Of a DNA stretch of 64,000 bases, positions 1 to 64,000 are shown piece after piece. Every line of letters starts with the position of its first letter. Positions within the stretch are counted from its first letter, which is position 1. The notes beneath the pieces are model-generated. The model was not told the DNA's origin. It saw only the letters and a list, made by a program, of their open reading frames with translations, and searched no databases. The translations under genes and the position numbers were made by a program. This DNA is from an uncultured Roseovarius sp. (GTDB lineage Bacteria; Pseudomonadota; Alphaproteobacteria; Rhodobacterales; Rhodobacteraceae): contig OX638333.1 in NCBI GenBank assembly GCA_951812895.1, forward strand, positions 982,366 to 1,046,365, written 5' to 3'.

Positions 1-524
1 GCTGGGTCCTGAGTTTCGTCATCAATTCCTTGAACCCTCAGGGCTGTGGAATTCGCCACACCATTGTGACCAGATGCATGAATGACCCAGACGGGATGCT
101 CAACTGAAACGCTGTCCAGTTCATCGCGTGTGGGCATACGACGTTCGGCAATTGAGGTGTTGTCAAAAAGAACCCCCATAACCCATTCGCCCTTTGGTGT
201 CTCAGCCGCCTTATCCTTCAACCGCGAAAGCGCGGCCGCCATATCTATGCAAGTACCGCGCGGTGGCGCAGAAAGATCAACTCGGAAAAGCTTGATAAAA
301 CCTGGATCCGGGAAATGCCCATGGGGGTCTATGAACGCGGGAAGCATGGTTTTTCCCTGCAGATCAATTTTTTCAGCGTCAGGTTCCAATTGCTCTCGCA
401 GCCGGGATTCAGAACCTACGTCGATGATCCGTTCACCTTCAGTCAGTACCGCCTCTACAGTTGGGCACGTATCCTCCATCGAAAGGATTGTCCCATTGAA
501 ATAAAGCGTCTGTCTGTTAATCAT
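1..524 (-). CDS. Amidohydrolase family protein (YtcJ-like), N-terminal part
   Basis: The reverse strand is open from an ATG at 524 to the window edge, giving about 174 residues of the N-terminal part; the C-terminus lies outside the window. The protein opens with MINRQTLYFNGTILSMED, a beta-strand start usual for the metal-dependent amidohydrolase fold, and has FIDPHGHFPDPG near residue 71, the HxH metal motif of the amidohydrolase-3/YtcJ type. Such enzymes hydrolyse amides, formamides or related C-N bonds in the cytosol; the substrate cannot be read from the sequence. It lies downstream of a peptide-type binding protein gene on the same strand, separated by a 15-bp perfect hairpin, so it may be expressed with that uptake gene at a lower level. 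Confidence 0.75.
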   Translation of the reverse strand, partial: MINRQTLYFNGTILSMEDTCPTVEAVLTEGERIIDVGSESRLREQLEPDAEKIDLQGKTMLPAFIDPHGHFPDPGFIKLFRVDLSAPPRGTCIDMAAALSRLKDKAAETPKGEWVMGVLFDNTSIAERRMPTRDELDSVSVEHPVWVIHASGHNGVANSTALRVQGIDDETQDP

Positions 525-672
525 ACACTGTTCTTTAACTATCTGATTTCACTAAAGCGGTTTTCGTTAAACCAGTTTCAGGTTTGGCGAAATTCGTCCC
601 GCCAACGCATTGATGTTGCTGCGTTTCCCAAAAATCTCATGCCTCAGGTTTATTGCGAAACGCTTTAAATGG

Positions 673-702
673 GCCTTTCGCATCCACGTGGATGCGAAAG
701 GC
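673..702 (-). terminator. Perfect 15-bp inverted repeat between binding protein and amidohydrolase genes
   Basis: Positions 673-687 and 688-702 are exact inverted copies (GCCTTTCGCATCCAC and its complement). This allows a very stable hairpin, but there is no long T run on either side. It sits between two co-directional genes and is probably a partial terminator or mRNA-stabilising hairpin, as is common after highly expressed binding-protein genes. An operator role is possible but less likely. Confidence 0.6.
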
Positions 703-722
703 TTGGGTGTGCTGGGAGAAGA

Positions 723-2315
723 TCACACCATCCACCACCGCTCAAGAATGCGGCGGCCGTCGAACCCGCGGGTCCAGGACAGATCGCCATGGCCGATCTT
801 TTCATTTCGCGCATGAACTTCGTTCGCAAACATCGGAACGATATGCCCGCCTTCATCACGTAGGATGATCTGCATTTCGCGGTACATCTCAGCACGCAGG
901 TTTTGGTCCAACTCGGCACGCGCCGACAACATCAGGTCGTTGAAATGCGCGTTGTCCCACTGCGTGTCGTTCCATGCGGCACCTGCGGCAAAGCCAGTGG
1001 TGAACATTGTATCTTCCGTGGAATATCCACCCCAATAGCTGGCGCACCATGGTTTCGCCATCCAAACATCTGACCAATAGCCGTCATTTGGTTCGCGGAC
1101 GACATTGATATTGATACCCGCCTCCTTAGCCGACGCCTGATACAACACTGCCGCATCCAATGCACCGCCATAAGCCGCGTCGGATGAGCTCAGATCGATT
1201 GTAATGTCGCCCAGCCCGGATTTTTGCCAATGGTGTCTGGCTTTGTCGGGATCATAGGTGTTCTGCTCGATATCCGCGGCATGATAGCGATAGGAAGGTC
1301 CAATCGGATGATCGTTACCAACCACACCATGGCCGAACAGAATTTTGTCGACGATGTCCTGACGGTTCAGGGCAAATTTCATCGCCTTGCGCATCTCAAC
1401 ATTATCAAAAGGCGCTACTTGGGTCATCATTGGGAAGGTGTAATGCAGAGGTCCCGCACCTTCTTCGATCACCACGCCTGGTGTTCGTGACATCAGAGCC
1501 AGAGTCTTCAGCTCAACCCGGTCGATACAGTCGACTTCGCCGGTGATCAGAGCGTTTTGGCGTGCCGCTGGATCCAGGATTGATTGTAGATCAATCGTGT
1601 CGGCGTGTGCCGCTCCATCTTTCCAGTAATTGGCGTTGCGCTCAAACTCATAGCGTTGGCCAGGGGCTTCGTTTTTAAGGACATAACCGCCAGTACCACC
1701 TGCTTTCCAATCAATGCCATTGTCACTGGCCGGATAGATGCCAAATGTCGCTTCGTTGAAGTTGAAGGGGAAGTCAGCATTGCCAGCTGAAAGCGTTACA
1801 ACGATTGTGTTTCCGTCCACTTTGATGTCCGTCACTGCATCCATCACCGGTTTAGCGACTGAAGTCGATTCTTCGCCACGGTGATAGTTCAGCGATGCGA
1901 TTACATCTTCGGTCGTCATGGTCTTGCCGTTGTGGAATTCCACACCGTCGCGCAACTTGAACGTCCAGACCGTCGCGTCCGGTGAAGAGCTCCACTCAGT
2001 TGCGAGCGATCCTACAAGGTTACCGGCAGCATCCAGTTCTGTCAGCGTGTTGGCGACACCATAGGCAACCACCCATTGAAGACCGTTCGTAAGCGTTGCT
2101 GGATCAAGTGTGTCTGATGTAGATCCGTGTCCCATCGCAAGGCGCATATGCCCGCCTTTCGAGGGTGTCGATGCATGAGCCGCGTCAAACAGGCCAGCCC
2201 CAACTCCCATCGCAAGACCAAGCGCCGTGCTGCGCCCAAGGAATTCGCGCCGCGACAGGCGGCCCTTTTCCATTTCACCAATTAACCATTTTGCGTGTTT
2301 TTCTTGAGTGTCCAT
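723..2315 (-). CDS. ABC transporter substrate-binding protein, family 5 (dipeptide/oligopeptide type)
   Basis: A 530-residue periplasmic binding protein (SBP_bac_5). The N-terminus has a twin-arginine signal, LSRREFLGRST, followed by a hydrophobic stretch ending in AHA, so export is probably through Tat. The body shows family features such as WTFKLRDGVEFHNGKTMT and an NRQDIVDKILFGHG block. The ATG at 2315 is preferred because GGGAG lies eight bases upstream; an in-frame TTG at 2330 is the alternative. No permease or ATPase genes are adjacent in the window. A paralogue lies at 43774-45384, and both share the segment NINVVREPNDGYWSDVW, so similar ligands are likely. The divergent XRE-type regulator at 2466 probably controls it. 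Ligand unknown; amines, opines or peptides are all possible for this family. Confidence 0.88.
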   Translation of the reverse strand: MDTQEKHAKWLIGEMEKGRLSRREFLGRSTALGLAMGVGAGLFDAAHASTPSKGGHMRLAMGHGSTSDTLDPATLTNGLQWVVAYGVANTLTELDAAGNLVGSLATEWSSSPDATVWTFKLRDGVEFHNGKTMTTEDVIASLNYHRGEESTSVAKPVMDAVTDIKVDGNTIVVTLSAGNADFPFNFNEATFGIYPASDNGIDWKAGGTGGYVLKNEAPGQRYEFERNANYWKDGAAHADTIDLQSILDPAARQNALITGEVDCIDRVELKTLALMSRTPGVVIEEGAGPLHYTFPMMTQVAPFDNVEMRKAMKFALNRQDIVDKILFGHGVVGNDHPIGPSYRYHAADIEQNTYDPDKARHHWQKSGLGDITIDLSSSDAAYGGALDAAVLYQASAKEAGININVVREPNDGYWSDVWMAKPWCASYWGGYSTEDTMFTTGFAAGAAWNDTQWDNAHFNDLMLSARAELDQNLRAEMYREMQIILRDEGGHIVPMFANEVHARNEKIGHGDLSWTRGFDGRRILERWWMV

Positions 2316-2404
2316 CTCTAATTCTCCCAAAGTTTTGTGACAAATAACGATTAGATTGCACTCATAATTCTACGGAAAAATGGAATTTAGTACTTCGCAT
2401 TTAT

Positions 2405-2437
2405 ATGCTATCGTTAGCATTCTGACGCTATAATGCT
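2405..2437. promoter_or_regulatory. Dyad symmetry in the divergent promoter region
   Basis: ATGCTA-TCGT-TAGCAT at 2405-2420 is a perfect 6+6 dyad. An overlapping pair, AGCATT (2416-2421) and AATGCT (2432-2437), adds a second arm. The region lies between the binding protein gene and the HTH regulator gene, so it may be the regulator's operator. No binding evidence is available. Confidence 0.4.
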
Positions 2438-2465
2438 TCTAAATGTGAAAAAAGGTAAAAAACTA

Positions 2466-3266
2466 ATGCAAGATTTCTCAAAAAATTTGCGGAACATCTG
2501 TGCAGAGCACGGATCAATTGCCCAGGTCTGCCGCGAAATCGGAATCAATCGACAGCAGTTCAACCGGTATCTCAACGGCACCGGCATGCCTTCGGCCCAT
2601 AACCTACGGCGTATCTCTCGCTACTTTGAACTGCCCGAAGCAGAATTCTTTCTCTCTCTTGATGAATTTACGCGCCTTCACCTGCAGGGCCGCAAACGCA
2701 GATCCAGCGGCCCCGTAGATTTGATGACCGGAGCCTTCCGGGATCAGGCAAAAACATTGCGTCGGTACCTTGGATTCTACCACTCGCACTTCATGACCCC
2801 AACATGGGATGGAATGATCCTGCGCAGCTTGATCTGGTTGTACGAAAGAGACGGTTTTGTGATGACGCGCTCGGTCGAGCGCGTAACATCCAGAGACGGC
2901 AGCACAGATCAGAAATCCAAATATGAAGGGTTGGCAGCCAAACATGGCAACCGAATTTACATTGTAGAACATGAAATGGTGCGCGAAGGCAGTATCGTCG
3001 AAACCATTCTGACGCCTTCACATCGCCAACAAGTCAAGTATTTGCGCGGCACAACGATGGGCGTCGCTTGGCGCCCCCACGTTATGCCCTATGCGTCCCG
3101 CGCAATCTGGAAACGGATTGAAGACAAAACCACAGCAAGAGAAGCGCTTAGGGCCTGCGGCGTATACGCGCTTGACAGTCGGTACATTGACCCGACTGTG
3201 CGGACTCATCTGCGCAACTCGAATGATGGTGGCGGCGCATCGAACAGCGAAAATGTTTTGACCTGA
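2466..3266 (+). CDS. XRE-type helix-turn-helix transcriptional regulator
   Basis: A protein of 266 residues. The first 60 residues form a lambda-repressor-like HTH: IAQVCREIGINRQQFNRYLNG and LRRISRYFELPEAEFF are the recognition and following helices. The remaining 200 residues match no domain I recognise and may sense a ligand. It is divergent from the binding protein gene at 723-2315, which suggests local control of that transporter. The ATG at 2466 is chosen because the HTH starts right after it; an upstream in-frame ATG at 2433 has no ribosome-binding site and overlaps a dyad that may be an operator. An AAGG eleven bases upstream of 2466 is only a weak ribosome-binding site, so the start is not certain. 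Confidence 0.75.
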   Translation: MQDFSKNLRNICAEHGSIAQVCREIGINRQQFNRYLNGTGMPSAHNLRRISRYFELPEAEFFLSLDEFTRLHLQGRKRRSSGPVDLMTGAFRDQAKTLRRYLGFYHSHFMTPTWDGMILRSLIWLYERDGFVMTRSVERVTSRDGSTDQKSKYEGLAAKHGNRIYIVEHEMVREGSIVETILTPSHRQQVKYLRGTTMGVAWRPHVMPYASRAIWKRIEDKTTAREALRACGVYALDSRYIDPTVRTHLRNSNDGGGASNSENVLT

Positions 3267-3296
3267 AAATCGAGCTGTATTTCGAATTTTGATGCT

Positions 3297-4199
3297 TTAG
3301 TCCTGCAGGTCCCCACCAGAACGATCAACCAACGCATGCCGCAATGCGTGACAGGCCGGGTTTGTACGAAACCCCGGTGTAACTTGCATGACAAGGCTAC
3401 GCCTCAGCGTCAGCTTATGATCAAATGGCACAACCAGTATCCCGTTTGCGAGATAAGATGAAACCAACGCCTCATGCGCCATCAAAACGCCGGCTCCGTG
3501 GCGCGCCTCTTCCAGAGCAACACTGAACAAAGAATGCACTGGTCCGCGTTTCACCGGCAGTGCAACTCCTGAAATTGATTCCAGCCAGAGGGTCCAGTCA
3601 TCCATCCATGCAGAGTCGTACAACAAGGTTTCTTTTTCGAGGTCTGAAACCTGTTTCAGACGCTCTGCAATGTCCGGCGCACATACCGGAAAAATGCGAT
3701 CCTGAAACAATGTGGCCCCGCCCTTTTCAAGCGGATCATCCTGAAAGAACAAGGTGACGTCGAACGGCTCTCTCGACAGATTTGGCGGTGTTTCCACTGC
3801 AACAACTGAGACGCTGATTTCCGGTGCAGTCAGCCTGAGCTGCCCCAACTTTTGTGACAACCACAACTGGGCAATAGAGGGCAGCGTCGCAATTCGAATT
3901 TTGTTCGGTGTGCTTTTTGTACGCAGTGTTTGCACAGCTTCATTCAACTGATCGAAGGCCTGCGTAAATTCGGGCAGCAATTCTTCGCCCAACGGCGTCA
4001 GAACAACGCCGCGCACATTCCTTACAAAAAGCTTCCCCTCCGCCCACGCCTCCAGTGATTTGACATGCTGGGATACGGCACCGGGTGTTACGCAAAGTTC
4101 TTCTGCTGCGGAAATGAAGCTTTGCAATCTACCTGCGCTTTCAAAAGCGCGAAGTGCATTCAGGTGCGGGCCTTTTGGCCGGGGTGGTGAAACAGACAT
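3297..4199 (-). CDS. LysR-family transcriptional regulator (GcvA-like)
   Basis: A 300-residue LysR protein. Residues about 12-70 form the winged HTH (LNALRAFESAGR, AAEELCVTPGAVSQHVKSLE). The proline- and arginine-rich start and the phrase VTPGAVSQHVK are typical of the GcvA subgroup. The C-terminal 200 residues form the periplasmic-binding-like effector domain (IRIATLPSIAQLWLSQKL). It is transcribed divergently from the serine-hydroxymethyltransferase-like gene at 4334, with about 134 bp between them, so it is the likely activator of that gene. GcvA-type proteins often respond to amino acids, but the effector here cannot be read. Confidence 0.85.
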   Translation of the reverse strand: MSVSPPRPKGPHLNALRAFESAGRLQSFISAAEELCVTPGAVSQHVKSLEAWAEGKLFVRNVRGVVLTPLGEELLPEFTQAFDQLNEAVQTLRTKSTPNKIRIATLPSIAQLWLSQKLGQLRLTAPEISVSVVAVETPPNLSREPFDVTLFFQDDPLEKGGATLFQDRIFPVCAPDIAERLKQVSDLEKETLLYDSAWMDDWTLWLESISGVALPVKRGPVHSLFSVALEEARHGAGVLMAHEALVSSYLANGILVVPFDHKLTLRRSLVMQVTPGFRTNPACHALRHALVDRSGGDLQD

Positions 4200-4333
4200 A
4201 ATACGACTCAGTTTTTCTACGCTAAATTTATAGCAAATCTGGTTTGCGACCGCTACGCCCGACTGTTTAAATCGCTCAAGATGTTTTTGTTTCTACGGCA
4301 AGAATGCATTTTCAGCTCAATGGCAGGTGCCCC

Positions 4334-5599
4334 ATGTCAACGCATTTTCTGAACACAATAGAAGAGACCGACCCCCTGATCGCAAACGCTTTGGCGAATG
4401 AAAAAAAGCGCCAACAGGATCAGATCGAACTCATCGCGTCGGAAAATATTGTCAGCCGCGCCGTTATGGATGCGCTTGGTCACGAGATCACCAACAAGAC
4501 GTTGGAAGGGTACCCGGGCAATCGGTTTCACAGCGGTGGAAAATTCGTTGATATTGTCGAACAGGCCGCAATCGACCGCGCCAAAAAGCTGTTTGGCTGC
4601 GACTACGCCAATGTCCAACCTCACTCCGGCAGTCAGGCCAATCTGGCGGTGTTCTTCCTTTTACTGGAACCAAATGACAAGGTTTTGTCCTTGGATCTCG
4701 CCGCCGGCGGCCATCTCAGCCACGGGTTAAAGGCCAATCTTTCAGGCAGATGGTTTGAGCCGCACCATTACTCCGTCGATGCACAAAGCGAAGTCATCGA
4801 TTACGACGCATTGGAAAAGCTCGCACAAGAGATCAAACCGAAACTGCTGATCGCCGGTGGGTCAGCCTACCCGCGTGAGATAGATTTTGCTCGCATGGGC
4901 CTGATCGCCAAAAAAGCCGGCGCTTGGTTCCATGTCGACATGGCACATTTTGCCGGGTTGGTTGCGGGCGGTGTCCACGCTTCACCATTTCCGCACGCGG
5001 ACATTGTGACCTGCACCACCACCAAAACTCTGCGCGGCCCACGTGGCGGCATTATTCTGACCAATAACGAAGATTGGTTTCAAAGGCTCCAGTCGGCGGT
5101 CTTCCCCGGCGTGCAGGGGTCAATCCATACCCAGGTTCTTGCGGCCAAGGCGATCTGCCTGGGTGAAGCCCTGACCGATGACTTCAAGGCTTACGCGGCA
5201 CAGGTCAAATCCAATGCCAAAACACTGGCGAAAACACTACAAAGCCGCGGTATTCGCATCGTGTCGGGCGGCACTGATACCCACATGGTTTTGCTCGATC
5301 TACGCAGCAAGGGGCTAACAGGCAACCGCGCCGAAACCGCTCTGGAACGCGCGAACATTACATCCAACAAAAACCCCATACCTAATGACAGCCCGCGCCC
5401 GCCTGAATGGGTGGGCCTGCGTTTCGGCGTCGGCGCGGCCACCACCCGCGGCATGAAAGAAGCAGAGTTTAAAACTCTGGGCAGCATCCTTGTGGATTTG
5501 ATCGAGGCCGAAGCCGCAGATGAGACCGATGCAGTTGTCGCAAGCTGCAGCGAACAGGTGGCGCGCCTCTGCGCGCAGTTTCCAGTCTTCAGTAATTAA
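4334..5599 (+). CDS. Serine hydroxymethyltransferase-like PLP enzyme (possibly 2-methylserine type)
   Basis: A 421-residue fold-type I PLP enzyme of the SHMT family, with IELIASEN, ANVQPHSGSQANL, the aspartate loop VDMAHFAGLVAGG and the PLP lysine K231 in TKTLRGPRGG. Several residues nearly invariant in GlyA differ: the Tyr of KYAEGYPG is Thr56, the YYGGCE segment is FHSGGK (65-70), the His before the PLP lysine is Thr230, and the His of NLAHGG is Ala124. These positions bind substrate and folate or handle protons in true SHMT, so this enzyme probably acts on another amino acid. Alpha-methylserine hydroxymethyltransferase or an aldolase role are candidates; this is inference. The start at 4334 is preferred over the upstream ATG at 4304, which would add ten untypical residues. 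The divergent LysR gene supports a specialised, inducible role rather than housekeeping glyA. Confidence 0.8.
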   Translation: MSTHFLNTIEETDPLIANALANEKKRQQDQIELIASENIVSRAVMDALGHEITNKTLEGYPGNRFHSGGKFVDIVEQAAIDRAKKLFGCDYANVQPHSGSQANLAVFFLLLEPNDKVLSLDLAAGGHLSHGLKANLSGRWFEPHHYSVDAQSEVIDYDALEKLAQEIKPKLLIAGGSAYPREIDFARMGLIAKKAGAWFHVDMAHFAGLVAGGVHASPFPHADIVTCTTTKTLRGPRGGIILTNNEDWFQRLQSAVFPGVQGSIHTQVLAAKAICLGEALTDDFKAYAAQVKSNAKTLAKTLQSRGIRIVSGGTDTHMVLLDLRSKGLTGNRAETALERANITSNKNPIPNDSPRPPEWVGLRFGVGAATTRGMKEAEFKTLGSILVDLIEAEAADETDAVVASCSEQVARLCAQFPVFSN

Positions 5600-5632
5600 A
5601 CGCAATCGCGCGGCCGTTCGGGATTGACAGAT

Positions 5633-6835
5633 TCATAATCGGTTTGCAGTCAAAGAAAAGTTCAGCTCAACTTCATGTCCCACCGTGCCCGCCGCTTCGG
5701 GTCCGACATTGTGGTCCAGCCTTAGGATTGTAGCCGTGCCATCCGCCTGCGCGGCGTCTCCGTCAAGCGCCAGCGTAAAGGATAACACAAGCGGCTTTTC
5801 AACCCCGGCAAGGGTCAGGATCCCTTGGGTCTCAAATTGATCTTTGCCCACAGGTGTGAACCCTGTGGAGGCAAACCGCGCGGTCGGAAAGGCCTCTGCA
5901 TTCAGATAATCAGCTGACAATGCCTGCTGGCTGACACTGCCCAGCGTAAGGCTGGTAATATCAATATCCACGGCAAGCTGCGCGGCTTCCGGGGATTCAG
6001 AATCAAATAGGATTTCCGCCGTCCAGACGCCAAACTGCCCCGCAACCGGATTACCATTCTGGATCACAGAAATTGCCAGCGTGCTCTCTACCGCAACAAC
6101 GGACCAATTGCTCTGAAACCCTCCATCTGTTGTGGCCTGGCCGTGCGAATGATCATGCTCATGCGGCACGGTCAGCACGATTGCAGCACCCGTTGCAAGG
6201 GTGACCAGCAAAGCCAGTACCGGGGCAACCACCTTGAACGCCTCTGTCGGAGTCGTCAGCACATTGCGCGCCATTCCCGGTATCATCCGGCGCAACGTTC
6301 CGTCACGATCCAGCACGGCGTGCTTCATCGCACCCGCAATATGCAACGCAATAATCGCCCCCATGACCCAGGCCGTCAGGAAATGCGCCCAGCCCCAAAA
6401 TACCTCGGCCGCCTCCGTCTGAGGAACCAGACCAATCCGCTGCGGAAACGGACCCCAGATCGGGGCAAGCCCTTCGGTCGCTGAATGATGCAGCCACCCG
6501 GTCAGCGGCATCGCAAATATCAACACATATAGCAGCCAGTGCACCACCTGTGCGGCAAACACTTCCACCGGTTTGTGGCTGCTTAACGGTTGCGGATGCG
6601 GCTGCAATATCGCCCAAAGGATCCGCAGGATCGCAAGGGTGAACACCGTCAATCCCAGAGTCTTGTGCAGGGAAAAGATGAAAAACGCGCGCGTGATTTG
6701 CTCTTCAGTTTCAAAACTCAGGTTGCTCATCAACAGGCCAAGCCCGAACAGTGCCAGGATCAATAGCGCCACGGCCCAGTGCATGGCCTGCGCGACCAAT
6801 CCATAGCGATCAGAATTATTGCCAACTTGCATCAC
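5633..6835 (-). CDS. Cytochrome b561 fused to a YceI-like domain
   Basis: A 400-residue two-domain protein. Residues 1-190 are a cytochrome b561: RYGLVAQAMHW, four membrane helices, and histidines in HWAVALL, SLHKTLGL, HWLLYVL and ALHIAGAMKH suited to bind two haems. After another membrane segment (about 205-225) a HEHDHSHGQ stretch leads into a YceI-like lipocalin-type beta barrel (residues about 235-400: AVESTLAISVIQNGNPVAG, FASTGFTPVGKDQFETQGILTLAG), a domain that binds isoprenoid or amphiphilic ligands in the periplasm. The family usually keeps the two proteins as separate neighbours, so the fusion suggests electron transfer between membrane quinol and a bound isoprenoid. The next gene on the same strand, 125 bp upstream, is a flavin amine oxidase. 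Confidence 0.85.
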   Translation of the reverse strand: MMQVGNNSDRYGLVAQAMHWAVALLILALFGLGLLMSNLSFETEEQITRAFFIFSLHKTLGLTVFTLAILRILWAILQPHPQPLSSHKPVEVFAAQVVHWLLYVLIFAMPLTGWLHHSATEGLAPIWGPFPQRIGLVPQTEAAEVFWGWAHFLTAWVMGAIIALHIAGAMKHAVLDRDGTLRRMIPGMARNVLTTPTEAFKVVAPVLALLVTLATGAAIVLTVPHEHDHSHGQATTDGGFQSNWSVVAVESTLAISVIQNGNPVAGQFGVWTAEILFDSESPEAAQLAVDIDITSLTLGSVSQQALSADYLNAEAFPTARFASTGFTPVGKDQFETQGILTLAGVEKPLVLSFTLALDGDAAQADGTATILRLDHNVGPEAAGTVGHEVELNFSLTANRL

Positions 6836-6960
6836 AAACCACCCGCCTTGAGGAAAAGACCACCAACTTTCTCGCTGTATCGGCCCGCCTCTTCAAGCCA
6901 ATTCAAAAGAAACGCCATTGCAGCGCCCTTCACTTATTTGTCACTTTTCCTGCGACAATC

Positions 6961-8304
6961 CTATTTCAACTGTGCCAGAACCGCCCGGCCGGCGGCCTCT
7001 CCACTCTTATAGGCCCCGCTGCAAAGCGCGGAATATGCCCCCGCCATCGCCTCTCCTGCAAAGAAAACCCTGTCACCAACCGGACGGGCCAGAATCGCGC
7101 GCGATGAATATCGCCCGGGTTTCGCCGCCGCATAGGCGCCCAACGTGTTGGGGTTGTTGGCCCAGCTGGTCAGGTGGCCTTTGACAAAGTGCTTACGTGC
7201 ATCGCTGCCAACCATCTTAACGACCTCGCCAAGCGCGAAATCAACGGCCGCCCTTTTTCCGGCACGCGACAATTCCCACCCGAACCGCCCTCCGACAAAT
7301 CCGACCATATAGTTGTATCCAAAAGGCCATGTCAGGAAATAGCAGGCCCGCGCCGGCACCTCATTCGGCACCCAATATGTCAGCCACTGGTTCGGCACCA
7401 ACCCAAGGCGCGCACCATCAAACTGAAGCGGTATCTTCGCCAGCAACCCCATCGGCAGGTCATCAATCGCCTGCTGTTTCCAACCTGGTAAAGCCGGGGT
7501 AAACCGGATGCGCCCGGAATTCAGAACCCCGGTGGACACCGTGATTATACAGGCTTTGGCCCTGATCCGGCCCCGCTTGGTTTTGACCGTCACCCCCTGA
7601 CCAGACCAGTCCACTCCGGTAACACGCGTGTTCAATTGTACGGGCAGGGCCCCGGCATGGCGCACCGCCAAAGCGCCCAACCCGTCGCGCACCATATAGC
7701 TGGGCGTTGATTCCGCCCCCTCCCAATAATCCATCGTCGACAAATCGCTGAAATCGACCCCGTGATCCATCGGACCAATCCAGCTTTGCGCGACGGCTGA
7801 AAAATCAACTTCCCCTGGCACAACACTGGACGCAGGCACATCCAGACCCCTTTGCCCGGCCTTGCCCAGCGCCCGCTCCACGGCGTCAGAACCACGATTA
7901 TAGGCGGCACGCTGCGCCGCAGTCGCACGCTGACCTTTTACAAACAACGCGCCACTGGCATCGCTGTGGCTCAACACATCAAAGCGATGCTTTCGCGCAA
8001 TCTTTAGAAACGGATTGTTGTTCGCCGCAGAGATCCACGAACATCCGTGATCAAAAGGCTGACCGAAAGTTTGGCTTTCCGTAAACGCCCGACCGCCAAT
8101 TCGGCTTGCAGCTTCAAGCAGGACAACAGATTTCCCGGCCTTCAACAGCACCTTCGCCGCCTGAACACCGGCAATCCCAGCGCCCACAATCACAACATCC
8201 GGCTCAGAAGATGCGGACTGGCCAAGAGCTGGTGCTGCCCCTGCAGAGACCAAACCACCCAGAAAAGCGCGACGCGAAAATTTCGATGACCCATCTTGCG
8301 GCAT
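6961..8304 (-). CDS. Flavin-containing amine oxidase (FAD-dependent), exported
   Basis: A 447-residue flavoprotein of the monoamine oxidase/L-amino acid oxidase superfamily. The N-terminus reads SRRAFLGGLVSAGAAPALG, a twin-arginine signal, consistent with folding with FAD before export. The dinucleotide fold follows at residues 36-65 (VVIVGAGIAGVQAAKVLL, then GGRAF). A C-terminal FAD motif, VFFAGEAMAGAYSALCSGA, lies at about residues 410-430. Family members oxidise primary or polyamines to aldehydes with release of hydrogen peroxide; the substrate here is not known. The downstream cytochrome b561-YceI gene might take part in the same periplasmic redox chain, but this is only suggested by proximity. 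Confidence 0.88.
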   Translation of the reverse strand: MPQDGSSKFSRRAFLGGLVSAGAAPALGQSASSEPDVVIVGAGIAGVQAAKVLLKAGKSVVLLEAASRIGGRAFTESQTFGQPFDHGCSWISAANNNPFLKIARKHRFDVLSHSDASGALFVKGQRATAAQRAAYNRGSDAVERALGKAGQRGLDVPASSVVPGEVDFSAVAQSWIGPMDHGVDFSDLSTMDYWEGAESTPSYMVRDGLGALAVRHAGALPVQLNTRVTGVDWSGQGVTVKTKRGRIRAKACIITVSTGVLNSGRIRFTPALPGWKQQAIDDLPMGLLAKIPLQFDGARLGLVPNQWLTYWVPNEVPARACYFLTWPFGYNYMVGFVGGRFGWELSRAGKRAAVDFALGEVVKMVGSDARKHFVKGHLTSWANNPNTLGAYAAAKPGRYSSRAILARPVGDRVFFAGEAMAGAYSALCSGAYKSGEAAGRAVLAQLK

Positions 8305-8621
8305 AGTGATCTCCTTGCAGGATCAAACAGGGCTAGGGTTGCATCTCTTACGATGATAGGCAAATTAGCATCGAAAACATTGCCGAACAAAGGGCAACGC
8401 CCGACCGCGGGTGCGCGGCCAAGGCAAGTTCTATGTCACTTTATGGTCAGGGCCACATCCAACGATAGTTCGACTGCCAGAGGTAGGCAGGATCGCCCGC
8501 CCATGGGGCGGTCGGGCGATGCCCGGCGGCTCTGCGTGCCTCGATTTCGGGCAAGCGGGAGAATGAATATGCAATGTTCAAAACATAGACCTAGCCAAAA
8601 CCAGATCCACCGGTCGAGCCG
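8305..8621. other. Intergenic region without a recognised gene
   Basis: Some 317 bp lie between the start of the amine oxidase gene and the stop of the membrane wHTH gene, both on the reverse strand. Short open frames occur on both strands but none has a ribosome-binding site or a recognisable product. A GC-rich inverted segment (GATCGCCCGCCCATGGGGCGGTCGGGC, split around 8490-8517) could act as a terminator for the wHTH gene. Nothing else is seen. Confidence 0.4.
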
Positions 8622-9326
8622 CTAAATCACCCGGATCACATCCTTGTCGATCGCCAGCATATAACCCTTGCGCGCGATGTTCTTGACCAGCAATTCGCTG
8701 ATCATCTGATTGCCCAGCGTATCGCGCAAGCGCTTGATCCGTGTGGCTCCAGCGGCTTCTTCGCAATCTTCCGTACGTCTGCCAGAGATCATCGCCTCGA
8801 TTTCGACGCCGGACAAAACATCATCGTCCATCCTTGCCTCTGCCAAAATCGCCAATGTCTCCATCGCCGCATCGGTTAGCTTGAACCCCATATTATTGAG
8901 GTACACCGTCTTTTCCTCACGACTGATCAGCAAAGAACTGACCTGAATACCCGACCGCTCAATCTGGGCCATGCGGCGGTTCAATGTGACCAGCATCACC
9001 AGAAACACCAACGCCGCAATCAACAGTGACGTGGCAAAGACCAAAAGCACAAAAATCACCATGCGATAGCTGGTCAGCGTTTCGGAAAATGCCGTGCCCG
9101 ACAGCGCCAGAATTTCCAGAAGCTTGATATCGCCTTCGGTGGTCAGCGCATCGTTTTCGATGAAAATCCGTTCAACCCGCGCGTTAAAGGCATTGGCGTC
9201 CGGCAGGCTTAAAAACAGGAAAACGGCCGAAAGTGACAGGATAATGATGATCGCAACCACGCCAAACAATACCACGCGACTACCAGACCGGCGCGCCTCT
9301 GCGGCAGATGCGTTTGTCTCTATCAC
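8622..9326 (-). CDS. Membrane-anchored protein with C-terminal winged-helix DNA-binding-like domain
   Basis: A 234-residue protein with two membrane helices: residues about 17-42 (VVLFGVVAIIIILSLSAVFL) and 88-113 (MVIFVLLVFATSLLIAALVF). Between them is a periplasmic loop of about 45 residues. The C-terminal 110 residues resemble the OmpR/ToxR winged helix: LTDAAMETLAILAE, then TRIKRLRDTLGN, then ARKGYML, the usual wing signature. ToxR and CadC have the same modules in the reverse order (winged helix first). It is the second gene of a probable pair with the small secreted protein at 9348-9587 (21-bp gap). The loop could sense a periplasmic condition. The function is inferred from fold resemblance only. 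Confidence 0.6.
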   Translation of the reverse strand: MIETNASAAEARRSGSRVVLFGVVAIIIILSLSAVFLFLSLPDANAFNARVERIFIENDALTTEGDIKLLEILALSGTAFSETLTSYRMVIFVLLVFATSLLIAALVFLVMLVTLNRRMAQIERSGIQVSSLLISREEKTVYLNNMGFKLTDAAMETLAILAEARMDDDVLSGVEIEAMISGRRTEDCEEAAGATRIKRLRDTLGNQMISELLVKNIARKGYMLAIDKDVIRVI

Positions 9327-9347
9327 GGATGGGTCCCCCTGATCCGG

Positions 9348-9587
9348 TTATTGCTCACTCACTGACAGCACCTTAAGCAGCTTCAGGCCCTGACTGGCCA
9401 GTATCGCCTTTAGCTGCGAACGGGCATTCGCCTTGGTACAGGGGCCACTGATCGAAGTGACATTATAAAACAGCTCAAGCGGGTTGTCGCGCTTGGCTTT
9501 GTATTCGACGTAACAGGCCGCCTGTGCCGCCACGGCCCCAAGGGCCAGTGCGATTGACAGTGTCACTATATGCAATATCCGTTTCAT
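9348..9587 (-). CDS. Small secreted protein of unknown function
   Basis: A protein of 79 residues with a clear Sec signal peptide (MKRILHIVTLSIALALGAVAAQA, cut after AQA). The mature part has about 56 residues, with two cysteines (AACYVEY and SGPCTKANAR) that could form a disulfide. I recognise no family. It lies 21 bp upstream of the membrane winged-helix gene on the same strand, so the two are likely co-transcribed, and the secreted protein might interact with the periplasmic loop of that regulator. This partnership is inference. Confidence 0.6.
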   Translation of the reverse strand: MKRILHIVTLSIALALGAVAAQAACYVEYKAKRDNPLELFYNVTSISGPCTKANARSQLKAILASQGLKLLKVLSVSEQ

Positions 9588-9620
9588 GCTGCAAACATGC
9601 GCGGAACCTTGCCGCTATTC

Positions 9621-9682
9621 AATAACAGTTGGACGATCAAGCCCGTTTTTGCAGCTGTTATTTGATAACATCGCGATGTTAT
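9621..9682. promoter_or_regulatory. Nested palindromes in a divergent promoter region
   Basis: ATAACATCGCGATGTTAT at 9665-9682 is a perfect 18-bp palindrome. AATAACAG (9621-9628) and CTGTTATT (9655-9662) form a second, spaced inverted repeat that uses the same ATAACA half-site. They lie between the pair of genes encoding a small secreted protein and a membrane wHTH protein (reverse strand) and a secreted basic protein gene (forward strand). They are good operator candidates, perhaps for the wHTH protein itself. Confidence 0.5.
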
Positions 9683-9777
9683 TGCCTGTCTTCCCGGGTT
9701 GGCCCCAATTTCAGTTCATCAGCCACGGTCGTAACCCGGCCCGCTTTTGAAACCTGAAACGCCTGAAAGGAAGGCTT

Positions 9778-10338
9778 ATGACCTATCGTAAATTTATTGC
9801 TGTCATACTTGCCGCTGCCGTCGCGGTCACCGGCTTGACCGCAGCGCCGGCACGTGCCGATGATAAAACTGCCCAAATCGTCGCTGGTGTCGCCGCGCTT
9901 GCCATTGTTGGTTTAGCGATTTCAAAATCAAAATCCAAACACAAAGACCGATCCGATTACGGCGTCACCCGTCACCGTGGTACAACATACGGCTATGACT
10001 ACGGTCAGGGTTACGGCCAAGGTTACGGCCACAAAAAGCATCACAAGAAACACAAGTCGCACAGACGGCACAAAAAACATGACCAGTACTATGGCCACAA
10101 ACCGCGCTGGAACGATCGCCAACCGCTTCCCGCCCGTTGTCATCGCGATGGCTACAATCGTCGCTACGGCCATGTGAGCGGATATGGCCGCGGTTGCCTG
10201 ATCAATCACTACGGCGGATACAACGCGCTGCCCCACGATTGTGCCATCAAGGTCCGCAACCACAATGGTAAACGCCGGGTGCTCTACCCGCAAAGCTGCC
10301 TGGCCACCTACGGTTTTGGCCCGGTTTCCCGCCGCTGA
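9778..10338 (+). CDS. Secreted Gly/Tyr/His/Lys-rich protein of unknown function
   Basis: A protein of 186 residues with a Sec signal (KFIAVILAAAVAVTGLTAAP, cut near ARA-DD). A further hydrophobic segment, IVAGVAALAIVGLAI, lies at residues 34-49. Then comes a low-complexity region with repeats of GYGQGYG and clusters of HKKHHKKHKSHRRHKKH (about residues 75-105), strongly basic and possibly metal- or polyanion-binding. The C-terminal half contains four cysteines in phrases such as ARCHRDGYNRRYG and LPHDCAIKVRN, suggesting disulfides in the periplasm. It is the only gene between a palindrome-rich promoter region and a strong terminator, so it is monocistronic. AAGGAAGG seven bases upstream is the ribosome-binding site. 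Confidence 0.7.
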   Translation: MTYRKFIAVILAAAVAVTGLTAAPARADDKTAQIVAGVAALAIVGLAISKSKSKHKDRSDYGVTRHRGTTYGYDYGQGYGQGYGHKKHHKKHKSHRRHKKHDQYYGHKPRWNDRQPLPARCHRDGYNRRYGHVSGYGRGCLINHYGGYNALPHDCAIKVRNHNGKRRVLYPQSCLATYGFGPVSRR

Positions 10339-10369
10339 ACCACCTGAGGGCATAACGAGCAGTCAGAAG

Positions 10370-10393
10370 GGAGGGGCCTCGCCCCTCCTTTTT
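10370..10393 (+). terminator. Rho-independent terminator
   Basis: GGAGGGGC (10370-10377), a three-base loop CTC, then GCCCCTCC (10381-10388), followed by five T. It ends the transcript of the secreted basic protein gene and precedes rnhB. Confidence 0.85.
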
Positions 10394-10440
10394 GCATCCC
10401 GGGGTTTGCCTTTGCCACTGGCTTTGTGTTTTCTGCGCCC

Positions 10441-11071
10441 ATGACAAAACCCGACTATTCCCACGAACAAACCGCCCTGGCTGAAGGGCATGCCTGTATC
10501 GCCGGTGTAGACGAGGTCGGGCGCGGCCCCCTCGCCGGCCCCGTAACCGCCGCCGCGGTCATTCTGGATCCCGACAACATCCCCGACGGCCTCAACGACT
10601 CCAAAAAGCTGAGCGCCAGGCGGCGCGACGCCCTGCACGACCTGCTGGTGGGCTGCGCCGAGGTGTCAGTCGCCCATGCCACGCCCGAAGAGATTGATGA
10701 GCACAACATCCTGCGCGCCTCTCACCTTGCCATGGAACGCGCCATTGCCGGTCTGCGCGTCCCACCCGACATGGCCCTGATTGACGGCAATATGATCCCA
10801 AATAACCTCACCCTGCCTGCCCGCGCAATTGTGCGCGGCGATGCGGCTTCGCTGTCGATTGCAGCGGCCTCAATTGTGGCCAAAACAAGGCGTGACCGGA
10901 TCATGTGGGATTTGGCGCAACAGTTCCCCGGCTACGGCTGGGAAACCAACGCCGGATATCCCACCAAAATCCACCTCAACGCGCTTCAAAATCTTGGGAT
11001 CACCCCACATCATAGACGTTCGTTCAAACCCGTCCACAACATCTTGTATCAAGAGAAATCTATAACCACCT

Positions 11072-11073
<2 letters not shown>
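10441..11073 (+). CDS. rnhB: Ribonuclease HII
   Basis: A 210-residue RNase HII, which cuts the RNA strand of RNA-DNA hybrids and removes misincorporated ribonucleotides in the cytosol. The first catalytic block is [16 protein letters not shown] (Asp and Glu of DExGRG). [12 protein letters not shown] and the Asp in ALIDGN follow, and [14 protein letters not shown] carries the conserved ASIxAKxxRD segment with the last acidic residue. The length fits the family (about 200-220). The ATG at 10441 (MTKPDYSH) is preferred to 10426. It directly precedes ccrM in the same direction, an arrangement often seen in Rhodobacterales. Confidence 0.95.
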
Positions 11074-12281
<1,208 letters not shown>

Positions 12282-12341
12282 ATCAACAAAATAAAAGAAC
12301 ACCGCCGGTGCCTGTGGCCTGACTATACAGGCACCTACTTT

Positions 12342-12369
12342 CCCCGCCCATATGTGGCGGGGTTTTTTT
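12342..12369 (+). terminator. Rho-independent terminator after ccrM
   Basis: CCCCGCC (12342-12348), loop CATATGT, GGCGGGG (12356-12362), then seven T. It ends the rnhB-ccrM transcript. Confidence 0.9.
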
Positions 12370-12397
12370 GTGCAATTGGGGGCCAGCCCCCAAACCC

Positions 12398-12464
12398 CCG
12401 GGGTATTTCGGGCAAGAAAGAAGCTTGTCCCATTCCTGCTTCTTTCTTGGTTAAAATACCCCCG
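12398..12464. repeat. Imperfect long inverted repeat, probable extragenic palindromic element
   Basis: The left arm (12398-12424, core GGTATTTCGGGCAAGAAAGAAGC) and right arm (12438-12464, core GCTTCTTTCTTGGTTAAAATACC) pair with few mismatches around a 13-base loop. The flanks are rich in CCCCC/GGGGG. Similar GC-rich palindromes around a 'gcaagaaagaag' core are common between genes in Rhodobacterales; this is from memory and was not searched. Confidence 0.55.
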
Positions 12465-12703
12465 CCGGAGGCTCCCGGCCTTTCCGCCGTCGCCATCACC
12501 CGATCACTTCAACAAACCCGGCTCTTGATAGACTCAGTCTCTGCCTGTATCTGACCTTTCATGACACGGATTTTCGATATGGATGATCGCGCACGCCTGC
12601 CCTGGCGGTTTTTTGGTGCGACACTAACGGTGCTCGCCTGCCTGTGAGGCAGCACGCCCCCATGCCGTTCTAAAACCACACCGAACAGAAATGGAGAGGA
12701 CCA
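12465..12703. other. leuC upstream region with one tiny open frame
   Basis: About 240 bp precede leuC. A 28-codon frame (12561-12647, MTRIFDMDDRARLPWRFF to TVLACL) ends 57 bp before leuC. It has no clear ribosome-binding site and no run of leucine codons, so it does not look like an attenuation leader peptide. The leuC promoter should lie in this stretch, but I see no convincing -35/-10 pair. Confidence 0.3.
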
Positions 12704-14110
12704 ATGTCCCCCAAAACACTCTATGACAAAATCTGGGATGCCCATGTGGCGCATGAGGCCGAAGATGGCACCAGCCTTTTGTATATCGACCGCCACCTCG
12801 TGCACGAGGTCACCAGCCCGCAAGCCTTTGAAGGGTTGCGCATGGCGGGCCGCCCCGTTAGGGCACCTGAAAAAACAATCGCTGTGCCGGATCACAACGT
12901 GCCCACCACATCTGGCCGCGAAGACCCCAAGAACATGACCGAAGATAGCGCCATTCAGGTCGCGGCGCTTGATAAGAACGCCAAAGATTTCGGCATCCAT
13001 TATTACCCGGTCTCTGATGTGCGTCAGGGCATCGTGCACATTGTCGGCCCGGAACAGGGCTGGACCCTGCCGGGCATGACCGTGGTCTGTGGCGACAGCC
13101 ACACCGCGACCCATGGCGCATTCGGCGCGCTGGCCCACGGCATCGGTACCTCCGAAGTCGAGCATGTTCTGGCCACCCAGACGCTGATCCAGAAAAAATC
13201 GAAAAACATGAAGGTCGAGATCACAGGTCAATTGCGCCCGGGTGTGACCGCCAAGGACATCACCCTTTCGGTGATTGGCAAGACCGGCACCGCCGGTGGC
13301 ACCGGCTATGTGATCGAATATTGTGGCGAGGCGATCCGCTCTCTCTCAATGGAAGGTCGGATGACCGTCTGCAACATGGCAATCGAAGGCGGCGCGCGCG
13401 CCGGTCTGATCGCACCGGATGAAACCACTTTTGACTATGTTAAGGGCCGTCCCCATGCGCCAAAAGGTGCCCAGTGGGAGGCCGCTCTGAACTGGTGGAA
13501 AACGCTTTACTCTGATGATGATGCCCATTGGGACGCGGTCGTTACCATCCGCGGCGAAGACATCGCACCGGTCGTCACCTGGGGCACCTCGCCCGAGGAT
13601 GTTCTGCCCATCACCGCGACCGTCCCCTCGCCCGAAGATTTCACAGGTGGCAAGGTTGAGGCCGCGGCGCGGTCGCTCGATTACATGGGCCTCACCCCCG
13701 GCACGCCTCTGTCCGACATTGAAATCGACACGGTCTTTATCGGATCCTGCACCAATGGCCGGATCGAAGATCTGCGCGCCGCCGCTGATATTCTGCGCGG
13801 CAAGAAGATCAAGGAAGGTCTGCGCGCCATGGTCGTTCCCGGTTCCGGCCTTGTCCGGGCCCAGGCCGAAGAAGAAGGTCTGGCAGATGTCTTTCGCGAG
13901 GCTGGATTTGAATGGCGCCTTGCAGGTTGTTCCATGTGTCTGGCGATGAACCCGGATCAGCTGGCACCGGAAGAACGCTGCGCCTCGACCTCGAACCGCA
14001 ACTTTGAGGGCCGACAGGGCTATAAGGGCCGCACCCATCTGGTATCCCCCGGCATGGCGGCAGCGGCAGCGTTGACCGGGCGTCTGACAGATGTTCGGGA
14101 AATGATGTGA
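12704..14110 (+). CDS. leuC: 3-isopropylmalate dehydratase large subunit
   Basis: A 468-residue aconitase-family protein that forms the isopropylmalate isomerase with LeuD and converts 2-isopropylmalate to 3-isopropylmalate in leucine synthesis. The 4Fe-4S ligands are visible: Cys in [17 protein letters not shown] (about residue 348) and the pair in [11 protein letters not shown] (about 408-411). [19 protein letters not shown] near residue 130 is the family substrate block. The length matches the family (465-475). GGAGAGG precedes the ATG at 12704. leuD follows after 159 bp and leuB comes two genes later. Confidence 0.97.
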
Positions 14111-14179
14111 TTAACCTTTGCCCGGCCCCGTTAACCGTTTGGCAACCGGATTTTCCGGAAAACATGCCAGACGGTGTAC

Positions 14180-14215
14180 GGGGGGTGGACAGGGGGTGTA
14201 CGGATGTCACCCCCC
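14180..14215 (+). promoter_or_regulatory. Alternative G-rich hairpins between leuC and leuD
   Basis: GGGGGGTG (14180-14187) and GGGGGTG (14192-14198) are two near-identical copies that can each pair with the same CACCCCCC at 14208-14215. The two hairpins exclude each other (loops of about 20 or 9 bases). There is no T run. It may tune the LeuC to LeuD ratio or stabilise mRNA ends; no leader peptide is seen. Confidence 0.4.
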
Positions 14216-14269
14216 ACCCCGACGGGCGCTCCCCACTAAATCTTGTGGGTCAAAATTAGGAGTCTGTTA

Positions 14270-14875
14270 ATGGACAAGTTTGAAAAGATCACCGGGGTCG
14301 CAGCACCGATGCCAATGGTTAATGTCGACACCGATATGATCATCCCCAAGCAATTCCTCAAAACCATCAAACGGTCGGGTCTGGGTGTGAACCTGTTCGA
14401 CGAGATGCGGTTTGACCGCGAAGGTAATGAGATTGCCGATTTCGTGCTGAACCAGCCGCAGTATCGCGAGGCGGAAATCCTTGTGGCCGGTGACAATTTC
14501 GGTTGCGGCTCCAGCCGCGAACACGCGCCATGGGCGATCAAGGATTTTGGTATCCGTTGTGTCATCGCGCCCAGCTTTGCCGATATTTTTTACAACAACT
14601 GTTTCAAGAACGGCATTTTGCCCATCGCCCTGCCACAGGATCAGGTCGACGTATTGATGAAGGATGCTGAAAAAGGCTCGAACGCCCGGATGATCGTTGA
14701 TCTGGTAGATCAGACCGTCACCACCTCTGACGGCGAAAGCTTTGCTTTCGAGGTTGATGCCTTCAAAAAGCACTGCCTGCTGGAAGGGCTCGATGATATC
14801 GGCCTGACGATGGAAAAATCGGCTGCGATCGATACGTTTGAGGCTCAGGCATCTGCAGCACGCCCCTGGGTCTGA
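14270..14875 (+). CDS. leuD: 3-isopropylmalate dehydratase small subunit
   Basis: A 201-residue aconitase swivel-domain protein, partner of LeuC. Characteristic blocks are [17 protein letters not shown] near the start, [20 protein letters not shown] at about residues 66-86 (the substrate-binding GCGSSREHA loop) and [18 protein letters not shown]. Size agrees with the family (about 200). The ATG at 14270 is chosen because AGGAG lies seven bases upstream and MDKFEKI is the usual LeuD beginning; an upstream in-frame ATG at 14243 lacks these. Confidence 0.97.
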
Positions 14876-14996
14876 TCCTTCGGGCGAATTGTGCCGAATT
14901 AAGAAAATTCACTAAAACTAGGGCCTTGTGGGCAAAAGCTCATGAGGCCCTACATGTTGTGGTCACCCGGACAATGGCCTGATTACCGCTCCCAAA

Positions 14997-16031
14997 TTGA
15001 TGCATTCCCGCACCACTTCCTCCATCAAATCGCCTCAAAACTTAAGTCAAGTTAACCAAGTTCTTGAGCCGCTGCGGGAAAGAAGGCAAAAATTGGACAA
15101 TAATGAGGCATACCGCCACAAAAGGCGGGATCAAAGTGGAACAAAGACGCGGCTCCGTATCGCGTTTGGCCAGTTTGAAGGGAAGCGGGCAGTGGTATCG
15201 CAGATTGTAGCAGCGCTTGTGCGCGCAGTGCTTGTAGCACTTTTGGTGACTGCACCGGCATTGCTGATGCCGACCATCGCCAACGATACAGCTCAAATTG
15301 TTGTCGTGATTGCGATCCTCGCATCGCTCCTGACTTTCATGGAATATTACGGCCGCTATCCAAGCATTGTTGAGTTTCGATTTGCCGCCCCGTTCAACCG
15401 GCTGAAATACATCGGTATTCTAGTGACCGTCGTGATGCTCTCACTGATCTCACGCGGCAAAACAGATCCAAGCTCGATTACGATCCTGTTTACCCAGTTC
15501 GGCAGCGGTATCGGGCAGGTCATCGACTTTCCATATTCGCCGGTACGTCTGGTTCTTCTCATGCTCCCGTCAAACGCAGAGGCAGAGCTTGTTCAGGATG
15601 TCCGCACCGCAGCCGGAATGGCCTATATGGTTTCGCTGGCGATGATGTTGCTCTTTATTACCTGTGTGCGTCTGTATGGCTGGCCCATGCACAAAGGCTC
15701 TTTCAACGTCTGGATCAACCTTCCACTCTTTGACCCGACCCGCGGCGGGGACATTGTCGAGCGTCTCAAGCGCGATGCGGGCGTTAACATTGTGTTAGGG
15801 GCTTTGCTGCCATTTATGATCCCAACTGCGATCAAGGCGGCGTCTGATATGGTTGATCCCATCTCACTCGCCAATCCGCAGACCCTAATTTGGACGATGA
15901 CGGCATGGGCATTCCTTCCGGCAAGCATGTTGGTGCGAGGTATCGCACTTTCCCGCGTGGCCGAACTGATCGAGGAAAAGCGCAAGCGCGTTTATGCCAA
16001 GGCCGAAGCCGAAGGTCTTCAACGCGCCTGA
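14997..16031 (+). CDS. Multi-pass membrane protein of unknown function
   Basis: A protein of 344 residues with a charged N-terminal 60 residues and at least six membrane segments: about 68-88 (AALVRAVLVALLVTAPALL), 97-112 (IVVVIAILASLLTFM), 137-152 (IGILVTVVMLSLIS), 210-230 (MAYMVSLAMMLLFITCV), 272-288 and 308-325. It ends in a basic helix, IEEKRKRVYAKAEAEG. I recognise no family; proteins like this sit between leuD and leuB in many Rhodobacterales genomes as far as I recall. Its stop overlaps the proposed start of the next gene, so the two are probably translationally coupled. A first ATG at 14997 and a second immediately after are both possible starts. Confidence 0.7.
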   Translation: MMHSRTTSSIKSPQNLSQVNQVLEPLRERRQKLDNNEAYRHKRRDQSGTKTRLRIAFGQFEGKRAVVSQIVAALVRAVLVALLVTAPALLMPTIANDTAQIVVVIAILASLLTFMEYYGRYPSIVEFRFAAPFNRLKYIGILVTVVMLSLISRGKTDPSSITILFTQFGSGIGQVIDFPYSPVRLVLLMLPSNAEAELVQDVRTAAGMAYMVSLAMMLLFITCVRLYGWPMHKGSFNVWINLPLFDPTRGGDIVERLKRDAGVNIVLGALLPFMIPTAIKAASDMVDPISLANPQTLIWTMTAWAFLPASMLVRGIALSRVAELIEEKRKRVYAKAEAEGLQRA

Positions 16032-17071
16032 TCCCAATTTGTCTGATTTGGCTTTGTCTGGCCTTTCCGGCACCGGCTGAAACACTCCGCATCGCCACCT
16101 ATAACACCGATCTTTCCCGCGATGGGCCCGGGCTCTTGCTCAGGGATATCCGCCGCGGAGACGCGCAGGCCTCAGCAGTGGCACAGGTGATCGCCCGGGT
16201 ATCTCCGGACATCCTGTTGCTTCAAGGAGTGGATTACGATCATCGCCTCATCACATTGGCGGCCCTACGCGATGTGATTGCAGACCACGGTCGGCACTAC
16301 CCCCACATTTTCGCGCTGCGCCCCAACACCGGCATGCCCACCGGAATAGATATCGACGGTGATGGTCGTACAGGGGGCGCTCGTGACCGGCAAAGTTTTG
16401 GCCAATATTCAGGACAGGACGGAATGGCATTGTTGTCGCGCCACCCTGTCCGAGAAAGTGCGGTTGAGGATTTCAGTTCATTGCTGTGGAAGGATGTTCC
16501 AGGCTCCCTTGCCCTCGCAGCTGGAGAACCCGAAGCGCTTTCCGCCAGCGCTTTGAACGTTCAGCGTTTGTCGAGCACAGGCCATTGGGTGATACCAATT
16601 CAGATCGGCGATGATGTTTTAAAACTATTAACTTTTCACGCGACACCGCCGGTTTTCGATGGTCCAGAAGATCGGAACGGACGCCGGAACCATGATGAAA
16701 TCCGGTTCTGGCAGCACTATCTTGATGGCGCATTCGGACCCGCCACCAAAGATCCATTCATATTAATCGGTAACGCAAATCTCGACCCTTATCGAAGCGA
16801 AGGTCGTAAGACTGCAATTCTAAGCCTTTTGTCTGACCCCCGCTTGCAGGATCCGCGCCCCGCGCGAACAGATGAGCCAACAGCACTCGATACCGTCGAC
16901 TGGCCGCCGCCCGGCCCGGGCAAGATGCGTGTGAGCTATATCCTGCCATCGGCTGGGCTGATCGTGAGTGCGGCGGGTGTTTACTGGCCAGAGATCGGCA
17001 CTGCTGAAGCAGCGATCGTTGAAGCCGCAAGTCGTCATCGTGTGGTCTGGATTGATCTCGAACTTGAGTAA
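16028..17071 (+). CDS. Endonuclease/exonuclease/phosphatase-family protein, secreted
   Basis: About 347 residues of the DNase I-like fold. A hydrophobic signal region (LIPICLIWLCLAFPAPA) leads directly into LRIATYNTDLSRDGPG, the first strand with the catalytic Asn. Other family blocks are DILLLQGVDYD (the metal-binding Glu is replaced by Gln), GQDGMALLSRHPV, FILIGNANLDPY (normally GDFN, here GNAN) and a C-terminal VSYILPS (normally DYIL, without the usual His). The catalytic residues are therefore partly changed. No ATG or GTG is available near the signal region; a CTG at 16028 overlapping the previous stop (CTGA) is the best start, while an ATG at 15890 would give a long unnatural N-terminus. 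The substrate is unknown. Confidence 0.7.
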   Translation: MIPICLIWLCLAFPAPAETLRIATYNTDLSRDGPGLLLRDIRRGDAQASAVAQVIARVSPDILLLQGVDYDHRLITLAALRDVIADHGRHYPHIFALRPNTGMPTGIDIDGDGRTGGARDRQSFGQYSGQDGMALLSRHPVRESAVEDFSSLLWKDVPGSLALAAGEPEALSASALNVQRLSSTGHWVIPIQIGDDVLKLLTFHATPPVFDGPEDRNGRRNHDEIRFWQHYLDGAFGPATKDPFILIGNANLDPYRSEGRKTAILSLLSDPRLQDPRPARTDEPTALDTVDWPPPGPGKMRVSYILPSAGLIVSAAGVYWPEIGTAEAAIVEAASRHRVVWIDLELE

Positions 17072-17173
17072 ATCCAGCACATTAATCAAATCATGCTCAG
17101 CGCGGGTTTCTTGACCCTACCCCGGCTTCGGGCTAGGCGGTTCACAACAAATGACATTGGAAGGTTTCACCGC

Positions 17174-18280
17174 ATGAGCACCCCCTCAATTCTTATTCTG
17201 CCCGGCGACGGGATCGGACCCGAAGTCATGGCCGAAGTGCGCAAAATCATTGGCTGGCTGGAAACCAATCGTGACCTGAAATTTGACGTCAGTGAAGATC
17301 TGGTTGGTGGCGCCGCATATGATGCGCACGGCGTGCCCCTGCATGATGATACCATGGCACGCGCACAAGACGTTGACGCCGTTCTGCTGGGCGCCGTAGG
17401 CGGGCCAAAATACGACGATCTCGACTTCAGTGTGAAGCCTGAGCGTGGCCTGCTTCGCCTGCGCAAGGAAATGGACCTCTTTGCAAACCTTCGTCCCGCC
17501 CAATGCTTTGACGCCTTGGCCGATTTCTCTTCCCTCAAGACAGAGATTGTTGCCGGGCTTGATATCATGATCGTGCGCGAACTCACCTCTGGCGTTTACT
17601 TCGGAGAGCCGCGGGGCATCTTTGAAGAGGGCAACGAACGGGTCGGTATCAACACCCAACGCTATACCGAATCCGAAATCGACCGCATCGCCCGCGCTGC
17701 TTTTGAATTGGCGCGTAAACGCAGCGGCAAGGTCTGCTCGATGGAAAAAGCCAACGTTATGGAATCCGGCATTCTGTGGCGCGAGGTGACGCAGCGGGTG
17801 CACGATGCGGATTATCCGGAAATCGAGCTTAGCCACATGTACGCCGACAATGGCGCGATGCAGCTGGTAAGGGCACCAAAACAGTTTGACGTGATCCTGA
17901 CGGATAACCTCTTTGGCGATATTCTTTCGGATTGCGCAGCCATGCTCACCGGCTCACTCGGCATGCTGCCATCGGCCAGCCTCGGCGCACCTATGGCCAA
18001 TGGCCGGCCAAAGGCGCTGTATGAGCCTGTGCATGGCTCTGCACCCGACATCGCCGGTGAAGGCAAGGCCAACCCGATCGCCTGCATCCTCAGCTTTGCC
18101 ATGGCACTGCGCTACAGCTTTGATCAGGGCGAAGAAGCGAGCCGGATTGAGCAGGCTATTGAAACCGTTCTGGCCAGCGGTGCCCGCACGGGCGACCTGC
18201 TGGGCGCCGAAGGCGGCTCAGCCATGTCCACCTCGGAAATGGGTGACGCAATCGCTGCTGCCCTGACAGACAGCCTTTGA
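17174..18280 (+). CDS. leuB: 3-isopropylmalate dehydrogenase
   Basis: A 368-residue NAD-dependent beta-decarboxylating dehydrogenase that oxidises 3-isopropylmalate to 2-oxoisocaproate, the third dedicated step to leucine. [15 protein letters not shown] opens the Rossmann-like domain. [20 protein letters not shown] holds the substrate arginines, and [28 protein letters not shown] and [17 protein letters not shown] contain the metal-binding aspartates. [18 protein letters not shown] is the NAD-binding signature. The ATG at 17174 follows GGAAGG; the upstream in-frame ATG at 17093 gives an unusual arginine-rich extension. The next gene begins inside its stop codon. Confidence 0.97.
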
Positions 18281-18750
18281 TCACAACGCGGGCATTCGCG
18301 GACACGGACGAACATTCGTTCCTCCGGTTATATCGCGAGTGCCTGCATCACTATGGTATCCGGTCAGCAACGGCAGATGAAGAAGCCCGCGTTCTGTCGA
18401 TGTTACGCGAGGGGCGGCACATGTCGTGCCTGATGGCACTCGACGGCGCTGAGGCAGTCGGCTTTGCCACCTGGACGCTCACCTTTCCCGCCGGGCCCGG
18501 AGTGGCCCTCTATATGAAAGAACTGTTTGTCAGTGCGTCTGCGCGCCGCAAAGGTGTTGCACGCAAATTGATGGCTGGTTTGATCGACATTGCAAAGACC
18601 AAAAACTGCACACGCTTGGATTGGCAAACTGACGAGACTAACCAAAATTCACAGGCTTTCTACAAAGGGATCAGCGCCCCAAACTTCTCCAAACAGACCT
18701 ATCGTATCACGGCTGGCGACTTTGAAGATTTCCTCAGAAACCTTGGTTGA
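18277..18750 (+). CDS. GNAT-family N-acetyltransferase
   Basis: A protein of 157 residues with the GNAT fold. [21 protein letters not shown] carries the acetyl-CoA binding motif (R-x-x-G-x-A) at about residues 80-100, and [19 protein letters not shown] is the C-terminal motif B with the usual N-x-x-A-x-x-F-Y pattern. The start is a TTG at 18277 that overlaps the leuB stop (TTGA), so translation is coupled to leuB. The acceptor is unknown. Confidence 0.85.
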
Positions 18751-18820
18751 GCCAGCATTCAGATGACCCCCGCGCCTTTGCAAAACAGCAAGGTCGTGTA
18801 TAATTTGCAGGTGAAAAAGT

Positions 18821-18897
18821 CGGAGTGTAGCTCAGCCTGGTAGAGCACTGTCTTCGGGAGGCAGGGGCCGGAGGTTCGAATCCTCTCACTCCGACCA
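18821..18897 (+). tRNA. tRNA-Pro (anticodon CGG)
   Basis: A full cloverleaf can be drawn: acceptor CGGAGTG pairs with CACTCCG; the anticodon stem is CTGTC/GGCAG with loop TTCGGGA, so the anticodon is CGG; the T arm is GGAGG-TTCGAAT-CCTCT with one G-T pair. The CCA end is encoded (18895-18897). The 3' half probably serves as the attachment site of the adjacent integrative element, whose integrase gene begins 71 bp downstream and points toward the tRNA. Confidence 0.97.
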
Positions 18898-18968
18898 ATG
18901 GAACAAGGCATTCTAGAGCAACTATATGGCTTTCAAGACAGTGATCCCAGGTTCGTTGAACTTGAACA

Positions 18969-19952
18969 CTAATCAAACTCCAAAGCGCTGGCCGCGTTGC
19001 GAAGGTGTTCCGGACTGTAGCGCGCATAGACTGACGCCGTAATCCGCGAGTCAGAATGCCCGAGAAACTGGGCGATCTCGTTCATTGAGATGCCAGCTTC
19101 GGCCATGTGAACCGCTGCAGTGTGCCGTAGCACATGCGGTGATACATCAGTCAAACCAGCTTTGACTGCGGCGGCCTTGAATCCCTTCTTAATGGATTTC
19201 ACTGGGCCACTTGCCCATTCCACGACATAGTCGGACAACGCGGCCCTCTGCGCCTCCACGAGTGCGGCGCGTAGGCTCCCAGTTATAGGAACGATAGCAC
19301 GACCCTTTCTTTGCCCTTAGCCAGTGCGGAGGTTGATTTGGCCACGCTCGAAGTCCACCCGGTTCCAGGTTAGCTCCAGAACCGCCGTCACTCTGGCAGC
19401 CGTAGACAACATCAGCCGGATCGCCAACAAGGTATGAGGAGCGCACTCAACAGCAAGGAGTTGTGCGATTTCTTGGCGCGTCAGATACCTTTCTTTGGGA
19501 GCTGGTTTACTCGGCCGCTCGATGTAAGGCGCCCTTTCGATTAGCCCTGTTTTCTCAGCCCAATTCAAACAGGTCCTCAACTTGCCCAGCTGTGTCCAGA
19601 TTGTGCCGTCCTGAATGCCCGCCAGACGACGGTCGATAATGTAGGCTTTGCAGTCCCGCACATTGATCTGATCAGGCCGCAAGGAACCGAACCAGGGCAG
19701 CACGGAGCGCCCTGTATATTTCATGCTATCATGCACTGGGCGCCCTTCTACGGTCTCGCTGTACGCCTTCCAGATCGCCTCCACGGTCAATTCATCCTTT
19801 TTGGCTATCTGAGTGAGGAGGACGTCACGAGCTTCTGCTTCGGCGTGTTCGAGGGTGCCCGCGTCAAGACGATGCCTGTGCCTGCGTCCATCTTTCTCAT
19901 ACCAGACAACGACGAAACGGCCTTTAAGTCGACCGATGCTATATTCCTGCAC
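18969..19952 (-). pseudogene. Tyrosine recombinase (integrase), frameshifted
   Basis: The reading frame is broken near 19317 and again near 19290. The N-terminal piece (19952-19317, about 211 residues) has the SAM-like core-binding domain and the first catalytic arginine in STAARVTAVLELTWNRV. The C-terminal piece (19289-18969) restarts as PITGSLRAALVEAQRAAL and holds HVLRHTAAVHMAEAG (His and second Arg), QFLGHSDSRITASVYARYSP (third His and catalytic Tyr). Together they would form a normal integrase of about 325 residues, so loss is recent. It lies next to tRNA-Pro, as expected for an element that inserted there. With the integrase broken, the element is probably fixed in place. The start is a GTG inside the upstream HTH gene. 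Confidence 0.85.
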
Positions 19953-20107
19953 TGCTCATATTCCTCTACTTTGTGTGCTGGGATGCGAAACTGGCGACCA
20001 ACTCTGAAGCTTTCGAGCTGACCGGACTTACAGAGTTGGCGAACTGTTTCAGAACTGCAGCACCAGCGCTTCGCTAAGGTTTTGGGGGTGTAGGGCGGCA
20101 ACAACAC
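19805..20107 (-). CDS. Excisionase/MerR-like helix-turn-helix protein
   Basis: A 100-residue frame. The first 55 residues are a DNA-binding HTH of the excisionase type: YTPKTLAKRWCCSSETVRQL, then the typical RVGRQFRIPAHKVEEYEQC. The last 45 residues overlap the integrase gene in another frame and have no family resemblance, so the original stop may have been lost. The order HTH gene then integrase gene is the usual one in integrative elements, where the small protein directs excision or represses the integrase. Confidence 0.65.
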   Translation of the reverse strand: MLLPPYTPKTLAKRWCCSSETVRQLCKSGQLESFRVGRQFRIPAHKVEEYEQCRNIASVDLKAVSSLSGMRKMDAGTGIVLTRAPSNTPKQKLVTSSSLR

Positions 20108-20205
20108 ATCACTCCTTTTGATCTTCTAACTCTACTATAGCTGCACAAACCTGGAATTGATGAAGCCAGACAAGCTTTCGGCAGTTACTTGGTGGTGAAG
20201 TAAGG

Positions 20206-20397
20206 TTCAGCCGGGACGAGATCGCCGAGAATGATTTCAACCTCAACATCCCCCGTTATGTGGATACCTTCGAGGAAGAGGAAGAGATCGACCTGATGGC
20301 CGTTCGGGGCGAACGAACCCAGTTGAAGGGGAAACTGGCCGAGTTGGAGGTCCGCATGGAAGGTTATCTGCGGGAGCTTGGTTATGTCGGTGCCTGA
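20206..20397 (+). pseudogene. hsdM: Type I restriction system methylase subunit, C-terminal remnant
   Basis: About 63 residues remain. NDFNLNIPRYVDTFEEEEEI is a very typical C-terminal segment of HsdM, followed by a coiled helix (LKGKLAELEVRMEGYLRELG). The rest of the methylase is missing. The end overlaps the start of an hsdS remnant, as in intact systems. Confidence 0.8.
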
Positions 20398-20587
20398 GGG
20401 GTGGTCAACGTCTACAGTCGGTGACTGCACTAACACAGTGATGGGCTTCGCATTCAAAAGCACTGATTTCGTAGATGATGGGGTGCCGCTGGTTCGTATG
20501 GGCAACCTTTACCAGAACCAACTCGATCTCGACCGGAAACGTGTATTGCCACCCCGGCAAGCAATACACCATGTTCCAAGATCTTGA
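20384..20587 (+). pseudogene. hsdS: Type I restriction specificity subunit, N-terminal remnant
   Basis: The first 60 residues of HsdS remain from ATG 20384: MSVPEGWSTSTVGDCTNTVMG and STDFVDDGVPLVRMGNLYQ are the opening of a target-recognition domain. At about 20555-20565 the sequence runs into an hsdR fragment in another frame and soon stops. The large middle part, about the rest of hsdS and most of hsdR, was lost by one internal deletion. Confidence 0.75.
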
Positions 20588-20927
20588 GGCAATGGTGGAT
20601 GGCCGTGCCACACCATCGGTGCCTGACCGGTTCGATGGGAATAAATTGGCCCAAGCGTTCTATGGAGCTTTCGCCATGTCACTGGATCAAGGACAAATCA
20701 ACGGCATAGGAGAAAGCAAGGTGGTCGAAGAAGCCCTGTTCATTGGTGGTGTAGTTCAGGATGCGGTGCGATCCCACTCAATCAATCCAGCCAGCATCGA
20801 AGCAGAAATCAGGAAAATCCTCTTACCTCGACTGTTCAATCTTCTTGGAGGTTTGGATGCAGCCAACACTGTGATCGAGCAAGTTGTTGCCATCGTCCGT
20901 GCCGGTGAGACGAGGCTGAACACATGA
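20560..20927 (+). pseudogene. hsdR: Type I restriction endonuclease subunit, C-terminal remnant
   Basis: About 120 residues remain. NPASIEAEIRKILLPRLFNL and NTVIEQVVAIVRAG are typical of the HsdR C-terminal helical domain that docks to the methylase complex. The helicase and nuclease parts are missing. The stop overlaps the start of the next gene (ATGA), so the native gene order hsdR then YgjP-like peptidase is preserved. Confidence 0.7.
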
Positions 20928-21655
20928 TCGACCAGCACTTCCTGACTTATGGCAATGAGAGAATACCTTACCAGGTCAAGCCAGATCCACGGCGAACAAC
21001 ACGAATTGCGATCCATGTGGAAACGGATGGCAGCGTGATCGTCGACGTGCCACCAGGTCAATCCAAAGAGGTAGTTCAAAAGGCGGTGCTCAAACGGGCC
21101 CGTTGGATTTTTGATCACGTCGCTGAAGCGCGGGATCGCTACCGCCACGTACGTCCGAAATCCTATGTATCAGGTGAACAGGTTCTGTATCTGGGGCGGC
21201 GCTACATGCTGAAAGTGATTCAGGATACCAATTCCAGGGGCACGGCGCGGTTACGGGGGAACCGGTTGGAAGTGACCGCCCAATCCAAAGATGCCCGAAA
21301 AGTCCGTGGTATCTTGCGTGCCTGGTATCGAACACGAGCCCGGGATTATTTCGCGCGACAGATCGACCACCAATCCGAAATGCTGCCATGGCTGAACCAA
21401 CCTCCGCCCTTCCGGCTGCTGACAATGTCACGTCAATGGGGAAGCTGCTCACCTCAGGGCCAGGTAATCCTAAACCCACACCTGGTCAAAGCACCCCGAG
21501 AATGTATCAAATACGTTATCGTGCATGAACTAGCCCATCTGAAGCACCATGATCATAGTCCAGAGTTCTTTGATTTGGTTAGTCTGCATGCACCGGGATG
21601 GGAAAAGCCAAAGAAACTATTGGACCAGATGGTTGAAGTTTTGGCCAGCGATTGA
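20924..21655 (+). CDS. YgjP-like metal-dependent peptidase (SprT/M48 relative)
   Basis: A 243-residue protein with a zinc site: VIVHELAHLKHHDHSPEFF at about residues 192-210 gives HExxH plus a further His. LLTMSRQWGSCSPQGQVILN is the family block before it. Proteins of this type are very often encoded directly after type I restriction hsdR genes, as here (ATGA overlap), and their role there is not established. The gene itself looks intact although the restriction genes before it are collapsed. Confidence 0.85.
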   Translation: MIDQHFLTYGNERIPYQVKPDPRRTTRIAIHVETDGSVIVDVPPGQSKEVVQKAVLKRARWIFDHVAEARDRYRHVRPKSYVSGEQVLYLGRRYMLKVIQDTNSRGTARLRGNRLEVTAQSKDARKVRGILRAWYRTRARDYFARQIDHQSEMLPWLNQPPPFRLLTMSRQWGSCSPQGQVILNPHLVKAPRECIKYVIVHELAHLKHHDHSPEFFDLVSLHAPGWEKPKKLLDQMVEVLASD

Positions 21656-21737
21656 ACTAGACAAGAAACTTTGTATCGGGTCGATAGACCCATTCAATAG
21701 AAAAAACCTGCTGAACGCCAATCATCGAGGCTCAAGT

Positions 21738-23000
21738 ATGCCGCTGCCAACTTCGACTACGTTGTCGCCACTGGACCCCTTGCGCCCAGTGCGTAAATTG
21801 ACATTTTTAGAGTCCGAAGTTCGCCTTAAACAAGCACGCTTCCAGAACCGCCTTGTGCTAAACCCAACGCTGGACCTCAAGGTTTACCGCTTCAAAGCGA
21901 TCATCGACTTTGTGGTTGTCCGGGTGTTTACCCACAAAACCCAATTCCAATGGATTCAACAAGAGCTTCGTACTGTGCTGCTGCGCGACAGCTGGGTCGC
22001 ACCTGTAAATCCCGGTGGAGGCAAAGAGGCCGAAGAGTTCGACATTAAAATCCAAGAACCCGGCTCAACAGCCCTCGTGGCAGCAGCGGTCGCTGCTGTT
22101 GGCGCACGACGTGGCGAACGCAAAACACCGCAAGTCCGGGAAATAGAATTCAGCTTGGACGTCTACAACCGCGGAGGCACTGATAACAAGCGCGAGCAAA
22201 TGGTGGGACTGCTACAGAGGACTTACTATGCCGCTACGGAACGCTGGCTTGATGATTTGGATATGCCGCGTTCAACCGCAGCAGTCGCCTCTCAGCCTGG
22301 TAGCGCTTCTGCAACTGACTATTTGCAGCCAGAAATGGGAGGCAGACGTGAAAGTTCTCTCACAATCCGTCCTGAGCCGGAAGAGTTTCGCAGCCCGTTT
22401 CTTGATGGTACGATGTATTTGGGAGAAAAGGATACAAGCGGCATGATCCGCATCCAGAACAAAGAGAGGGATCAGCAATACCCGTCCAAAGGTTCATACA
22501 AACAACTGTCACCGACTCAGAAAAGAGGGCGCGTTGAGGTCACGCTGAAATGCCCCGACCTCGAGGATCTTGGGCTTCGAAAATTGTCTGATCTAGAGAA
22601 TTTCAAGTACACGAAACTTCAGAAGAAATTTTTCCAATTCATGTTGCCTACATTCGCAGATCCGAACCATGCAAAAAGCTCAGCTAACCGCGCAGTCATT
22701 GGCCTGGAAGAAAAGAAACGTGCCAGAATTTTCCTAAAGTCAGGCTTGCTTGCGCTTATGAGGAGAGACGAAGTCTGGGAAGAGTACAAGGGTTCAGCAA
22801 GATCAGAAATTAGGAAGGTACTTCGGCGCAATAGACGCCCTATTGTTCGGAACCGAATCGGCCGCGGCTCGACCTCTACTATGATTGCCTATAGAGCACT
22901 TAACAAACACATCGCCACCGCATTTCGACAACTTGGGGAACGAGAACAAAGAGCTTGGTTTAAGGTGAAGAACCAAGACAATGAGGATCTGAGTAACTAG
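21738..23000 (+). CDS. Hypothetical protein, possibly replication-related
   Basis: A protein of 420 residues starting at ATG 21738 (GAGG nine bases upstream); the open frame extends back to 21549, but that part overlaps the YgjP-like gene. I do not recognise the family. There is a hydrophilic N-terminal alpha/beta domain, with IEFSLDVYNRGGTDNKREQM at about residues 148-167 that recalls a beta strand of replication-initiator proteins, a linker rich in Ser and Pro, and a basic C-terminal region (RSEIRKVLRRNRRPIVRNR) that could bind nucleic acid. There is no HUH motif. The base composition is a little AT-richer than the core. The resemblance to replication initiators is weak. Confidence 0.5.
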   Translation: MPLPTSTTLSPLDPLRPVRKLTFLESEVRLKQARFQNRLVLNPTLDLKVYRFKAIIDFVVVRVFTHKTQFQWIQQELRTVLLRDSWVAPVNPGGGKEAEEFDIKIQEPGSTALVAAAVAAVGARRGERKTPQVREIEFSLDVYNRGGTDNKREQMVGLLQRTYYAATERWLDDLDMPRSTAAVASQPGSASATDYLQPEMGGRRESSLTIRPEPEEFRSPFLDGTMYLGEKDTSGMIRIQNKERDQQYPSKGSYKQLSPTQKRGRVEVTLKCPDLEDLGLRKLSDLENFKYTKLQKKFFQFMLPTFADPNHAKSSANRAVIGLEEKKRARIFLKSGLLALMRRDEVWEEYKGSARSEIRKVLRRNRRPIVRNRIGRGSTSTMIAYRALNKHIATAFRQLGEREQRAWFKVKNQDNEDLSN

Positions 23001-23619
23001 TAGCAATGGCTTCAACTCTAAGTGAAACAATTACTTTAAAGTTATTAGGCTTTTGCGGCTATGAAAATCACGGTATCTTTGCTGTGAAGGGCAATTGAAT
23101 AACCAATTGGATAATAGTTAATCGAAAAATAGTAGAAAATTCTTGCCAACTCACATGTGTGCGAGCTTGTCAATTTGCCGCGAAAAGCACTGTAGTGCAC
23201 TAACCATCTTTGGGTGCGTGACTGGATTGTCAGAGCCGCGCGCTGGCAGCTTCCAACAGTGATTTTGATGTCCCGCAGCGCTAAAGTTGAAGCGCGTACC
23301 CAGAGAGCTCTCAGCTGGTCTTCTGCAACTTGTTGGCCTTCACCATATCGGAGCAGTTTTGATTCCAGGTGCTGCTGCGCCCAAACTTGTCTCCCGCGAC
23401 CAGCTTCAGACGATGAAATCAGGTTCGGTTCTGGTTGATGTTGCGCTCGACTACGGCGGCAGCTTCCGCGTCCTTGCACTGGAAGTAGTTCGCGACAAGG
23501 AAACTTAGCTAGTTTTGAGTAGACGTTACTTTAAGAAGAGCGCAGCTTTTTAGATCGCCTTTACATGGTGGTTTTCTAAATTAAAGTGTGTTATTCAAAG
23601 AAAATATACCTTTGGGGGA
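23001..23619. other. AT-rich stretch with one gene remnant
   Basis: The 619 bp between two genes hold only a fragment of an alanine dehydrogenase gene (23340-23461). Other short frames on both strands lack ribosome-binding sites and recognisable motifs. The composition is AT-rich on both sides of the fragment. Confidence 0.5.
23340..23461 (+). pseudogene. ald: Alanine dehydrogenase fragment
   Basis: About 40 codons read [20 protein letters not shown] and then [19 protein letters not shown], the well-conserved middle of alanine dehydrogenase around the NAD site (usually [16 protein letters not shown]). Sequence on both sides does not continue the enzyme. It is a scrap left by rearrangement of the island. 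Confidence 0.7.
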
Positions 23620-24309
23620 ATGGTGTTGGGTAGGTTGTTTTTAAGAATCGTGGGTATTTTTGTATTTTTTTTGCTGCTTTCTGCATGTGCTAATGAGCGG
23701 CTTGCACAAGATGATGAAATAAAAGTGCAGACCACGCTTATCGACGATGGAGAATTCATCGATCATTTTCTTGAAAAGCCGGTGTTTGAGAATGCCAGAT
23801 ATGCTTTGCGAATCAGTGAGCGCTATAAGTTCCTTGGAGATCAAGCCGCCACTAATCGTGACTTCACATCTGCGGCTCTAATCGCATTGGCTGGCTTCGC
23901 GGCTTACGGCACTTCTGCAGGATTTGCTGCGGAAGAATTGGCAGCTGGTGCAGTAGTTGGAACCGCAGTTCATCAGGGCTCAAAATATGTCAATCCCAAC
24001 TCGGTTGCAGAGTCATTCTATTTGGCTTCCGAAGACATGAGTTGCGTAGGCACATCGATCGCCGAGGTCATCGGTGACACGGAAATAAGAGATGTCGCTG
24101 CAGCTGCAGTGTCCATGAGACACATTAGAAAAGTTGAACTTAGATTAAGAGCAGACTTAGAGCGGCAGATTCCTAATCCTCAAGATTTGGCTGACGCTTT
24201 TTCCAGCCTAGAAGACTTGAGCGATCCGAGCACTCAAGCAAGCTTGGCGAACAGATTGAACACGAAACTTCAGGAGTGTGAGAGACAGGTTAGCGAACCT
24301 GAGAATTAA
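23620..24309 (+). CDS. Lipoprotein of unknown function
   Basis: A 229-residue protein with a lipoprotein signal: hydrophobic IVGIFVFFLLLSAC with the lipobox LLSAC at residue 23. The next residue, Ala, favours outer-membrane sorting. Residues 86-118 form a small-residue hydrophobic segment (ALIALAGFAAYGTSAGFAAE then GAVVGTAVHQG) that could lie in or on a membrane. The rest is mostly acidic helices. It begins an AT-rich, co-directional cluster with an astacin-like protease, an interrupted cysteine-rich protein and a trypsin-like protease. Confidence 0.7.
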   Translation: MVLGRLFLRIVGIFVFFLLLSACANERLAQDDEIKVQTTLIDDGEFIDHFLEKPVFENARYALRISERYKFLGDQAATNRDFTSAALIALAGFAAYGTSAGFAAEELAAGAVVGTAVHQGSKYVNPNSVAESFYLASEDMSCVGTSIAEVIGDTEIRDVAAAAVSMRHIRKVELRLRADLERQIPNPQDLADAFSSLEDLSDPSTQASLANRLNTKLQECERQVSEPEN

Positions 24310-24345
24310 TCTTTGACTATTTTGATTATGCGGAGGAACAAAGAG

Positions 24346-25254
24346 ATGTTGTTTAAAACGGGACTTGTTTCGGGGCTTGCTATGACCCTGACATTAATCG
24401 GCTCAAATATGTCTAATTCTCATGATTTGGAGGGCGCGATTACTGAGCGAAATCTGCCTGAGGAAATCCTCGAAGCTCTCGACGAAGCGGAGCGCCTAAG
24501 GGATCCTGAGCTTCGCGAAGAGATTATGTCTCTCGGTGGATTGCCGGATGCAGACCGGAGCGAAAAACTTTCAACACTCGGATTATCAACGGACTATGAA
24601 ACGGCTTTAGAGGGCATATTTCGCGCGTCTGCAAAGTGGCCTAAGGGATACAAGATTACAGTATGTTTCTTTGATGGTTCCCAAGTAGCCCGTTCTAATG
24701 TTGTCGAAGTAGCCTCAGAAGTCTTCTCAGCCGCCAAGCTCAAAATGGATGTTGGTGATGTTGAAGACATTAGAACTTGTAGTACACACAAAAAGTCCAT
24801 GATCCGCGTCGCCTTTGGAACTGATGGAAACTGGTCCTATGTGGGCACAGATGCGCTTAAGATACCTCAGAACCGTCCAACCCTCGGTCTTGAGAACTTT
24901 CATCAGTTTTCCAATCTAAGTGAGAGGCGTAAAGGCACAGTGAGGCATGAATTCATGCATGCGATCGGAGCCCTTCATGAGCACCAACATCCAGAAGCCG
25001 ACTGTGAAGAAGACTTTAATTGGGACGTAATCTACGAAAGCCTTCCGTGGCCGAAGAACAAAATAGATCGCAATTTGCGCCGAATCACAAAAACCAAGGC
25101 AATAGCGCTAACCGATTACGATCCTAAGTCCAACATGCACTACTCATTGCCAAAGCACTACTTCAAGAATGGTGGCGCCTCCAATTGTTATGTGAAGAAA
25201 AACTCTAAGCTTTCGCAAGGTGACTTGGAAATTATCAAAAAGCTTTATCATTGA
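24346..25254 (+). CDS. Secreted astacin-like zinc metalloprotease
   Basis: A 302-residue protein. A Sec signal (FKTGLVSGLAMTLTLIGSNM) is followed by a prodomain-like helical region. The zinc motif is HEFMHAIGALHEHQHP at about residues 203-218, an exact HExxHxxGxxH with the Glu that follows in astacins. A Met-turn, SNMHYSLPKHYF, lies about 50 residues later with the usual Tyr. It belongs to the metzincin clan (M12-type) and acts outside the cytoplasm. The ATG at 24346 has GGAGG eight bases before it; an in-frame start at 24313 is less likely. Neighbours on the same strand encode another secreted protease, suggesting a shared extracellular task. Confidence 0.85.
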   Translation: MLFKTGLVSGLAMTLTLIGSNMSNSHDLEGAITERNLPEEILEALDEAERLRDPELREEIMSLGGLPDADRSEKLSTLGLSTDYETALEGIFRASAKWPKGYKITVCFFDGSQVARSNVVEVASEVFSAAKLKMDVGDVEDIRTCSTHKKSMIRVAFGTDGNWSYVGTDALKIPQNRPTLGLENFHQFSNLSERRKGTVRHEFMHAIGALHEHQHPEADCEEDFNWDVIYESLPWPKNKIDRNLRRITKTKAIALTDYDPKSNMHYSLPKHYFKNGGASNCYVKKNSKLSQGDLEIIKKLYH

Positions 25255-25461
25255 GGAGCTTGGGTCATGCGAACTCTAATTTTGTCTTTCGCCGTCGCAA
25301 TGTACGGAACGACCACAATTGCAGAAGAACCTACAGCAAGTGACGTTCACCCGCAGATTCCCCCAGCTTTTGACCTCACAATTGAGAGTTGGCTCGTAGA
25401 TTCAAAGGTAGATTCTGCCTTGATAGAGGGAGGATATGCCTCAGTAGAAGCATATTCATTT

Positions 25462-25485
25462 GGGAATTATATACGATAGTGCCCA
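25462..25485 (+). repeat. Left terminal inverted repeat of the first IS1595-type element
   Basis: The 24 bases match 28016-28039 exactly in inverted orientation. The repeat is preceded by target duplication ATTCATTT at 25454-25461. An AGATCT hexamer, the site cut by BglII itself, begins just at its inner edge (25484-25489). Confidence 0.95.
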
Positions 25486-25491
25486 GATCTC

Positions 25492-25662
25492 TCAAGTTTC
25501 TTCGTCTTCAGGTTCTTGTCGGGTTGCACCGCCTTTCATGACTGCCTTTATCAACCTCTCCGGTTTTACCGGTACACTTATGTCCTTGTTCATATCGGCT
25601 TTTGTTGGCTGGTAACTCCGGTCCATGACCTTGTTATAGTAGTCAGACTTCTGTTTGGTCAT
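25492..25662 (-). CDS. Small YQP-motif protein, cargo of IS1595-type element
   Basis: A 56-residue frame starting at ATG 25662, which overlaps the end of the nuclease gene by 20 bp, so it is probably translationally coupled. The core SYQPTKADMNKDISV, then P-x-x-LIKAVMKGG, aligns with a 53-residue protein at the same operon position in the second element (TYQPGKKEMLEDVRI, then P-x-x-L-x-x-SVLK). Conserved positions are Y-Q-P, K, M, D, P, L, V and K. The family and function are unknown. A regulator or stabiliser of the methylase or nuclease would fit its place. It is acidic at the C-terminus (EPEDEET). Confidence 0.7.
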   Translation of the reverse strand: MTKQKSDYYNKVMDRSYQPTKADMNKDISVPVKPERLIKAVMKGGATRQEPEDEET

Positions 25663-26341
25663 CGCTTTCTCCAATGCATTCCTGCGTGATCCCGATTGCC
25701 AAGACGGGACAACCGCCATTGCGTCCTGCGTCCAATCTGTAAAGCAATTTGCCCATCCATGTTGTTGATGCTCCAAACTTCTTATACACGTATTCGCTGC
25801 CTTGGGTTCCATCCTTGTTCAAAACCTTCCCAAGACTCCGAAAGAACTCATTGTCCAGCGAGGAACCGCGTGTCAGTATAACACCAACGTCGATTGCGCC
25901 AGCATCATAGAAGGCTGAAAACGCATACAGGTCTCTATCATAAGTCTGGTCTTTGCTATTCCACTCGAAGTCAAGTGCGACTTTCCCGGAAACAAAATCA
26001 ATCCTGTGACCATCTAGAAAACCTTTTTTGACGTATTTGTGAAGAATATTTCCAATTTGCTTCGCATGTTCCAACCGGACCAGAAGATCAGCGGAAATGC
26101 GGGTTTCTATCCAGTCGGGCAACGGGAATAGCGTATCCACATATTGGGCGATTGGCCCCTTGCTGCCGCCCGGTCTCCTTATCATCTCCGTTGTGATCTC
26201 AAACGTTTCCAAAGCATCTGTCACATGTGAGAACTGATCAGGAAAACTGTTGGCCAGAATGGACGCTGCGTTCCTATAACTGTGAATTTCAAACTTCTGC
26301 CTGACGTTTTTCGAGAACAAATGTCTCTCGCCTTCTGACAT
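25643..26341 (-). CDS. BglII-like type II restriction endonuclease
   Basis: A protein of 232 residues of the BglII/BstYI-like family (PD-(D/E)xK-type fold). The expected core is at about residues 118-165: DFVSGKVALDFEWNSKD with acidic residues and Glu for metal binding, then DRDLYAFSAFYDAGAIDVGV and ILTRG. Downstream KKFGASTTWMGKLLYRLDAG matches the family C-terminus. It should cut DNA at a short palindrome unless the adjacent methylase protects it; AGATCT or a relative is the guess by family, not proven. The start ATG follows the methylase stop by two bases. Confidence 0.82.
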   Translation of the reverse strand: MSEGERHLFSKNVRQKFEIHSYRNAASILANSFPDQFSHVTDALETFEITTEMIRRPGGSKGPIAQYVDTLFPLPDWIETRISADLLVRLEHAKQIGNILHKYVKKGFLDGHRIDFVSGKVALDFEWNSKDQTYDRDLYAFSAFYDAGAIDVGVILTRGSSLDNEFFRSLGKVLNKDGTQGSEYVYKKFGASTTWMGKLLYRLDAGRNGGCPVLAIGITQECIGESDDQTEV

Positions 26342-26343
26342 GC

Positions 26344-26979
26344 CTATTCCGCCGCAACTGACGAATTGTATTTATACGTGTCCCATGTCGGCTTATAGTC
26401 ATCGCCCGCCTGGTTGCCCCAGACCGTCCAGTTTTCACGGCACCCGCGCCCGAACAATTCCAGGTATGGTCCCCAGCTGCAACTTTCGATGATATCATAC
26501 TGTTCATCCGGTTTACGGGAATGCTCCCGCTTGCGCGTCCCGAACAGATTGACCTGTCGCCGCCCGGGTTGAAGTGTGCGCGCGTTTTTTCCACGTATCC
26601 CGAACAACAGGACTTCGGTGACGTTTCGGAAGTAAAACCCAACACCCCGCCCATCAGAGCCACCATCCTTGCGGACCTTGTGCCAGATGATGTTTGACTT
26701 GTAAGCAAAGCCCCACTTGGTCATGACCTGTAATCCCTCAGGGAGCAAAGCATTTGGAACCCAAAGGTAACAATGCGCCCGATCTTCGACAAAATCTGAA
26801 ACGGGAAGAGTGCATATGTCTTCAAGCGTCATTGTCGGATATCTGGCAAGACGTTTATGTTCAGGGGCCATTTTTCCTGTCCGGTTGGCAAAGCGCCAAG
26901 GTGGATCGGCCATGATTGTTGAAAACTTTTCAGACCCGAGAAATTGAGAAAGATCATTCGCGACGCTTGAATCACTCAT
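26344..26979 (-). CDS. MT-A70-family adenine N6 methyltransferase (DNA)
   Basis: A 211-residue protein of the MT-A70/M.MunI type. The catalytic motif DPPWRFANRTG is at residues 25-35 and the family block PTMTLEDICTLPV follows, then AHCYLWVPNALLPEGL and a C-terminal ENWTVWGNQ. In bacteria such enzymes methylate adenine in DNA as partners of restriction enzymes. The ATG overlaps the transposase stop (ATGA, 26976-26979), so its expression depends on the transposase message. It should protect the host from the nuclease encoded two bases downstream. Confidence 0.88.
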   Translation of the reverse strand: MSDSSVANDLSQFLGSEKFSTIMADPPWRFANRTGKMAPEHKRLARYPTMTLEDICTLPVSDFVEDRAHCYLWVPNALLPEGLQVMTKWGFAYKSNIIWHKVRKDGGSDGRGVGFYFRNVTEVLLFGIRGKNARTLQPGRRQVNLFGTRKREHSRKPDEQYDIIESCSWGPYLELFGRGCRENWTVWGNQAGDDYKPTWDTYKYNSSVAAE

Positions 26980-27953
26980 GACCGCGCTCCGCTTGCCAAA
27001 CCGTTGTCTGCAATCAAATCAACGTAGCGAAGGCGCTTGCCCTCCATGCCAGTAACCACGCCTGACATTTGGTCGATGGTGTTTTGCGGACGGACATTGT
27101 GACGGCCTGAGAACTCATTCACATAACGGTTCAGGTGCTTGGGGCTCATTTTGTGGAACGTGCCCTTGTGAGCGCGTTTGAGCGGTGCCCAGAAGCTTTC
27201 CAGACCGTTGATGTGAGCTTGTTCCCGAACATACTCACCAACGGAATGGCGAACTGCCTCGTGCGTCCTGTTGATCCCCTTATAAGCGCTGGCATCATCT
27301 GTGTAGACGGCCGCGCACTCGGTGGTGTGGTCAATGACAAAGCCTTGCAGCGTCTTCGACGTGGTGTCCCGTACGACCTTGGCAATAACCTGATTGGTTT
27401 CCCGATCCTTCACGCCAGCGACGATGGCTTTGCCAACGCCGCCGCGCCCGGCATTCAACTTCTTGCCCTTGTGCTTATTCTTTTCGAGTCCGCCGATGTA
27501 GGTTTCGTCGGCTTCCACCGGGCCACCAAAGGGCAGTGCAACACCATCATCCTCAAGCGCTTTGCGCACCCGGTGCGCCAAATGCCAAGCGGCTTTCTGG
27601 GTAATCTCCAGATCGCGATGCAACTTCATAGACGAAACACCCTTGAGGCTGGTGGTCATGAGGTAAATCGCAATTGCCCAGACCTGATAACCGAGATTGG
27701 ACGCTTCCATGCACGTCCCAGTGCGAACTGAAAATCGCTTGCGGCATTCCTTCTCACGGCAACGGTAGGGCATGGTCTTGTGTGCCGCCCCGGACAGCAC
27801 GCTGGTCGATCCGCAATGTGGACAGTGAGGACCATCGGCCCAGCGTTCCTCGGTAAACCACTTCTCGGCGGCTTCGTCGGTGGGGAATATCTTGAACAGC
27901 TTTACGAGGCTGATACCTTCACGATAGTGCTTACCGGGTGCTTTCTGTGCCAT
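26976..27953 (-). CDS. IS1595-family transposase (ISXO2-like)
   Basis: A 325-residue transposase. The N-terminal zinc ribbon has CPHCGSTSVLSG and CREKECRKRF (residues about 44-72). The DDE part has GPVEADETYIGG (first Asp), VYTDDASAYKGI (second Asp) and ESFWAPLKRAHKGTFHKMSP (Glu; the S-x-W pattern followed by K-R-A-x-x-G is typical of the family). It lies 63 bp inside the right inverted repeat. About two thirds of the residues appear identical to the transposase at 41690-42667 by eye. It overlaps the methylase gene by four bases. Confidence 0.95.
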   Translation of the reverse strand: MAQKAPGKHYREGISLVKLFKIFPTDEAAEKWFTEERWADGPHCPHCGSTSVLSGAAHKTMPYRCREKECRKRFSVRTGTCMEASNLGYQVWAIAIYLMTTSLKGVSSMKLHRDLEITQKAAWHLAHRVRKALEDDGVALPFGGPVEADETYIGGLEKNKHKGKKLNAGRGGVGKAIVAGVKDRETNQVIAKVVRDTTSKTLQGFVIDHTTECAAVYTDDASAYKGINRTHEAVRHSVGEYVREQAHINGLESFWAPLKRAHKGTFHKMSPKHLNRYVNEFSGRHNVRPQNTIDQMSGVVTGMEGKRLRYVDLIADNGLASGARS

Positions 27954-28015
27954 GTGTATCTCCCTTGATCTTGGGCACTATTGAATCACCTATGGTCTAG
28001 GGCGTCAAGCCCTTT

Positions 28016-28039
28016 TGGGCACTATCGTATATAATTCCC
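28016..28039 (-). repeat. Right terminal inverted repeat of the first IS1595-type element
   Basis: An exact inverted copy of 25462-25485, followed by target duplication ATTCATTT (28040-28047). The transposase start lies 63 bp inside. Confidence 0.95.
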
Positions 28040-28322
28040 ATTCATTTACTGAACAAGGCGGAGTAGAAAAGCCCGCTGATCCAGATCCGCCAATTGGGTG
28101 TGCATTTAATCCAATGTGCACGACCGCGCTTGAACCGCTTTACTCTTTCACGGCTGAAGATGCCGAAGTGGACTGGTCTAATACGGTGTTTATAGAAGTT
28201 TGGAGAAATCCCGAAATTGAAGTTCCAGCAAACCCTGACTGCCCTGTCGCCTGTATGATAAACCCAGATTGTTTTTGCTTTGAAGAGATCGGAAATTAGA
28301 AATACTGCATGGGTCTCACATA

Positions 28323-29480
28323 ATGCACAGGATTTGGTCCCTACTTGTCCCAACCATGATATTACTTTTCGCAAGTAATTTGGATAGCTATGCCCAAGAC
28401 CAAATAGAATTCACTGAAGATGACGAGAAGTTGTTCGAGGAAGAACCTAGCCCTTTTCAAACTATGCCGGACTCGTATTTCGAACTTCTGAACGGCTACT
28501 CTCAAACGGAAGAGTTTTTTAGATGTCGTGAGGCTGTGCAAAGCATTAATTCGGCATTTTCTCAGCTTGCTCTGGATAGTCATGCACCGCTTTTGATTTG
28601 GTCAAGCGCACATGATGGCGGCAGCATAAACTCTGAATACCTCAAATACTTAAATGCTTGCTACAACCAGTTCGAAGACATCAAATTGCCAGAATATGTT
28701 GCCGACGAGCTTCTTGCTTACGTTCGTCAAAGTGGCGTTTTTGTAAAATATTTTAAATATTTTGATGCAGTCTTACCATTTTGTGCGGGAATTCGCATCG
28801 ATAGTACAAGCGTGCTGACAGCCAAACACTGCCTCTACGACGCTGAAGCACGAAAAATTTGGGAGATAAACAGATGGTCAAGCGATCAGAGCATTCCGGA
28901 CTCTGAGATTGGCGTGACATTGTCGGTTGATCCATCAGTGAGTTTTTTAATGTATGGAAATATGGGCGCTCCATTGAATGTAGATTTCACTGATGGGCTT
29001 CCGGAAAAAGAAAAATTGTTTTTCCCTAAGAGCGATACCCAAAGAAGTACCGACAGAATTGTTCTGAAAATTGCCAACTCAGACCGTCAAGAGTCTCCGG
29101 TCAAACAACTATCCATCACGCAGCCGCTGCAATGGGATAAACTCTGGATGATTTCTCTGTTACCAAATAGTGACAATCATACGTTGCTACAAGAAACTAT
29201 TTCTAGACAAGAAACAAGTCCGGTAGAAGTTTTCAATACATCCAGAATTGTGCTAGATGACCGGCCAACGTGCTATATTTGGGCGATTAAAGGTACGTGC
29301 ATATTCCATTCCTGTCAGTCAATTGCCGGTCTTAGCGGATCTCCTCTTATTAGTTTAAGCCGTCAAGAAGGAGTGCAAATTGTTGGTGTTCATACGGGTG
29401 CAAACTCCAATCCTGAGGCAAAATTCTGCAATTTTACCCGAGCAAAATGGATTAAGAACTATGGAGTTTCACCACCCTGA
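28323..29480 (+). CDS. Secreted trypsin-like serine protease
   Basis: A protein of 385 residues. A signal peptide (IWSLLVPTMILLFASNLDSYAQ) is followed by an acidic region and a helical N-terminal domain of about 130 residues. The protease part begins near residue 155: CAGIRIDSTSVLTAKHCLYD holds the catalytic His in TAKHC; ALG-type Asp is probably in STDRIVLKIAN; the Ser is in IAGLSGSPLIS (GLSGSP instead of GDSGSP), followed by IVGVHTG. Several cysteine pairs suggest export to an oxidising compartment. It is the last gene of the AT-rich cluster with the astacin-like protease and the split cysteine-rich protein. Confidence 0.8.
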   Translation: MHRIWSLLVPTMILLFASNLDSYAQDQIEFTEDDEKLFEEEPSPFQTMPDSYFELLNGYSQTEEFFRCREAVQSINSAFSQLALDSHAPLLIWSSAHDGGSINSEYLKYLNACYNQFEDIKLPEYVADELLAYVRQSGVFVKYFKYFDAVLPFCAGIRIDSTSVLTAKHCLYDAEARKIWEINRWSSDQSIPDSEIGVTLSVDPSVSFLMYGNMGAPLNVDFTDGLPEKEKLFFPKSDTQRSTDRIVLKIANSDRQESPVKQLSITQPLQWDKLWMISLLPNSDNHTLLQETISRQETSPVEVFNTSRIVLDDRPTCYIWAIKGTCIFHSCQSIAGLSGSPLISLSRQEGVQIVGVHTGANSNPEAKFCNFTRAKWIKNYGVSPP

Positions 29481-29983
29481 TTGAGCTACGCTCCAATGTT
29501 TGGATAGTTTCCGGCGTGACTTAAGCTACCCTTTGCTCCTGCTGATCGGGTAGGGTTTCGTCTGAAGCCGTCAGGCTAGTTCGAACCAGTCTCAGTAACT
29601 TGGACTTGTCGCGTTTTCGTGCCGCTCCAAGTGCTCGTTTAAGCCACCTTCCATTCGAAGGCGACCGGGCTTTTCCAGCCCAGTGCTGAGATAGACAACA
29701 AACCAGCCGCTGGCTGAACAATCGAGCAGAGTGACTCAGCCCCTTGAACCAGATCGTTAAGGTCGGATTCTACTAGTAAAAGAACACACCCGATATTCAA
29801 AAGGTTCGCCTAGCTGGTCAGACTTCCCTGTTTCGCCTTTCGACTGGAGTTGAAAGCATTCGAAGTCTTGGACGGCCCATACCGGCCATTCAGCTCGCCT
29901 CAAAATCTACTTGCCCGCTTCCCGGAAGCCGCCGTTCATGCATCTTGCAGCATTTCTAGCTCGACGAACGGGCAAACTGCGGA
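29481..29983. other. Intergenic stretch with transposon and repeat remnants
   Basis: These 503 bp lie between the protease stop and an IS1182-type element. They hold an IS3-type transposase tail (29643-29715, reverse strand) and, at about 29867-29983, a degenerate intergenic repeat with the phrase GGACGGCCCATACCGGCC and GCCGCCGTTCATGCA. Related phrases occur near 36050-36250, 55945-56030 and 58095-58150. No complete gene is seen. Confidence 0.5.
29643..29715 (-). pseudogene. IS3-type transposase C-terminal remnant
   Basis: On the reverse strand the frame reads SALGWKSPVAFEWKVA and a stop, the usual last residues of IS3-type orfB integrase-like transposases (typically L-G-x-K-S-P-x-A-F-E). 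Nothing upstream continues the enzyme. It is a scrap of an older insertion. Confidence 0.6.
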
Positions 29984-31500
29984 GATAGTGTTGAAAAAGT
30001 CTGTTGATTGGTTGCTGGTGTCCTGATTCACTTGTTTTGAGAGTGGGAGGGCGCGGCGATGATGGGACCGAGGCAGGTGGCGCAAGGTGCGTTGTTTTAT
30101 GAGTTCTCAATCGAAGAGTTCGTGCCGCAGGATCACCCGATGCGTGGGATTGATCGCTGCCTTGATCTTACCGAAGTGCGCCCAATGCTTGCGCCGTATT
30201 ACAGCTCGCATGGTCGTCCGTCGATTGACCCTGAGCTGCTGATCCGCATGCTGCTGTTGGGATACTGCATGGGCATCCGCTCCGAGCGGCGGCTTTGCGA
30301 AGAGATACATGTCAATCTGGCGTACAGGTGGTTTTGCAAGCTGGACCTGGCCGATCCGGTGCCTGACCATTCGTCGTTCTCAAAGAACCGTCATGGCCGT
30401 TTCCGGGAGAGCGGATTGTTCCGTCATTTGTTCGAGACAGTTTTGCAGCGCTGCATGGATGAAGGTCTTGTCGGTGGCCACAGCTTTGGCGTTGACGCCA
30501 GCCTGATACCCGCGAATGCAAACCAGACACGCGGCATTGATAACAAGGAAGGCCTGCCACCTGAACTGACCTCTCGTGTTCTGGACGAGTACCTCGAAAC
30601 GCTGGATGATGCCGCATTCGGCGCGTCCACCAAAGTCGTCCCCAAATACATATCACCTGTCGATCCCGCTGCACGCTGGACAGGCGCAGATGGCGGGGCA
30701 GCCTTCTTTGCCTATTCCACCAACTATATGGTGGATTTGGACAATGCGGTGATCGTGGACGTGGAACCTTCGGTTCCGATCCGAACCGCTGAGGCGTTTG
30801 CCGCACGGCGCATGATCGACCGGATCACAGACCGCTTCGACATGACACCAGACAAACTGGTTGGCGATACGGGCTACGGGTCAGCAGAGATGCTGGGATG
30901 GTTGGTGGAAGAGCGTGGCATCGCTCCGCACATTCCGGTCTGGGACAAATCGAAACGGACGGACGGGACGTTCTCACGAGAAGATTTTGTTTATGACCCC
31001 GCGACCGACAGCTACACCTGTCCGGGCGGCAAGGTATTGCAGACCTATCGCCGGAACTTCTCAACGCCACGAAAAGCAAATGGCGGCAAAGACGGCTTCA
31101 TCAGATACCGCGCCTCCAAACATGACTGCGACATATGCCCTTTGAAACCGCAATGCTGTCCGAAAGACAACGGGAGACGCCTGATGCGCTCTGTGCACGA
31201 AGCTGCTCGAGACGTCGCACGCGATATCCGAAAAACCGACGCTTACATGACCTCATTCATTCAGAGGCGGAAAGTCGAGATGCTCTTCGCCCATCTGAAG
31301 CGATACATCGGAGTGCGGATGATGCGACTTCGAGGACCTAAAGGCGCATATGAACAGTTCCAGCTAGCAGCCACGGCACAAAACCTCAGGAAACTCGCAA
31401 AACTGGCCCCTACACCAGCCCCCACATGAAGAAGGGGCGCGTCACCCCAAATCTCGACAGCCGCCAAACCAGCCAAAACATCGACTTCTTCAACACTATC
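29984..31500 (+). mobile_element. IS1182-type insertion sequence
   Basis: About 1517 bp. Imperfect inverted ends GATAGTGTTGAAAAAGTC (29984-30001) and its complement at 31483-31500 differ at one of 18 positions. The 4-bp sequence CGGA flanks both ends (29980-29983 and 31501-31504) and is probably the target duplication. It holds one intact transposase gene. It has split the degenerate intergenic repeat that starts near 29867, whose other part continues after 31504. Confidence 0.85.
30059..31429 (+). CDS. IS1182-family transposase
   Basis: A 456-residue DDE transposase. The N-terminal DUF772-type domain reads FVPQDHPMRGIDRCLDL and RPSIDPELLIRMLLLGYCMG. Catalytic candidates are Asp in FGVDASLIPANA, Asp in LVGDTGYGSAEML and Glu in KVEMLFAHLKRYIG. 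The cysteine cluster CDICPLKPQCCP near residue 355 is a family feature. The gene is complete and similar, by eye, to the transposase at 48041-49426, but the two elements have different end sequences, so they are not recent copies of each other. Confidence 0.93.
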   Translation: MMGPRQVAQGALFYEFSIEEFVPQDHPMRGIDRCLDLTEVRPMLAPYYSSHGRPSIDPELLIRMLLLGYCMGIRSERRLCEEIHVNLAYRWFCKLDLADPVPDHSSFSKNRHGRFRESGLFRHLFETVLQRCMDEGLVGGHSFGVDASLIPANANQTRGIDNKEGLPPELTSRVLDEYLETLDDAAFGASTKVVPKYISPVDPAARWTGADGGAAFFAYSTNYMVDLDNAVIVDVEPSVPIRTAEAFAARRMIDRITDRFDMTPDKLVGDTGYGSAEMLGWLVEERGIAPHIPVWDKSKRTDGTFSREDFVYDPATDSYTCPGGKVLQTYRRNFSTPRKANGGKDGFIRYRASKHDCDICPLKPQCCPKDNGRRLMRSVHEAARDVARDIRKTDAYMTSFIQRRKVEMLFAHLKRYIGVRMMRLRGPKGAYEQFQLAATAQNLRKLAKLAPTPAPT

Positions 31501-31604
31501 CGGACGAAGCGAACTTTCGCTGCGGGCGCACCAATGGCTGCTTTCTATGCAAGACCAAGTATTGCCTATGAAACGGGCAACAGCGGCAATGCCAGCTTTG
31601 TGCC

Positions 31605-33065
31605 TTAATCCAACATTGTTGCTAGTTTCAATTTTATCCGACTTCTTAAGTCATTGCTGCCAGCCTCAAGCCAAGCATCCGCGTCTGAGCGTTCAAAAAG
31701 GGCCGGATACCAGTTTTCCTTGAGATACCTGTCTTGGGTGTGTTGGTCAGTCAGGAAGGCATTGTCAGGTGCTGCACGTTTCACGACATCATAGGCAAGC
31801 GCATCTGCGTCTACCGCGCACCCCGCCGCCATTTGATTGGTCCAGCCGACCAGTTCATCACAAAGCACCAACATCTCAAGTGATCCGGTTCGGCCACCCG
31901 ATAGAAAACCAAGATTGTGCACGAACGGAGTGCTTGCGAGTGCTGCGATGGCCATATTCGCCCCGGCTTCCGCAGCGGATTGGGCATCAAAATCGTGCGA
32001 ATCTGAACATCCGGCACCGATCCATGATGGCACTCCAATGGACTTGAAGTAATCGGCAGCTCCAAGCCCGTTGAGCATATACTCGGGTGATCCATAGGCC
32101 AGGTCAGCCTGCCGCATATCCATGGGTAACACGGCTGAGCCGCTGAGGATCGGAGCGCCGGGTTCTGTCAGCTGGTGGATCACGATCCCTGCGATGGCCT
32201 CGGCCGAAGATTGGGCAATGGCGCCTGCCACACTGATCGGGCTCGACATGCCGGGGAAGGTGGCAGGATAGCACACGATCGGCAGGCGGTGGCGTGCGGC
32301 ATTGATCACACGTTCGCAGAAATCTTCGGGCAGGCGAAGCGGTGAAATTGGCCCCATCAGCTCGATCGCAATCGGCTTGTCTGCAAGGTTGCCATGCCCA
32401 CCCGCCAGATTACTCAGGTGCTTGATGATACGCGATTGGATATGTTCGTCATGCGCCAGAACCGCCGCGGGTTTGGAACAATGCTCAAACAGCGTTTTGA
32501 CCGTCTGGACGGCCTCATCTTCGGCGGGGATATCGCTGGGATAGCCAAGCGAGCAGGACATGCTGATATTGGGAAGGTTTTCACAAACAATCGCTGTTTC
32601 ACGGATGTCGTTCAGGGTACAGGGGCGCAATTCCCCGGTTGTCCGATCCAGAATGCGCACACAGTTATGGCCCGGACAGTAGGATGTGATGCCGCAGGAT
32701 GTATCCACCTGCAGATTGCCGTTCAGATCGTAAAGCCTGATCTCATTCGGCACCGTTTCCAATGCACGTTCGACAAGGTTAGGTGGCATTCTGAGGTAGC
32801 CATCATCGCTCAGCTCGCATCCGTGTTGCTGTGTCAGCATATCCCGCGTGGCGTCGTGTTCCAAAACCACGCCAATCTCCCAAAGGATTTTCAGCACGGT
32901 CTGGTGAATGAGAGCCGTCTGTCCGGCGTCTGCCACTCTCAGCTGAAGCCCTTGATCCTTGAGTTGAGTGATGTCGGCGATATGAGCCTTACGGTTCATT
33001 TTCTCCGAGCGGGAGCTTTTGCGCCGCCCGGTCCGTTTGCGAGGTTGGTCGGTAATGTCAGTCAT
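31605..33065 (-). CDS. Trimethylamine methyltransferase family protein (MttB-like, non-pyrrolysine)
   Basis: A protein of about 486 residues of the MttB superfamily. After a basic N-terminus (RKRTGRRKSSRSEK) the family TIM-barrel follows: ILWEIGVVLEHDATRDML, GCELSDDGYLRMPPNLVERA, ISMSCSLGYPSDIPAEDEAV, and VLPMDMRQADLAYGSPEYML. No in-frame amber codon occurs, so it is a non-pyrrolysine member like glycine betaine methyltransferases, which transfer a methyl group from a quaternary amine to a corrinoid protein. No corrinoid protein gene is nearby. Start choice: ATG 33065 overlaps the previous stop by eight bases; 33077 is also possible. It is the third gene of a reverse-strand operon with an AhpD-like and an M29/NicX-like gene under a LacI regulator. 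Confidence 0.85.
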   Translation of the reverse strand: MTDITDQPRKRTGRRKSSRSEKMNRKAHIADITQLKDQGLQLRVADAGQTALIHQTVLKILWEIGVVLEHDATRDMLTQQHGCELSDDGYLRMPPNLVERALETVPNEIRLYDLNGNLQVDTSCGITSYCPGHNCVRILDRTTGELRPCTLNDIRETAIVCENLPNISMSCSLGYPSDIPAEDEAVQTVKTLFEHCSKPAAVLAHDEHIQSRIIKHLSNLAGGHGNLADKPIAIELMGPISPLRLPEDFCERVINAARHRLPIVCYPATFPGMSSPISVAGAIAQSSAEAIAGIVIHQLTEPGAPILSGSAVLPMDMRQADLAYGSPEYMLNGLGAADYFKSIGVPSWIGAGCSDSHDFDAQSAAEAGANMAIAALASTPFVHNLGFLSGGRTGSLEMLVLCDELVGWTNQMAAGCAVDADALAYDVVKRAAPDNAFLTDQHTQDRYLKENWYPALFERSDADAWLEAGSNDLRSRIKLKLATMLD

Positions 33066-33678
33066 CTGGTTGTCCATCTGTGATCTCGGCCAGGGTGTTT
33101 GTTGCAAGACCGATATCCTCATCGCCAAGGCTAATGCCCAACCCGTTGATCATGCGGGTCCAGTACCCAAAGCTGGCCGCGATCTGATTGACATGCACTA
33201 TTTGATCACTCTGCAGCCCTGCACCTCGAAGCGCTTCAATATCGCTTCGGATCATAGCTTGCGGTTCATGTGTGAGCTTGCGGGTGTATGTAGCGATGGC
33301 GCGTTGCCTGCAGGTCAAATCCTTCGAAGTCAGGTCTTCGCCCGCCAGAGCAGCCAGCGCCTTTTCTGCGGCGTCGCGCGATGGCGCAGTAGATAGAAAA
33401 TTCGCCCCATGATGCGCGCGCGCATAGGTGCAATCGTTCAGGATGGCGACATAGGTGGCGACAAATTCCGCGTTATGCAGATCGAGCGGGGCGTCAGGTG
33501 CGTGCAGGATGGCCTGATAGAACTTGTGAACAGGCAGTATCGCCGAAGGCCATGGCGACAAGGCCTGATAAAGACGGTGCAGCGTTCCATCCTCACGGCA
33601 AACCTCTGCGCGCATTTCATCAGTCAAAATCTGTTCGACGGGCGTATCACCCTCAACCCAGCTGACAGTTTCTTGCAT
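33058..33678 (-). CDS. AhpD-like/carboxymuconolactone decarboxylase family protein
   Basis: A 206-residue protein with the alkylhydroperoxidase-like helical fold (peroxidase-related group). The key segment is LNDCTYARAHHGANFL at about residues 80-95, where only one Cys and the His of the AhpD CxxCxxxH motif remain, so a thiol peroxidase role is doubtful. ALRGAGLQSDQIVHVNQIAA and a final helical region match the C-terminus of the family. It lies 11 bp after the M29/NicX-like gene and overlaps the MttB-like gene, so all three are one transcript. Its exact reaction is unknown; it may be a decarboxylase or a redox helper in degradation of the same compound. Confidence 0.75.
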   Translation of the reverse strand: MQETVSWVEGDTPVEQILTDEMRAEVCREDGTLHRLYQALSPWPSAILPVHKFYQAILHAPDAPLDLHNAEFVATYVAILNDCTYARAHHGANFLSTAPSRDAAEKALAALAGEDLTSKDLTCRQRAIATYTRKLTHEPQAMIRSDIEALRGAGLQSDQIVHVNQIAASFGYWTRMINGLGISLGDEDIGLATNTLAEITDGQPDD

Positions 33679-33689
33679 GATTTGGACCC

Positions 33690-34787
33690 TTACAAACCGA
33701 TGTTCTGATGTGTTTTCATGTTGTCTGGAGCAAGATCGAACTCCTGCAACAAGGCCCGTGCATCAGGGGTATCGAAAAAAAGAACTTCGCCAGCCTCAAG
33801 ATAGGGGGACCCATCAAACGTCACGGTCGGGTCGATGATGTGCCAGTTGATCTCGCCGGGGGGATAATCGCCGCAGGTGTGAAAATGCAGGTGCCGGGGC
33901 GAACCGAAAATCATGCCATTCCAGCGCACAGGATCATCCTTGGCTTTGGCGAAATAGCCGGTGCCAGGGTTAACTCCTGAGTGCCACGAATGGATCAAAC
34001 TATCGTCCAATCCAAACTTACCAGCGACCATCTTGCCGTGTGCTCTGAACTGATCCACATCGGCCTCGTCACCTTCAAACCCCACGGCGTGCCCGTTTTC
34101 AATATGCACTGTTATAGGGGACTTCAGAAAATGGACTTCCGGAGAATAGGCGTGGGTGTTGGTGCCTGTCACCCAGCGTTGCAGGACGATCTGGCCATTC
34201 ATTGAGCCGGCGGGGATGGGTTTGTGAACCGACATGGGAAATAGTCGCACAGCGAACCCGCCACCAATGTTTGACTTTGGCTCGGGCTTTGGCATTTCGC
34301 CCTTCACATCGGTCCCCGCGGCGCAGGTGATGTGATAGTGGGTCTTGTCGTCTAACGCGCTGTTGATCAGATTTACAAAGCGCGTCATCAAATTGTGGTC
34401 ATAGCACGCAGCATGTGAGGCAAGCGTTTCCACATCCAACGTATAAACCATGGTTTTGGTCCCGTCACCGGGCAGTGATTTAAACCGCATCTGATCCCCG
34501 ATCCGGTTGAGAAAGATCGTGTGATCCACATGCGTCATGGCAGCCATCAGAGCTCTGGGGACATCATCAGGCCCATCGACCCTAGGCGTGGCGATGGTCA
34601 AAACCGTTGCTCCCATATCGCGGGCTTCTTGAGCGATGATATCCGCGGTGAGATTGTCAAAATAATCAATCTGCCGATCTTCTTCAATCAGCAAGAGGGT
34701 CTGCCCGGATGACAGCTCAACACAATTCCGCAGTAAATTACGCGCTCCAGCAACAGCTCTGCTGCGAATTTCAGCCAGATCACCCAT
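33690..34787 (-). CDS. M29-aminopeptidase/NicX-type metalloenzyme
   Basis: A protein of 365 residues related to M29 leucyl aminopeptidases and to 2,5-dihydroxypyridine dioxygenase NicX. Metal-binding candidates are GMIFGSPRHLHFHTCGDYPP (His residues) and WHIIDPTVTFDG, with LIHSWHSGVNPGTGY before them. The N-terminal half (GQTLLLIEEDRQIDYFDNL, IAQEARDMGATVLTIATPRV) is the usual alpha/beta domain. A ring-cleaving dioxygenase role is attractive within a catabolic operon but cannot be told from peptidase activity by sight. ATG 34787 has GGGAG eight bases upstream; a TTG at 34811 is an alternative. A perfect LacI-type palindrome lies 34 bp upstream. Confidence 0.7.
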   Translation of the reverse strand: MGDLAEIRSRAVAGARNLLRNCVELSSGQTLLLIEEDRQIDYFDNLTADIIAQEARDMGATVLTIATPRVDGPDDVPRALMAAMTHVDHTIFLNRIGDQMRFKSLPGDGTKTMVYTLDVETLASHAACYDHNLMTRFVNLINSALDDKTHYHITCAAGTDVKGEMPKPEPKSNIGGGFAVRLFPMSVHKPIPAGSMNGQIVLQRWVTGTNTHAYSPEVHFLKSPITVHIENGHAVGFEGDEADVDQFRAHGKMVAGKFGLDDSLIHSWHSGVNPGTGYFAKAKDDPVRWNGMIFGSPRHLHFHTCGDYPPGEINWHIIDPTVTFDGSPYLEAGEVLFFDTPDARALLQEFDLAPDNMKTHQNIGL

Positions 34788-34820
34788 GCCTAAGGCTCCC
34801 AAAAATTCCAATATTCAGTA

Positions 34821-34838
34821 ATTTGTAACGTTACAAAT
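34821..34838. promoter_or_regulatory. LacI-type operator palindrome
   Basis: ATTTGTAACGTTACAAAT is a perfect 18-bp palindrome with the central CG step usual for LacI/GalR-family sites. It lies between the LacI-family gene and the three-gene catabolic operon it probably represses. It would overlap or follow the operon promoter. Confidence 0.8.
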
Positions 34839-34879
34839 ACAAGAAAACAATCTTTTTACGCATTCGACCCTTAGGAGGG

Positions 34880-35911
34880 TTAGGCAGAGGTTCCATTCAC
34901 CAACTCAATGGGCATGACAATCGTCTCCTGCTCAAAGCGCCCATCTTCCAATGCTCTTAGCAATTCGTGTGCACCGGTTTGACCCATTTCATATGCAGGG
35001 GATCGCATCGTCGTAAGGGTGACGTCGGTAATGTCGTGCAGCCCAAATGCATTGAAACCCGTCACACAGGTTTGCTCTGGCACGTTGACCCCTGCTTGTT
35101 TCAACGCTTTAAGCGTGGCCAACGCGATTTCATCATTGATACACATGATGGCATCTGGATGGCCGTGCTTAGAAACATGTTCGTCAAAGACCTGAATCAC
35201 ATCGCGCTGGCGCCCGTCTCCGGTTGGGATGATGTACAGATCACCAACGCTTCCATTGCTACGGATTTCGTCCCTCATACCAGACACCCGCTGATTAACA
35301 GCGGCCCATTCGTTTTCTCCCGACGTAAGGATCAGCACAGAGTTCGGTTGCCGTTTCAAAACGTGCTGAGTAAGTGTCCGCGCAGCAGAATAATCATTTT
35401 GCATGACCGCGCAGATTGCATCCGATGCCTCATCCGGCTCTTCCAGAAACAGGACCGTTGGCTGATGAAGCTCACGGATAAGGTCAAACTGATGAGCGCG
35501 TTGTTCGTCTGATCCCGACAGCAAGACGCACATCCCATCGGTTTGTACATTTCGGAACATGTTGGACGTGCCAAACTCACTGGGCTTCACGCCTTGTAAA
35601 AGTGTAGAAAAGCCTTTTTCGTTCAGGGTATTGCTAATGCCGGATACAATCTGTGTGGTGTACCCATCTGAAAGGTAGTGATCAGAGGCATCCACAACGA
35701 TAATGCCAATCGACCAAAGCTTGGATGTCCGGAGCAAATGCGCGCCATAGTTTCGCCGGTAGTTCAAGGCCTTCACCGAGCGGCCGACCTTCTCGCGCAT
35801 TTCAGAAGTCATAAGCTCAAAGCGCCCGTTCACGAAATTGGAAACGGTCATTGGAGAAACATTCGCGTGATCAGCAACTTGCCTTAACGTGGTGCGCTTT
35901 AGCTGGGACAT
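34880..35911 (-). CDS. LacI-family transcriptional regulator
   Basis: A 343-residue repressor-type protein. The N-terminal HTH is TLRQVADHANVSPMTVSNFV followed by the hinge helix region LNYRRNYGAHLLRTSK. The remaining part is the sugar-binding-like effector fold (IGIIVVDASDHYLSDGYTTQ, MCINDEIALATLKALKQAG, TTMRSPAYEMGQTGAHELL). It is encoded just before the NicX-like/AhpD-like/MttB-like operon on the same strand, and a perfect palindrome lies between. The inducer is probably the substrate of that operon or of the TRAP binding protein encoded divergently. Confidence 0.9.
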   Translation of the reverse strand: MSQLKRTTLRQVADHANVSPMTVSNFVNGRFELMTSEMREKVGRSVKALNYRRNYGAHLLRTSKLWSIGIIVVDASDHYLSDGYTTQIVSGISNTLNEKGFSTLLQGVKPSEFGTSNMFRNVQTDGMCVLLSGSDEQRAHQFDLIRELHQPTVLFLEEPDEASDAICAVMQNDYSAARTLTQHVLKRQPNSVLILTSGENEWAAVNQRVSGMRDEIRSNGSVGDLYIIPTGDGRQRDVIQVFDEHVSKHGHPDAIMCINDEIALATLKALKQAGVNVPEQTCVTGFNAFGLHDITDVTLTTMRSPAYEMGQTGAHELLRALEDGRFEQETIVMPIELVNGTSA

Positions 35912-37086
35912 GAAAGAAGTGTTACAGTTTTTTCCATTTGGTTGATCATAACAGTCATCAATTGATCGCGGCCAGTCGTTAAGTGGTTTCTTGCGAACGT
36001 GTTATGCACAACCCCGATGAGTTACTGCATCATTGGCCGTGCGTCAAAGCCGCCATTCGCGCAGGTTGCAGCATTCGGTAAAATGGGCTCTCAATGGACG
36101 TCGGAGGCGGTGCAGCAGCGCTCTTGATTTCCAATGACCTGACCGTTGTGGACGGCCCATTCCGGACCTCCATCACGATGTCAAACGCCGCAGTGCAGCT
36201 TTCGCTTTGCCGCCATTCGTGCGTCGTGCAGCATTTTCATCATGATAATGACCGGGTCGCGGGACAAACCAGACTTGTGCAGTTGCGGCTAGTGCTGACG
36301 CGGCATTTCTTCGCAGCAGCAGCTAGTCATTTTCGGCAATGCAGCCTATTTCGCCGAAGCAGTCGTTGAAGCCCGCCATTTAACGCTAACTTCAAATCAC
36401 CTTTTCGTTGCAACTGGTTCGACTATCGAGCGGCGGGCCTTGCCTGTCTGACGTCAGCGCCCGTGCCATGAGAGCCTGAACAATGTCACACCTGCCGACG
36501 TCTACTTCGGGCGTGACAAAGCCACTCTGGAACAACGAGAAAGGATCAAACGACAGACGTTCGAAGCGCGGCGCTTGCATCACCCCAAACACGCTGCACA
36601 ATTACAGCACTCAGATGAGCCAAAAACTCTCTTAGTTCAGGACACATTTGAACCCAAGTACTCTGTCGACGGACACTCAAGAAACCAAAGGGAGTATCCT
36701 GTGGTGGTACATACCCGTTTCGTGCCCAATTTGGCGAGTGCTACAGCGCTTTGGTTTCTTCCTGATAGGTCCGAAACCGGCCAATGGACACTGACAAATC
36801 CACAATCCTCCCAAACTGTTTTTGCCAGATAGCAACGTGAAGGGACAGTGAAGTAAAACTGCATAATTGATAAAAAAATATAATTTTTCAAAATTATGAA
36901 GCTCTTGTTTACTCCCCCTACGCTGAGCGCGTGCAGACCGGTGGCTTTCGTAATGAGCCGAATGAGTGTTCTGAACCTGGATAAGGCAGGCGCTCGTTGA
37001 CGGTCCTGGGTCAGAAAAGAGAGGTCGGCACTTTCGATTTCTATCCCTGCAAGCGCTTTGGAAATATCGCAACAAGGAGGAAAAGA
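35912..37086. other. Long intergenic region with degenerate repeats
   Basis: About 1.2 kb separate the LacI gene from the TRAP binding-protein gene, divergent to each other. The part near 36040-36250 contains several copies of a degenerate motif like CCGCCATTCG(C/T)GC-(N)-TGCAGCATT, together with GGACGGCCCATTCCGGACC; related phrases occur elsewhere in the window. No open frame here has a ribosome-binding site or a recognised product. The last 150 bp, AT-rich, should hold the dctP promoter. TGTTACAG near 35920 may be half of a second LacI site. Confidence 0.45.
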
Positions 37087-38106
37087 ATGACCAAAATTAA
37101 AAAAATCGGCAAAGCTATATCCCAGATCGGGATTGTGGGTGCACTGACGCTTGGACTTGTTTCAGCCGCCGCTGCCGCCGACTTGCGGCTGAAGTTTGCA
37201 GGGAACTTGCCGGTTGATCACCAGGGCACGAAGGTGATGTATCAAATTGCCGAGGAAATCGAGGCTGCGGATGTCGGCCTGAAGGTGACGGTCTTTCCAG
37301 CAAACCAGTTGGGGTCTGGTGAAGAGCTATTGGAAGATACCATTCGCGGCAATGTCGATCTGATGATGGGCTTTATCTATGCGCACAAAGATCCGGCATT
37401 CGAAATCAACTCAATGCCTTATCTAGTCAGCAGCTGGGAAGACATGGACAAGACCGTTCGCAACAAGGAGTCGGCCTTTTTTGAGGTCATGTCCGAACAC
37501 ATGGGTGCTCTTGGTTTAATATTGTTTAACAACAATCCTGAGGGGTTTGCCAGTGTTGTTGCCAATCAGAAACCTGATGACTGGGCTGGGTTGGGATCAA
37601 AAGGTATGAACATTCGGGTATGGTCATCGGATGTCGTGAACAACACAATGAAGTCATTGGGTTACAACACGACAACCATGGCTTGGGCAGATATCTTTGC
37701 CGCCCTGCAGTCGGGGATCGTGGATGGTGCAATCTGCTGTACCAAGCAAGCAACCTATACGATTTTTGCCCAGAGCGACGTTGGCAAATACTATGTCTCG
37801 TACAATGCCTTCATGGAAATTTCGTCTTTCTACGGATCGCAGAAAACCTGGGACAAAATGAATGACGAACAGCGCGCAGTTGTACGTGCAGCATTCGACA
37901 AGGCATCGGACGAGTTCTTTGAATGGAACAAAGCAAACGATGCCAGCTTCGAGGCAAAGCTGATCGAATCTGGCTATGAGGTTCTCAATCCGAGCGAAGA
38001 AGAGCTTGCCGGGCTTCGCGACCACGTTCGCGCAACAATCTGGCCGCAAATGGCAGAGATTGTTGGTCAGGAAGTGATTGATCGCATCAAGGCCGACTTG
38101 GAATAA
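37087..38106 (+). CDS. TRAP transporter substrate-binding protein (DctP family)
   Basis: A protein of 339 residues. A Sec signal (ISQIGIVGALTLGLVSAAAAA) precedes the mature start ADLRLKFAGNLPVDHQGTKV. Family features are PANQLGSGEELLEDTIRGNVDLMMG and NIRVWSSDVVNNTMKSLGYN, the strand with the ligand-binding arginine, then AALQSGIVDGAICC. It binds an organic acid or related solute in the periplasm for a TRAP permease. The ATG at 37087 follows AAGGAGG. The permease genes are missing: only eight codons of a possible dctQ remain before a transposon, so this importer is probably non-functional unless a permease acts from elsewhere. Confidence 0.92.
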   Translation: MTKIKKIGKAISQIGIVGALTLGLVSAAAAADLRLKFAGNLPVDHQGTKVMYQIAEEIEAADVGLKVTVFPANQLGSGEELLEDTIRGNVDLMMGFIYAHKDPAFEINSMPYLVSSWEDMDKTVRNKESAFFEVMSEHMGALGLILFNNNPEGFASVVANQKPDDWAGLGSKGMNIRVWSSDVVNNTMKSLGYNTTTMAWADIFAALQSGIVDGAICCTKQATYTIFAQSDVGKYYVSYNAFMEISSFYGSQKTWDKMNDEQRAVVRAAFDKASDEFFEWNKANDASFEAKLIESGYEVLNPSEEELAGLRDHVRATIWPQMAEIVGQEVIDRIKADLE

Positions 38107-38121
38107 GTTACTCCCTGACTT

Positions 38122-38150
38122 GAGCGGGCATTGATTTGCCCGCTCTTTTT
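38122..38150 (+). terminator. Terminator-like hairpin after dctP
   Basis: GAGCGGGCA (38122-38130), a six-base loop, TGCCCGCTC (38137-38145), then five T. It lies between the binding protein and the truncated permease gene and would let the binding protein be made in excess. Confidence 0.88.
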
Positions 38151-38181
38151 CCAATTAGACATTATCGGGGGTGACGGGATT

Positions 38182-38205
38182 ATGACGGATCTTGCGCAAA
38201 ACTAT
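38182..38205 (+). pseudogene. Start of a TRAP small permease gene, cut off by a transposon
   Basis: GGGGGTGACGGGATT precedes ATG 38182, followed by eight codons (MTDLAQNY) running straight into the inverted repeat of the second IS1595-type element. The position after dctP, the ribosome-binding site and spacing suggest dctQ, but eight residues cannot prove it. The rest of dctQ and dctM is absent from the window. Confidence 0.5.
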
Positions 38206-38229
38206 GGGAATTATATACCAAAGTCACAT
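38206..38229 (+). repeat. Left terminal inverted repeat of the second IS1595-type element
   Basis: Begins GGGAATTATATACC and pairs with 42727-42750 with one mismatch. The tRNA-like gene starts 15 bp inside it. Confidence 0.92.
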
Positions 38230-38244
38230 ATCGATTGACAGTGC

Positions 38245-38333
38245 ATTCATAGTGCGGAATTGGTAGACGCAGCGGCCTTGTAAGCCGAAGTCCTAAGCGG
38301 GACGTGCCGGTTCGAATCCGGCTGCGGGTACGA
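38245..38333 (+). tRNA. tRNA-like gene, long variable arm, anticodon UGU
   Basis: A class II cloverleaf can be drawn. The D arm is GCGGAATTGGTAGACGC, nearly identical to tRNA-Leu. The anticodon loop is CTTGTAA, giving UGU (threonine codon ACA). The long variable arm is GTCC-TAAGC-GGAC, and the T arm GCCGG-TTCGAAT-CCGGC is perfect. The acceptor ATTCATA/TGCGGGT pairs only with three G-T pairs and one mismatch, and the end is CGA instead of CCA. A threonine anticodon on a leucine-type body is not normal. It could be a decayed or diverged tRNA, or a tRNA mimic carried by the transposon. Confidence 0.55.
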
Positions 38334-38522
38334 TGATCATTGTTTACCGAAGGGAAAGGAAATGGCTAATGCTCGGGAGCATTTAAAAATGCTGAATGAT
38401 GAATTAGAGCGCGTTCGGAGGCAAATAGCAGAGTTGAAAATCGAGGAAGCGTTGCTTGCGAAAATGCTTCGTCGTATGGGAGACGACAGCGCGAAGAAGA
38501 AGCCCACAAATCGTGCATTATA

Positions 38523-39683
38523 CCAAGCGCGAGAATTTCTGACTCTTTTAGGATTCCCAATCTGTGTTTGATCTGATTCAGTCTGGCAAAGGAGATTTGT
38601 CATGGGATCAGCAGTTCCACTTCGATGTGATTATACAGCGGTTGAGTTGCGTCGGTTGGCGCGTCGGTGCCGCGGCAATAGACAGATACGGCGGTTGCTT
38701 GCGCTGGCAGCGGTTTATGATGGGATGAACCGTACCGAAGCAGCGCGGGTTGGTGGGATGGATCGGCAGACGTTGCGCGACTGGGTTCATCAGTTCAATA
38801 CATACGGACCCGATGGTCTGACCAACGCCAAAGGGGCTGGTCGCCCTCGTTCGCTCAATGCCGAGCAAATGCTGATACTGGCTCAAATTGTCGAAACCGG
38901 GCCTAACCCACACACGGATGGCGTGGTTCGCTGGCGGTGTATTGACCTGGTTCGGGTCATCGCCGAACGGTTTGGCGTTGAATGTTCTGAGCGATCCATG
39001 TCGGATTATCTGGCCGAACTGGGCTTCTCCAATATCTCCGGTCGTCCCCGGCACCCCAAGCAGGATGCCCGTGTGATTGAGGCTTTCAAAAAAACTTCAC
39101 CGATACGCTCGCAGCACACGTAGCCGACCTGCCTGAAGGAACACCTGTCGAAATATGGTTTCAGGATGAGGCAAGGATTGGCCAAAAGAACGGTCAGGTG
39201 CGCATCTGGGCGAAACAAGGAACCCGGCCACGCCTGCCTGCCGATCAGCGCTATGACAACACCTATCTGTTCGGGGCTATCTGCCCGAAACGTGGAACGG
39301 GTGCAGCCCTCGTTCTTCCCAAAGCTAACACTGAGGCGATGCAATTGCATCTCGACGAGATCAGCAAATATGTTGCTCACAAAGCTCACGCCGTTGTTCT
39401 GATGGATCGGGCCGGATGGCACAGCACCAGCAAGTTAATCCTGCCGAAGAACCTGACAATCATCCTGCTGCCGTCAAAATCACCCGAACTCAACCCGGTT
39501 GAGAACATCTGGCAATATCTGCGTTCAAACTATCTCTCAAACCGCATCTTCAACGATTACAACGCCATCGTCGAGGCAGCCTGCGACGCATGGAACGCGC
39601 CGATCGAAAAACCCAAGACAATCAAATCAATCGGAATGAGGGAATGGGCTCATCCTTGATCGGTCAGTATTTCTCGCGCTTAG
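38523..39683 (+). mobile_element. IS630-type insertion sequence nested in the second IS1595-type element
   Basis: About 1161 bp, flanked by TA on both sides (38521-38522 and 39684-39685), the IS630 target. Inverted ends: C(C/T)AAGCGCGAGAA at 38523-38535 and its complement at 39671-39683, with further matches inward (CTGAC, AGGAT). It holds one transposase gene in two frames. Confidence 0.85.
38602..39659 (+). CDS. IS630-family transposase in two frames joined by a -1 shift
   Basis: The first frame (38602-39123, 173 residues) is the HTH part: RRLARRCRGNRQIRRLLALA and RQTLRDWVHQFNTYGPDGL. The second frame, one base back, carries the DDE domain: EIWFQDEARIGQKNG, AVVLMDRAGWHSTSKL and SPELNPVENIWQYLRSNY. 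The switch is best placed at the run of seven A at 39088-39094 (TTC-AAA-AAA-AC), where both frames match family sequence (KKNFTDTLAAHVADLPEG continues the protein). Slippage at such runs is known in insertion sequences, so the element may be active; a simple frameshift mutation is the alternative. Confidence 0.85.
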
Positions 39684-39940
39684 TATTAGGCGTCAAATCG
39701 GCTGTCCTGAATTTTGCGTTCGAAGCCAGTGGAGATGGCGTTACGACCGAAGAAATGCGCGATGCGGTTGAGCGGGCGATCCCCGAAGTCGCAAAAGACA
39801 CCGTGCGGTCAGTGCTCTCGCGATTGAAGAGCGACGGTGCTTTGGCTTTTGTAAGAGGGCGGTATTACGTGAAAGAGTTTGCGCCGCAGGAAGAAGACCG
39901 CCCTAATGTAACTCCCCTGCGTTCTGGTTAGTAACGGTCG

Positions 39941-39967
39941 GAGAGGCCGGGATTTTCCCGGCCTCTC
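39941..39967 (+). terminator. Strong hairpin after the winged-helix gene
   Basis: GAGAGGCCGGGA (39941-39952), loop TTT, TCCCGGCCTCTC (39956-39967): a perfect 12-bp stem without a T tract. It begins ten bases after the stop and ends four bases before the second tRNA-like gene. It may terminate the message or mark a processing site for the tRNA-like RNA. Confidence 0.6.
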
Positions 39968-39971
39968 CCAA

Positions 39972-40037
39972 GCGGTTAGTCTGGCATCGGACTCCAAATC
40001 TGACATGCCGAGGGTTCGATTCCCTTCGTCCGCTCCC
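39972..40037 (+). tRNA. tRNA-like sequence, anticodon CCA, lacking a D arm
   Basis: The anticodon arm TCGGA-CTCCAAA-TCTGA gives anticodon CCA (tryptophan) with the conserved T33 and A37. The T arm GAGGG-TTCGATT-CCCTT is good. The acceptor GCGGTTA/CGTCCGC pairs firmly only at the first four positions, and just eight bases (GTCTGGCA) replace the D arm. The end reads TCCC, not CCA. The total is about 66 nt. It is either a degraded tRNA-Trp-like gene or an unusual small tRNA mimic. It lies between the winged-helix gene and the convergent YQP gene. Confidence 0.45.
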
Positions 40038-40116
40038 TTTGGAAACGCAGATGCCTAAGCGGGACAGATCATTGCTTCCAACAAGCATGATGGCCTTGGA
40101 GACCCCTAAACGCACG

Positions 40117-40278
40117 TCAATTCGGTTTTCTTGCGTCATCCCGAATCAACTTGACAGGCTTGAGAACAGAATCTGCGAGTTCGTCAGGCGTTGCATCGAT
40201 TCTTACGTCTTCAAGCATTTCCTTCTTACCAGGTTGATAAGTATTTGGTCGCAGTCGGATTTCCGGTTTATCGGTCAT
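40117..40278 (-). CDS. Small YQP-motif protein, cargo of the second IS1595-type element
   Basis: A 53-residue frame, too short for usual gene calling. The ATG overlaps the stop of the methylase-HNH gene (ATGA, 40275-40278), a strong sign of translational coupling. The core TYQPGKKEMLEDVRIDATPD, then ELADSVLKPV, aligns with SYQPTKADMNKDISVPVKPE, then RLIKAVMKGG, in the 56-residue protein that ends the cargo operon of the first element. Conservation of both position and sequence, with different nuclease partners, shows that it is a real gene. The function is unknown. Confidence 0.72.
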   Translation of the reverse strand: MTDKPEIRLRPNTYQPGKKEMLEDVRIDATPDELADSVLKPVKLIRDDARKPN

Positions 40279-41693
40279 TGCGTTGCTCTCCATTCGGCCA
40301 TGGTGCGTCCACCCTTGCTTCGATTGCAGCCAGAGCAGAGCAGTTGCAGGTTATCGGGATGGTCCGTGCCGCCTTTTACACGCGGAAGAATGTGATCAAC
40401 TTCCATGACGCGGAACGGGAAGTGTGTTTTGCATCCGACGCAGACCCCTTCCTGTTCCCCGTAGAGCCTATGCCGATGGGTCCGGTAGTTGGGAAGTTCG
40501 CCAAGATCGGTGCGTTTCGGCGGCTCCGTCAAAGCCGTTGCACCGCCCCACAGACCGCGTTCCTCAGCAATTCGCTCATCCACCAGTTTGATGGCAAGCG
40601 GGGAGAGGTCAATCCCCGCCCATTGGCGCTGCAACCGGTCGGCGGCAACCAGCGTAGTTGCGCAACCGCAGAATGGATCGAGCACCAGATCGCCTTCGTC
40701 TGAACTGGCCTTGATGATCCGTTGCAGCAAAGCCAGCGGCTTCTGTGTGGGATAGCCCGTGCGTTCGCGGGCTTGAGAATTGACCGGCGGGATATCGACC
40801 CAAACATCGGGAGGCACCTGACCGGGGTTTGCTTCGAGATATCGCTTCAGGCGGGGCGTACCCTTTGATGTAAACAGGATCAGCCCCGCCTCGTGAAGCA
40901 AGTCCAGCCGCTTCAGAATACCGTCTTCCTTCAGATACCCGTGGATGAGACTACCATCAATCCAGCGGGCGTAATCACCGGTGCGCGGTACACTCCAGTG
41001 CCGCCCGATATCGGTTGGGTTCCAGCCCTGCCACGCGGTTCCGGCCTCGCCGTCGCTGACGCCAGGACCGGTGAGGTCGTCGCTGCTATATGCTCCTCTT
41101 TCGTCACTGTGGCGGTACTTTGAAGCGACATTCTGATCGCTGAGCGGTATCCGCACGGCGTTTCGGTGAATGTCCTGCCCGTAAAACAGAAGATGGTCCG
41201 CCGTTCGCCCGAAACGCCCACCATCGTTGTGATTGCCAATCCGTTTCCAGATCAGGTGATTACGAAACGCACTTTTGCTGAATAGCCCATCCATAAGCAC
41301 ACGCAGCCAATGCGCAGCAGTATCGTCACAATGCAGATAAACGCTGCCAGTGGGCTTCAACACCCGCCGCATTTCCAGAAGCCGCACGGCCATGAAGATC
41401 AGGTAGGATTGCATCGATTTGCCTTGGGCCTGACGCGCCGCCTCAATGACAGCGTAGGCTGCCGGGTTGCGGTCAGCCATCTCGCCGTGTTCGTACACAT
41501 CAACGTCATCCAGTGTCCATGTATCCTTGAACGCAGCGCCGGCCGCTTTTGAGCCTATCGGGGCCTCATAGGTACGGTTGGAGTTGAACGGCGGATCAAG
41601 GTAGATCAGGTCCACGCAGGCGTCGTTCATGCCGCGCAGGACGGCCAGATTGTCGCCGGTCCAGATTGTGCCGCTGGCGAAGTTCGCAGTCAT
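40275..41693 (-). CDS. Beta-class DNA methyltransferase fused to an HNH nuclease domain
   Basis: A protein of 472 residues. The catalytic motif VDLIYLDPPFNSNRTY comes first (about residue 30) and the AdoMet motif DLVLDPFCGCATTLVAADRL near residue 335, the beta-class order used by N6-adenine or N4-cytosine methylases. Residues about 415-465 form an HNH domain: CVGCKTHFPFRVMEVDHILP, then GGTDHPDNLQLLCSGCNRSK, with the two zinc CxxC pairs and the DH-N-N pattern. It may be a one-protein restriction-modification enzyme, or a methylase whose HNH acts in DNA mobility. The start overlaps the transposase stop (ATGA, 41690-41693). Confidence 0.88.
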   Translation of the reverse strand: MTANFASGTIWTGDNLAVLRGMNDACVDLIYLDPPFNSNRTYEAPIGSKAAGAAFKDTWTLDDVDVYEHGEMADRNPAAYAVIEAARQAQGKSMQSYLIFMAVRLLEMRRVLKPTGSVYLHCDDTAAHWLRVLMDGLFSKSAFRNHLIWKRIGNHNDGGRFGRTADHLLFYGQDIHRNAVRIPLSDQNVASKYRHSDERGAYSSDDLTGPGVSDGEAGTAWQGWNPTDIGRHWSVPRTGDYARWIDGSLIHGYLKEDGILKRLDLLHEAGLILFTSKGTPRLKRYLEANPGQVPPDVWVDIPPVNSQARERTGYPTQKPLALLQRIIKASSDEGDLVLDPFCGCATTLVAADRLQRQWAGIDLSPLAIKLVDERIAEERGLWGGATALTEPPKRTDLGELPNYRTHRHRLYGEQEGVCVGCKTHFPFRVMEVDHILPRVKGGTDHPDNLQLLCSGCNRSKGGRTMAEWRATQ

Positions 41694-42667
41694 GTCGCTG
41701 GTTTCGCGCCGCTGGCTAATCCTGTATGCGCAATTAAGTCGCTATACCGAAGACGCTTGCCAACCATACCCGCAGCCATTCGGCCCATCTGGTCAGCGGT
41801 ATCTTTGGACCGGATGTTGTGACGCCCGGAGAATTCAATCACATAGCGGTCAAGGTGCTTTGGTGACATCTTGTGGTACACACCATCATGACCACGTTTC
41901 AGACCGGACCAGAAACTTTCCATGCCGTTGGTGTGCGCCATGTCGCGGACATATTCGCCCACCGAATGCTTGACCGCCTCGTGCGGTCTGTCGATCCCTT
42001 TGTAGGCGCTGGCTTCGTCCGTGTAGACTTGTGCCCCTTCGGCGGTGTGATCGGTGACAAAGCCTTGAAGCGTTTCTGCGTCCGTCTTATGGACAACCTT
42101 GGCGACAACATGGTTAGTCTCGCGGTCTTTTGTTCCGGCCACAGCAGTTTTCCCTACAGCGCCACGACCCGCTTTTAGCTTCTTCTTGTTGTGCTTGTTC
42201 TTTTCCTTGCCGCCTATGTAGGTTTCATCGGCCTCAACAGGGCCGTTGAACAAAGGCTTTCCCGCCCTGTGCGCTTCTCTAAGGCGATGGGCCAAGTGCC
42301 AAGCGCTTTTCTGGGTGATCTCAAGGTCGCGATGCAGCTTCATGCTGGACACACCCTTGAGATTGGTTGTCACAAGGTAGATGGCGATTGCCCAAGTCTG
42401 ATAGCCAAGTTTCGTCCCTTGCATCACATTGCCCGTTTTGAGGCTGAACATCGGGCGGTCAGGGCAATCACGGCAGCGATGGGTCATCGTCTTGTGCTTG
42501 ATGTTTGATTGCACTTCAAAAGACCCGCAATGGGGACAATAGGGGCCGTCCGGCCATATTTTGCCCGCAAACCACTTTTTGGCAGCTGCGTCATCTGGGA
42601 ACATGCGAAGAAGTTGGATCAGGCTTATGCCTTCACGATCTGACTTGCCGGGTGCCTTATGCGCCAT
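41690..42667 (-). CDS. IS1595-family transposase, second copy
   Basis: A 325-residue protein, the same length as and closely similar to the transposase at 26976. The zinc ribbon is CPHCGSFEVQSN and HRCRDCPDRP. The DDE residues lie in GPVEADETYIGGKEKNKH, VYTDEASAYKGIDRPHEAVK and ESFWSGLKRGHDGVYHKMSP. It looks intact and may act on both elements, since the outer 13 bp of the ends agree. Confidence 0.95.
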   Translation of the reverse strand: MAHKAPGKSDREGISLIQLLRMFPDDAAAKKWFAGKIWPDGPYCPHCGSFEVQSNIKHKTMTHRCRDCPDRPMFSLKTGNVMQGTKLGYQTWAIAIYLVTTNLKGVSSMKLHRDLEITQKSAWHLAHRLREAHRAGKPLFNGPVEADETYIGGKEKNKHNKKKLKAGRGAVGKTAVAGTKDRETNHVVAKVVHKTDAETLQGFVTDHTAEGAQVYTDEASAYKGIDRPHEAVKHSVGEYVRDMAHTNGMESFWSGLKRGHDGVYHKMSPKHLDRYVIEFSGRHNIRSKDTADQMGRMAAGMVGKRLRYSDLIAHTGLASGAKPAT

Positions 42668-42726
42668 ATCTTGCCCTCCGTTGTGACTTTAATATAAACC
42701 ACCTTCGCAGTCAGGGCAAGCTTAAA

Positions 42727-42750
42727 ATGTGACTTTAGTATATAATTCCC
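42727..42750 (-). repeat. Right terminal inverted repeat of the second IS1595-type element
   Basis: The inverted partner of 38206-38229. It interrupts the 3' part of the ornithine cyclodeaminase-like gene read on the reverse strand. The transposase start lies 59 bp inside. Confidence 0.92.
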
Positions 42751-43620
42751 AAAAATAAAGGCGCTACGGTCGGTGGGCGTGCGCGAGCCTTTGATCTCGC
42801 CCAATATCAATTGTGAAAGATCTCCGTGGATCAGGGCTGAATCGCAAAGTTTGTTGGGCAAAGCAGCTTCCTGTTCCAGATCATCAATGATCACCCTGTC
42901 CAATGTGCCAAAACTTTCCCGCTTCCAAGGGGCGCCAAGGTCAACGATTGCGGCAAACGCCTGGGGTTTCATACCGGACGCATCCAGAAACGGTAGGGCC
43001 TCACCGGTATGCGTCACGGTCGTTACCAACAGGTCGCAATTCTCCACAACTTCTTGACCGTTCCTGCAGGGAGCAGAGGTCATGCCGTGTTGTGACGCCA
43101 GATCTGCAAGCTTGTCCTGGTTGACCTGCCCGCGTCCGAAATAGACCGCGTGTTTCAACGGAAAGATGTCGGAAAACGCGTTCAGATGGCTTTGTGCCTG
43201 AACCCCGCAACCCACAAAGCCAATCGTTTCGGCCTCGGGGTTTGCCATCTGCTTGGCGGCGGTCGCGCTGAGCGCAGCCGTGCGGACGGCGGTGATCCAA
43301 TTGCCGTCCATCACGGCGACAGGCAGTCCTGTCATACTGTCCAGCAAGGTCACAAGACCGTTTATCTGGGGGAGGCCCCTGGCCGTATTGTCGGGGTTCA
43401 GCACCACAGTCTTAACCGCCAAAAGCGACGGATCATCCATCGCCGCCAGGGCTGCCATCATGTACCGCTGATCATCCGGCGGGGTGAGAACCGCCTTGGG
43501 TGCGGCCCACGCCGTGCCCTCCTTGCTTGCGCGAACAACCTTCTCGATCCATTCGACGATCTCGTTCGTATCGAGGTCCAGCGCCTCAAGATCAACCTGC
43601 GACAAATAGGGTATGTTCAT
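42751..43620 (-). pseudogene. Ornithine cyclodeaminase/mu-crystallin family gene, 3' end lost to a transposon
   Basis: 290 residues remain, followed by a run of transposon-derived codons to a stop at 42625. Family blocks are PDDQRYMMAALAAMDDPSLL, GLPVAVMDGNWITAVRTAALSA, ETIGFVGCGVQAQSHLNAF (NAD site) and VDLGAPWKRESFGTLDRVII. The expected C-terminal helix after RTPTDRSAFIF is missing. Family enzymes turn ornithine into proline or reduce related imines and keto acids. It was the last gene of an operon with the binding protein, RidA and ureohydrolase genes. The remaining protein may be unstable. Confidence 0.88.
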
Positions 43621-43773
43621 GAATTTCGTCCCCCGGCCCGGTCGTCACGGGCCCCGCAGCCTTAAAGCGCGGCCCTTCGGCATCTCGACATCTGCCCTGG
43701 CAACGCAGTCTTAAAGCAGTCGCCAGTGCAAAACAGGCGGAACACAGGGAGGTCCCGCCCATTTTCACAGGAT

Positions 43774-45384
43774 TTAGGCGTCAAACCACCAGCGACTGGC
43801 AGCGCGGAACCCATCCATCATCCAGCTCGCGGCCAACTCGCCGGTGTGGCGTACGTTCTTGCGACGCGCGTACACAAAGTTAGGGTAGTACGGAATGACC
43901 GAGCCACCATCATCACGCAAGATCAGTGCCATGTCGCGGTACATCTCGGCGCGCTTGGTGTCATCAAGTTCAGCCTTGGCCTGAAGCAGAATCTCGTTGA
44001 ACTGCGGGTTTTTCCAACGGGTTTCGTTCCATGCGGCATCATCCTTGTAGGCCAGGCTGTACATCACGTCAGGTGTGGGACGTGCGCCCCACGCCACAAT
44101 GCACCACGGTTTCTTAAGCCAGACATCCGACCAATACCCATCGTTTGGTTCGCGCACGACGTTGATATTGATCCCCGCCGCCTTGGCGTGTTCGGCATAA
44201 AGGATCAAACCGTCAACGGCACCATTGGTGATCGATTCAGCCGCGTGGATGTCGACGCTCAGATCTTCCATACCGGCCTTTTTCAACAAAGAACGGGCCT
44301 GATCGGGATCATATTCGCGCTGGGGGATATCATCCGGCCAATAGGGCATGGCTGGTGAGTGATGGAAATCATTGCCGATCGTTGCCGCGCCAAACGCAAT
44401 CTTTTCAATCATGTCCTCGCGATTGATGGCAAGCTTCAATGCCATGCGCACATCCGGATTATCAAACGGTGCGGTATCGACGTGCATCGGCAGCGTGATG
44501 CATTGGGCAGATGGAACATTTTCTACCTCAATGTTCGGATCACGCGCCAACAGGCTCATGGTTTTGTTTTCGATCTGGCTGATCGCATCCACATCACCCG
44601 TCAGCAGAGCAGTCTGACGCGCATTCGGGTCGTTGATGATGATGAACTCGACCTCGTCAAAGTAAGCGCCATCGCCATGCCATTCCTCGTGGCGTACCAG
44701 ACGCGCAGCGATACCAGGCTCATAATCGACCAGTTTGTATGGGCCACACCCATCTCCTGACTGCCAATTGGCGGTGCCATCCTCGTTGCCCGGCACAATG
44801 GCCAGGTGATAATCGGGCATGATCCAGGGCAAATCGGCATTGGGTGCTGACAATATGAACGTGATCGAGTGATCGCCATTGTCCACAATATCTTCAACAC
44901 TGCTCAGTAGGGCCTTGGCCGCGGATGACGATGCGTCACCCCGGTGATGGTTCATGGTGGCGATGACATCCGCCGCGGTTACTTTTTCCCCGGTATGGAA
45001 TGTGGCCCGGTCGTCCAGTTTGAACGTCCACTCTGTCGCATCTGGGGATGCTGACCATTCTGCGGCCACGTCGGGGCCGAGTGTCTGATCGGTGTTGATC
45101 ATGGTCAGATAGGATCGGTGCGTGTGGCCCAAAGCGATATCCATGAACGAGACATACTGACCCGGGTCATGTTGATCGGTGGTGTTGCCATCATTCTGAC
45201 CAATGCGAAATTTGCCGCCACGTTTGGGTTCAGCGCGAGCAGCAGTGCCCCACAGCCCGGTTGCCGCAGACGCGGTCATCCCAGCAGCGACGGAGTAGTT
45301 CATGAAACACCGGCGCGAGATTTTTCCAGAGCGCGCGGCATCCGCAAGCCTGTCGATCATCATCTGATTTGATTGTTTCGTCAT
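43774..45384 (-). CDS. ABC transporter substrate-binding protein, family 5 (paralogue of 723-2315)
   Basis: A protein of 536 residues. The N-terminal twin-arginine-like signal is KISRRCFMNYSVAAGMTASA, with cleavage expected after AARA. The mature protein reads KRGGKFRIGQNDGNTTDQHD, then WTFKLDDRATFHTGEKVTAA. It shares long stretches with the protein at 723-2315, including NINVVREPNDGYWSDVW and KRAEMYRDMALILRD. Its operon has ureohydrolase, RidA and ornithine cyclodeaminase-like genes, so an arginine derivative, guanidino compound or opine is a sensible ligand. No permease genes are adjacent. Confidence 0.88.
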   Translation of the reverse strand: MTKQSNQMMIDRLADAARSGKISRRCFMNYSVAAGMTASAATGLWGTAARAEPKRGGKFRIGQNDGNTTDQHDPGQYVSFMDIALGHTHRSYLTMINTDQTLGPDVAAEWSASPDATEWTFKLDDRATFHTGEKVTAADVIATMNHHRGDASSSAAKALLSSVEDIVDNGDHSITFILSAPNADLPWIMPDYHLAIVPGNEDGTANWQSGDGCGPYKLVDYEPGIAARLVRHEEWHGDGAYFDEVEFIIINDPNARQTALLTGDVDAISQIENKTMSLLARDPNIEVENVPSAQCITLPMHVDTAPFDNPDVRMALKLAINREDMIEKIAFGAATIGNDFHHSPAMPYWPDDIPQREYDPDQARSLLKKAGMEDLSVDIHAAESITNGAVDGLILYAEHAKAAGININVVREPNDGYWSDVWLKKPWCIVAWGARPTPDVMYSLAYKDDAAWNETRWKNPQFNEILLQAKAELDDTKRAEMYRDMALILRDDGGSVIPYYPNFVYARRKNVRHTGELAASWMMDGFRAASRWWFDA

Positions 45385-45417
45385 TGTATTTCCCCTGCTT
45401 TTTATGTGTTTAATTCG

Positions 45418-45777
45418 TTATGGTTTGGCTGCGATAATCATCACTTCGACCAAGAATTCAGACGCGACCAATCGGCTTTCCACGCAAGCGCGTGCGGGTG
45501 GATTCTGCAGATCGATCCAGGTGTCCCAAACCGCGTTCATGTCATCGACCTGCGCCATATCGGCAACCCAGATCGTTGCTGACAGGATGTGGGATTTGTC
45601 GCTGTCCACCGAGGCAAGCAAGCGATCCACCTCAGACAGCATAGACTGGGTCTGCGCGGTCATATCCGGGCCGTCTCCGACTTGCCCAGCCAGATAGATT
45701 GTGTCGTCATGCACGACTGTTTGGCTCATGCGGGCGCTTAACTCGGTGCGGGTGATTGTCATATCTGTCTCTCTCAA
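45418..45777 (-). CDS. RidA/YjgF-family imine deaminase
   Basis: A protein of 119 residues of the YjgF/YER057c/UK114 family. It has RMSQTVVHDDTIYLAGQVGD at residues 13-32, MLSEVDRLLASVDSDKSHIL and NPPARACVESRLVASEFLVE; the Arg of RACVESRL binds the carboxylate in active RidA members. Such enzymes hydrolyse reactive imines formed from amino acids to keto acids and ammonia. It overlaps the ureohydrolase gene by four bases (ATGA, 45774-45777), so both are translated together. Confidence 0.88.
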   Translation of the reverse strand: MRETDMTITRTELSARMSQTVVHDDTIYLAGQVGDGPDMTAQTQSMLSEVDRLLASVDSDKSHILSATIWVADMAQVDDMNAVWDTWIDLQNPPARACVESRLVASEFLVEVMIIAAKP

Positions 45778-46829
45778 CGGTTTGTTCTAAAGGGTGAAAA
45801 TTGCATCAAGCTCAGAATCTCGAACAGCATTTGCGCCCCGTTCTGAGCCGTATTTGTCGTCGGGTCATAGGCCGGGGCCACCTCAACAACGTCGCCCCCC
45901 ACCAGATTTGCACCCTTCATACCGCGCAGGATTGTCAGTGCCTCGCGCGTGGTCAGCCCGCCAACCTCGGGCGTGCCGGTTCCGGGCGCGAAAGCGGGAT
46001 CAAGACTGTCTATGTCAAAGGACAGATAGGTCGGACCATCGCCAATCACCGCGCGCGCCTTGCGGATGATGTCGGGCAGAGCGGCCTCTGTAATATCGGC
46101 GGCGTCGATTACAGTCATTCCCGACATCTCGGAAAACTCCCAGATGTACTTGGCCGCGCCGCGAATACCGATTTGGATGGTGCGTTCCGGATCTAAGACT
46201 CCGTCCAGCACAGCATTGCGAAACGGCCCGCCATGATGAAATTTTTCACCCTCGTAGGATCCCCCCGTGTCGCAATGCGCGTCGATATGGATCATCCCCA
46301 CCGGCCCATGTGCCCCAACAGATTTTAGAATTGGGTGACTAATCGAATGATCGCCACCAACCGCCATGGGGATCACACCTTCGCTGACGATCTTGGCTGC
46401 AAAGGCCTCGATATCCGCATGGCTTTGAGCCAGATTAAAGCGGCTTTGTAAGGGGACATCTCCGATATCCGCCACGGCCATTTCGAACACGGGCGCACAA
46501 TCAAGCGCCTCGTTATAGGGGCCAACTCGTTCGATCGACCGCAGTGCACGCGGCCCGAACCGCGCGCCATTTCGGTTGGTCACACCCAGATCCATCGGCA
46601 CGCCGAAAAGGGCCACATCCAGATCTGCAATCCCAAGATTATCCACACCGACTGCCCTATGCGGCGCGTCCAGCAGTGTGGGCATGCCTGAATAGGGTGC
46701 CGGGCGACGCCCCCCTTCGGAGAATATCTTCTCAGCAATCCGTTGATAATTCGGGTTTTGAAGGTCTCCGCCGCTGGCATTGGAAAACGTTTGCCGGAGT
46801 GAAGAAAGCTTTTCTGAGGACCAGGTCAC
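45774..46829 (-). CDS. Ureohydrolase (agmatinase/arginase family)
   Basis: A 351-residue binuclear manganese hydrolase. The metal motifs are all present: AVGGDHSISHPIL, MIHIDAHCDTGGSYEG and SFDIDSLDPAFAPGTGTPEV. The substrate loop between them (EGEKFHHGGPFRNAVLDG) resembles agmatinase and guanidinobutyrase more than arginase. It releases urea from a guanidino compound. It is the first gene of the operon that continues with RidA, binding protein and ornithine cyclodeaminase-like genes. The start at 46829 is 118 bp from the divergent LysR gene, with a perfect 14-bp dyad between. Confidence 0.9.
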   Translation of the reverse strand: MTWSSEKLSSLRQTFSNASGGDLQNPNYQRIAEKIFSEGGRRPAPYSGMPTLLDAPHRAVGVDNLGIADLDVALFGVPMDLGVTNRNGARFGPRALRSIERVGPYNEALDCAPVFEMAVADIGDVPLQSRFNLAQSHADIEAFAAKIVSEGVIPMAVGGDHSISHPILKSVGAHGPVGMIHIDAHCDTGGSYEGEKFHHGGPFRNAVLDGVLDPERTIQIGIRGAAKYIWEFSEMSGMTVIDAADITEAALPDIIRKARAVIGDGPTYLSFDIDSLDPAFAPGTGTPEVGGLTTREALTILRGMKGANLVGGDVVEVAPAYDPTTNTAQNGAQMLFEILSLMQFSPFRTNR

Positions 46830-46902
46830 GCGAGCGCCTTTTTGATTACACCGAACTCATAGTTACCGCGCCACACGTGGCGCATAAACTTGAACAAATC
46901 GA

Positions 46903-46932
46903 ATGTTTGTTGCATTAGAATGCAACAAACAT
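46903..46932. promoter_or_regulatory. Perfect 14-bp inverted repeat, probable LysR operator
   Basis: ATGTTTGTTGCATT (46903-46916) is repeated exactly inverted at 46919-46932 with only AG between. It lies between the ureohydrolase operon and the divergent LysR-type gene. It contains T-N11-A type sites as LysR proteins prefer. Its length and perfection make a regulatory role very likely. Confidence 0.8.
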
Positions 46933-46946
46933 CTGGGAGCATTCTG

Positions 46947-47870
46947 GTGCCGCGTCGTAAAAAGGCTTTTTCGGGAAATGTGAGTGATGTTGACCTGCGC
47001 CTTATGCGGGTTTTCAAAACTGTCATCGAATGTGGCGGGCTGTCAGCCGCTCAGACCGAGCTTGGCGTTGGACGTTCCACCATTTCGCGGCAGATTTCGG
47101 ACCTAGAAATCCGTCTGGGTTTGCGGCTGTGCTATCGCGGGCGTAAAGGCTTTTCCCTTACTCAACCGGGGCGTAAAGCCCTGGGCCATATCGAGCAAAT
47201 GTTGAAATCTGCCGAGGATTTCAGCTCGAACATAGCCAGTATAAGTAATCGAACAGTCGGCAAAATTGACATCGGCATGATTGACTATACGGTTTCCGAC
47301 GAAAAGAACCCTTTGATATCTGCGATCCGGAAATATCAGCAGATGGCACCCGGTGTCACGATTGACCTGATGAGTGGTTCGCCTAACGAGGTTGAACGCG
47401 GTGTAATCGACGGCACGTTGCACATCGGTATTATTCCCGATTATCAGCGCCACCCGAGTCTCGATTATCACAAATTGTATGATGAGCCGGTTGGATTGTT
47501 TTGCGGCGGCGACCATCCACTTGCAACTTCTGTCCAGCAAGGCATTGAATTGGGCGAACAGGATGTATGCAAACACAAGCTTGTTTTTCGGGGTTATTTT
47601 GAAAGCAACAGGCTGCGGAAGCGCAAACAAAAATTTCCGGTTGGCAGCACTGTCTACCAAACCGAGGCAGTTCTTGCCTTGGTGCGCAGCGGTATCTACC
47701 TCGGTTTTTTCCCTCTGCATTGTCAGGATCTGATGCGCGGCGAATATTATGAATTGATGCCCGAGGTTTTCCGCTATTCCACTCCAATATGCGCGGTCTG
47801 GAGAGCCGACCGAAGAGATTCCCACATTCTACAGGAGTTTCTGGAGCTCCTCCGAAAGGTGAGATTTTAG
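46947..47870 (+). CDS. LysR-family transcriptional regulator
   Basis: A protein of 307 residues. The winged HTH is at residues about 14-72: VDLRLMRVFKTVIECGGLSA, ELGVGRSTISRQISDLEIRL. The effector domain follows (GKIDIGMIDYTVSDEKNPLI). The GTG at 46947 is the best start, with GGGAG seven bases upstream; the ATG at 46920 would place the coding region inside the 30-bp dyad and lacks a ribosome-binding site. It is divergent from the ureohydrolase operon and is its probable activator. Confidence 0.88.
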   Translation: MPRRKKAFSGNVSDVDLRLMRVFKTVIECGGLSAAQTELGVGRSTISRQISDLEIRLGLRLCYRGRKGFSLTQPGRKALGHIEQMLKSAEDFSSNIASISNRTVGKIDIGMIDYTVSDEKNPLISAIRKYQQMAPGVTIDLMSGSPNEVERGVIDGTLHIGIIPDYQRHPSLDYHKLYDEPVGLFCGGDHPLATSVQQGIELGEQDVCKHKLVFRGYFESNRLRKRKQKFPVGSTVYQTEAVLALVRSGIYLGFFPLHCQDLMRGEYYELMPEVFRYSTPICAVWRADRRDSHILQEFLELLRKVRF

Positions 47871-47963
47871 GCACGAACTGCGTGGCTCCATACTTTCCAA
47901 ACTTACACCAATCGTAAGCAAACCGGTCATTTGTGTCATTTGCAGCATCCGCTGTTTTGGGCT

Positions 47964-49498
47964 TATTTCGTTGAAAAACTCTTCCTTGATCGGCGCATGA
48001 ACTGCTGATTCAATTCTTCCAACGAGTGAGAGGATTGAGGATGTTAGGACCAAGACAAGAAGCGCAGGCGGCATTGTTCTATGAGTTCTCACTCGAGGAC
48101 CACGTTCCCCAAGATCACCTGCTAAGGTCGATTGACCGGTTCGTCGACCTGAGCAGCATCCGAAGCCATCTGGCGGATTTTTACAGCCACACGGGTCGCC
48201 CATCTATTGATCCTGAACTGCTGATCCGCATGCTATTAGTTGGCTATTGTTTTGGGATCCGGTCCGAGCGTCGGCTTTGCGAAGAGGTACATCTGAACCT
48301 TGCTTATCGGTGGTTCTGTCGCCTTGATTTGAATGACCGCATCCCAGACCATTCGACTTTCTCAAAGAACCGACATGGTCGCTTCCGCGAGAGCGAACTG
48401 TTGCGACACCTGTTCGAGGCGACGGTTACGCGGTGTATCACCGAGGGGCTGGTGAGTGGTCAACGCATGGCCGTTGATGCCAGTCTGATCGAGGCGGATG
48501 CTAACAAACAATTCTCTGCACCCAAAGAAGAATGGGATATCGACCGCATTGACGTGGCCGCCGCGCCGCGGGCTGTTCGCGAGTACCTCGACACTCTGGA
48601 TGAGGCAGCCTTTGGTGCTGCCAGTGAGGTGCAACCCAAGTTCACGTCCTTCTCCGACCCTGCCAGTCAGTGGACGGCGGCCCGCAAAGGCCCTGCATTC
48701 TTTAGCTATTCCGACAACTATCTGATCGACACCGACCACGGTGTCATTATCGACGTCGAGGCGACGAGATCAATCCGACAAGCTGAAGTGGGGTCGACCA
48801 AGACCATGCTGAACCGGGTCAGGCAGAAGTTCGATTTACATCCTGAACGTCTGATTGCGGACACCGCCTATGGATCAGGCCCCATGCTGGATTGGCTGGT
48901 CAAGCGCAAGATCGCGCCCCACATCCCCGTTATCGACAAGGCTGGTCGGACAGATGGGACATGGTCCCGCGCCGACTTCGAATGGGATGCCGAGAACAAC
49001 CAATACATTTGCCCCGAAGGGGAAGCCCTTAAACAGTTCCGGCGGAACTATTCTGATCCTAATCGCGGTCCCACTGGCAAGGGTGTCGCCAAGTATCAGG
49101 CCCTCAAACACACCTGTCAGGCGTGCCCGTCCAAGCTCAAGTGCTGCCCAAAGGCCGACGCTCGGAAGATCACCCGCGAAGAGAACGAAGATGCAAGAGA
49201 TGTCGCCCGCGCCATCAGAAAAACGCGCCAGTACAAGATCTCTTCCAAGCTCCGCAAAAAGGTCGAGATGCTCTTCGCCCACCTCAAACGCATCCTGGGC
49301 TTGGGGCGGCTCAGACTACGCGGCCCATGCGGAGCAAACGATGAATTCCTCCTCGCCGCCACCGCCCAGAACCTCCGGAAACTGGCCAAGATCTTTCCTG
49401 CACCGCAGCAAACGCGCAAAGCCTGACAAGAAAGGCGCTTGAGCACTGTTCTGAACACAACTTTCTGCGCTCGCAACACGTTGTTTTTCCACAGAATC
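47964..49498 (+). mobile_element. IS1182-type insertion sequence, second type
   Basis: About 1535 bp. The ends TATTTCGTTGAAAAAC (left) and GATTCTGTGGAAAAAC (right, read inward) are imperfect inverted repeats. GGCT flanks both ends (47960-47963 and 49499-49502) as a probable 4-bp target duplication. It holds one intact transposase. The ends differ from the copy at 29984, so it is a separate member of the family. Confidence 0.75.
48041..49426 (+). CDS. IS1182-family transposase, second type
   Basis: A 461-residue DDE transposase. It has HVPQDHLLRSIDRFVDL, RPSIDPELLIRMLLVGYCFG, Asp in MAVDASLIEADA, Asp in IADTAYGSGPML and Glu in KVEMLFAHLKRILG. The cysteine group CQACPSKLKCCP is present. ATG 48041 has GAGAGG seven bases upstream; GTG 48026 is in frame but less likely. 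The gene appears complete. Confidence 0.93.
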   Translation: MLGPRQEAQAALFYEFSLEDHVPQDHLLRSIDRFVDLSSIRSHLADFYSHTGRPSIDPELLIRMLLVGYCFGIRSERRLCEEVHLNLAYRWFCRLDLNDRIPDHSTFSKNRHGRFRESELLRHLFEATVTRCITEGLVSGQRMAVDASLIEADANKQFSAPKEEWDIDRIDVAAAPRAVREYLDTLDEAAFGAASEVQPKFTSFSDPASQWTAARKGPAFFSYSDNYLIDTDHGVIIDVEATRSIRQAEVGSTKTMLNRVRQKFDLHPERLIADTAYGSGPMLDWLVKRKIAPHIPVIDKAGRTDGTWSRADFEWDAENNQYICPEGEALKQFRRNYSDPNRGPTGKGVAKYQALKHTCQACPSKLKCCPKADARKITREENEDARDVARAIRKTRQYKISSKLRKKVEMLFAHLKRILGLGRLRLRGPCGANDEFLLAATAQNLRKLAKIFPAPQQTRKA

Positions 49499-49502
49499 GG
49501 CT

Positions 49503-49656
49503 CTTCGCGGACTTCGGATGCATTGCAGCATCAGTTGGCGTTACGGTTCGAGGGGTTGTTTAGGTCGGCCCATAGCATGCGTAATTGGGCTGACCCTGAT
49601 CTGAGGTCGAGCTCCCGTTAGGATCACAGTTGATCTGTGAACAAGGGAGAAGGACG
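49503..49656 (+). ncRNA. Possible bridge-RNA region in the IS110 left end
   Basis: IS110-group elements encode a structured RNA between their left end and the transposase start, which guides target and donor recognition. Here 154 bp without a gene precede the transposase, containing several inverted segments (GATCACAGTTGATCTGTGAAC near 49621-49641, written here with its arms GATCACAG and CTGTGAAC; TGCATTGCAGCATC near 49520). I infer the RNA from family and place only; its limits are unknown. Confidence 0.3.
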
Positions 49657-50691
49657 ATGGAATATTTTGCCGGACTGGATGTGTCGCTGCGGTCTTGCGC
49701 GCTGTGTATTGTGGATAGCAAAGGTGCGACTGTCCTTGAGCGCGAGTTGGCATGCGATGTTGACGAGATCACCGAATGTTTGATGAGCTTTCCGCATCCG
49801 GTTGTTCGGATCGGGTTTGAGGCGGGCACTATGAGTCAGCATTTGTTTTATGGGCTGACGAACGATGGTTTTGACGTTGTCTGCATGGAAGCGAGACAGG
49901 TCAGCGCAGCGCTGTCAGCAATGCGCAACAAGACAGATAAAAACGACGCGCGTGGGATCGCTCAGATTTTGCGGACTGGCTGGTTCAGCCCCGTTCACAT
50001 GAAGAGCAGAAAGGCGCATGGTACTTGCGCTTTGTTGAGCTGTCGCAAAGCCCTGCTCAACAAAACGATTGACCTGGCGAACGAGGTTCGAGGGTTATTG
50101 AAGATCTTCGGACTTCGCCTGCCCAAAACCGTCCAGCATGGCAGCTTCGATGACCTCGTGCGCCCTTTGATCGAAGCTGATGACGTATTGGCCCATGCAA
50201 TGCTGCCACTGCTGGATGCCCGCCTCGAGATATACAAACACTTTCTCGATCTGGACCGGCGGGTAAAACGTGCAGCCAGCCATGATGATGTCTGCATGCG
50301 AATGATGACTGTTCCGGGCGTCGGCCCGATAGCGACACTCACATTCAAAGCGGCAGTAGATGATCCCGCCCGCTTCAAACGATCCCGAACCGTTGGCGCA
50401 CATTTTGGCCTCACACCACGACGATATCAGTCTGGCGAGCATGACAACCCAGGTCGCATATCCCGAGCAGGAAATCGGGATGTTCGCGCAACCCTATACG
50501 CTGCGGCTAATGCATTGCTGATGCGCACGATGGCTGGCTCGCAGATCAAATCGTGGGGGATGCGCCTGATGCGAACCAAAGGCAGACGCCGTGCAGTTGT
50601 TGCTGTCGCGCGCAAACTGGCTGTTCTGCTGCACCGCATGTGGACAGATGGTACCGAATTCCGTCCGGAGAAAGTGGAGGGCATGGCATGA
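49657..50691 (+). CDS. IS110-family transposase (DEDD type)
   Basis: A 344-residue transposase. The RuvC-like N-terminal domain has EYFAGLDVSLRSCALCIVD (first Asp), RIGFEAGTMSQHL (Glu) and NKTDKNDARGIAQILRTGW (Asp pair). The C-terminal Transposase_20 domain shows MMTVPGVGPIATLTFKAAV and the catalytic serine region ISRAGNRDVRATLY. IS110 elements have no clear inverted ends and make no target duplication, so the element limits cannot be set; it probably spans from about 49500 to past 50700. GGGAGAAGG precedes the ATG. Confidence 0.92.
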   Translation: MEYFAGLDVSLRSCALCIVDSKGATVLERELACDVDEITECLMSFPHPVVRIGFEAGTMSQHLFYGLTNDGFDVVCMEARQVSAALSAMRNKTDKNDARGIAQILRTGWFSPVHMKSRKAHGTCALLSCRKALLNKTIDLANEVRGLLKIFGLRLPKTVQHGSFDDLVRPLIEADDVLAHAMLPLLDARLEIYKHFLDLDRRVKRAASHDDVCMRMMTVPGVGPIATLTFKAAVDDPARFKRSRTVGAHFGLTPRRYQSGEHDNPGRISRAGNRDVRATLYAAANALLMRTMAGSQIKSWGMRLMRTKGRRRAVVAVARKLAVLLHRMWTDGTEFRPEKVEGMA

Positions 50692-51178
50692 TCTGAACCG
50701 CCTACCACCCAACCTGAACGGGGTCGTCCCTCACCGGACGAGGTCTGTGGAAGAAGCCGAATATGGCTGCTGCGCAACGAGAAGCGCGTCCCAAAGCGAG
50801 GCTCTCCACTGCCAATCCGACACATGCGTGCAGCGGTGCCATCAAGGTATCAAAAAGACTGCGAAGAGAAGCGTGACCCGGATGAGTGACAATGACCCCA
50901 TTGAGAATGAAAAAAACGAGCTTGACCCAAATGCCCAATTAGAGAAGCTGCCATTGGCCTTGATCTCTTCGCGCTGCAGTGCGGCCCGTCAAACCAGACC
51001 TTAATGCAAAGTGCAGCATTTTTGATTTTCGGGCACCCGTTCAGCAGACATAGCCGCCCTCTGGTTAAGGAACTTAGGTGACCAATGCCGGAGCCCTGAG
51101 TATTCCCATTCAAACGGTACGTGCAAAGTGATCTCGTCGAAGATCATTGTTCCTCGGCACTCTAAATCGAGGCTCCCG
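50692..51178. other. Region after IS110 transposase, no gene recognised
   Basis: 487 bp between the IS110 transposase and the end of the MATE gene. It probably contains the right end of the IS110 element and a scrap of older coding sequence: the frame at 50882-51003 (MSDNDPIENEKNELDPNAQ) is acidic and without family resemblance. AATCGAGGCTCCCGCTAGG near 51163 resembles GGTCGAGCTCCCGTTAGG near 49604; these two could mark the ends or targets of the IS110 element, but this is uncertain. Confidence 0.35.
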
Positions 51179-52588
51179 CTAGGTATGGATCGTCTTGCCA
51201 TGCTGTATTCGAACATGGTGCGCGTCGCTCGTCAGATCCTCAATAACATCTTCACTGGGCTCAAGCGAAAGTTTCTCAAAGAGTCGCATGGTCATCTGGT
51301 GCGCCACGAAACAGAACAGCGCCGCATTGCAAACAAGGCCATAGGCCAGGCCATGCATGCCTAAGAAATGTGACCCCACGCTGATAAAGGCCAGCTGGCC
51401 CACCGTACTCTTGATCCATATGAGGCGCGGTGCCAATTGTGGTTGGCCCAGGCTATTGAAAGCGGCCGTTGCAACAAAGAGGATTCCGTTGAAGAACGCG
51501 ATCATCGCGAATGGACCGCAGAAGATATAGATCATCTCTCGCGCCAGCCCCAGTGCGCTGAAGGCGTCGGCGATAACCTCCTGGAACAGCATGAGCAACA
51601 GGATGACGATGGCGACATAGACCGCCAGGAACTTGATCGCGTCGAAATAGGCACGCCGCACGCGGTCATAAAGACCCGCCCCGTAATTCTGCGCCAGTAC
51701 CGCGCCGATCGCGCCCGACAGCGCGTTCACGACAGAGAAAACCACCGGTGACAGCCTGCCGATAATGGCCATGCCGGCCACAGCTTCGGGGCCAAACTTG
51801 GTGATATAGCGCATGAGGATCGCCATTGCGATTGGCGATGCAATGTTCGAGATCACCGCGGGTACGAAATAGGATACGATCCCGGCGATATGGGCGCGCA
51901 GTGTTGGGCCCGCAGGTCGCGACACCAAATTGAATTTCCTGGTGACCGCGTAGAAGGCCAGCGCGAAAGTGCCACAACGCGCCAGCACCGTGGCGGTAGC
52001 GGCCCCGGGCAGATCCATGCCCAACCCGAAAATCAGCAGCGGATCGAACACCAGGTTAATTGCCGCGCCCAGCAACGCTGGGTACATCGCCCAGCCCGCC
52101 GCTCCATCGGCCCGGATCGCGGCGACAAAGACCATCGACATCCCCGACAATGCAGTTGCTGGCAACACGATCATCAAGTACCCTTGCGCCATCTCCGCCA
52201 CGTCGCCTTCCGCCCCGAGCAGCCCGATCAGAAAGGGCAGAGCCGGAAACATCAGGATGGGTAGAACGATCCCCACCGCGATTGCCACGACGGCGGATGT
52301 AGTCGTTATGTCGCGTGCGCCAGCGTCGTCATCGCGGCCAAGCACCCGTGCGATCAGCGTCCCGGCCCCGATCGAGAGACCGATATTGACGGCACTGACA
52401 AAGAACAGAAGCGTGCTGGCATACCCCGCCGCCGCCGCAACTTCCTCGTGGCCCAGGAGCGAGATAAAGAAAATGTCGAACAGGTCGACCAGATAGATCG
52501 CCATGATGCCGATGCTTGAGGTGAAGGACATCACCGTCACATGACGCATCACGCTGCCTTCTGTTAGTTTGACGGGATCACCTTGCAT
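51179..52588 (-). CDS. MATE-family multidrug/organic cation efflux transporter
   Basis: A 469-residue protein with twelve membrane segments. It has family blocks VMSFTSSIGIMAIYLVDLFD, FFISLLGHEEVAAAAGYAST, AINLVFDPLLIFGLGMDLPG (typical MATE loop after helix 5) and GAIGAVLAQNYGAGLYDRVR. It should export a drug or metabolite with sodium or proton influx in the inner membrane. It is the last gene of a TetR-linked reverse-strand group; its start overlaps the end of the SRPBCC gene by 11 bases. Confidence 0.92.
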   Translation of the reverse strand: MQGDPVKLTEGSVMRHVTVMSFTSSIGIMAIYLVDLFDIFFISLLGHEEVAAAAGYASTLLFFVSAVNIGLSIGAGTLIARVLGRDDDAGARDITTTSAVVAIAVGIVLPILMFPALPFLIGLLGAEGDVAEMAQGYLMIVLPATALSGMSMVFVAAIRADGAAGWAMYPALLGAAINLVFDPLLIFGLGMDLPGAATATVLARCGTFALAFYAVTRKFNLVSRPAGPTLRAHIAGIVSYFVPAVISNIASPIAMAILMRYITKFGPEAVAGMAIIGRLSPVVFSVVNALSGAIGAVLAQNYGAGLYDRVRRAYFDAIKFLAVYVAIVILLLMLFQEVIADAFSALGLAREMIYIFCGPFAMIAFFNGILFVATAAFNSLGQPQLAPRLIWIKSTVGQLAFISVGSHFLGMHGLAYGLVCNAALFCFVAHQMTMRLFEKLSLEPSEDVIEDLTSDAHHVRIQHGKTIHT

Positions 52589-53057
52589 CGGCTCGGCGCT
52601 CTGCCTCGGCCTTCAAGCCGCGATTGAAAGCTTGGTAGCCCTCTAAATACATCTTCGCTAAACGACCACCCATCAAGAAGGTGATGCCACCCATGATTTC
52701 GTCGGATTGAACAAAACGGGTTTTCCCATCCTCCATCGGTTCAACCCGGAAGTGATGGTTGTCGCGGATACCGCCTGGCCCTTTCTCGGCCCAGTAGAAC
52801 TCCTGCCCATCCACAACGGTGATTGTGTGGTCCAGTGTTGTCAGCTTGTCTTTCGCGGGGTCAAGTTGAAACGAGACGGTGATTTTCGAGCCTTCCGAAA
52901 TCCTTCCTTTTATACCGACGAGAAAGGCAGCCCAGTCCTTGTAGTTGGCGGTGTCGGTCAGAACGGACCAGACCGCCTCGGGCGATGTATCGATCAGGAT
53001 TTCCGTGTGGATCGTGTGATGTGACAGGCTCAGTTTGTCGGCTCTTGCGATATCCAT
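52578..53057 (-). CDS. SRPBCC-domain (polyketide cyclase-like) protein
   Basis: A protein of 159 residues with the START/Bet v1-like fold: HTIHTEILIDTSPEAVWSVL, ANYKDWAAFLVGIKGRISEG, VDGQEFYWAEKGPGGIRDNH and KTRFVQSDEIMGGITFLMGG are usual blocks. It probably binds a hydrophobic small molecule. ATG 53057 follows GAGAGGAAAGCGGG; the longer frame from 53198 overlaps the membrane protein gene upstream and has no family resemblance. Confidence 0.85.
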   Translation of the reverse strand: MDIARADKLSLSHHTIHTEILIDTSPEAVWSVLTDTANYKDWAAFLVGIKGRISEGSKITVSFQLDPAKDKLTTLDHTITVVDGQEFYWAEKGPGGIRDNHHFRVEPMEDGKTRFVQSDEIMGGITFLMGGRLAKMYLEGYQAFNRGLKAEAERRADAR

Positions 53058-53079
53058 ATCCCGCTTTCCTCTCCGTGGG

Positions 53080-53535
53080 TTACACGCTTTTGAGTGACCT
53101 TTGCTCCGCACCTTCAACGGTGATGTTCCCGAATCGGTCGCGCATGCGCTGAGAACGGAAGAGATAGATGGAGATGACAATGTAGTTGATGCATTCATTC
53201 ACGAAGCTTCTGTACCGGCCTGGATTCTCCATGAAGTCGAAGGTCTGGATCGCGCACATCGTGGCCAGAGATGCAAACAGCACCAGCATGGCAATGGGTG
53301 TGTAGCTCCAGCGCAGGAAGTAACTGGTCAAGAAGGTGGCGCCGGAAAGAGTAATCAATATCCAATGCAAAGTTTGCGTGCCCGAGGGGAAAGTGGGGTT
53401 CTGCAGCGGCATCAGTAGGGCCAGCCCGGTGAAATATTCCAGGAATCCCAAAAGCCCCCATCCGAGCATGATGATTGAGGCAAGGACGATCAGATAGCTG
53501 AATCCCTGCGAGAGTCGGTCCCAAATATCATTCAT
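53080..53535 (-). CDS. Four-helix membrane protein of unknown function
   Basis: A 151-residue protein with four likely membrane helices: YLIVLASIIMLGWGLLGFLE, TLHWILITLSGATFLTSYFL, IAMLVLFASLATMCAIQTFD and FVNECINYIVISIYLF. The family is not recognised. ATG 53535 (MNDIWDR) is preferred to 53550 because GGAGAG lies just before it. It lies between an SDR gene and the SRPBCC gene in one operon. Confidence 0.7.
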   Translation of the reverse strand: MNDIWDRLSQGFSYLIVLASIIMLGWGLLGFLEYFTGLALLMPLQNPTFPSGTQTLHWILITLSGATFLTSYFLRWSYTPIAMLVLFASLATMCAIQTFDFMENPGRYRSFVNECINYIVISIYLFRSQRMRDRFGNITVEGAEQRSLKSV

Positions 53536-53565
53536 TTGTTTTCTCTCCATGCACCAGAGTGGCGA

Positions 53566-54405
53566 CTATCCAAGCATGCGCATCATGAAACGGTCGAACA
53601 TGCGGTCACTCAGAATTCGCTTGAAGAAAATCGCCTGCCGAACGCCGATGCCGGCGGCGTAACGTGTCTTGGGACGCGAGGATTTGATCGCCTCCAGAAT
53701 CGTATCGGCGATGACGCTGGGCGGAGAAGCGGTTCCCTTCTCAGCACCCATGTTGCGGAACCAGTCCGCCATCTTGCGCGCGATGTCGCCGTAGGGTCCA
53801 CTGCCGGATGTCTCCAGAAGCGGATCAATAAACCCACCGGTGATTTCTGTGTCGATAGCGCCGGGCCGAACCACCACGACGTCAATCCCAAATTGGGCTG
53901 TTTCCGCCCGCAGGCAATCGCTGAACCCTTCGAGGGCGAACTTGCTCGATACGTACCAGGCGGCAAGCGGTGCGTGCACCTTGCCTTCGCCGGAGGAGAC
54001 GTTGATGATTTTCCCCCAACGCTGTTCCCGCATATGCGGAAGCACAAGTTGGGTTAGGCGGCCGAGTCCGAAAAAATTGACGTCAAACTGATAGCGGGCA
54101 TTGTCGATGTCTGTTTCTTCAACCGAGCCATAGACCGACAAACCGGCATTGTTGACGAGGATATCAACACCGCCATGGTCACATTCAATCTGCTCGACCA
54201 CCGCAACGACATCTTCTTCCTTGGTGACGTCCATCTTGATCGGAATGCAGCCAATTGCTTTCAGGTCGTCCATGATCTCTACACGACGCGCCACCGGATA
54301 GACGACATATCCCTCGTTCACCAAGGCCAGTGCCGTCGCCTTGCCAATGCCACTGGAGGCGCCGGTTACGAGCGCGACCCGTTGTGTCTTTTTTGGGTTG
54401 TTCAT
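53566..54405 (-). CDS. Short-chain dehydrogenase/reductase
   Basis: A 279-residue classical SDR. The cofactor motif is ALVTGASSGIGKATALAL with Arg residues (ARRVEI) after strand 2 favouring NADP. VDILVNNAGLSVYG follows. The catalytic Ser is in KIINVSSGEGKVHAPLAAWY, and Tyr-x-x-x-Lys is WYVSSKFALEGFS at about residues 154-166. The substrate is unknown. It is one of two SDR genes in the TetR-linked operon. Confidence 0.9.
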   Translation of the reverse strand: MNNPKKTQRVALVTGASSGIGKATALALVNEGYVVYPVARRVEIMDDLKAIGCIPIKMDVTKEEDVVAVVEQIECDHGGVDILVNNAGLSVYGSVEETDIDNARYQFDVNFFGLGRLTQLVLPHMREQRWGKIINVSSGEGKVHAPLAAWYVSSKFALEGFSDCLRAETAQFGIDVVVVRPGAIDTEITGGFIDPLLETSGSGPYGDIARKMADWFRNMGAEKGTASPPSVIADTILEAIKSSRPKTRYAAGIGVRQAIFFKRILSDRMFDRFMMRMLG

Positions 54406-54418
54406 GGATCTCTTCTCT

Positions 54419-55300
54419 TCAAACCGAAAAGGCCTGATCGGTCATCGTTTCCGAGAGGCCCCACAGCCGCTTTGCAATCTCAGCGTCCTCAGTGATCGGG
54501 TCGCGCGTCGCGTTACCGACCTCGCCGCTCATTTCCTGCGGTCCGATCGGGCCGTAGTAATCCCCGCCCTCAACATCGGGCGACAGGGCGGCGTGCTGCG
54601 TGGGTTTTGCTGCCTCTTCCGGAGAGTGCAAGAATTGCTCAACCTGCGCCTTCATCTCCGCCAGTTGGCCCGGTGCCACGTTCTGAAACAACCCCGATTC
54701 CGAGCCGCCGGGATGAACCGAAAGCGCTTTGGTTTCCCGCCCGGCAGCCCGAAGGCGGCGATCCAGTTCATCGCCGAACAAAAGGCAGGCAAGTTTCGAC
54801 TGGCCATAGGCGACGCCACCATCACCACCACAACTCAGGTCATCGAAGTGGATGTCGGCACCCTTGTGCCCAAGGCTCGATAAGGCCACGATGCGCGACG
54901 CCGGATCATCCGGGATCATGTCGAACAGAAGCGCAGTCAGAAGGAAGTGCCCAAGGTGATTGGTGGCGAATTGCAACTCGACACCATCCCCATTGGTCTC
55001 GGTCGAGTAAAGCAGGATGCCAGCGTTGTTGATAAGCACATCAAGCCTTGAATAGCGGCTGCGGAACGCCTCGGTAAACGCGCGAACCGACGCCAGGTCG
55101 CTGAGTTCCAGCTGGATCACGTCAAGCGACGCTGACGGCACTCCTTTCATGACGTCCGCCTTGGCGGCTTCCGCTTTATGCTGGCTGCGGCAGGCCATGA
55201 CCACGTGGTACCCGGCCTCTGCCATGCCCACAGTGGTTTCAAACCCGATACCGTTATTGGCCCCCGTGACGATGGCGATTCTTTCTGATTGTACAGCCAT
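54419..55300 (-). CDS. Short-chain dehydrogenase/reductase (retinol dehydrogenase-like)
   Basis: A protein of 293 residues. It has IVTGANNGIGFETTVGMAEA, VVMACRSQHKAEAAKA, DVLINNAGILLYSTETNGDG and the NHLGHFLLT block typical of the retinol/protochlorophyllide-type SDR group. The catalytic Ser lies in RIVALSSLGHKGADIHFDDL and Tyr-x-x-x-Lys in VAYGQSKLACLLFGDEL. It is the first gene of the operon, 78 bp from the divergent TetR gene with palindromes between. Confidence 0.9.
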   Translation of the reverse strand: MAVQSERIAIVTGANNGIGFETTVGMAEAGYHVVMACRSQHKAEAAKADVMKGVPSASLDVIQLELSDLASVRAFTEAFRSRYSRLDVLINNAGILLYSTETNGDGVELQFATNHLGHFLLTALLFDMIPDDPASRIVALSSLGHKGADIHFDDLSCGGDGGVAYGQSKLACLLFGDELDRRLRAAGRETKALSVHPGGSESGLFQNVAPGQLAEMKAQVEQFLHSPEEAAKPTQHAALSPDVEGGDYYGPIGPQEMSGEVGNATRDPITEDAEIAKRLWGLSETMTDQAFSV

Positions 55301-55335
55301 AACAACTCCTGACGTGTGGACAGTTAATGTATGAT

Positions 55336-55370
55336 TGTCAATATTGACATATCACATCAATTTGTCAATA
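55336..55370. promoter_or_regulatory. TetR-type operator pair
   Basis: TGTCAATATTGACA (55336-55349) is a perfect 14-bp palindrome. A second half-site TGTCAATA is at 55363-55370, 27 bases further on, followed by TGTAAA. The region lies between the TetR gene and the SDR operon and would cover both promoters. Confidence 0.8.
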
Positions 55371-55378
55371 TGTAAATT

Positions 55379-55942
55379 ATGGAAGATCGCTACGGATACA
55401 TTCTACAGGCCGCGACGAACCTGTTTCTCCGATACGGGGTGAAGCGAACCGGTATGAATGACATTGCCGAAGAAGCGGGTATCTCGCGGCAAACGCTCTA
55501 CAAGGCGTTCGCAAACAAGGACGCAGTGTTACAGGCCACGATAAGGTCGTTGGCGGATAAGGTTGTCCTTGATATTGAGGCTGGTCTTGAGAAGGCTGCC
55601 GGTCTCAGCGAGCAGCTAGAAATCATCTTCAAGCACATTGTGATCGAGCACTATGATTTTCTTCAATCCTCACCCAACGCGGAAGACATTATCGCGGGTG
55701 TGAATGCATCGAGCCAAGAGGAGTTGGAGGCAGGAGCTCTGCGCAACATCGAAATCATCAGCCGAGTACTAGAACCCTTTGCCACTGAAATTGATAATAG
55801 TAATCTGACGACAAAGCAGCTTGCCGATTTCGTTCAACGATCAGCTACAGCGGCGAAATACAGTGCCAAGAACAGGAAGCATTTGCTTGAGCTACTGGCT
55901 GCGCTTCGAGTGTCAGTACTAAAGATCACCAACGCGGCCTGA
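55379..55942 (+). CDS. TetR-family transcriptional regulator
   Basis: A 187-residue repressor. The HTH is residues about 5-50: GYILQAATNLFLRYGVKRTG, MNDIAEEAGISRQTLYKAFA, NKDAVLQATIRSLADKVVLD. The rest is the helical ligand-binding domain. It is divergent from the SDR/SRPBCC/MATE operon; the palindromes between argue for autoregulation and control of that operon. The inducer may be the compound exported by the MATE protein. Confidence 0.9.
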   Translation: MEDRYGYILQAATNLFLRYGVKRTGMNDIAEEAGISRQTLYKAFANKDAVLQATIRSLADKVVLDIEAGLEKAAGLSEQLEIIFKHIVIEHYDFLQSSPNAEDIIAGVNASSQEELEAGALRNIEIISRVLEPFATEIDNSNLTTKQLADFVQRSATAAKYSAKNRKHLLELLAALRVSVLKITNAA

Positions 55943-55944
55943 GT

Positions 55945-56030
55945 AGGCACGGCCCATACCTGCCATTCAGCATTCAAATGCAATACGGCCGTACGGCTCG
56001 CCGAACCCGCCATTCGCTGCGAATGCAAAA
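55945..56030. repeat. Degenerate dispersed intergenic repeat
   Basis: The stretch contains GGCACGGCCCATACCTGCCATTC (given here as GGCACGGCCCATACC, TGCCATTC) and then CCCGCCATTCGCTGCGAATG. Similar GGCCCATA(C/T)C-GGCCATTC and CCATTCG-GC phrases appear near 29870-29960, 36040-36250 and 58095-58150. Always between genes, never coding, so a Rhodobacterales-type non-coding repeat family is likely. Confidence 0.5.
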
Positions 56031-56223
56031 AATCGGAATAGGTTGAACTCTCAAAAAGCGGAGGATACCGAAGTGCGATCGAACACGGACATTTGGTAGC
56101 CCAAGCAATCCTTTGTTGTTGCGGAGCAGGTCGCCGTCCCGGCGGTAGGCGAAAATTGTTTGTTGGTGCCAAATGTGTTACAATCGCAGCACTAGTTTGC
56201 CAAAATCTACTTTGGAGAAGCCA

Positions 56224-57231
56224 TTGTTTTTTCGCTATTTAGTGCCCTGTTTCCTGGCTAGTTCCGCCACGAATGCAGAAGTTTGTGATCGAGATGAATA
56301 TCCGTTGTCCGAATGGTTGGAAGCGGAAGAACCAGTCCGGGAAAACCGGATAGACTTCACCTATGAGTCGGGTGTTATCGTATATGAAGACGGGGCCCGG
56401 GAAACTGTCTACTGCATTCGTAACGATGCGGCAGCACCTGTGTTTGTTAAGTGGCACGGACCGAAGCCAGGCCTGCTTTTTGATAGCTATGCGACAGGGC
56501 ATGGCCTCAAGGCGGACAAGGGACAAAAGACCTATGAATCTACGGACGAGCGAAGTCGAACGATGGAGTACGGTCCAACTCGCAACCATGGCAGGCAAGT
56601 TGATGCAGACACACTCACGTTCACGAAGGCAGAGGCCTCGAGTTTCTACTACGCTCAGGCAACCCCCATTGATGTCGTTGGCGTTACTCTGCCTGAAGCA
56701 CTGGCTGATCCCGCTGTCCTAGACACGTATATGGCGGCCTATCAATCTGCACCAGAGGGCGGAAACGAAATCTCAATCTACAGCTATTCGAGAAATTGGC
56801 TTCCCGCTGATACAGCCGTTTTGGCGCAATTGGCGGCGGGGGAAGAATCTGATGAATTTGACGGCCCTTATTTTCAGGTTTCGTTTGGAATACGTTCAGT
56901 GATCGATATCAATACGAAGACTGCTACATCTTCGTTACAGTTTTGGTACGGGCACTATGAGGCAAATATTGAGGCGCTTGAAGAAGCCACCCAATCTGAG
57001 GTTCGAAGCCGACTGGCTCTGATCTCCAGCGCCGGGCAGCTTACCGGACTTAGTGAACTTGAAGCCGATCATACTCTGCCGCTTTCCGAAACAAATGGGT
57101 TTCTTCAGCAAGAGGTTTTGCAAGCCAAAGTCGGCGATGATTCTTCGGCTCAAATCGTTCCGTGGGTCGTCGGGCTTGCCTTTGATGGCGTTCCTTTAAC
57201 AGCCATCCAAGGCGAAGTGATTGCGAACTAG
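56224..57231 (+). CDS. Secreted protein of unknown function
   Basis: About 335 residues from TTG 56224, which has GGAG six bases upstream and gives a normal signal peptide (MFFRYLVPCFLASSATNA). The alternative ATG at 56173 adds 17 residues and has no ribosome-binding site. The mature protein is acidic, with two early cysteines (AEVCDRDEYP and TVYCIRNDAAAP) and a beta-rich pattern. I recognise no family. It lies two bases before a membrane protein gene, and the pair is probably a two-gene operon. Confidence 0.65.
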   Translation: MFFRYLVPCFLASSATNAEVCDRDEYPLSEWLEAEEPVRENRIDFTYESGVIVYEDGARETVYCIRNDAAAPVFVKWHGPKPGLLFDSYATGHGLKADKGQKTYESTDERSRTMEYGPTRNHGRQVDADTLTFTKAEASSFYYAQATPIDVVGVTLPEALADPAVLDTYMAAYQSAPEGGNEISIYSYSRNWLPADTAVLAQLAAGEESDEFDGPYFQVSFGIRSVIDINTKTATSSLQFWYGHYEANIEALEEATQSEVRSRLALISSAGQLTGLSELEADHTLPLSETNGFLQQEVLQAKVGDDSSAQIVPWVVGLAFDGVPLTAIQGEVIAN

Positions 57232-57233
57232 CT

Positions 57234-57977
57234 ATGCGAATTGTCTTTGAGCGGGGTACTCTTCAGCTAAGGGTGGACCCGGGAGAACCTCTGCATGCCG
57301 AAGCTTTTGAAGTGCTCAGCGAAGCTGACGCATCTGCGCAGCGCTGCTTGAGGCTTTTGGAGCCACGAGCAGGCACGACGGCTTGCGACAGGCTGGCCTT
57401 AAGCGCTACTCATGCGTTGACGCACGGGCGAGATGAACGTGTGGTCGATGATTTCCGCGAAATTGAACGTGAACTGCATCGCGCGACAGAAGGCATGCGC
57501 GTTAAGCTATTCGACAATGTGCTGTACATCTGTGTGATCAGTTTCCTGCTTGGGGGAATTCTCGCCCTGTTGTGGATTATCGTCGAGCCTAGAGCGCCGT
57601 GGAACAAGTTACCGGAAGGTCTCGACCTTGCGGTGAACTACGTTTTCCTGATTAGCGGCTGGACAGGCTTTACGTTGGTGGGTTTTTCCGTCGGATGGCT
57701 TTTTTTAAAGTCAGCTACGATACGAAATCTAGATAGGGAGGTTGCGGCACTGGAGGCGACTTCCTTACGTCAGCGCAAGGCAAATATTTTCTATCACGTC
57801 CTGCTTTGCCTGATCCTCAATATCGCGCTTTTTTTCTTGGGTGGCTTTGAAAAAATAGACGACTGGCTTGAAAATATCTTGGTTACAGCACCATGGGCAA
57901 TATTGCTGGGGATGGTGCTTGGAGTAGCGGAACCGACACTGGCTAAGAGGGTGCAGGGGTTCTTCAGCTTAAGTTGA
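57234..57977 (+). CDS. Membrane protein of unknown function
   Basis: A 247-residue protein. The N-terminal 95 residues are a charged cytosolic helical part (VVDDFREIERELHRATEG). Four membrane segments follow at about 97-117 (LYICVISFLLGGILALLWII), 132-158, 190-205 (HVLLCLILNIALFFLGGF) and 215-232. The family is not recognised. The start is two bases after the stop of the secreted protein gene, so translation is coupled. The secreted and membrane proteins may act together. Confidence 0.65.
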   Translation: MRIVFERGTLQLRVDPGEPLHAEAFEVLSEADASAQRCLRLLEPRAGTTACDRLALSATHALTHGRDERVVDDFREIERELHRATEGMRVKLFDNVLYICVISFLLGGILALLWIIVEPRAPWNKLPEGLDLAVNYVFLISGWTGFTLVGFSVGWLFLKSATIRNLDREVAALEATSLRQRKANIFYHVLLCLILNIALFFLGGFEKIDDWLENILVTAPWAILLGMVLGVAEPTLAKRVQGFFSLS

Positions 57978-58400
57978 GCGCATTAGGATGTGCCTCTCCG
58001 TATTTAGTGCACGTGGCTGTGCTAAAAGGCAATTGTCCTGACATATTCTTCGCGATCGATCGGCCCAGAGCCGACCTTGGAGACGCGTTCGAAATGCTGC
58101 AATCGCAGCCTGCTTAGCAGCCATTCGCGGCAGTAGCGAAGTCTCCAAGTAAACGAATGGAAATGACGCGGACTTTCCAGACTTTTGCACTTACGGCTTT
58201 TGCTGACACAGAGAAACATTGCTGGCGCAGCGACCCTATTGCTGCAATGCTGTCAATGTCGCCAGAACGGTCATTCGTGGATAGGCTGCACCCATGATCC
58301 GATTTTGTTACCTTTTTCTGCATCAGTGCCAATGTCAGCGTCGGAGTTGGAAGACAGCGCTTGTGGAGAAGCATTTGCCCCTCCACAAATCTATCTACTA
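57978..58400. other. Intergenic region with repeat remnants
   Basis: 423 bp between convergent genes. Around 58095-58150 there is the phrase GCAGCCATTCGCGGCAG, related to the dispersed intergenic repeat. Short frames exist, but none has a ribosome-binding site or recognisable product. No clear terminator with a T run is seen. Confidence 0.4.
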
Positions 58401-58850
58401 TTATTCGTGTTCGTGAGGAAAGAAGTCCATCGGACCTTCCCATTGGATGAACAACACAGTGGATGCATCCCCGGGGAAGCCATCTGCGTGTGGCTCTTCA
58501 CCCGGTTGATACCAGTAGTCTCCTGGTGTCCGCAGGGGCGAGTCGGCTTCATTTTCGCCAAGCATGTAGTGCTGGTTGACACCAGATACAACAACAGCGT
58601 GGTATCCATGCGTGTGTGTGTGCATGATCCCCGGGAAGTTTGGCGGAAACTTCATGAAGACGGCTGAAGGTCCTTCCATCGGATTGCCCCAAAGCACCGC
58701 CAGCTCATAGGGAACACCCTCGATTTTCTGAAACTCAGCCTGTTCGAACGGGATGGCATAGTGGGTCGTTACCTCCTGTGCCAAAGCGGGTTGCATCATA
58801 GTGCTGATAGCCAATAGCCCGCCTATAGCGAAGGATTTGAGAGTGTACAT
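58401..58850 (-). CDS. Secreted cupin-fold protein
   Basis: A protein of 149 residues. A signal peptide (FAIGGLLAISTMMQPALAQ) is followed by a cupin barrel of the DUF4437/ChrR-like type. FPGIMHTHTHGYHAVVVSG carries the metal-binding histidines (motif 1), and GDYWYQPGEEPHADGF the second motif with a His. ATG 58850 follows TTAGGAAA; the longer frame upstream overlaps the next gene and has no family resemblance. It lies at the end of a group with DUF1330 and metallo-beta-lactamase-fold genes. Confidence 0.82.
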   Translation of the reverse strand: MYTLKSFAIGGLLAISTMMQPALAQEVTTHYAIPFEQAEFQKIEGVPYELAVLWGNPMEGPSAVFMKFPPNFPGIMHTHTHGYHAVVVSGVNQHYMLGENEADSPLRTPGDYWYQPGEEPHADGFPGDASTVLFIQWEGPMDFFPHEHE

Positions 58851-58866
58851 GTTTTTTCCTAACAGG

Positions 58867-59289
58867 TTAGTGGGTTGCGAAGTGGTTGAGTGTGTTCTTT
58901 CGAAACAGAAGACAGATGACCAGAAACTGAAGACAGAATGCGACGCCAATGGCGGTCAAGATCGTCTGACCATCCGCCAGAACCTGAGGGTTTAGGATTT
59001 GTGTGACAAAGCCCATCGCATAGTCGAAATCACCGACACAGTTGTAGGCGATCAGAAGACCCCAGATACGCGGCCCACGTTTTGTGAACGCCAAATAAGC
59101 CATCACCGGGGCCAAAGCGCCCAGTATTACATCAGTTGTCCAAGGGCCAACCCATTCGTTGACTTCGGGACCGCCGAACATTTCCATGTTGGTGTAACCA
59201 AAGAAGACCATAAAGCGCATGGTCGTGAACAGCATGATAACTGAGATTATGATAACCTCTATGGGTCGTTTTGGCGCTGCTGAAGTCAT
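58867..59289 (-). CDS. Four-helix membrane protein of unknown function
   Basis: A 140-residue protein with four membrane segments: EVIIISVIMLFTTMRFMVFF, TTDVILGALAPVMAYLAF, IWGLLIAYNCVGDFDYAMGF and TILTAIGVAFCLQFLVICLL. The family is not recognised. It is encoded 16 bp before the cupin gene on the same strand. Confidence 0.7.
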   Translation of the reverse strand: MTSAAPKRPIEVIIISVIMLFTTMRFMVFFGYTNMEMFGGPEVNEWVGPWTTDVILGALAPVMAYLAFTKRGPRIWGLLIAYNCVGDFDYAMGFVTQILNPQVLADGQTILTAIGVAFCLQFLVICLLFRKNTLNHFATH

Positions 59290-59370
59290 GTCATTTATCT
59301 TTCTGAGGATGATGTAAATACACGAAGATATCGATGGAGCTCAAACGGTCTCCAGCGAATTAGAATTTCG

Positions 59371-59688
59371 CTATGGGTTAGAAAAACCGATTGTGAAATT
59401 CGATGCCAAGATCGCTGTTCTCAGGTCGACGATGTCCTGATATTCACCACTCGCCCAAAAATCTTCCAGGTGTTGGCGCGACGGAAATTTGATTAACGTC
59501 AACCCGGCTTTGTCAGGCCATGCGCCTTCGAACTTGGAGATCGAAGTATTGGGTGCGCCTGCGACGACAAGCTCGCCACCATACTTCGCCATAACTTCGT
59601 CAGCAGCTGCGGCATAGGTGCCGAAGTTTGCAATGTCTCCGGTTTGAGCAAAGCTAAACAGAAGGTATGCCTCGTTCTGGATTGTCAT
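59371..59688 (-). CDS. DUF1330-like small protein
   Basis: A protein of 105 residues with a ferredoxin-like (dimeric alpha-beta barrel) pattern: AYLLFSFAQTGDIANFGTYA, VMAKYGGELVVAGAPNTSIS, and KAGLTLIKFPSRQHLEDFWA followed by SGEYQDIVDLRTAI. This is the order seen in DUF1330 proteins. The function of that family is unclear; some may be monooxygenase-like. It lies between the membrane protein and metallo-beta-lactamase-fold genes. Confidence 0.8.
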   Translation of the reverse strand: MTIQNEAYLLFSFAQTGDIANFGTYAAAADEVMAKYGGELVVAGAPNTSISKFEGAWPDKAGLTLIKFPSRQHLEDFWASGEYQDIVDLRTAILASNFTIGFSNP

Positions 59689-59767
59689 TTTCTTTTGTTT
59701 CCTGATGTTGCGCTGTTAAAATTCGGTGCGCGACCCTCGACATTCGGGGCCGCGCATTTAGGTGTGG

Positions 59768-60634
59768 TTAACCGCCGTGGAACAGCGAATATGCCATCCG
59801 GCGAACGTGGCCGGGGAAATGGGCATCGTAATCCTTCCAGTCAGCATATTCCGGCATTCTCAATGTGTTCTCGATATCAAACAGAACGCCAAATACGTTG
59901 TTCATGTCGCCGGTCGCGTAGGCGGCTTGGAACGCAGCCTGAACCTCGGCCTCCATCTTGTGCAGCATCTCAGCAACTTCCGAAATTGCGTCGACCGAGT
60001 TGCCTGGTACGTGGGAAGAGATTGAGTAGGAGGGGGTCCAAGAGGCCATGATTTCAAGCGTATCGGCAAGACCAACAAAGTTTGTATCGTCCAGGAATTC
60101 GGCATTTGTGAATGCACGTTGGTTATAGAGGTCCGCTGAATAGATAACGTTGCTTTCCGTTACGCGGACAACACTTGATGCGACCCCGTCAGATACAGCC
60201 AAGTGATGCATCTCAACTGTTTGGCCGCCCAAATCAATCGAAAGCAATTCGTCAAAGGATTCAGTGACGGTTGGCATCGGAAGCATTGGCGACAATTTTA
60301 GGACATCAACGCCGTTTTCCTGAAGCAGGATTTCAGTGTTTGTAAACGCTTCCGTTCCACCAATGTGGTCGAAGTGTTCATGGCTCAGTGCCACGTGGGT
60401 GACCGGCTGATCAGTGACCTTTGCAATTTCGGCGTTCATCATTTCAGCACGAGCGGTAAAGGCGGGGTCAGTGACCAGAACACCATTGTCGCCGACAACG
60501 ATCAGGCTTCCGTATCCCATAGCATAGAAATGATAGACCCCATCGGTGATCTTGGTCATCGGGTTGTCTTGGGCATTTGCAATTGCTCCGGCGACCAACA
60601 TGGCGGCAGTTGCAAGAGTGGTAGAGAGTTTCAT
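59768..60634 (-). CDS. Secreted metallo-beta-lactamase-fold hydrolase, copy 1
   Basis: A 288-residue protein. The signal peptide (LSTTLATAAMLVAGAIANAQ) precedes the MBL domain. The metal motif is VTHVALSHEHFDHIGGTEAF (HxHxDH) at about residues 84-103, after GDNGVLVTDPAFTARAEMMN. Later ligands are probable in VIYSADLYNQ and ISSHVPGNS. ATG 60634 follows AGGAGA. It is a paralogue of the next gene at 60716 with the same length and block order. The substrate is unknown; lactone or ester hydrolysis is possible. Confidence 0.88.
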   Translation of the reverse strand: MKLSTTLATAAMLVAGAIANAQDNPMTKITDGVYHFYAMGYGSLIVVGDNGVLVTDPAFTARAEMMNAEIAKVTDQPVTHVALSHEHFDHIGGTEAFTNTEILLQENGVDVLKLSPMLPMPTVTESFDELLSIDLGGQTVEMHHLAVSDGVASSVVRVTESNVIYSADLYNQRAFTNAEFLDDTNFVGLADTLEIMASWTPSYSISSHVPGNSVDAISEVAEMLHKMEAEVQAAFQAAYATGDMNNVFGVLFDIENTLRMPEYADWKDYDAHFPGHVRRMAYSLFHGG

Positions 60635-60715
60635 TTCAATTCTCCTGAGTTTTTGCGGAAAGCACATGCGGTCCGATGCCGAGATAGACATCGGGCCACT
60701 ATGATGAGTGTGTGT

Positions 60716-61582
60716 TTAACCGCCGTGCAGGACGGACAGCGCCATGCGCCGAACGTAGCCTGGGAAGCCATTTTCATAGTTTTTCCACTCAGCATATTTC
60801 GGCATGTCGATCTGACCCGAGATCGTGAACAGTAGATTCCAAGGAGCAGATGGATCACCCGTAGCAAACGCGGCTTTGAATTCATCTTCGATGACTGTCT
60901 GCAATTCGTTCAACATTACAGCGTTTTCCTTAAGCGCATCGACGCTGTTGCCGGTCGAGTGTGCGTTGATCGCGTAGCTCGGGTTCCATTCAACCATCTG
61001 GTCCAGCACATCGCTCAGTCCAAGAAAGTTGGTGTCCTCTTTAAATTCATGAGGCGAAAACTCTTGCGGCATATATAGGTCCGCCGAAAAGACGACATTG
61101 CTGTCTGCGACCCGCATAACGGTTGTCGCAACACCATCAGCCACAGCGATGTGATGCAACTCAACGGTCTGACCTCCAAGGTCTACCGACATTGAGTCAT
61201 CAAACGTCGAGGTCACCGCAGGCATCGGCATCAGTGTCGAGACCTTAAGAACATCGACTCCGTTTTCTTGCAGGATGATTTCTGCGCCTGGGAAGGATTC
61301 CGTTCCGCCCACGTGATCATAGTGTTCATGACTAAGGGCGACATGAGTAACGGGCTTGTCGGTCACGCCTTTGATGGCTTCTGCCAGCATGTCCGAGCGA
61401 CCAGCAAAGGACGGATCAGCAACGAGCACCCCGTTGTCACCAACAACAACCATGCTGGAATAGCCAAATGCTGCGAAGTGATAAACGCCTTCGGCAACTT
61501 CATCCATTGAGCTGTCTTGGGCGTTTGCGATGGTAGCGACCGATGTCAGGGCGATCACGGCCAGTGCTGTCAAATGTTTCAT
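60716..61582 (-). CDS. Secreted metallo-beta-lactamase-fold hydrolase, copy 2
   Basis: A 288-residue paralogue of the protein at 59768, with the signal peptide HLTALAVIALTSVATIANAQ and metal motif VTHVALSHEHYDHVGGTESF. It has VVFSADLYMPQEFSPHEFKE and YAINAHSTGNSVDALKENAV. The tandem arrangement shows a local duplication; the two differ widely now, so it is old. It is the first gene of a reverse-strand group and faces a TetR gene across an AT-rich region with two similar sites. Confidence 0.88.
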   Translation of the reverse strand: MKHLTALAVIALTSVATIANAQDSSMDEVAEGVYHFAAFGYSSMVVVGDNGVLVADPSFAGRSDMLAEAIKGVTDKPVTHVALSHEHYDHVGGTESFPGAEIILQENGVDVLKVSTLMPMPAVTSTFDDSMSVDLGGQTVELHHIAVADGVATTVMRVADSNVVFSADLYMPQEFSPHEFKEDTNFLGLSDVLDQMVEWNPSYAINAHSTGNSVDALKENAVMLNELQTVIEDEFKAAFATGDPSAPWNLLFTISGQIDMPKYAEWKNYENGFPGYVRRMALSVLHGG

Positions 61583-61597
61583 TGTGATTCCTCAAAA

Positions 61598-61628
61598 CTA
61601 ACGTTGTTATTTGTAACTAACATCGTTA
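61598..61628. promoter_or_regulatory. Two tandem TetR-type sites
   Basis: CTAACGTTGTTA (61598-61609) and CTAACATCGTTA (61617-61628) are near-identical imperfect palindromes, 19 bp apart (centre to centre), in the region between the metallo-beta-lactamase-fold genes and the TetR gene. They probably bind the TetR protein encoded at 61677. Confidence 0.7.
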
Positions 61629-61676
61629 ATAATAATGTCAAGACAGCATGATTGAATCGTAAGGAGACAACCTCAA

Positions 61677-62306
61677 ATGGCCGGAAGACCTAGGGAAATT
61701 GCGGAGCAATATGCCGGACGATCGACGCGAGAGGCTATCTTGCTTGCCGCAGAGGAGCTCGCGGGCGAAGTTGGCCCAACCGATTTAAAACTAAGAGAAA
61801 TCGCCAGGCGCGTAGGGATTGAGGCAGCGTCAATTTACAATCACTTCAAAGGTATCACCGGACTTCTGGCGGAACTTGTCAACGAGTCCCTGCAAGAGGA
61901 GCACAAGCTGCTTGCTCTGCCGCCGGGTTTGGTGGGAGAAGATGCCATTCGGGAGCTCAATCGCAGAACGACAAGCTATCTGTCGCAGCGAAAAGGAATC
62001 GTTAGCCTTTCCTTGATCGACTTTGCTGAGGCCAACAGCAAAACCAGAACAGCATTTGACGAAAACCAATCAGTAATTGTGAAAGGCTTGGACGTTGAGG
62101 CCAACCTGATCGGGTTGCACCTGGGATTGCAAAGGTTAGGGCGTGCAAAGTTAGGTCAAATTGCGATTTCCAGACGCTCAATGATTTTGACCCTAATGAG
62201 CCAAACGTGGCTTAACAAAAGAGAAGTCACGAAAGCGCGGGAAAAAGAAATTGCCAATCTGGTTTCGGCCTTCGTGTTGGGCCTGCCGTCGCAAATGGCA
62301 GAGTAA
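61677..62306 (+). CDS. TetR-family transcriptional regulator
   Basis: A protein of 209 residues. The HTH is residues about 17-62: STREAILLAAEELAGEVGPT, LKLREIARRVGIEAASIYNH, FKGITGLLAELVNESLQEEH. The C-terminal domain is helical. AAGGAGA lies ten bases upstream of the ATG. It is divergent from the metallo-beta-lactamase-fold group and followed at 41 bp by the glutathionyl reductase gene, so it likely controls both sides. Confidence 0.9.
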   Translation: MAGRPREIAEQYAGRSTREAILLAAEELAGEVGPTDLKLREIARRVGIEAASIYNHFKGITGLLAELVNESLQEEHKLLALPPGLVGEDAIRELNRRTTSYLSQRKGIVSLSLIDFAEANSKTRTAFDENQSVIVKGLDVEANLIGLHLGLQRLGRAKLGQIAISRRSMILTLMSQTWLNKREVTKAREKEIANLVSAFVLGLPSQMAE

Positions 62307-62347
62307 TCACGCAAATCATATTGCCAATTTTCAGGAGCCATCGACAA

Positions 62348-63307
62348 ATGCGCCGAATGATCGAAGGGGCGTGGTTTCCGGATGTTAGCCGCGAACAGAT
62401 AAGCGAAAACACCGCTATCGCCGCAAATTTCCATACACCGCGATATATTCTCGGAATCGACGAAGGTCGTTTAGCCGCCGAACCCCAGAGTTTCCATCTG
62501 TATGGTTGTTATGCCTGTCCATTTGCGCATCGTGCAGTGCTTGGGCGTGCCATTCTTGATGTCGACCTTCCCATGACCCTGGCGAATCCATGGTTGGGTG
62601 GTCCTGACGGATGGCACTTTGACGAAGACCCCAACGCGCCAATCAAAGGCGCAACGACTTTGTGGGAAATCTACCGCGCTTGCGACCCCAAGTATTCAGG
62701 AAAGGTCACAGTGCCGGTTTTGTGGGACAAGACTGCCAATGCAATGGCATCCAACAACTCAGGCGAAATTCTTGAGGCTTTAATCCGGGCATTTGACAGT
62801 CAGAACAAGCTGAACATCACGCTGGACGGTCCTGGTCTTGCTGAACGATGCGACTGGATCAATGAGCGTATTAACATCGACATTTACAAAATTGGCTTCG
62901 CGACATCGCAAGAGGCTTACGATGACGCATATGACACCTTTGCCGCAAGCCTTCTGGAACTGAACGCTTTGCTTGAAGGGCAAGACTATCTCTGGGGAGA
63001 TAGGTTAAGCCTTGCCGACTTGTTGTTGTTCCCAACAGCGATCAGATTTGACGCCGGATACCAAGGCGCGTTTCACATGCACACTTTAAGCTGGCGACAA
63101 TTTCCGAACCTTTGGAGGCATATGCAACTTATCTCGAAGCTACCGGGCGTGATGGAAACGGTATCCCCGCAAGACTACCGCATTCACTACTTCGATGACT
63201 CTGCATTCCCTCTTCGCCACAAGATGTCAGATGGTCACTATGTCGTACCCAAAACGCCTGAGCCGTTCTTACTTCCAGTGGACCTAGGGATGTTTCGGGC
63301 AAGGTAA
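62348..63307 (+). CDS. Glutathionyl-hydroquinone reductase-like (Xi-class) glutathione transferase
   Basis: A 319-residue protein. The thioredoxin-like domain has LYGCYACPFAHRAVLGRAIL with the catalytic Cys (CPFAHR; CPWAHR is usual) at about residue 55, then KVTVPVLWDKTANAMASNNS, the glutathione-binding cis-Pro and Ser region. The helical C-terminal domain has GDRLSLADLLLFPTAIRFDA, LWRHMQLISKLPGV and IHYFDD. Such enzymes reduce glutathionyl-hydroquinones with glutathione in the cytosol. ATG 62348 has AGGAG eleven bases upstream; an in-frame start at 62321 is weaker. It is co-directional with the TetR gene. Confidence 0.88.
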   Translation: MRRMIEGAWFPDVSREQISENTAIAANFHTPRYILGIDEGRLAAEPQSFHLYGCYACPFAHRAVLGRAILDVDLPMTLANPWLGGPDGWHFDEDPNAPIKGATTLWEIYRACDPKYSGKVTVPVLWDKTANAMASNNSGEILEALIRAFDSQNKLNITLDGPGLAERCDWINERINIDIYKIGFATSQEAYDDAYDTFAASLLELNALLEGQDYLWGDRLSLADLLLFPTAIRFDAGYQGAFHMHTLSWRQFPNLWRHMQLISKLPGVMETVSPQDYRIHYFDDSAFPLRHKMSDGHYVVPKTPEPFLLPVDLGMFRAR

Positions 63308-63438
63308 ATTCGTTCAAAGGCACCTGGCCGAAGGATTATGTCGCATTCAATTCGCTGCGCTGCGGCAGTTCGACAAGAGCGTTTGGAAACGCGGAAAATG
63401 TGAATGTGCATTTCGCACCAGATAAAGGAGAAAATGGA

Positions 63439-63858
63439 ATGGATCTTAGAGATATCTTACTGATCGTGCACTTCATCGGTCTGCTGACAACCGGTGCAGC
63501 GATCTTGACGATGCCGGTTTTGGTGGCGACGGCACGTGGAACTTTGGATGAGCATCGCGCAACGATAGGCAAGGCGACTAAATCGGTCGTGATGATCGGG
63601 CGCATTGGCTTGACCTTGTTGCTGGTGACGGGTGTGATAATGGCGACGATTAATGGCTACTGGAGCATTGGTGGTTGGTTTTACGTCAAACTGGGCCTGA
63701 TTGTTCTACTGGCGGTTACGACATCTGTTGCCGATAGCGGTGCTGAAAAAGTTGGCGCCGGTGACAGTGCAAAGGCTGATCAGGCCAAGATGTTTGGATA
63801 TGTAAATATCCTGGTGGTTGCTTTCATCATATTGTCAGCAGTAATGACGTTTCACTAA
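63439..63858 (+). CDS. Small integral membrane protein of unknown function
   Basis: A protein of 139 residues with four membrane helices: ILLIVHFIGLLTTGAAILTM, VVMIGRIGLTLLLVTGVIMA, YVKLGLIVLLAVTTSVAD and YVNILVVAFIILSAVMTF. The pattern, with His in the first helix and a Lys-Leu-x-L segment in the third, resembles the DUF2269/CopD-like group of four-helix proteins; this is tentative. ATG 63439 has AAAGGAG upstream. Confidence 0.65.
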   Translation: MDLRDILLIVHFIGLLTTGAAILTMPVLVATARGTLDEHRATIGKATKSVVMIGRIGLTLLLVTGVIMATINGYWSIGGWFYVKLGLIVLLAVTTSVADSGAEKVGAGDSAKADQAKMFGYVNILVVAFIILSAVMTFH

Positions 63859-63870
63859 CCAATCCACGGT

Positions 63871-63911
63871 AGGCCCAAGTTCGCAATAATCGAAACCCCG
63901 GCTTGGGCCTT
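63871..63911 (+). terminator. Possible terminator after the last gene
   Basis: AGGCCCAAG (63871-63879) and CTTGGGCCT (63902-63910) can pair around a 22-base loop. Only a short T-containing tail follows. It ends the group TetR, glutathione transferase, membrane protein. Confidence 0.45.
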
Positions 63912-64000
63912 CTATCTGGTCGTGCTGTACACGCCAGTCACAATTGCCTCGTATTTCTTAATCCGGTTGGTACATTGGTTCCTGCGCCCAAGAATATCGA

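Follow-up and report, generated by a model that had tools for sequence, protein, structure and literature searches.

An IS1595-family transposon of Roseovarius with a methylase-HNH passenger, and the defence-biased cargo of its relatives

Introduction

Within 64,000 nucleotides of the one-contig, 4.54-Mb genome of an uncultured Roseovarius sp. (positions 982366-1046365; this whole stretch is called the window, and the coordinates below are those of the window), two elements with IS1595-family transposases, A and B, carry different methylases and nucleases. The question raised by the locus is whether the two represent a cassette system, as the original prediction suggested, with a fixed frame of transposase and a small protein termed YQP and a variable enzyme in between, or whether a transposase has simply taken along genes lying nearby. 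The answer depends on the limits of the elements, on their mobility and on what their relatives carry in the same place.

Architecture of elements A and B

Element B is a single transposable unit of 4545 bp (38206-42750), so the second IS1595-type element of the original prediction stands. It is composed of inverted ends, an IS1595-family transposase, a methylase-HNH gene and the gene of a small YQP protein, and from the transposase end the order is repeat, transposase, methylase-HNH, YQP, a stretch of 1.9 kb and the far repeat. The far-end repeat (38206..38229, plus strand), whose edge is the same in all four copies of the genome, and its partner at the transposase end (42727..42750, minus strand) belong to an inverted repeat of 25 nt with 96% identity (38205-38229 / 42727-42751), 24 nt of which lie within the unit and one base per side outside. 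The window contains four occurrences of GGGAATTATATAC, one precisely at each end of the two elements, in agreement with the terminal bases predicted to be common to both; when up to two mismatches are allowed, shuffled sequences contain it 0.46 times on average and none of 100 shuffles reaches four.

The transposase (41690..42667, minus strand, 325 amino acids, four copies in the genome) matches Pfam DDE_Tnp_IS1595 (6.6e-39), the zinc ribbon Zn_ribbon_IS1595 (1.8e-8) and NCBIfam transpos_IS1595 (NF033547, 1.3e-51), with the Pfam and NF033547 matches above their curated cut-offs. The DDE domain with a zinc-ribbon N-terminus and the inverted repeats with an 8-bp duplication are those of the IS1595 family, the duplication being found at the B copy L014 and at A and not at the window copy of B itself. 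The methylase-HNH gene (40275..41693, minus strand, 472 amino acids) starts in an ATGA overlap with the transposase stop and encodes a beta-class DNA methylase fused to an HNH nuclease, with Pfam N6_N4_Mtase at residues 27-369 (2.8e-38) and HNH at residues 418-461 (4.6e-12), as the original prediction had described it. Structures have been solved for related methylases such as MboIIA, RsrI, CcrM and EcoP15I Mod and for related HNH proteins. The DPPF and HNH regions are kept in the alignment, and with methylase and nuclease domains of apparently intact motifs the fusion has the composition of a type II restriction-modification system. Its AlphaFold model has a mean pLDDT of 64.9 and is not drawn on for any conclusion. 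The operon ends with the YQP gene (40117..40278, minus strand, 53 amino acids, MTDKPE...), an open reading frame that matches the YQP profile at 1.8e-22, B's own row being part of that profile.

The 1.9 kb stretch contains a degenerate tRNA-like sequence (39971..40034, plus strand; Rfam tRNA-Sec, 26 bits, under the gathering score of 47), an ORF broken by a nested insertion and a tRNA-like gene. The ORF (38362..39931, plus strand), defined as a reading frame only, runs from 38362 to about 38520 and from about 39690 to 39931. The nested insertion (38515..39691, plus strand), present in all four B copies and presumably IS630-like, has two transposase ORFs of 173 and 153 amino acids and imperfect 40-nt end repeats of 75% identity. 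The tRNA-like gene (38245..38331, plus strand, 87 nt) has the anticodon TGT and a long variable arm; it was found by ARAGORN and scores 36 bits with Rfam tRNA (gathering score 29), and a search of the genome gave no copies beyond those in the four B copies. Since B has 4545 bp and at least two passenger genes, a plain insertion sequence free of passengers was rejected in favour of a passenger-bearing transposon of the IS1595 family. A composite transposon was rejected as well, there being only one IS1595 transposase in each unit and no second one at the other end.

The sister element A (25462..28039, minus strand) is flanked by the duplication ATTCATTT and contains, all on the minus strand, a transposase (26976-27953; DDE_Tnp_IS1595 and Zn_ribbon_IS1595), an MT-A70 methylase gene (26344-26979; Pfam MT-A70, 5.9e-29), a BglII-type nuclease gene (25643-26341; Pfam Endonuc-BglII, 5.4e-38) and a YQP gene (25492-25662). 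The frame is common to A and B, and the MT-A70 and BglII cargo of the one is unrelated to the methylase-HNH of the other. Both transposases have 325 amino acids, as predicted, and are 68% identical, for which "very similar" is somewhat strong. The predicted ATGA link of the transposase with the following methylase gene is present in both. The statement that YQP closes the operon holds for the operon of B and not for the element, as between the end of the YQP profile match and the far end there remain 1923 bp in B and 42 bp in A.

Copies and mobility in the genome

Searching the genome with the transposase gave four B-type copies, six A-type copies and one distant copy of 34% identity. Three of the B copies agree in every base of the 4545 bp, and the remaining one departs from them at a single base; A is identical over 2561 of its 2578 bp in all six copies, four of which, within a longer repeat present four times, have the same flanks and a rearranged far end. 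Perfect duplications of 8 bp are present at the A copies in the window and in L017 (CAATTTTG) and at the B copy L014 (AAATGTTT). Two different 8-mers, which are common to two other B copies, flank B in the window: AAAACTAT is its left flank and the right flank of L013, AAAAATAA is its right flank and the left flank of L012, and TAATATTG is the right flank of L012 and the left flank of L013. The three copies, with junctions at 441-448 kb, in the window and at 1.393-1.398 Mb of the genome, present three 8-mers in cyclic order, and joining the L012 left flank to the window right flank over their shared 8-mer yields an open ornithine-cyclodeaminase-like frame. The simplest reading of the swapped 8-mers is a recombination between B copies that would have exchanged two large chromosome segments; they could also be a misassembly over the 4.5-kb repeats. 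Transposition by the IS1595 transposase with an 8-bp target duplication is supported by the ends, the duplications and the copies, and judged from its sequence element B is a recently active jumping element.

Cargo of the transposase relatives

Relatives were gathered by their transposase only, never by cargo, which gave 65 loci: 17 from genome contigs, one from a viral contig, 20 of the 25 non-own places listed in 295 genomes of the family and 27 of the 33 non-own places listed in 385 genomes of the class. A script seeking paired ends and 8-bp duplications delimited 42 of the 65 loci at both ends; the other 23 were dropped for lack of a transposase hit, for a contig end or for want of a second end. 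With A and B, the cargo table comprises 44 units. The surveyed relatives have transposase identities of about 47-85% and unit lengths of 1.7-5.5 kb. Perfect 8-bp duplications flank 33 of the 42 delimited relatives, a number that is not an independent test since duplications counted in the score that chose the ends. The ends of L062 are doubtful. As a control, eight plasmid IS1595 loci (34-48% identity) were taken together with the distant copy of the own genome, L011; credible ends were obtained in five (L011, L138, L139, L140 and, without duplication, L141), and among the annotated features of the plasmid ones no methylase is present.

A methylase is found in 26 of the 44 units (A, B, L021, L023, L024, L025, L027, L029, L030, L032, L035, L067-L070, L074, L109-L111, L116, L120, L122, L124, L126, L129 and L130), and in 24 of these a nuclease or restriction enzyme was recognised by a match as well, with about twelve kinds among them. 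HNH is fused to the methylase in B, L023, L032, L067, L070, L109, L110, L111 and L124 and is a separate partner in L116; T5orf172/GIY-YIG is fused in L069 and, by similarity, in L068, and GIY-YIG is a separate partner in L129. The remaining partners are BglII (A, L074, L122), EcoRI (L029), NotI (L035, L126), NgoFVII (L021), XcyI (L120), a Mrr-like protein (L027), a match to a type II restriction-enzyme profile (L030) and a type IIG profile with a specificity subunit (L130). The methylase partner in L024 is a 277-residue protein of no recognised family, and likewise, by 99% identity, in L025. Defence cargo other than methylases occupies three units, with BstA in L076 (2.2e-119) and L080 (6.9e-110) and a PDC-S42 match in L081 (5.5e-15).

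Fifteen units have no recognised restriction-modification or listed defence gene. They carry P63C proteins (L077, L079 and, by similarity, L078), GIY-YIG alone (L133), an EamA transporter (L114), a lipoprotein (L064, L066), only tRNA genes besides the transposase (L128) or cargo of no recognised family (L028, L062, L063, L117, L118, L121, L132). The expectation that the survey would return methylases with varied nucleases in one slot was borne out by the 26 methylase units and not by these 15, and a passenger slot with a bias towards defence seems a better description than a modification slot. Of the 44 units, 10 have the ATGA overlap. The four elements L067-L070 carry the methylase in the orientation opposite to that of the transposase, so that co-transcription is not general.

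Profile matches to YQP were obtained in 24 units, 19 below 1e-6 and five weak (3e-5 to 9e-3), with a profile of which 12 of the 13 rows come from surveyed units; the other 20 of the 44 units gave no match. The distance between the end of the match and the far end is 35-99 bp in 14 units, and all 10 matches in the own genome fall in the ten A and B copies. YQP is kept across the unrelated cargo of A, B and L029 and is also present in L114, L117 and L118, which carry no methylase; hence it tracks the frame rather than the cargo. Those YQP proteins that were compared with Pfam, PHROGs and NCBIfam, B's among them, gave no family match, and our guess is that YQP regulates the transposase or the module. 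The strict form of the original prediction, with modification and YQP always together, fails on the 15 and the 20 units given above.

Exchange of modules and of the methylase middle

Several pairs of elements combine like ends with unlike contents. L124 and L129 are alike at the transposase end (75%) and over the far 180 bp (71%, DNA) and have no alignment between, the middle being a methylase-HNH in the former and a C5 methylase with GIY-YIG in the latter; both ends of L035 and L063 align (68% each) around unrelated middles. The converse is also seen: A and L074 have transposases of 50% identity and MT-A70 methylases of 71%, and B and L067 have transposases of 56% and methylase-HNH proteins of 69%, the gene being inverted in L067. 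On the transposase tree, which was built quickly and leaves 18 of its 60 inner branches open, the 13 module states of 24 labelled elements require 13 changes, and 14-16 with shuffled labels (100 shuffles). Modules thus cluster slightly more than shuffled labels do, so part of the pattern is inheritance. Module replacement is frequent, with some inheritance.

Exchange extends into the methylase-HNH gene itself. The methylases of B and L109 are 90-100% identical in the 30-residue windows on either side of about residues 121-330; within this stretch the windows of 121-300 have 37-57% and that of 301-330 has 70%. The DNA of the middle does not align and that of both sides aligns at 85-87%. In B the replaced stretch is about residues 126-309 (40767..41318, minus strand). 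In L110 and L111, which belong to the same genome, identity is 97-100% outside the middle apart from a border window of 83%, and falls to 23-30% within it; their far ends are 98.8% identical over 565 bp and differ by a gene of 141 amino acids. The middle stretch of beta-class methylases is where the target recognition domain lies, and the exchanged part is probably this specificity domain.

The methylase-HNH gene matches at 1e-60 or better in 14 of the 295 family genomes, with several copies in G167. Of 11 such loci that were fetched, some cut by contig ends, nine have no IS1595-like transposase and none has a YQP match. A gene private to the element was accordingly rejected, as it also stands free of the transposon in other genomes. 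Phage and plasmid collections yielded only methylases of less than 60% identity. The free copies also show replaced middle domains, which makes domain exchange a trait of the gene family and not of the transposon. For an RNA noticed separately, an identity as an integron attC site was rejected, as no core boxes were seen in the alignment; 30 loci of at most 3.1 kb gave no short transposase-less units around it, a length too small to reveal such units even where an element is known.

Discussion

Element B resembles the passenger-bearing members of the IS1595 family (tIS), reportedly described by Siguier, Gagnevin and Chandler in 2009, in its zinc-ribbon DDE transposase, inverted ends, 8-bp duplications and genes between transposase and far end. 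Domain movement is likewise familiar from restriction enzymes, in which specificity domains are exchanged and the target recognition domain is replaced within near-identical proteins; a single-chain methylase-HNH enzyme on a transposon is concerned here, together with free copies of the same gene. Typical IS1595 members are short, the ISPna2 group being given as 700-1287 nt in a Ralstonia survey (PMC7371123), whereas the present units have 1.7-5.5 kb, exchanged modules with a bias towards defence and, at the terminus, a conserved YQP protein. According to Benler et al. (2021, PMC8649781), Tn7-like transposons carry diverse defence systems, restriction-modification being the commonest; the transposon frame with diverse defence systems is common to both, but here there are one transposase, 24-bp ends and usually one module per element, and no Tns proteins were seen among the ORFs of the unit. 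Restriction-modification genes are also moved by insertion sequences through separate flanking copies (PMC3031569), unlike the present module, which lies inside the element's own ends. A literature search returned no paper in which IS1595 elements have restriction-modification or BstA passengers or exchange such modules, which is not proof of absence. IS1595 passengers, IS-linked restriction systems and Tn7-like defence cargo are already known, and the new part would be the defence-cassette behaviour.

Ordinary passenger capture would explain much of this: IS1595 elements would take up nearby genes, restriction-modification would be over-represented for being highly mobile, and YQP would be just another passenger. 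Cargo other than defence genes does occupy the slot (EamA in L114, lipoproteins in L064 and L066, tRNAs in L128, unrecognised genes), the distant plasmid elements L139 and L140 have PIN/VapC gene pairs as cargo, with no methylase annotated, and the free methylase-HNH genes and the inverted methylases of L067-L070 point the same way. However, 26 methylase units and three with other defence among 44 are a strong bias under sampling by transposase only, and YQP is kept over unrelated cargo (A, B, L029, L114, L117, L118), close to the far end in the 14 elements mentioned; we regard capture as possible though on balance doubtful. The same standing, somewhat less than even, is given to the view that the modules are mainly selfish addiction genes preventing loss of the transposon, phage defence being incidental. 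Type II systems can kill the cells that lose them, and a PIN-domain gene pair is the second cargo of L109, similar to those of L139 and L140. This view is opposed by BstA and PDC-S42-like genes, which are not known to act in addiction, and by single-chain or type IIG enzymes, which do not all kill after loss. That the methylase serves the transposon, its marks on ends or targets setting the timing or the regulation of transposition while the nuclease makes or widens target breaks, seems very improbable: the overlap of the transposase and methylase genes and the known control of some transposons by methylation (IS10 and Dam) speak for it, but the nucleases come from classical families of restriction enzymes (BglII, EcoRI, NotI, NgoFVII, XcyI), the methylases are mutually unrelated and BstA occupies the same slot.

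Taking these points together, we consider it probable that element B belongs to a clade of fixed-frame IS1595 transposons with exchangeable, mostly anti-phage modules, exchanged at two levels and providing defence plus addiction. In the model, the transposase of the single-unit transposon moves the stretch between the inverted ends and duplicates 8 bp of the target, as the sequence shows. The passenger would be a one-gene restriction-modification enzyme, co-transcribed with the transposase as the ATGA overlap suggests, whose methylase half would mark the site set by the middle domain and whose HNH half would cut unmarked DNA, a function deduced from its domains. The fixed frame of the clade would consist of the ends, the transposase and often the terminal YQP microprotein. 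By the sequence patterns, whole modules are replaced between transposase and far end at one level, and the methylase middle inside one gene at the other, presumably by recombination between copies. The element would likely benefit twice: its host would be protected against phages and other DNA, and addiction would follow because a cell losing the element also loses the methylase; known type II behaviour and BstA in the same slot suggest both. The predicted cassette of fixed frame and variable enzyme is therefore largely right, with the provisos that the slot is not exclusive, YQP not universal and the methylase-HNH gene not private.

Since the relatives hold many unrelated defence enzymes in the same place, the element has the appearance of a carrier for the spread and exchange of bacterial immunity. 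It is conceivable, although we think it unlikely, that the IS1595 clade is a dedicated mobile immunity platform that accepts, launches and keeps short defence modules under frame-level control by YQP and with two-level renewal; YQP would then let a new module settle safely or tune transposition. If the clade is as proposed, a small vehicle with a single transposase would move restriction-modification and other anti-phage modules within and between genomes, and direct sequence evidence would be at hand for the exchange of modules and of specificity domains. The assembly of defence islands and the reasons for differing restriction specificities in close strains would become open to test, and attention would be drawn to an uncharacterised microprotein retained across unrelated cargos.

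Insertions, tRNA genes and flanks of the elements

An open reading frame of element B, the transposon carrying the methylase-HNH fusion, is interrupted by a nested insertion (window 38515-39691), presumably IS630-like, that is common to all four B copies of the genome and is therefore older than the spread of B. The element also contains a tRNA-like gene with the anticodon TGT (Thr) and a body with a long variable arm (window 38245-38331), and tRNA genes are likewise found inside two relatives from other genomes, L063 (Gly) and L128 (Ala and Ser). Three of the B copies (window 38206-42750, L012 2863-7407 and L013 2912-7456) have their 8-bp flanks exchanged in cyclic order, which reflects either a misassembly or two large segments of the chromosome having changed places. 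As for the sister element A, its copies L015, L016, L018 and L019 sit within a longer four-copy repeat, in which an open reading frame matches Arm-DNA-bind_3 (integrase N-terminus), and their far end of A is rearranged.

Methylase genes and a small protein family

Methylase-HNH genes are also located outside the element (L224-L227 and L231-L234), and some of them are flanked by housekeeping-like genes. Their ends are conserved, whereas the middle parts diverge; the genomes G167 and G195 hold several such genes each. A further methylase-like stretch of the window (11214-11954) shares 40% identity with the methylase of B over 67 residues. Directly after the transposase, whether or not a methylase comes behind, lies a family of proteins of about 133-146 amino acids (L110:6360-6785, minus strand; L124:2080-2505, L028:4476-4916 and L118:1977-2378, plus strand). 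All four proteins lacked matches in a Pfam scan, as did those of L110 and L028 in PHROGs.

A conserved structured RNA

Alignment and modelling revealed a structured RNA, conserved and some 140 nt long, at L062 (3526-3665, plus strand), L064 (8820-8952, minus strand), L066 (9781-9916, minus strand) and 13 further loci, with no Rfam match at the gathering threshold. Its outer helix shows compensatory changes in seven of eight pairs, a crossing helix GCCGGGYCG/CGGCCCGGC is 99% paired, and the covariation score was reached by none of 500 shuffles. Support for the second helix is weak: it is 72.5% paired and shows no double changes. Searched for in the genome of the window, the RNA was not found; of 12 genomes chosen among those carrying such elements, 11 have it, as do 6 of 190 genomes of the class, four of these six having the transposase. 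Often an open reading frame, in many cases with a signal-peptide-like start, lies 20-50 nt downstream, and the RNA looks like a leader RNA.
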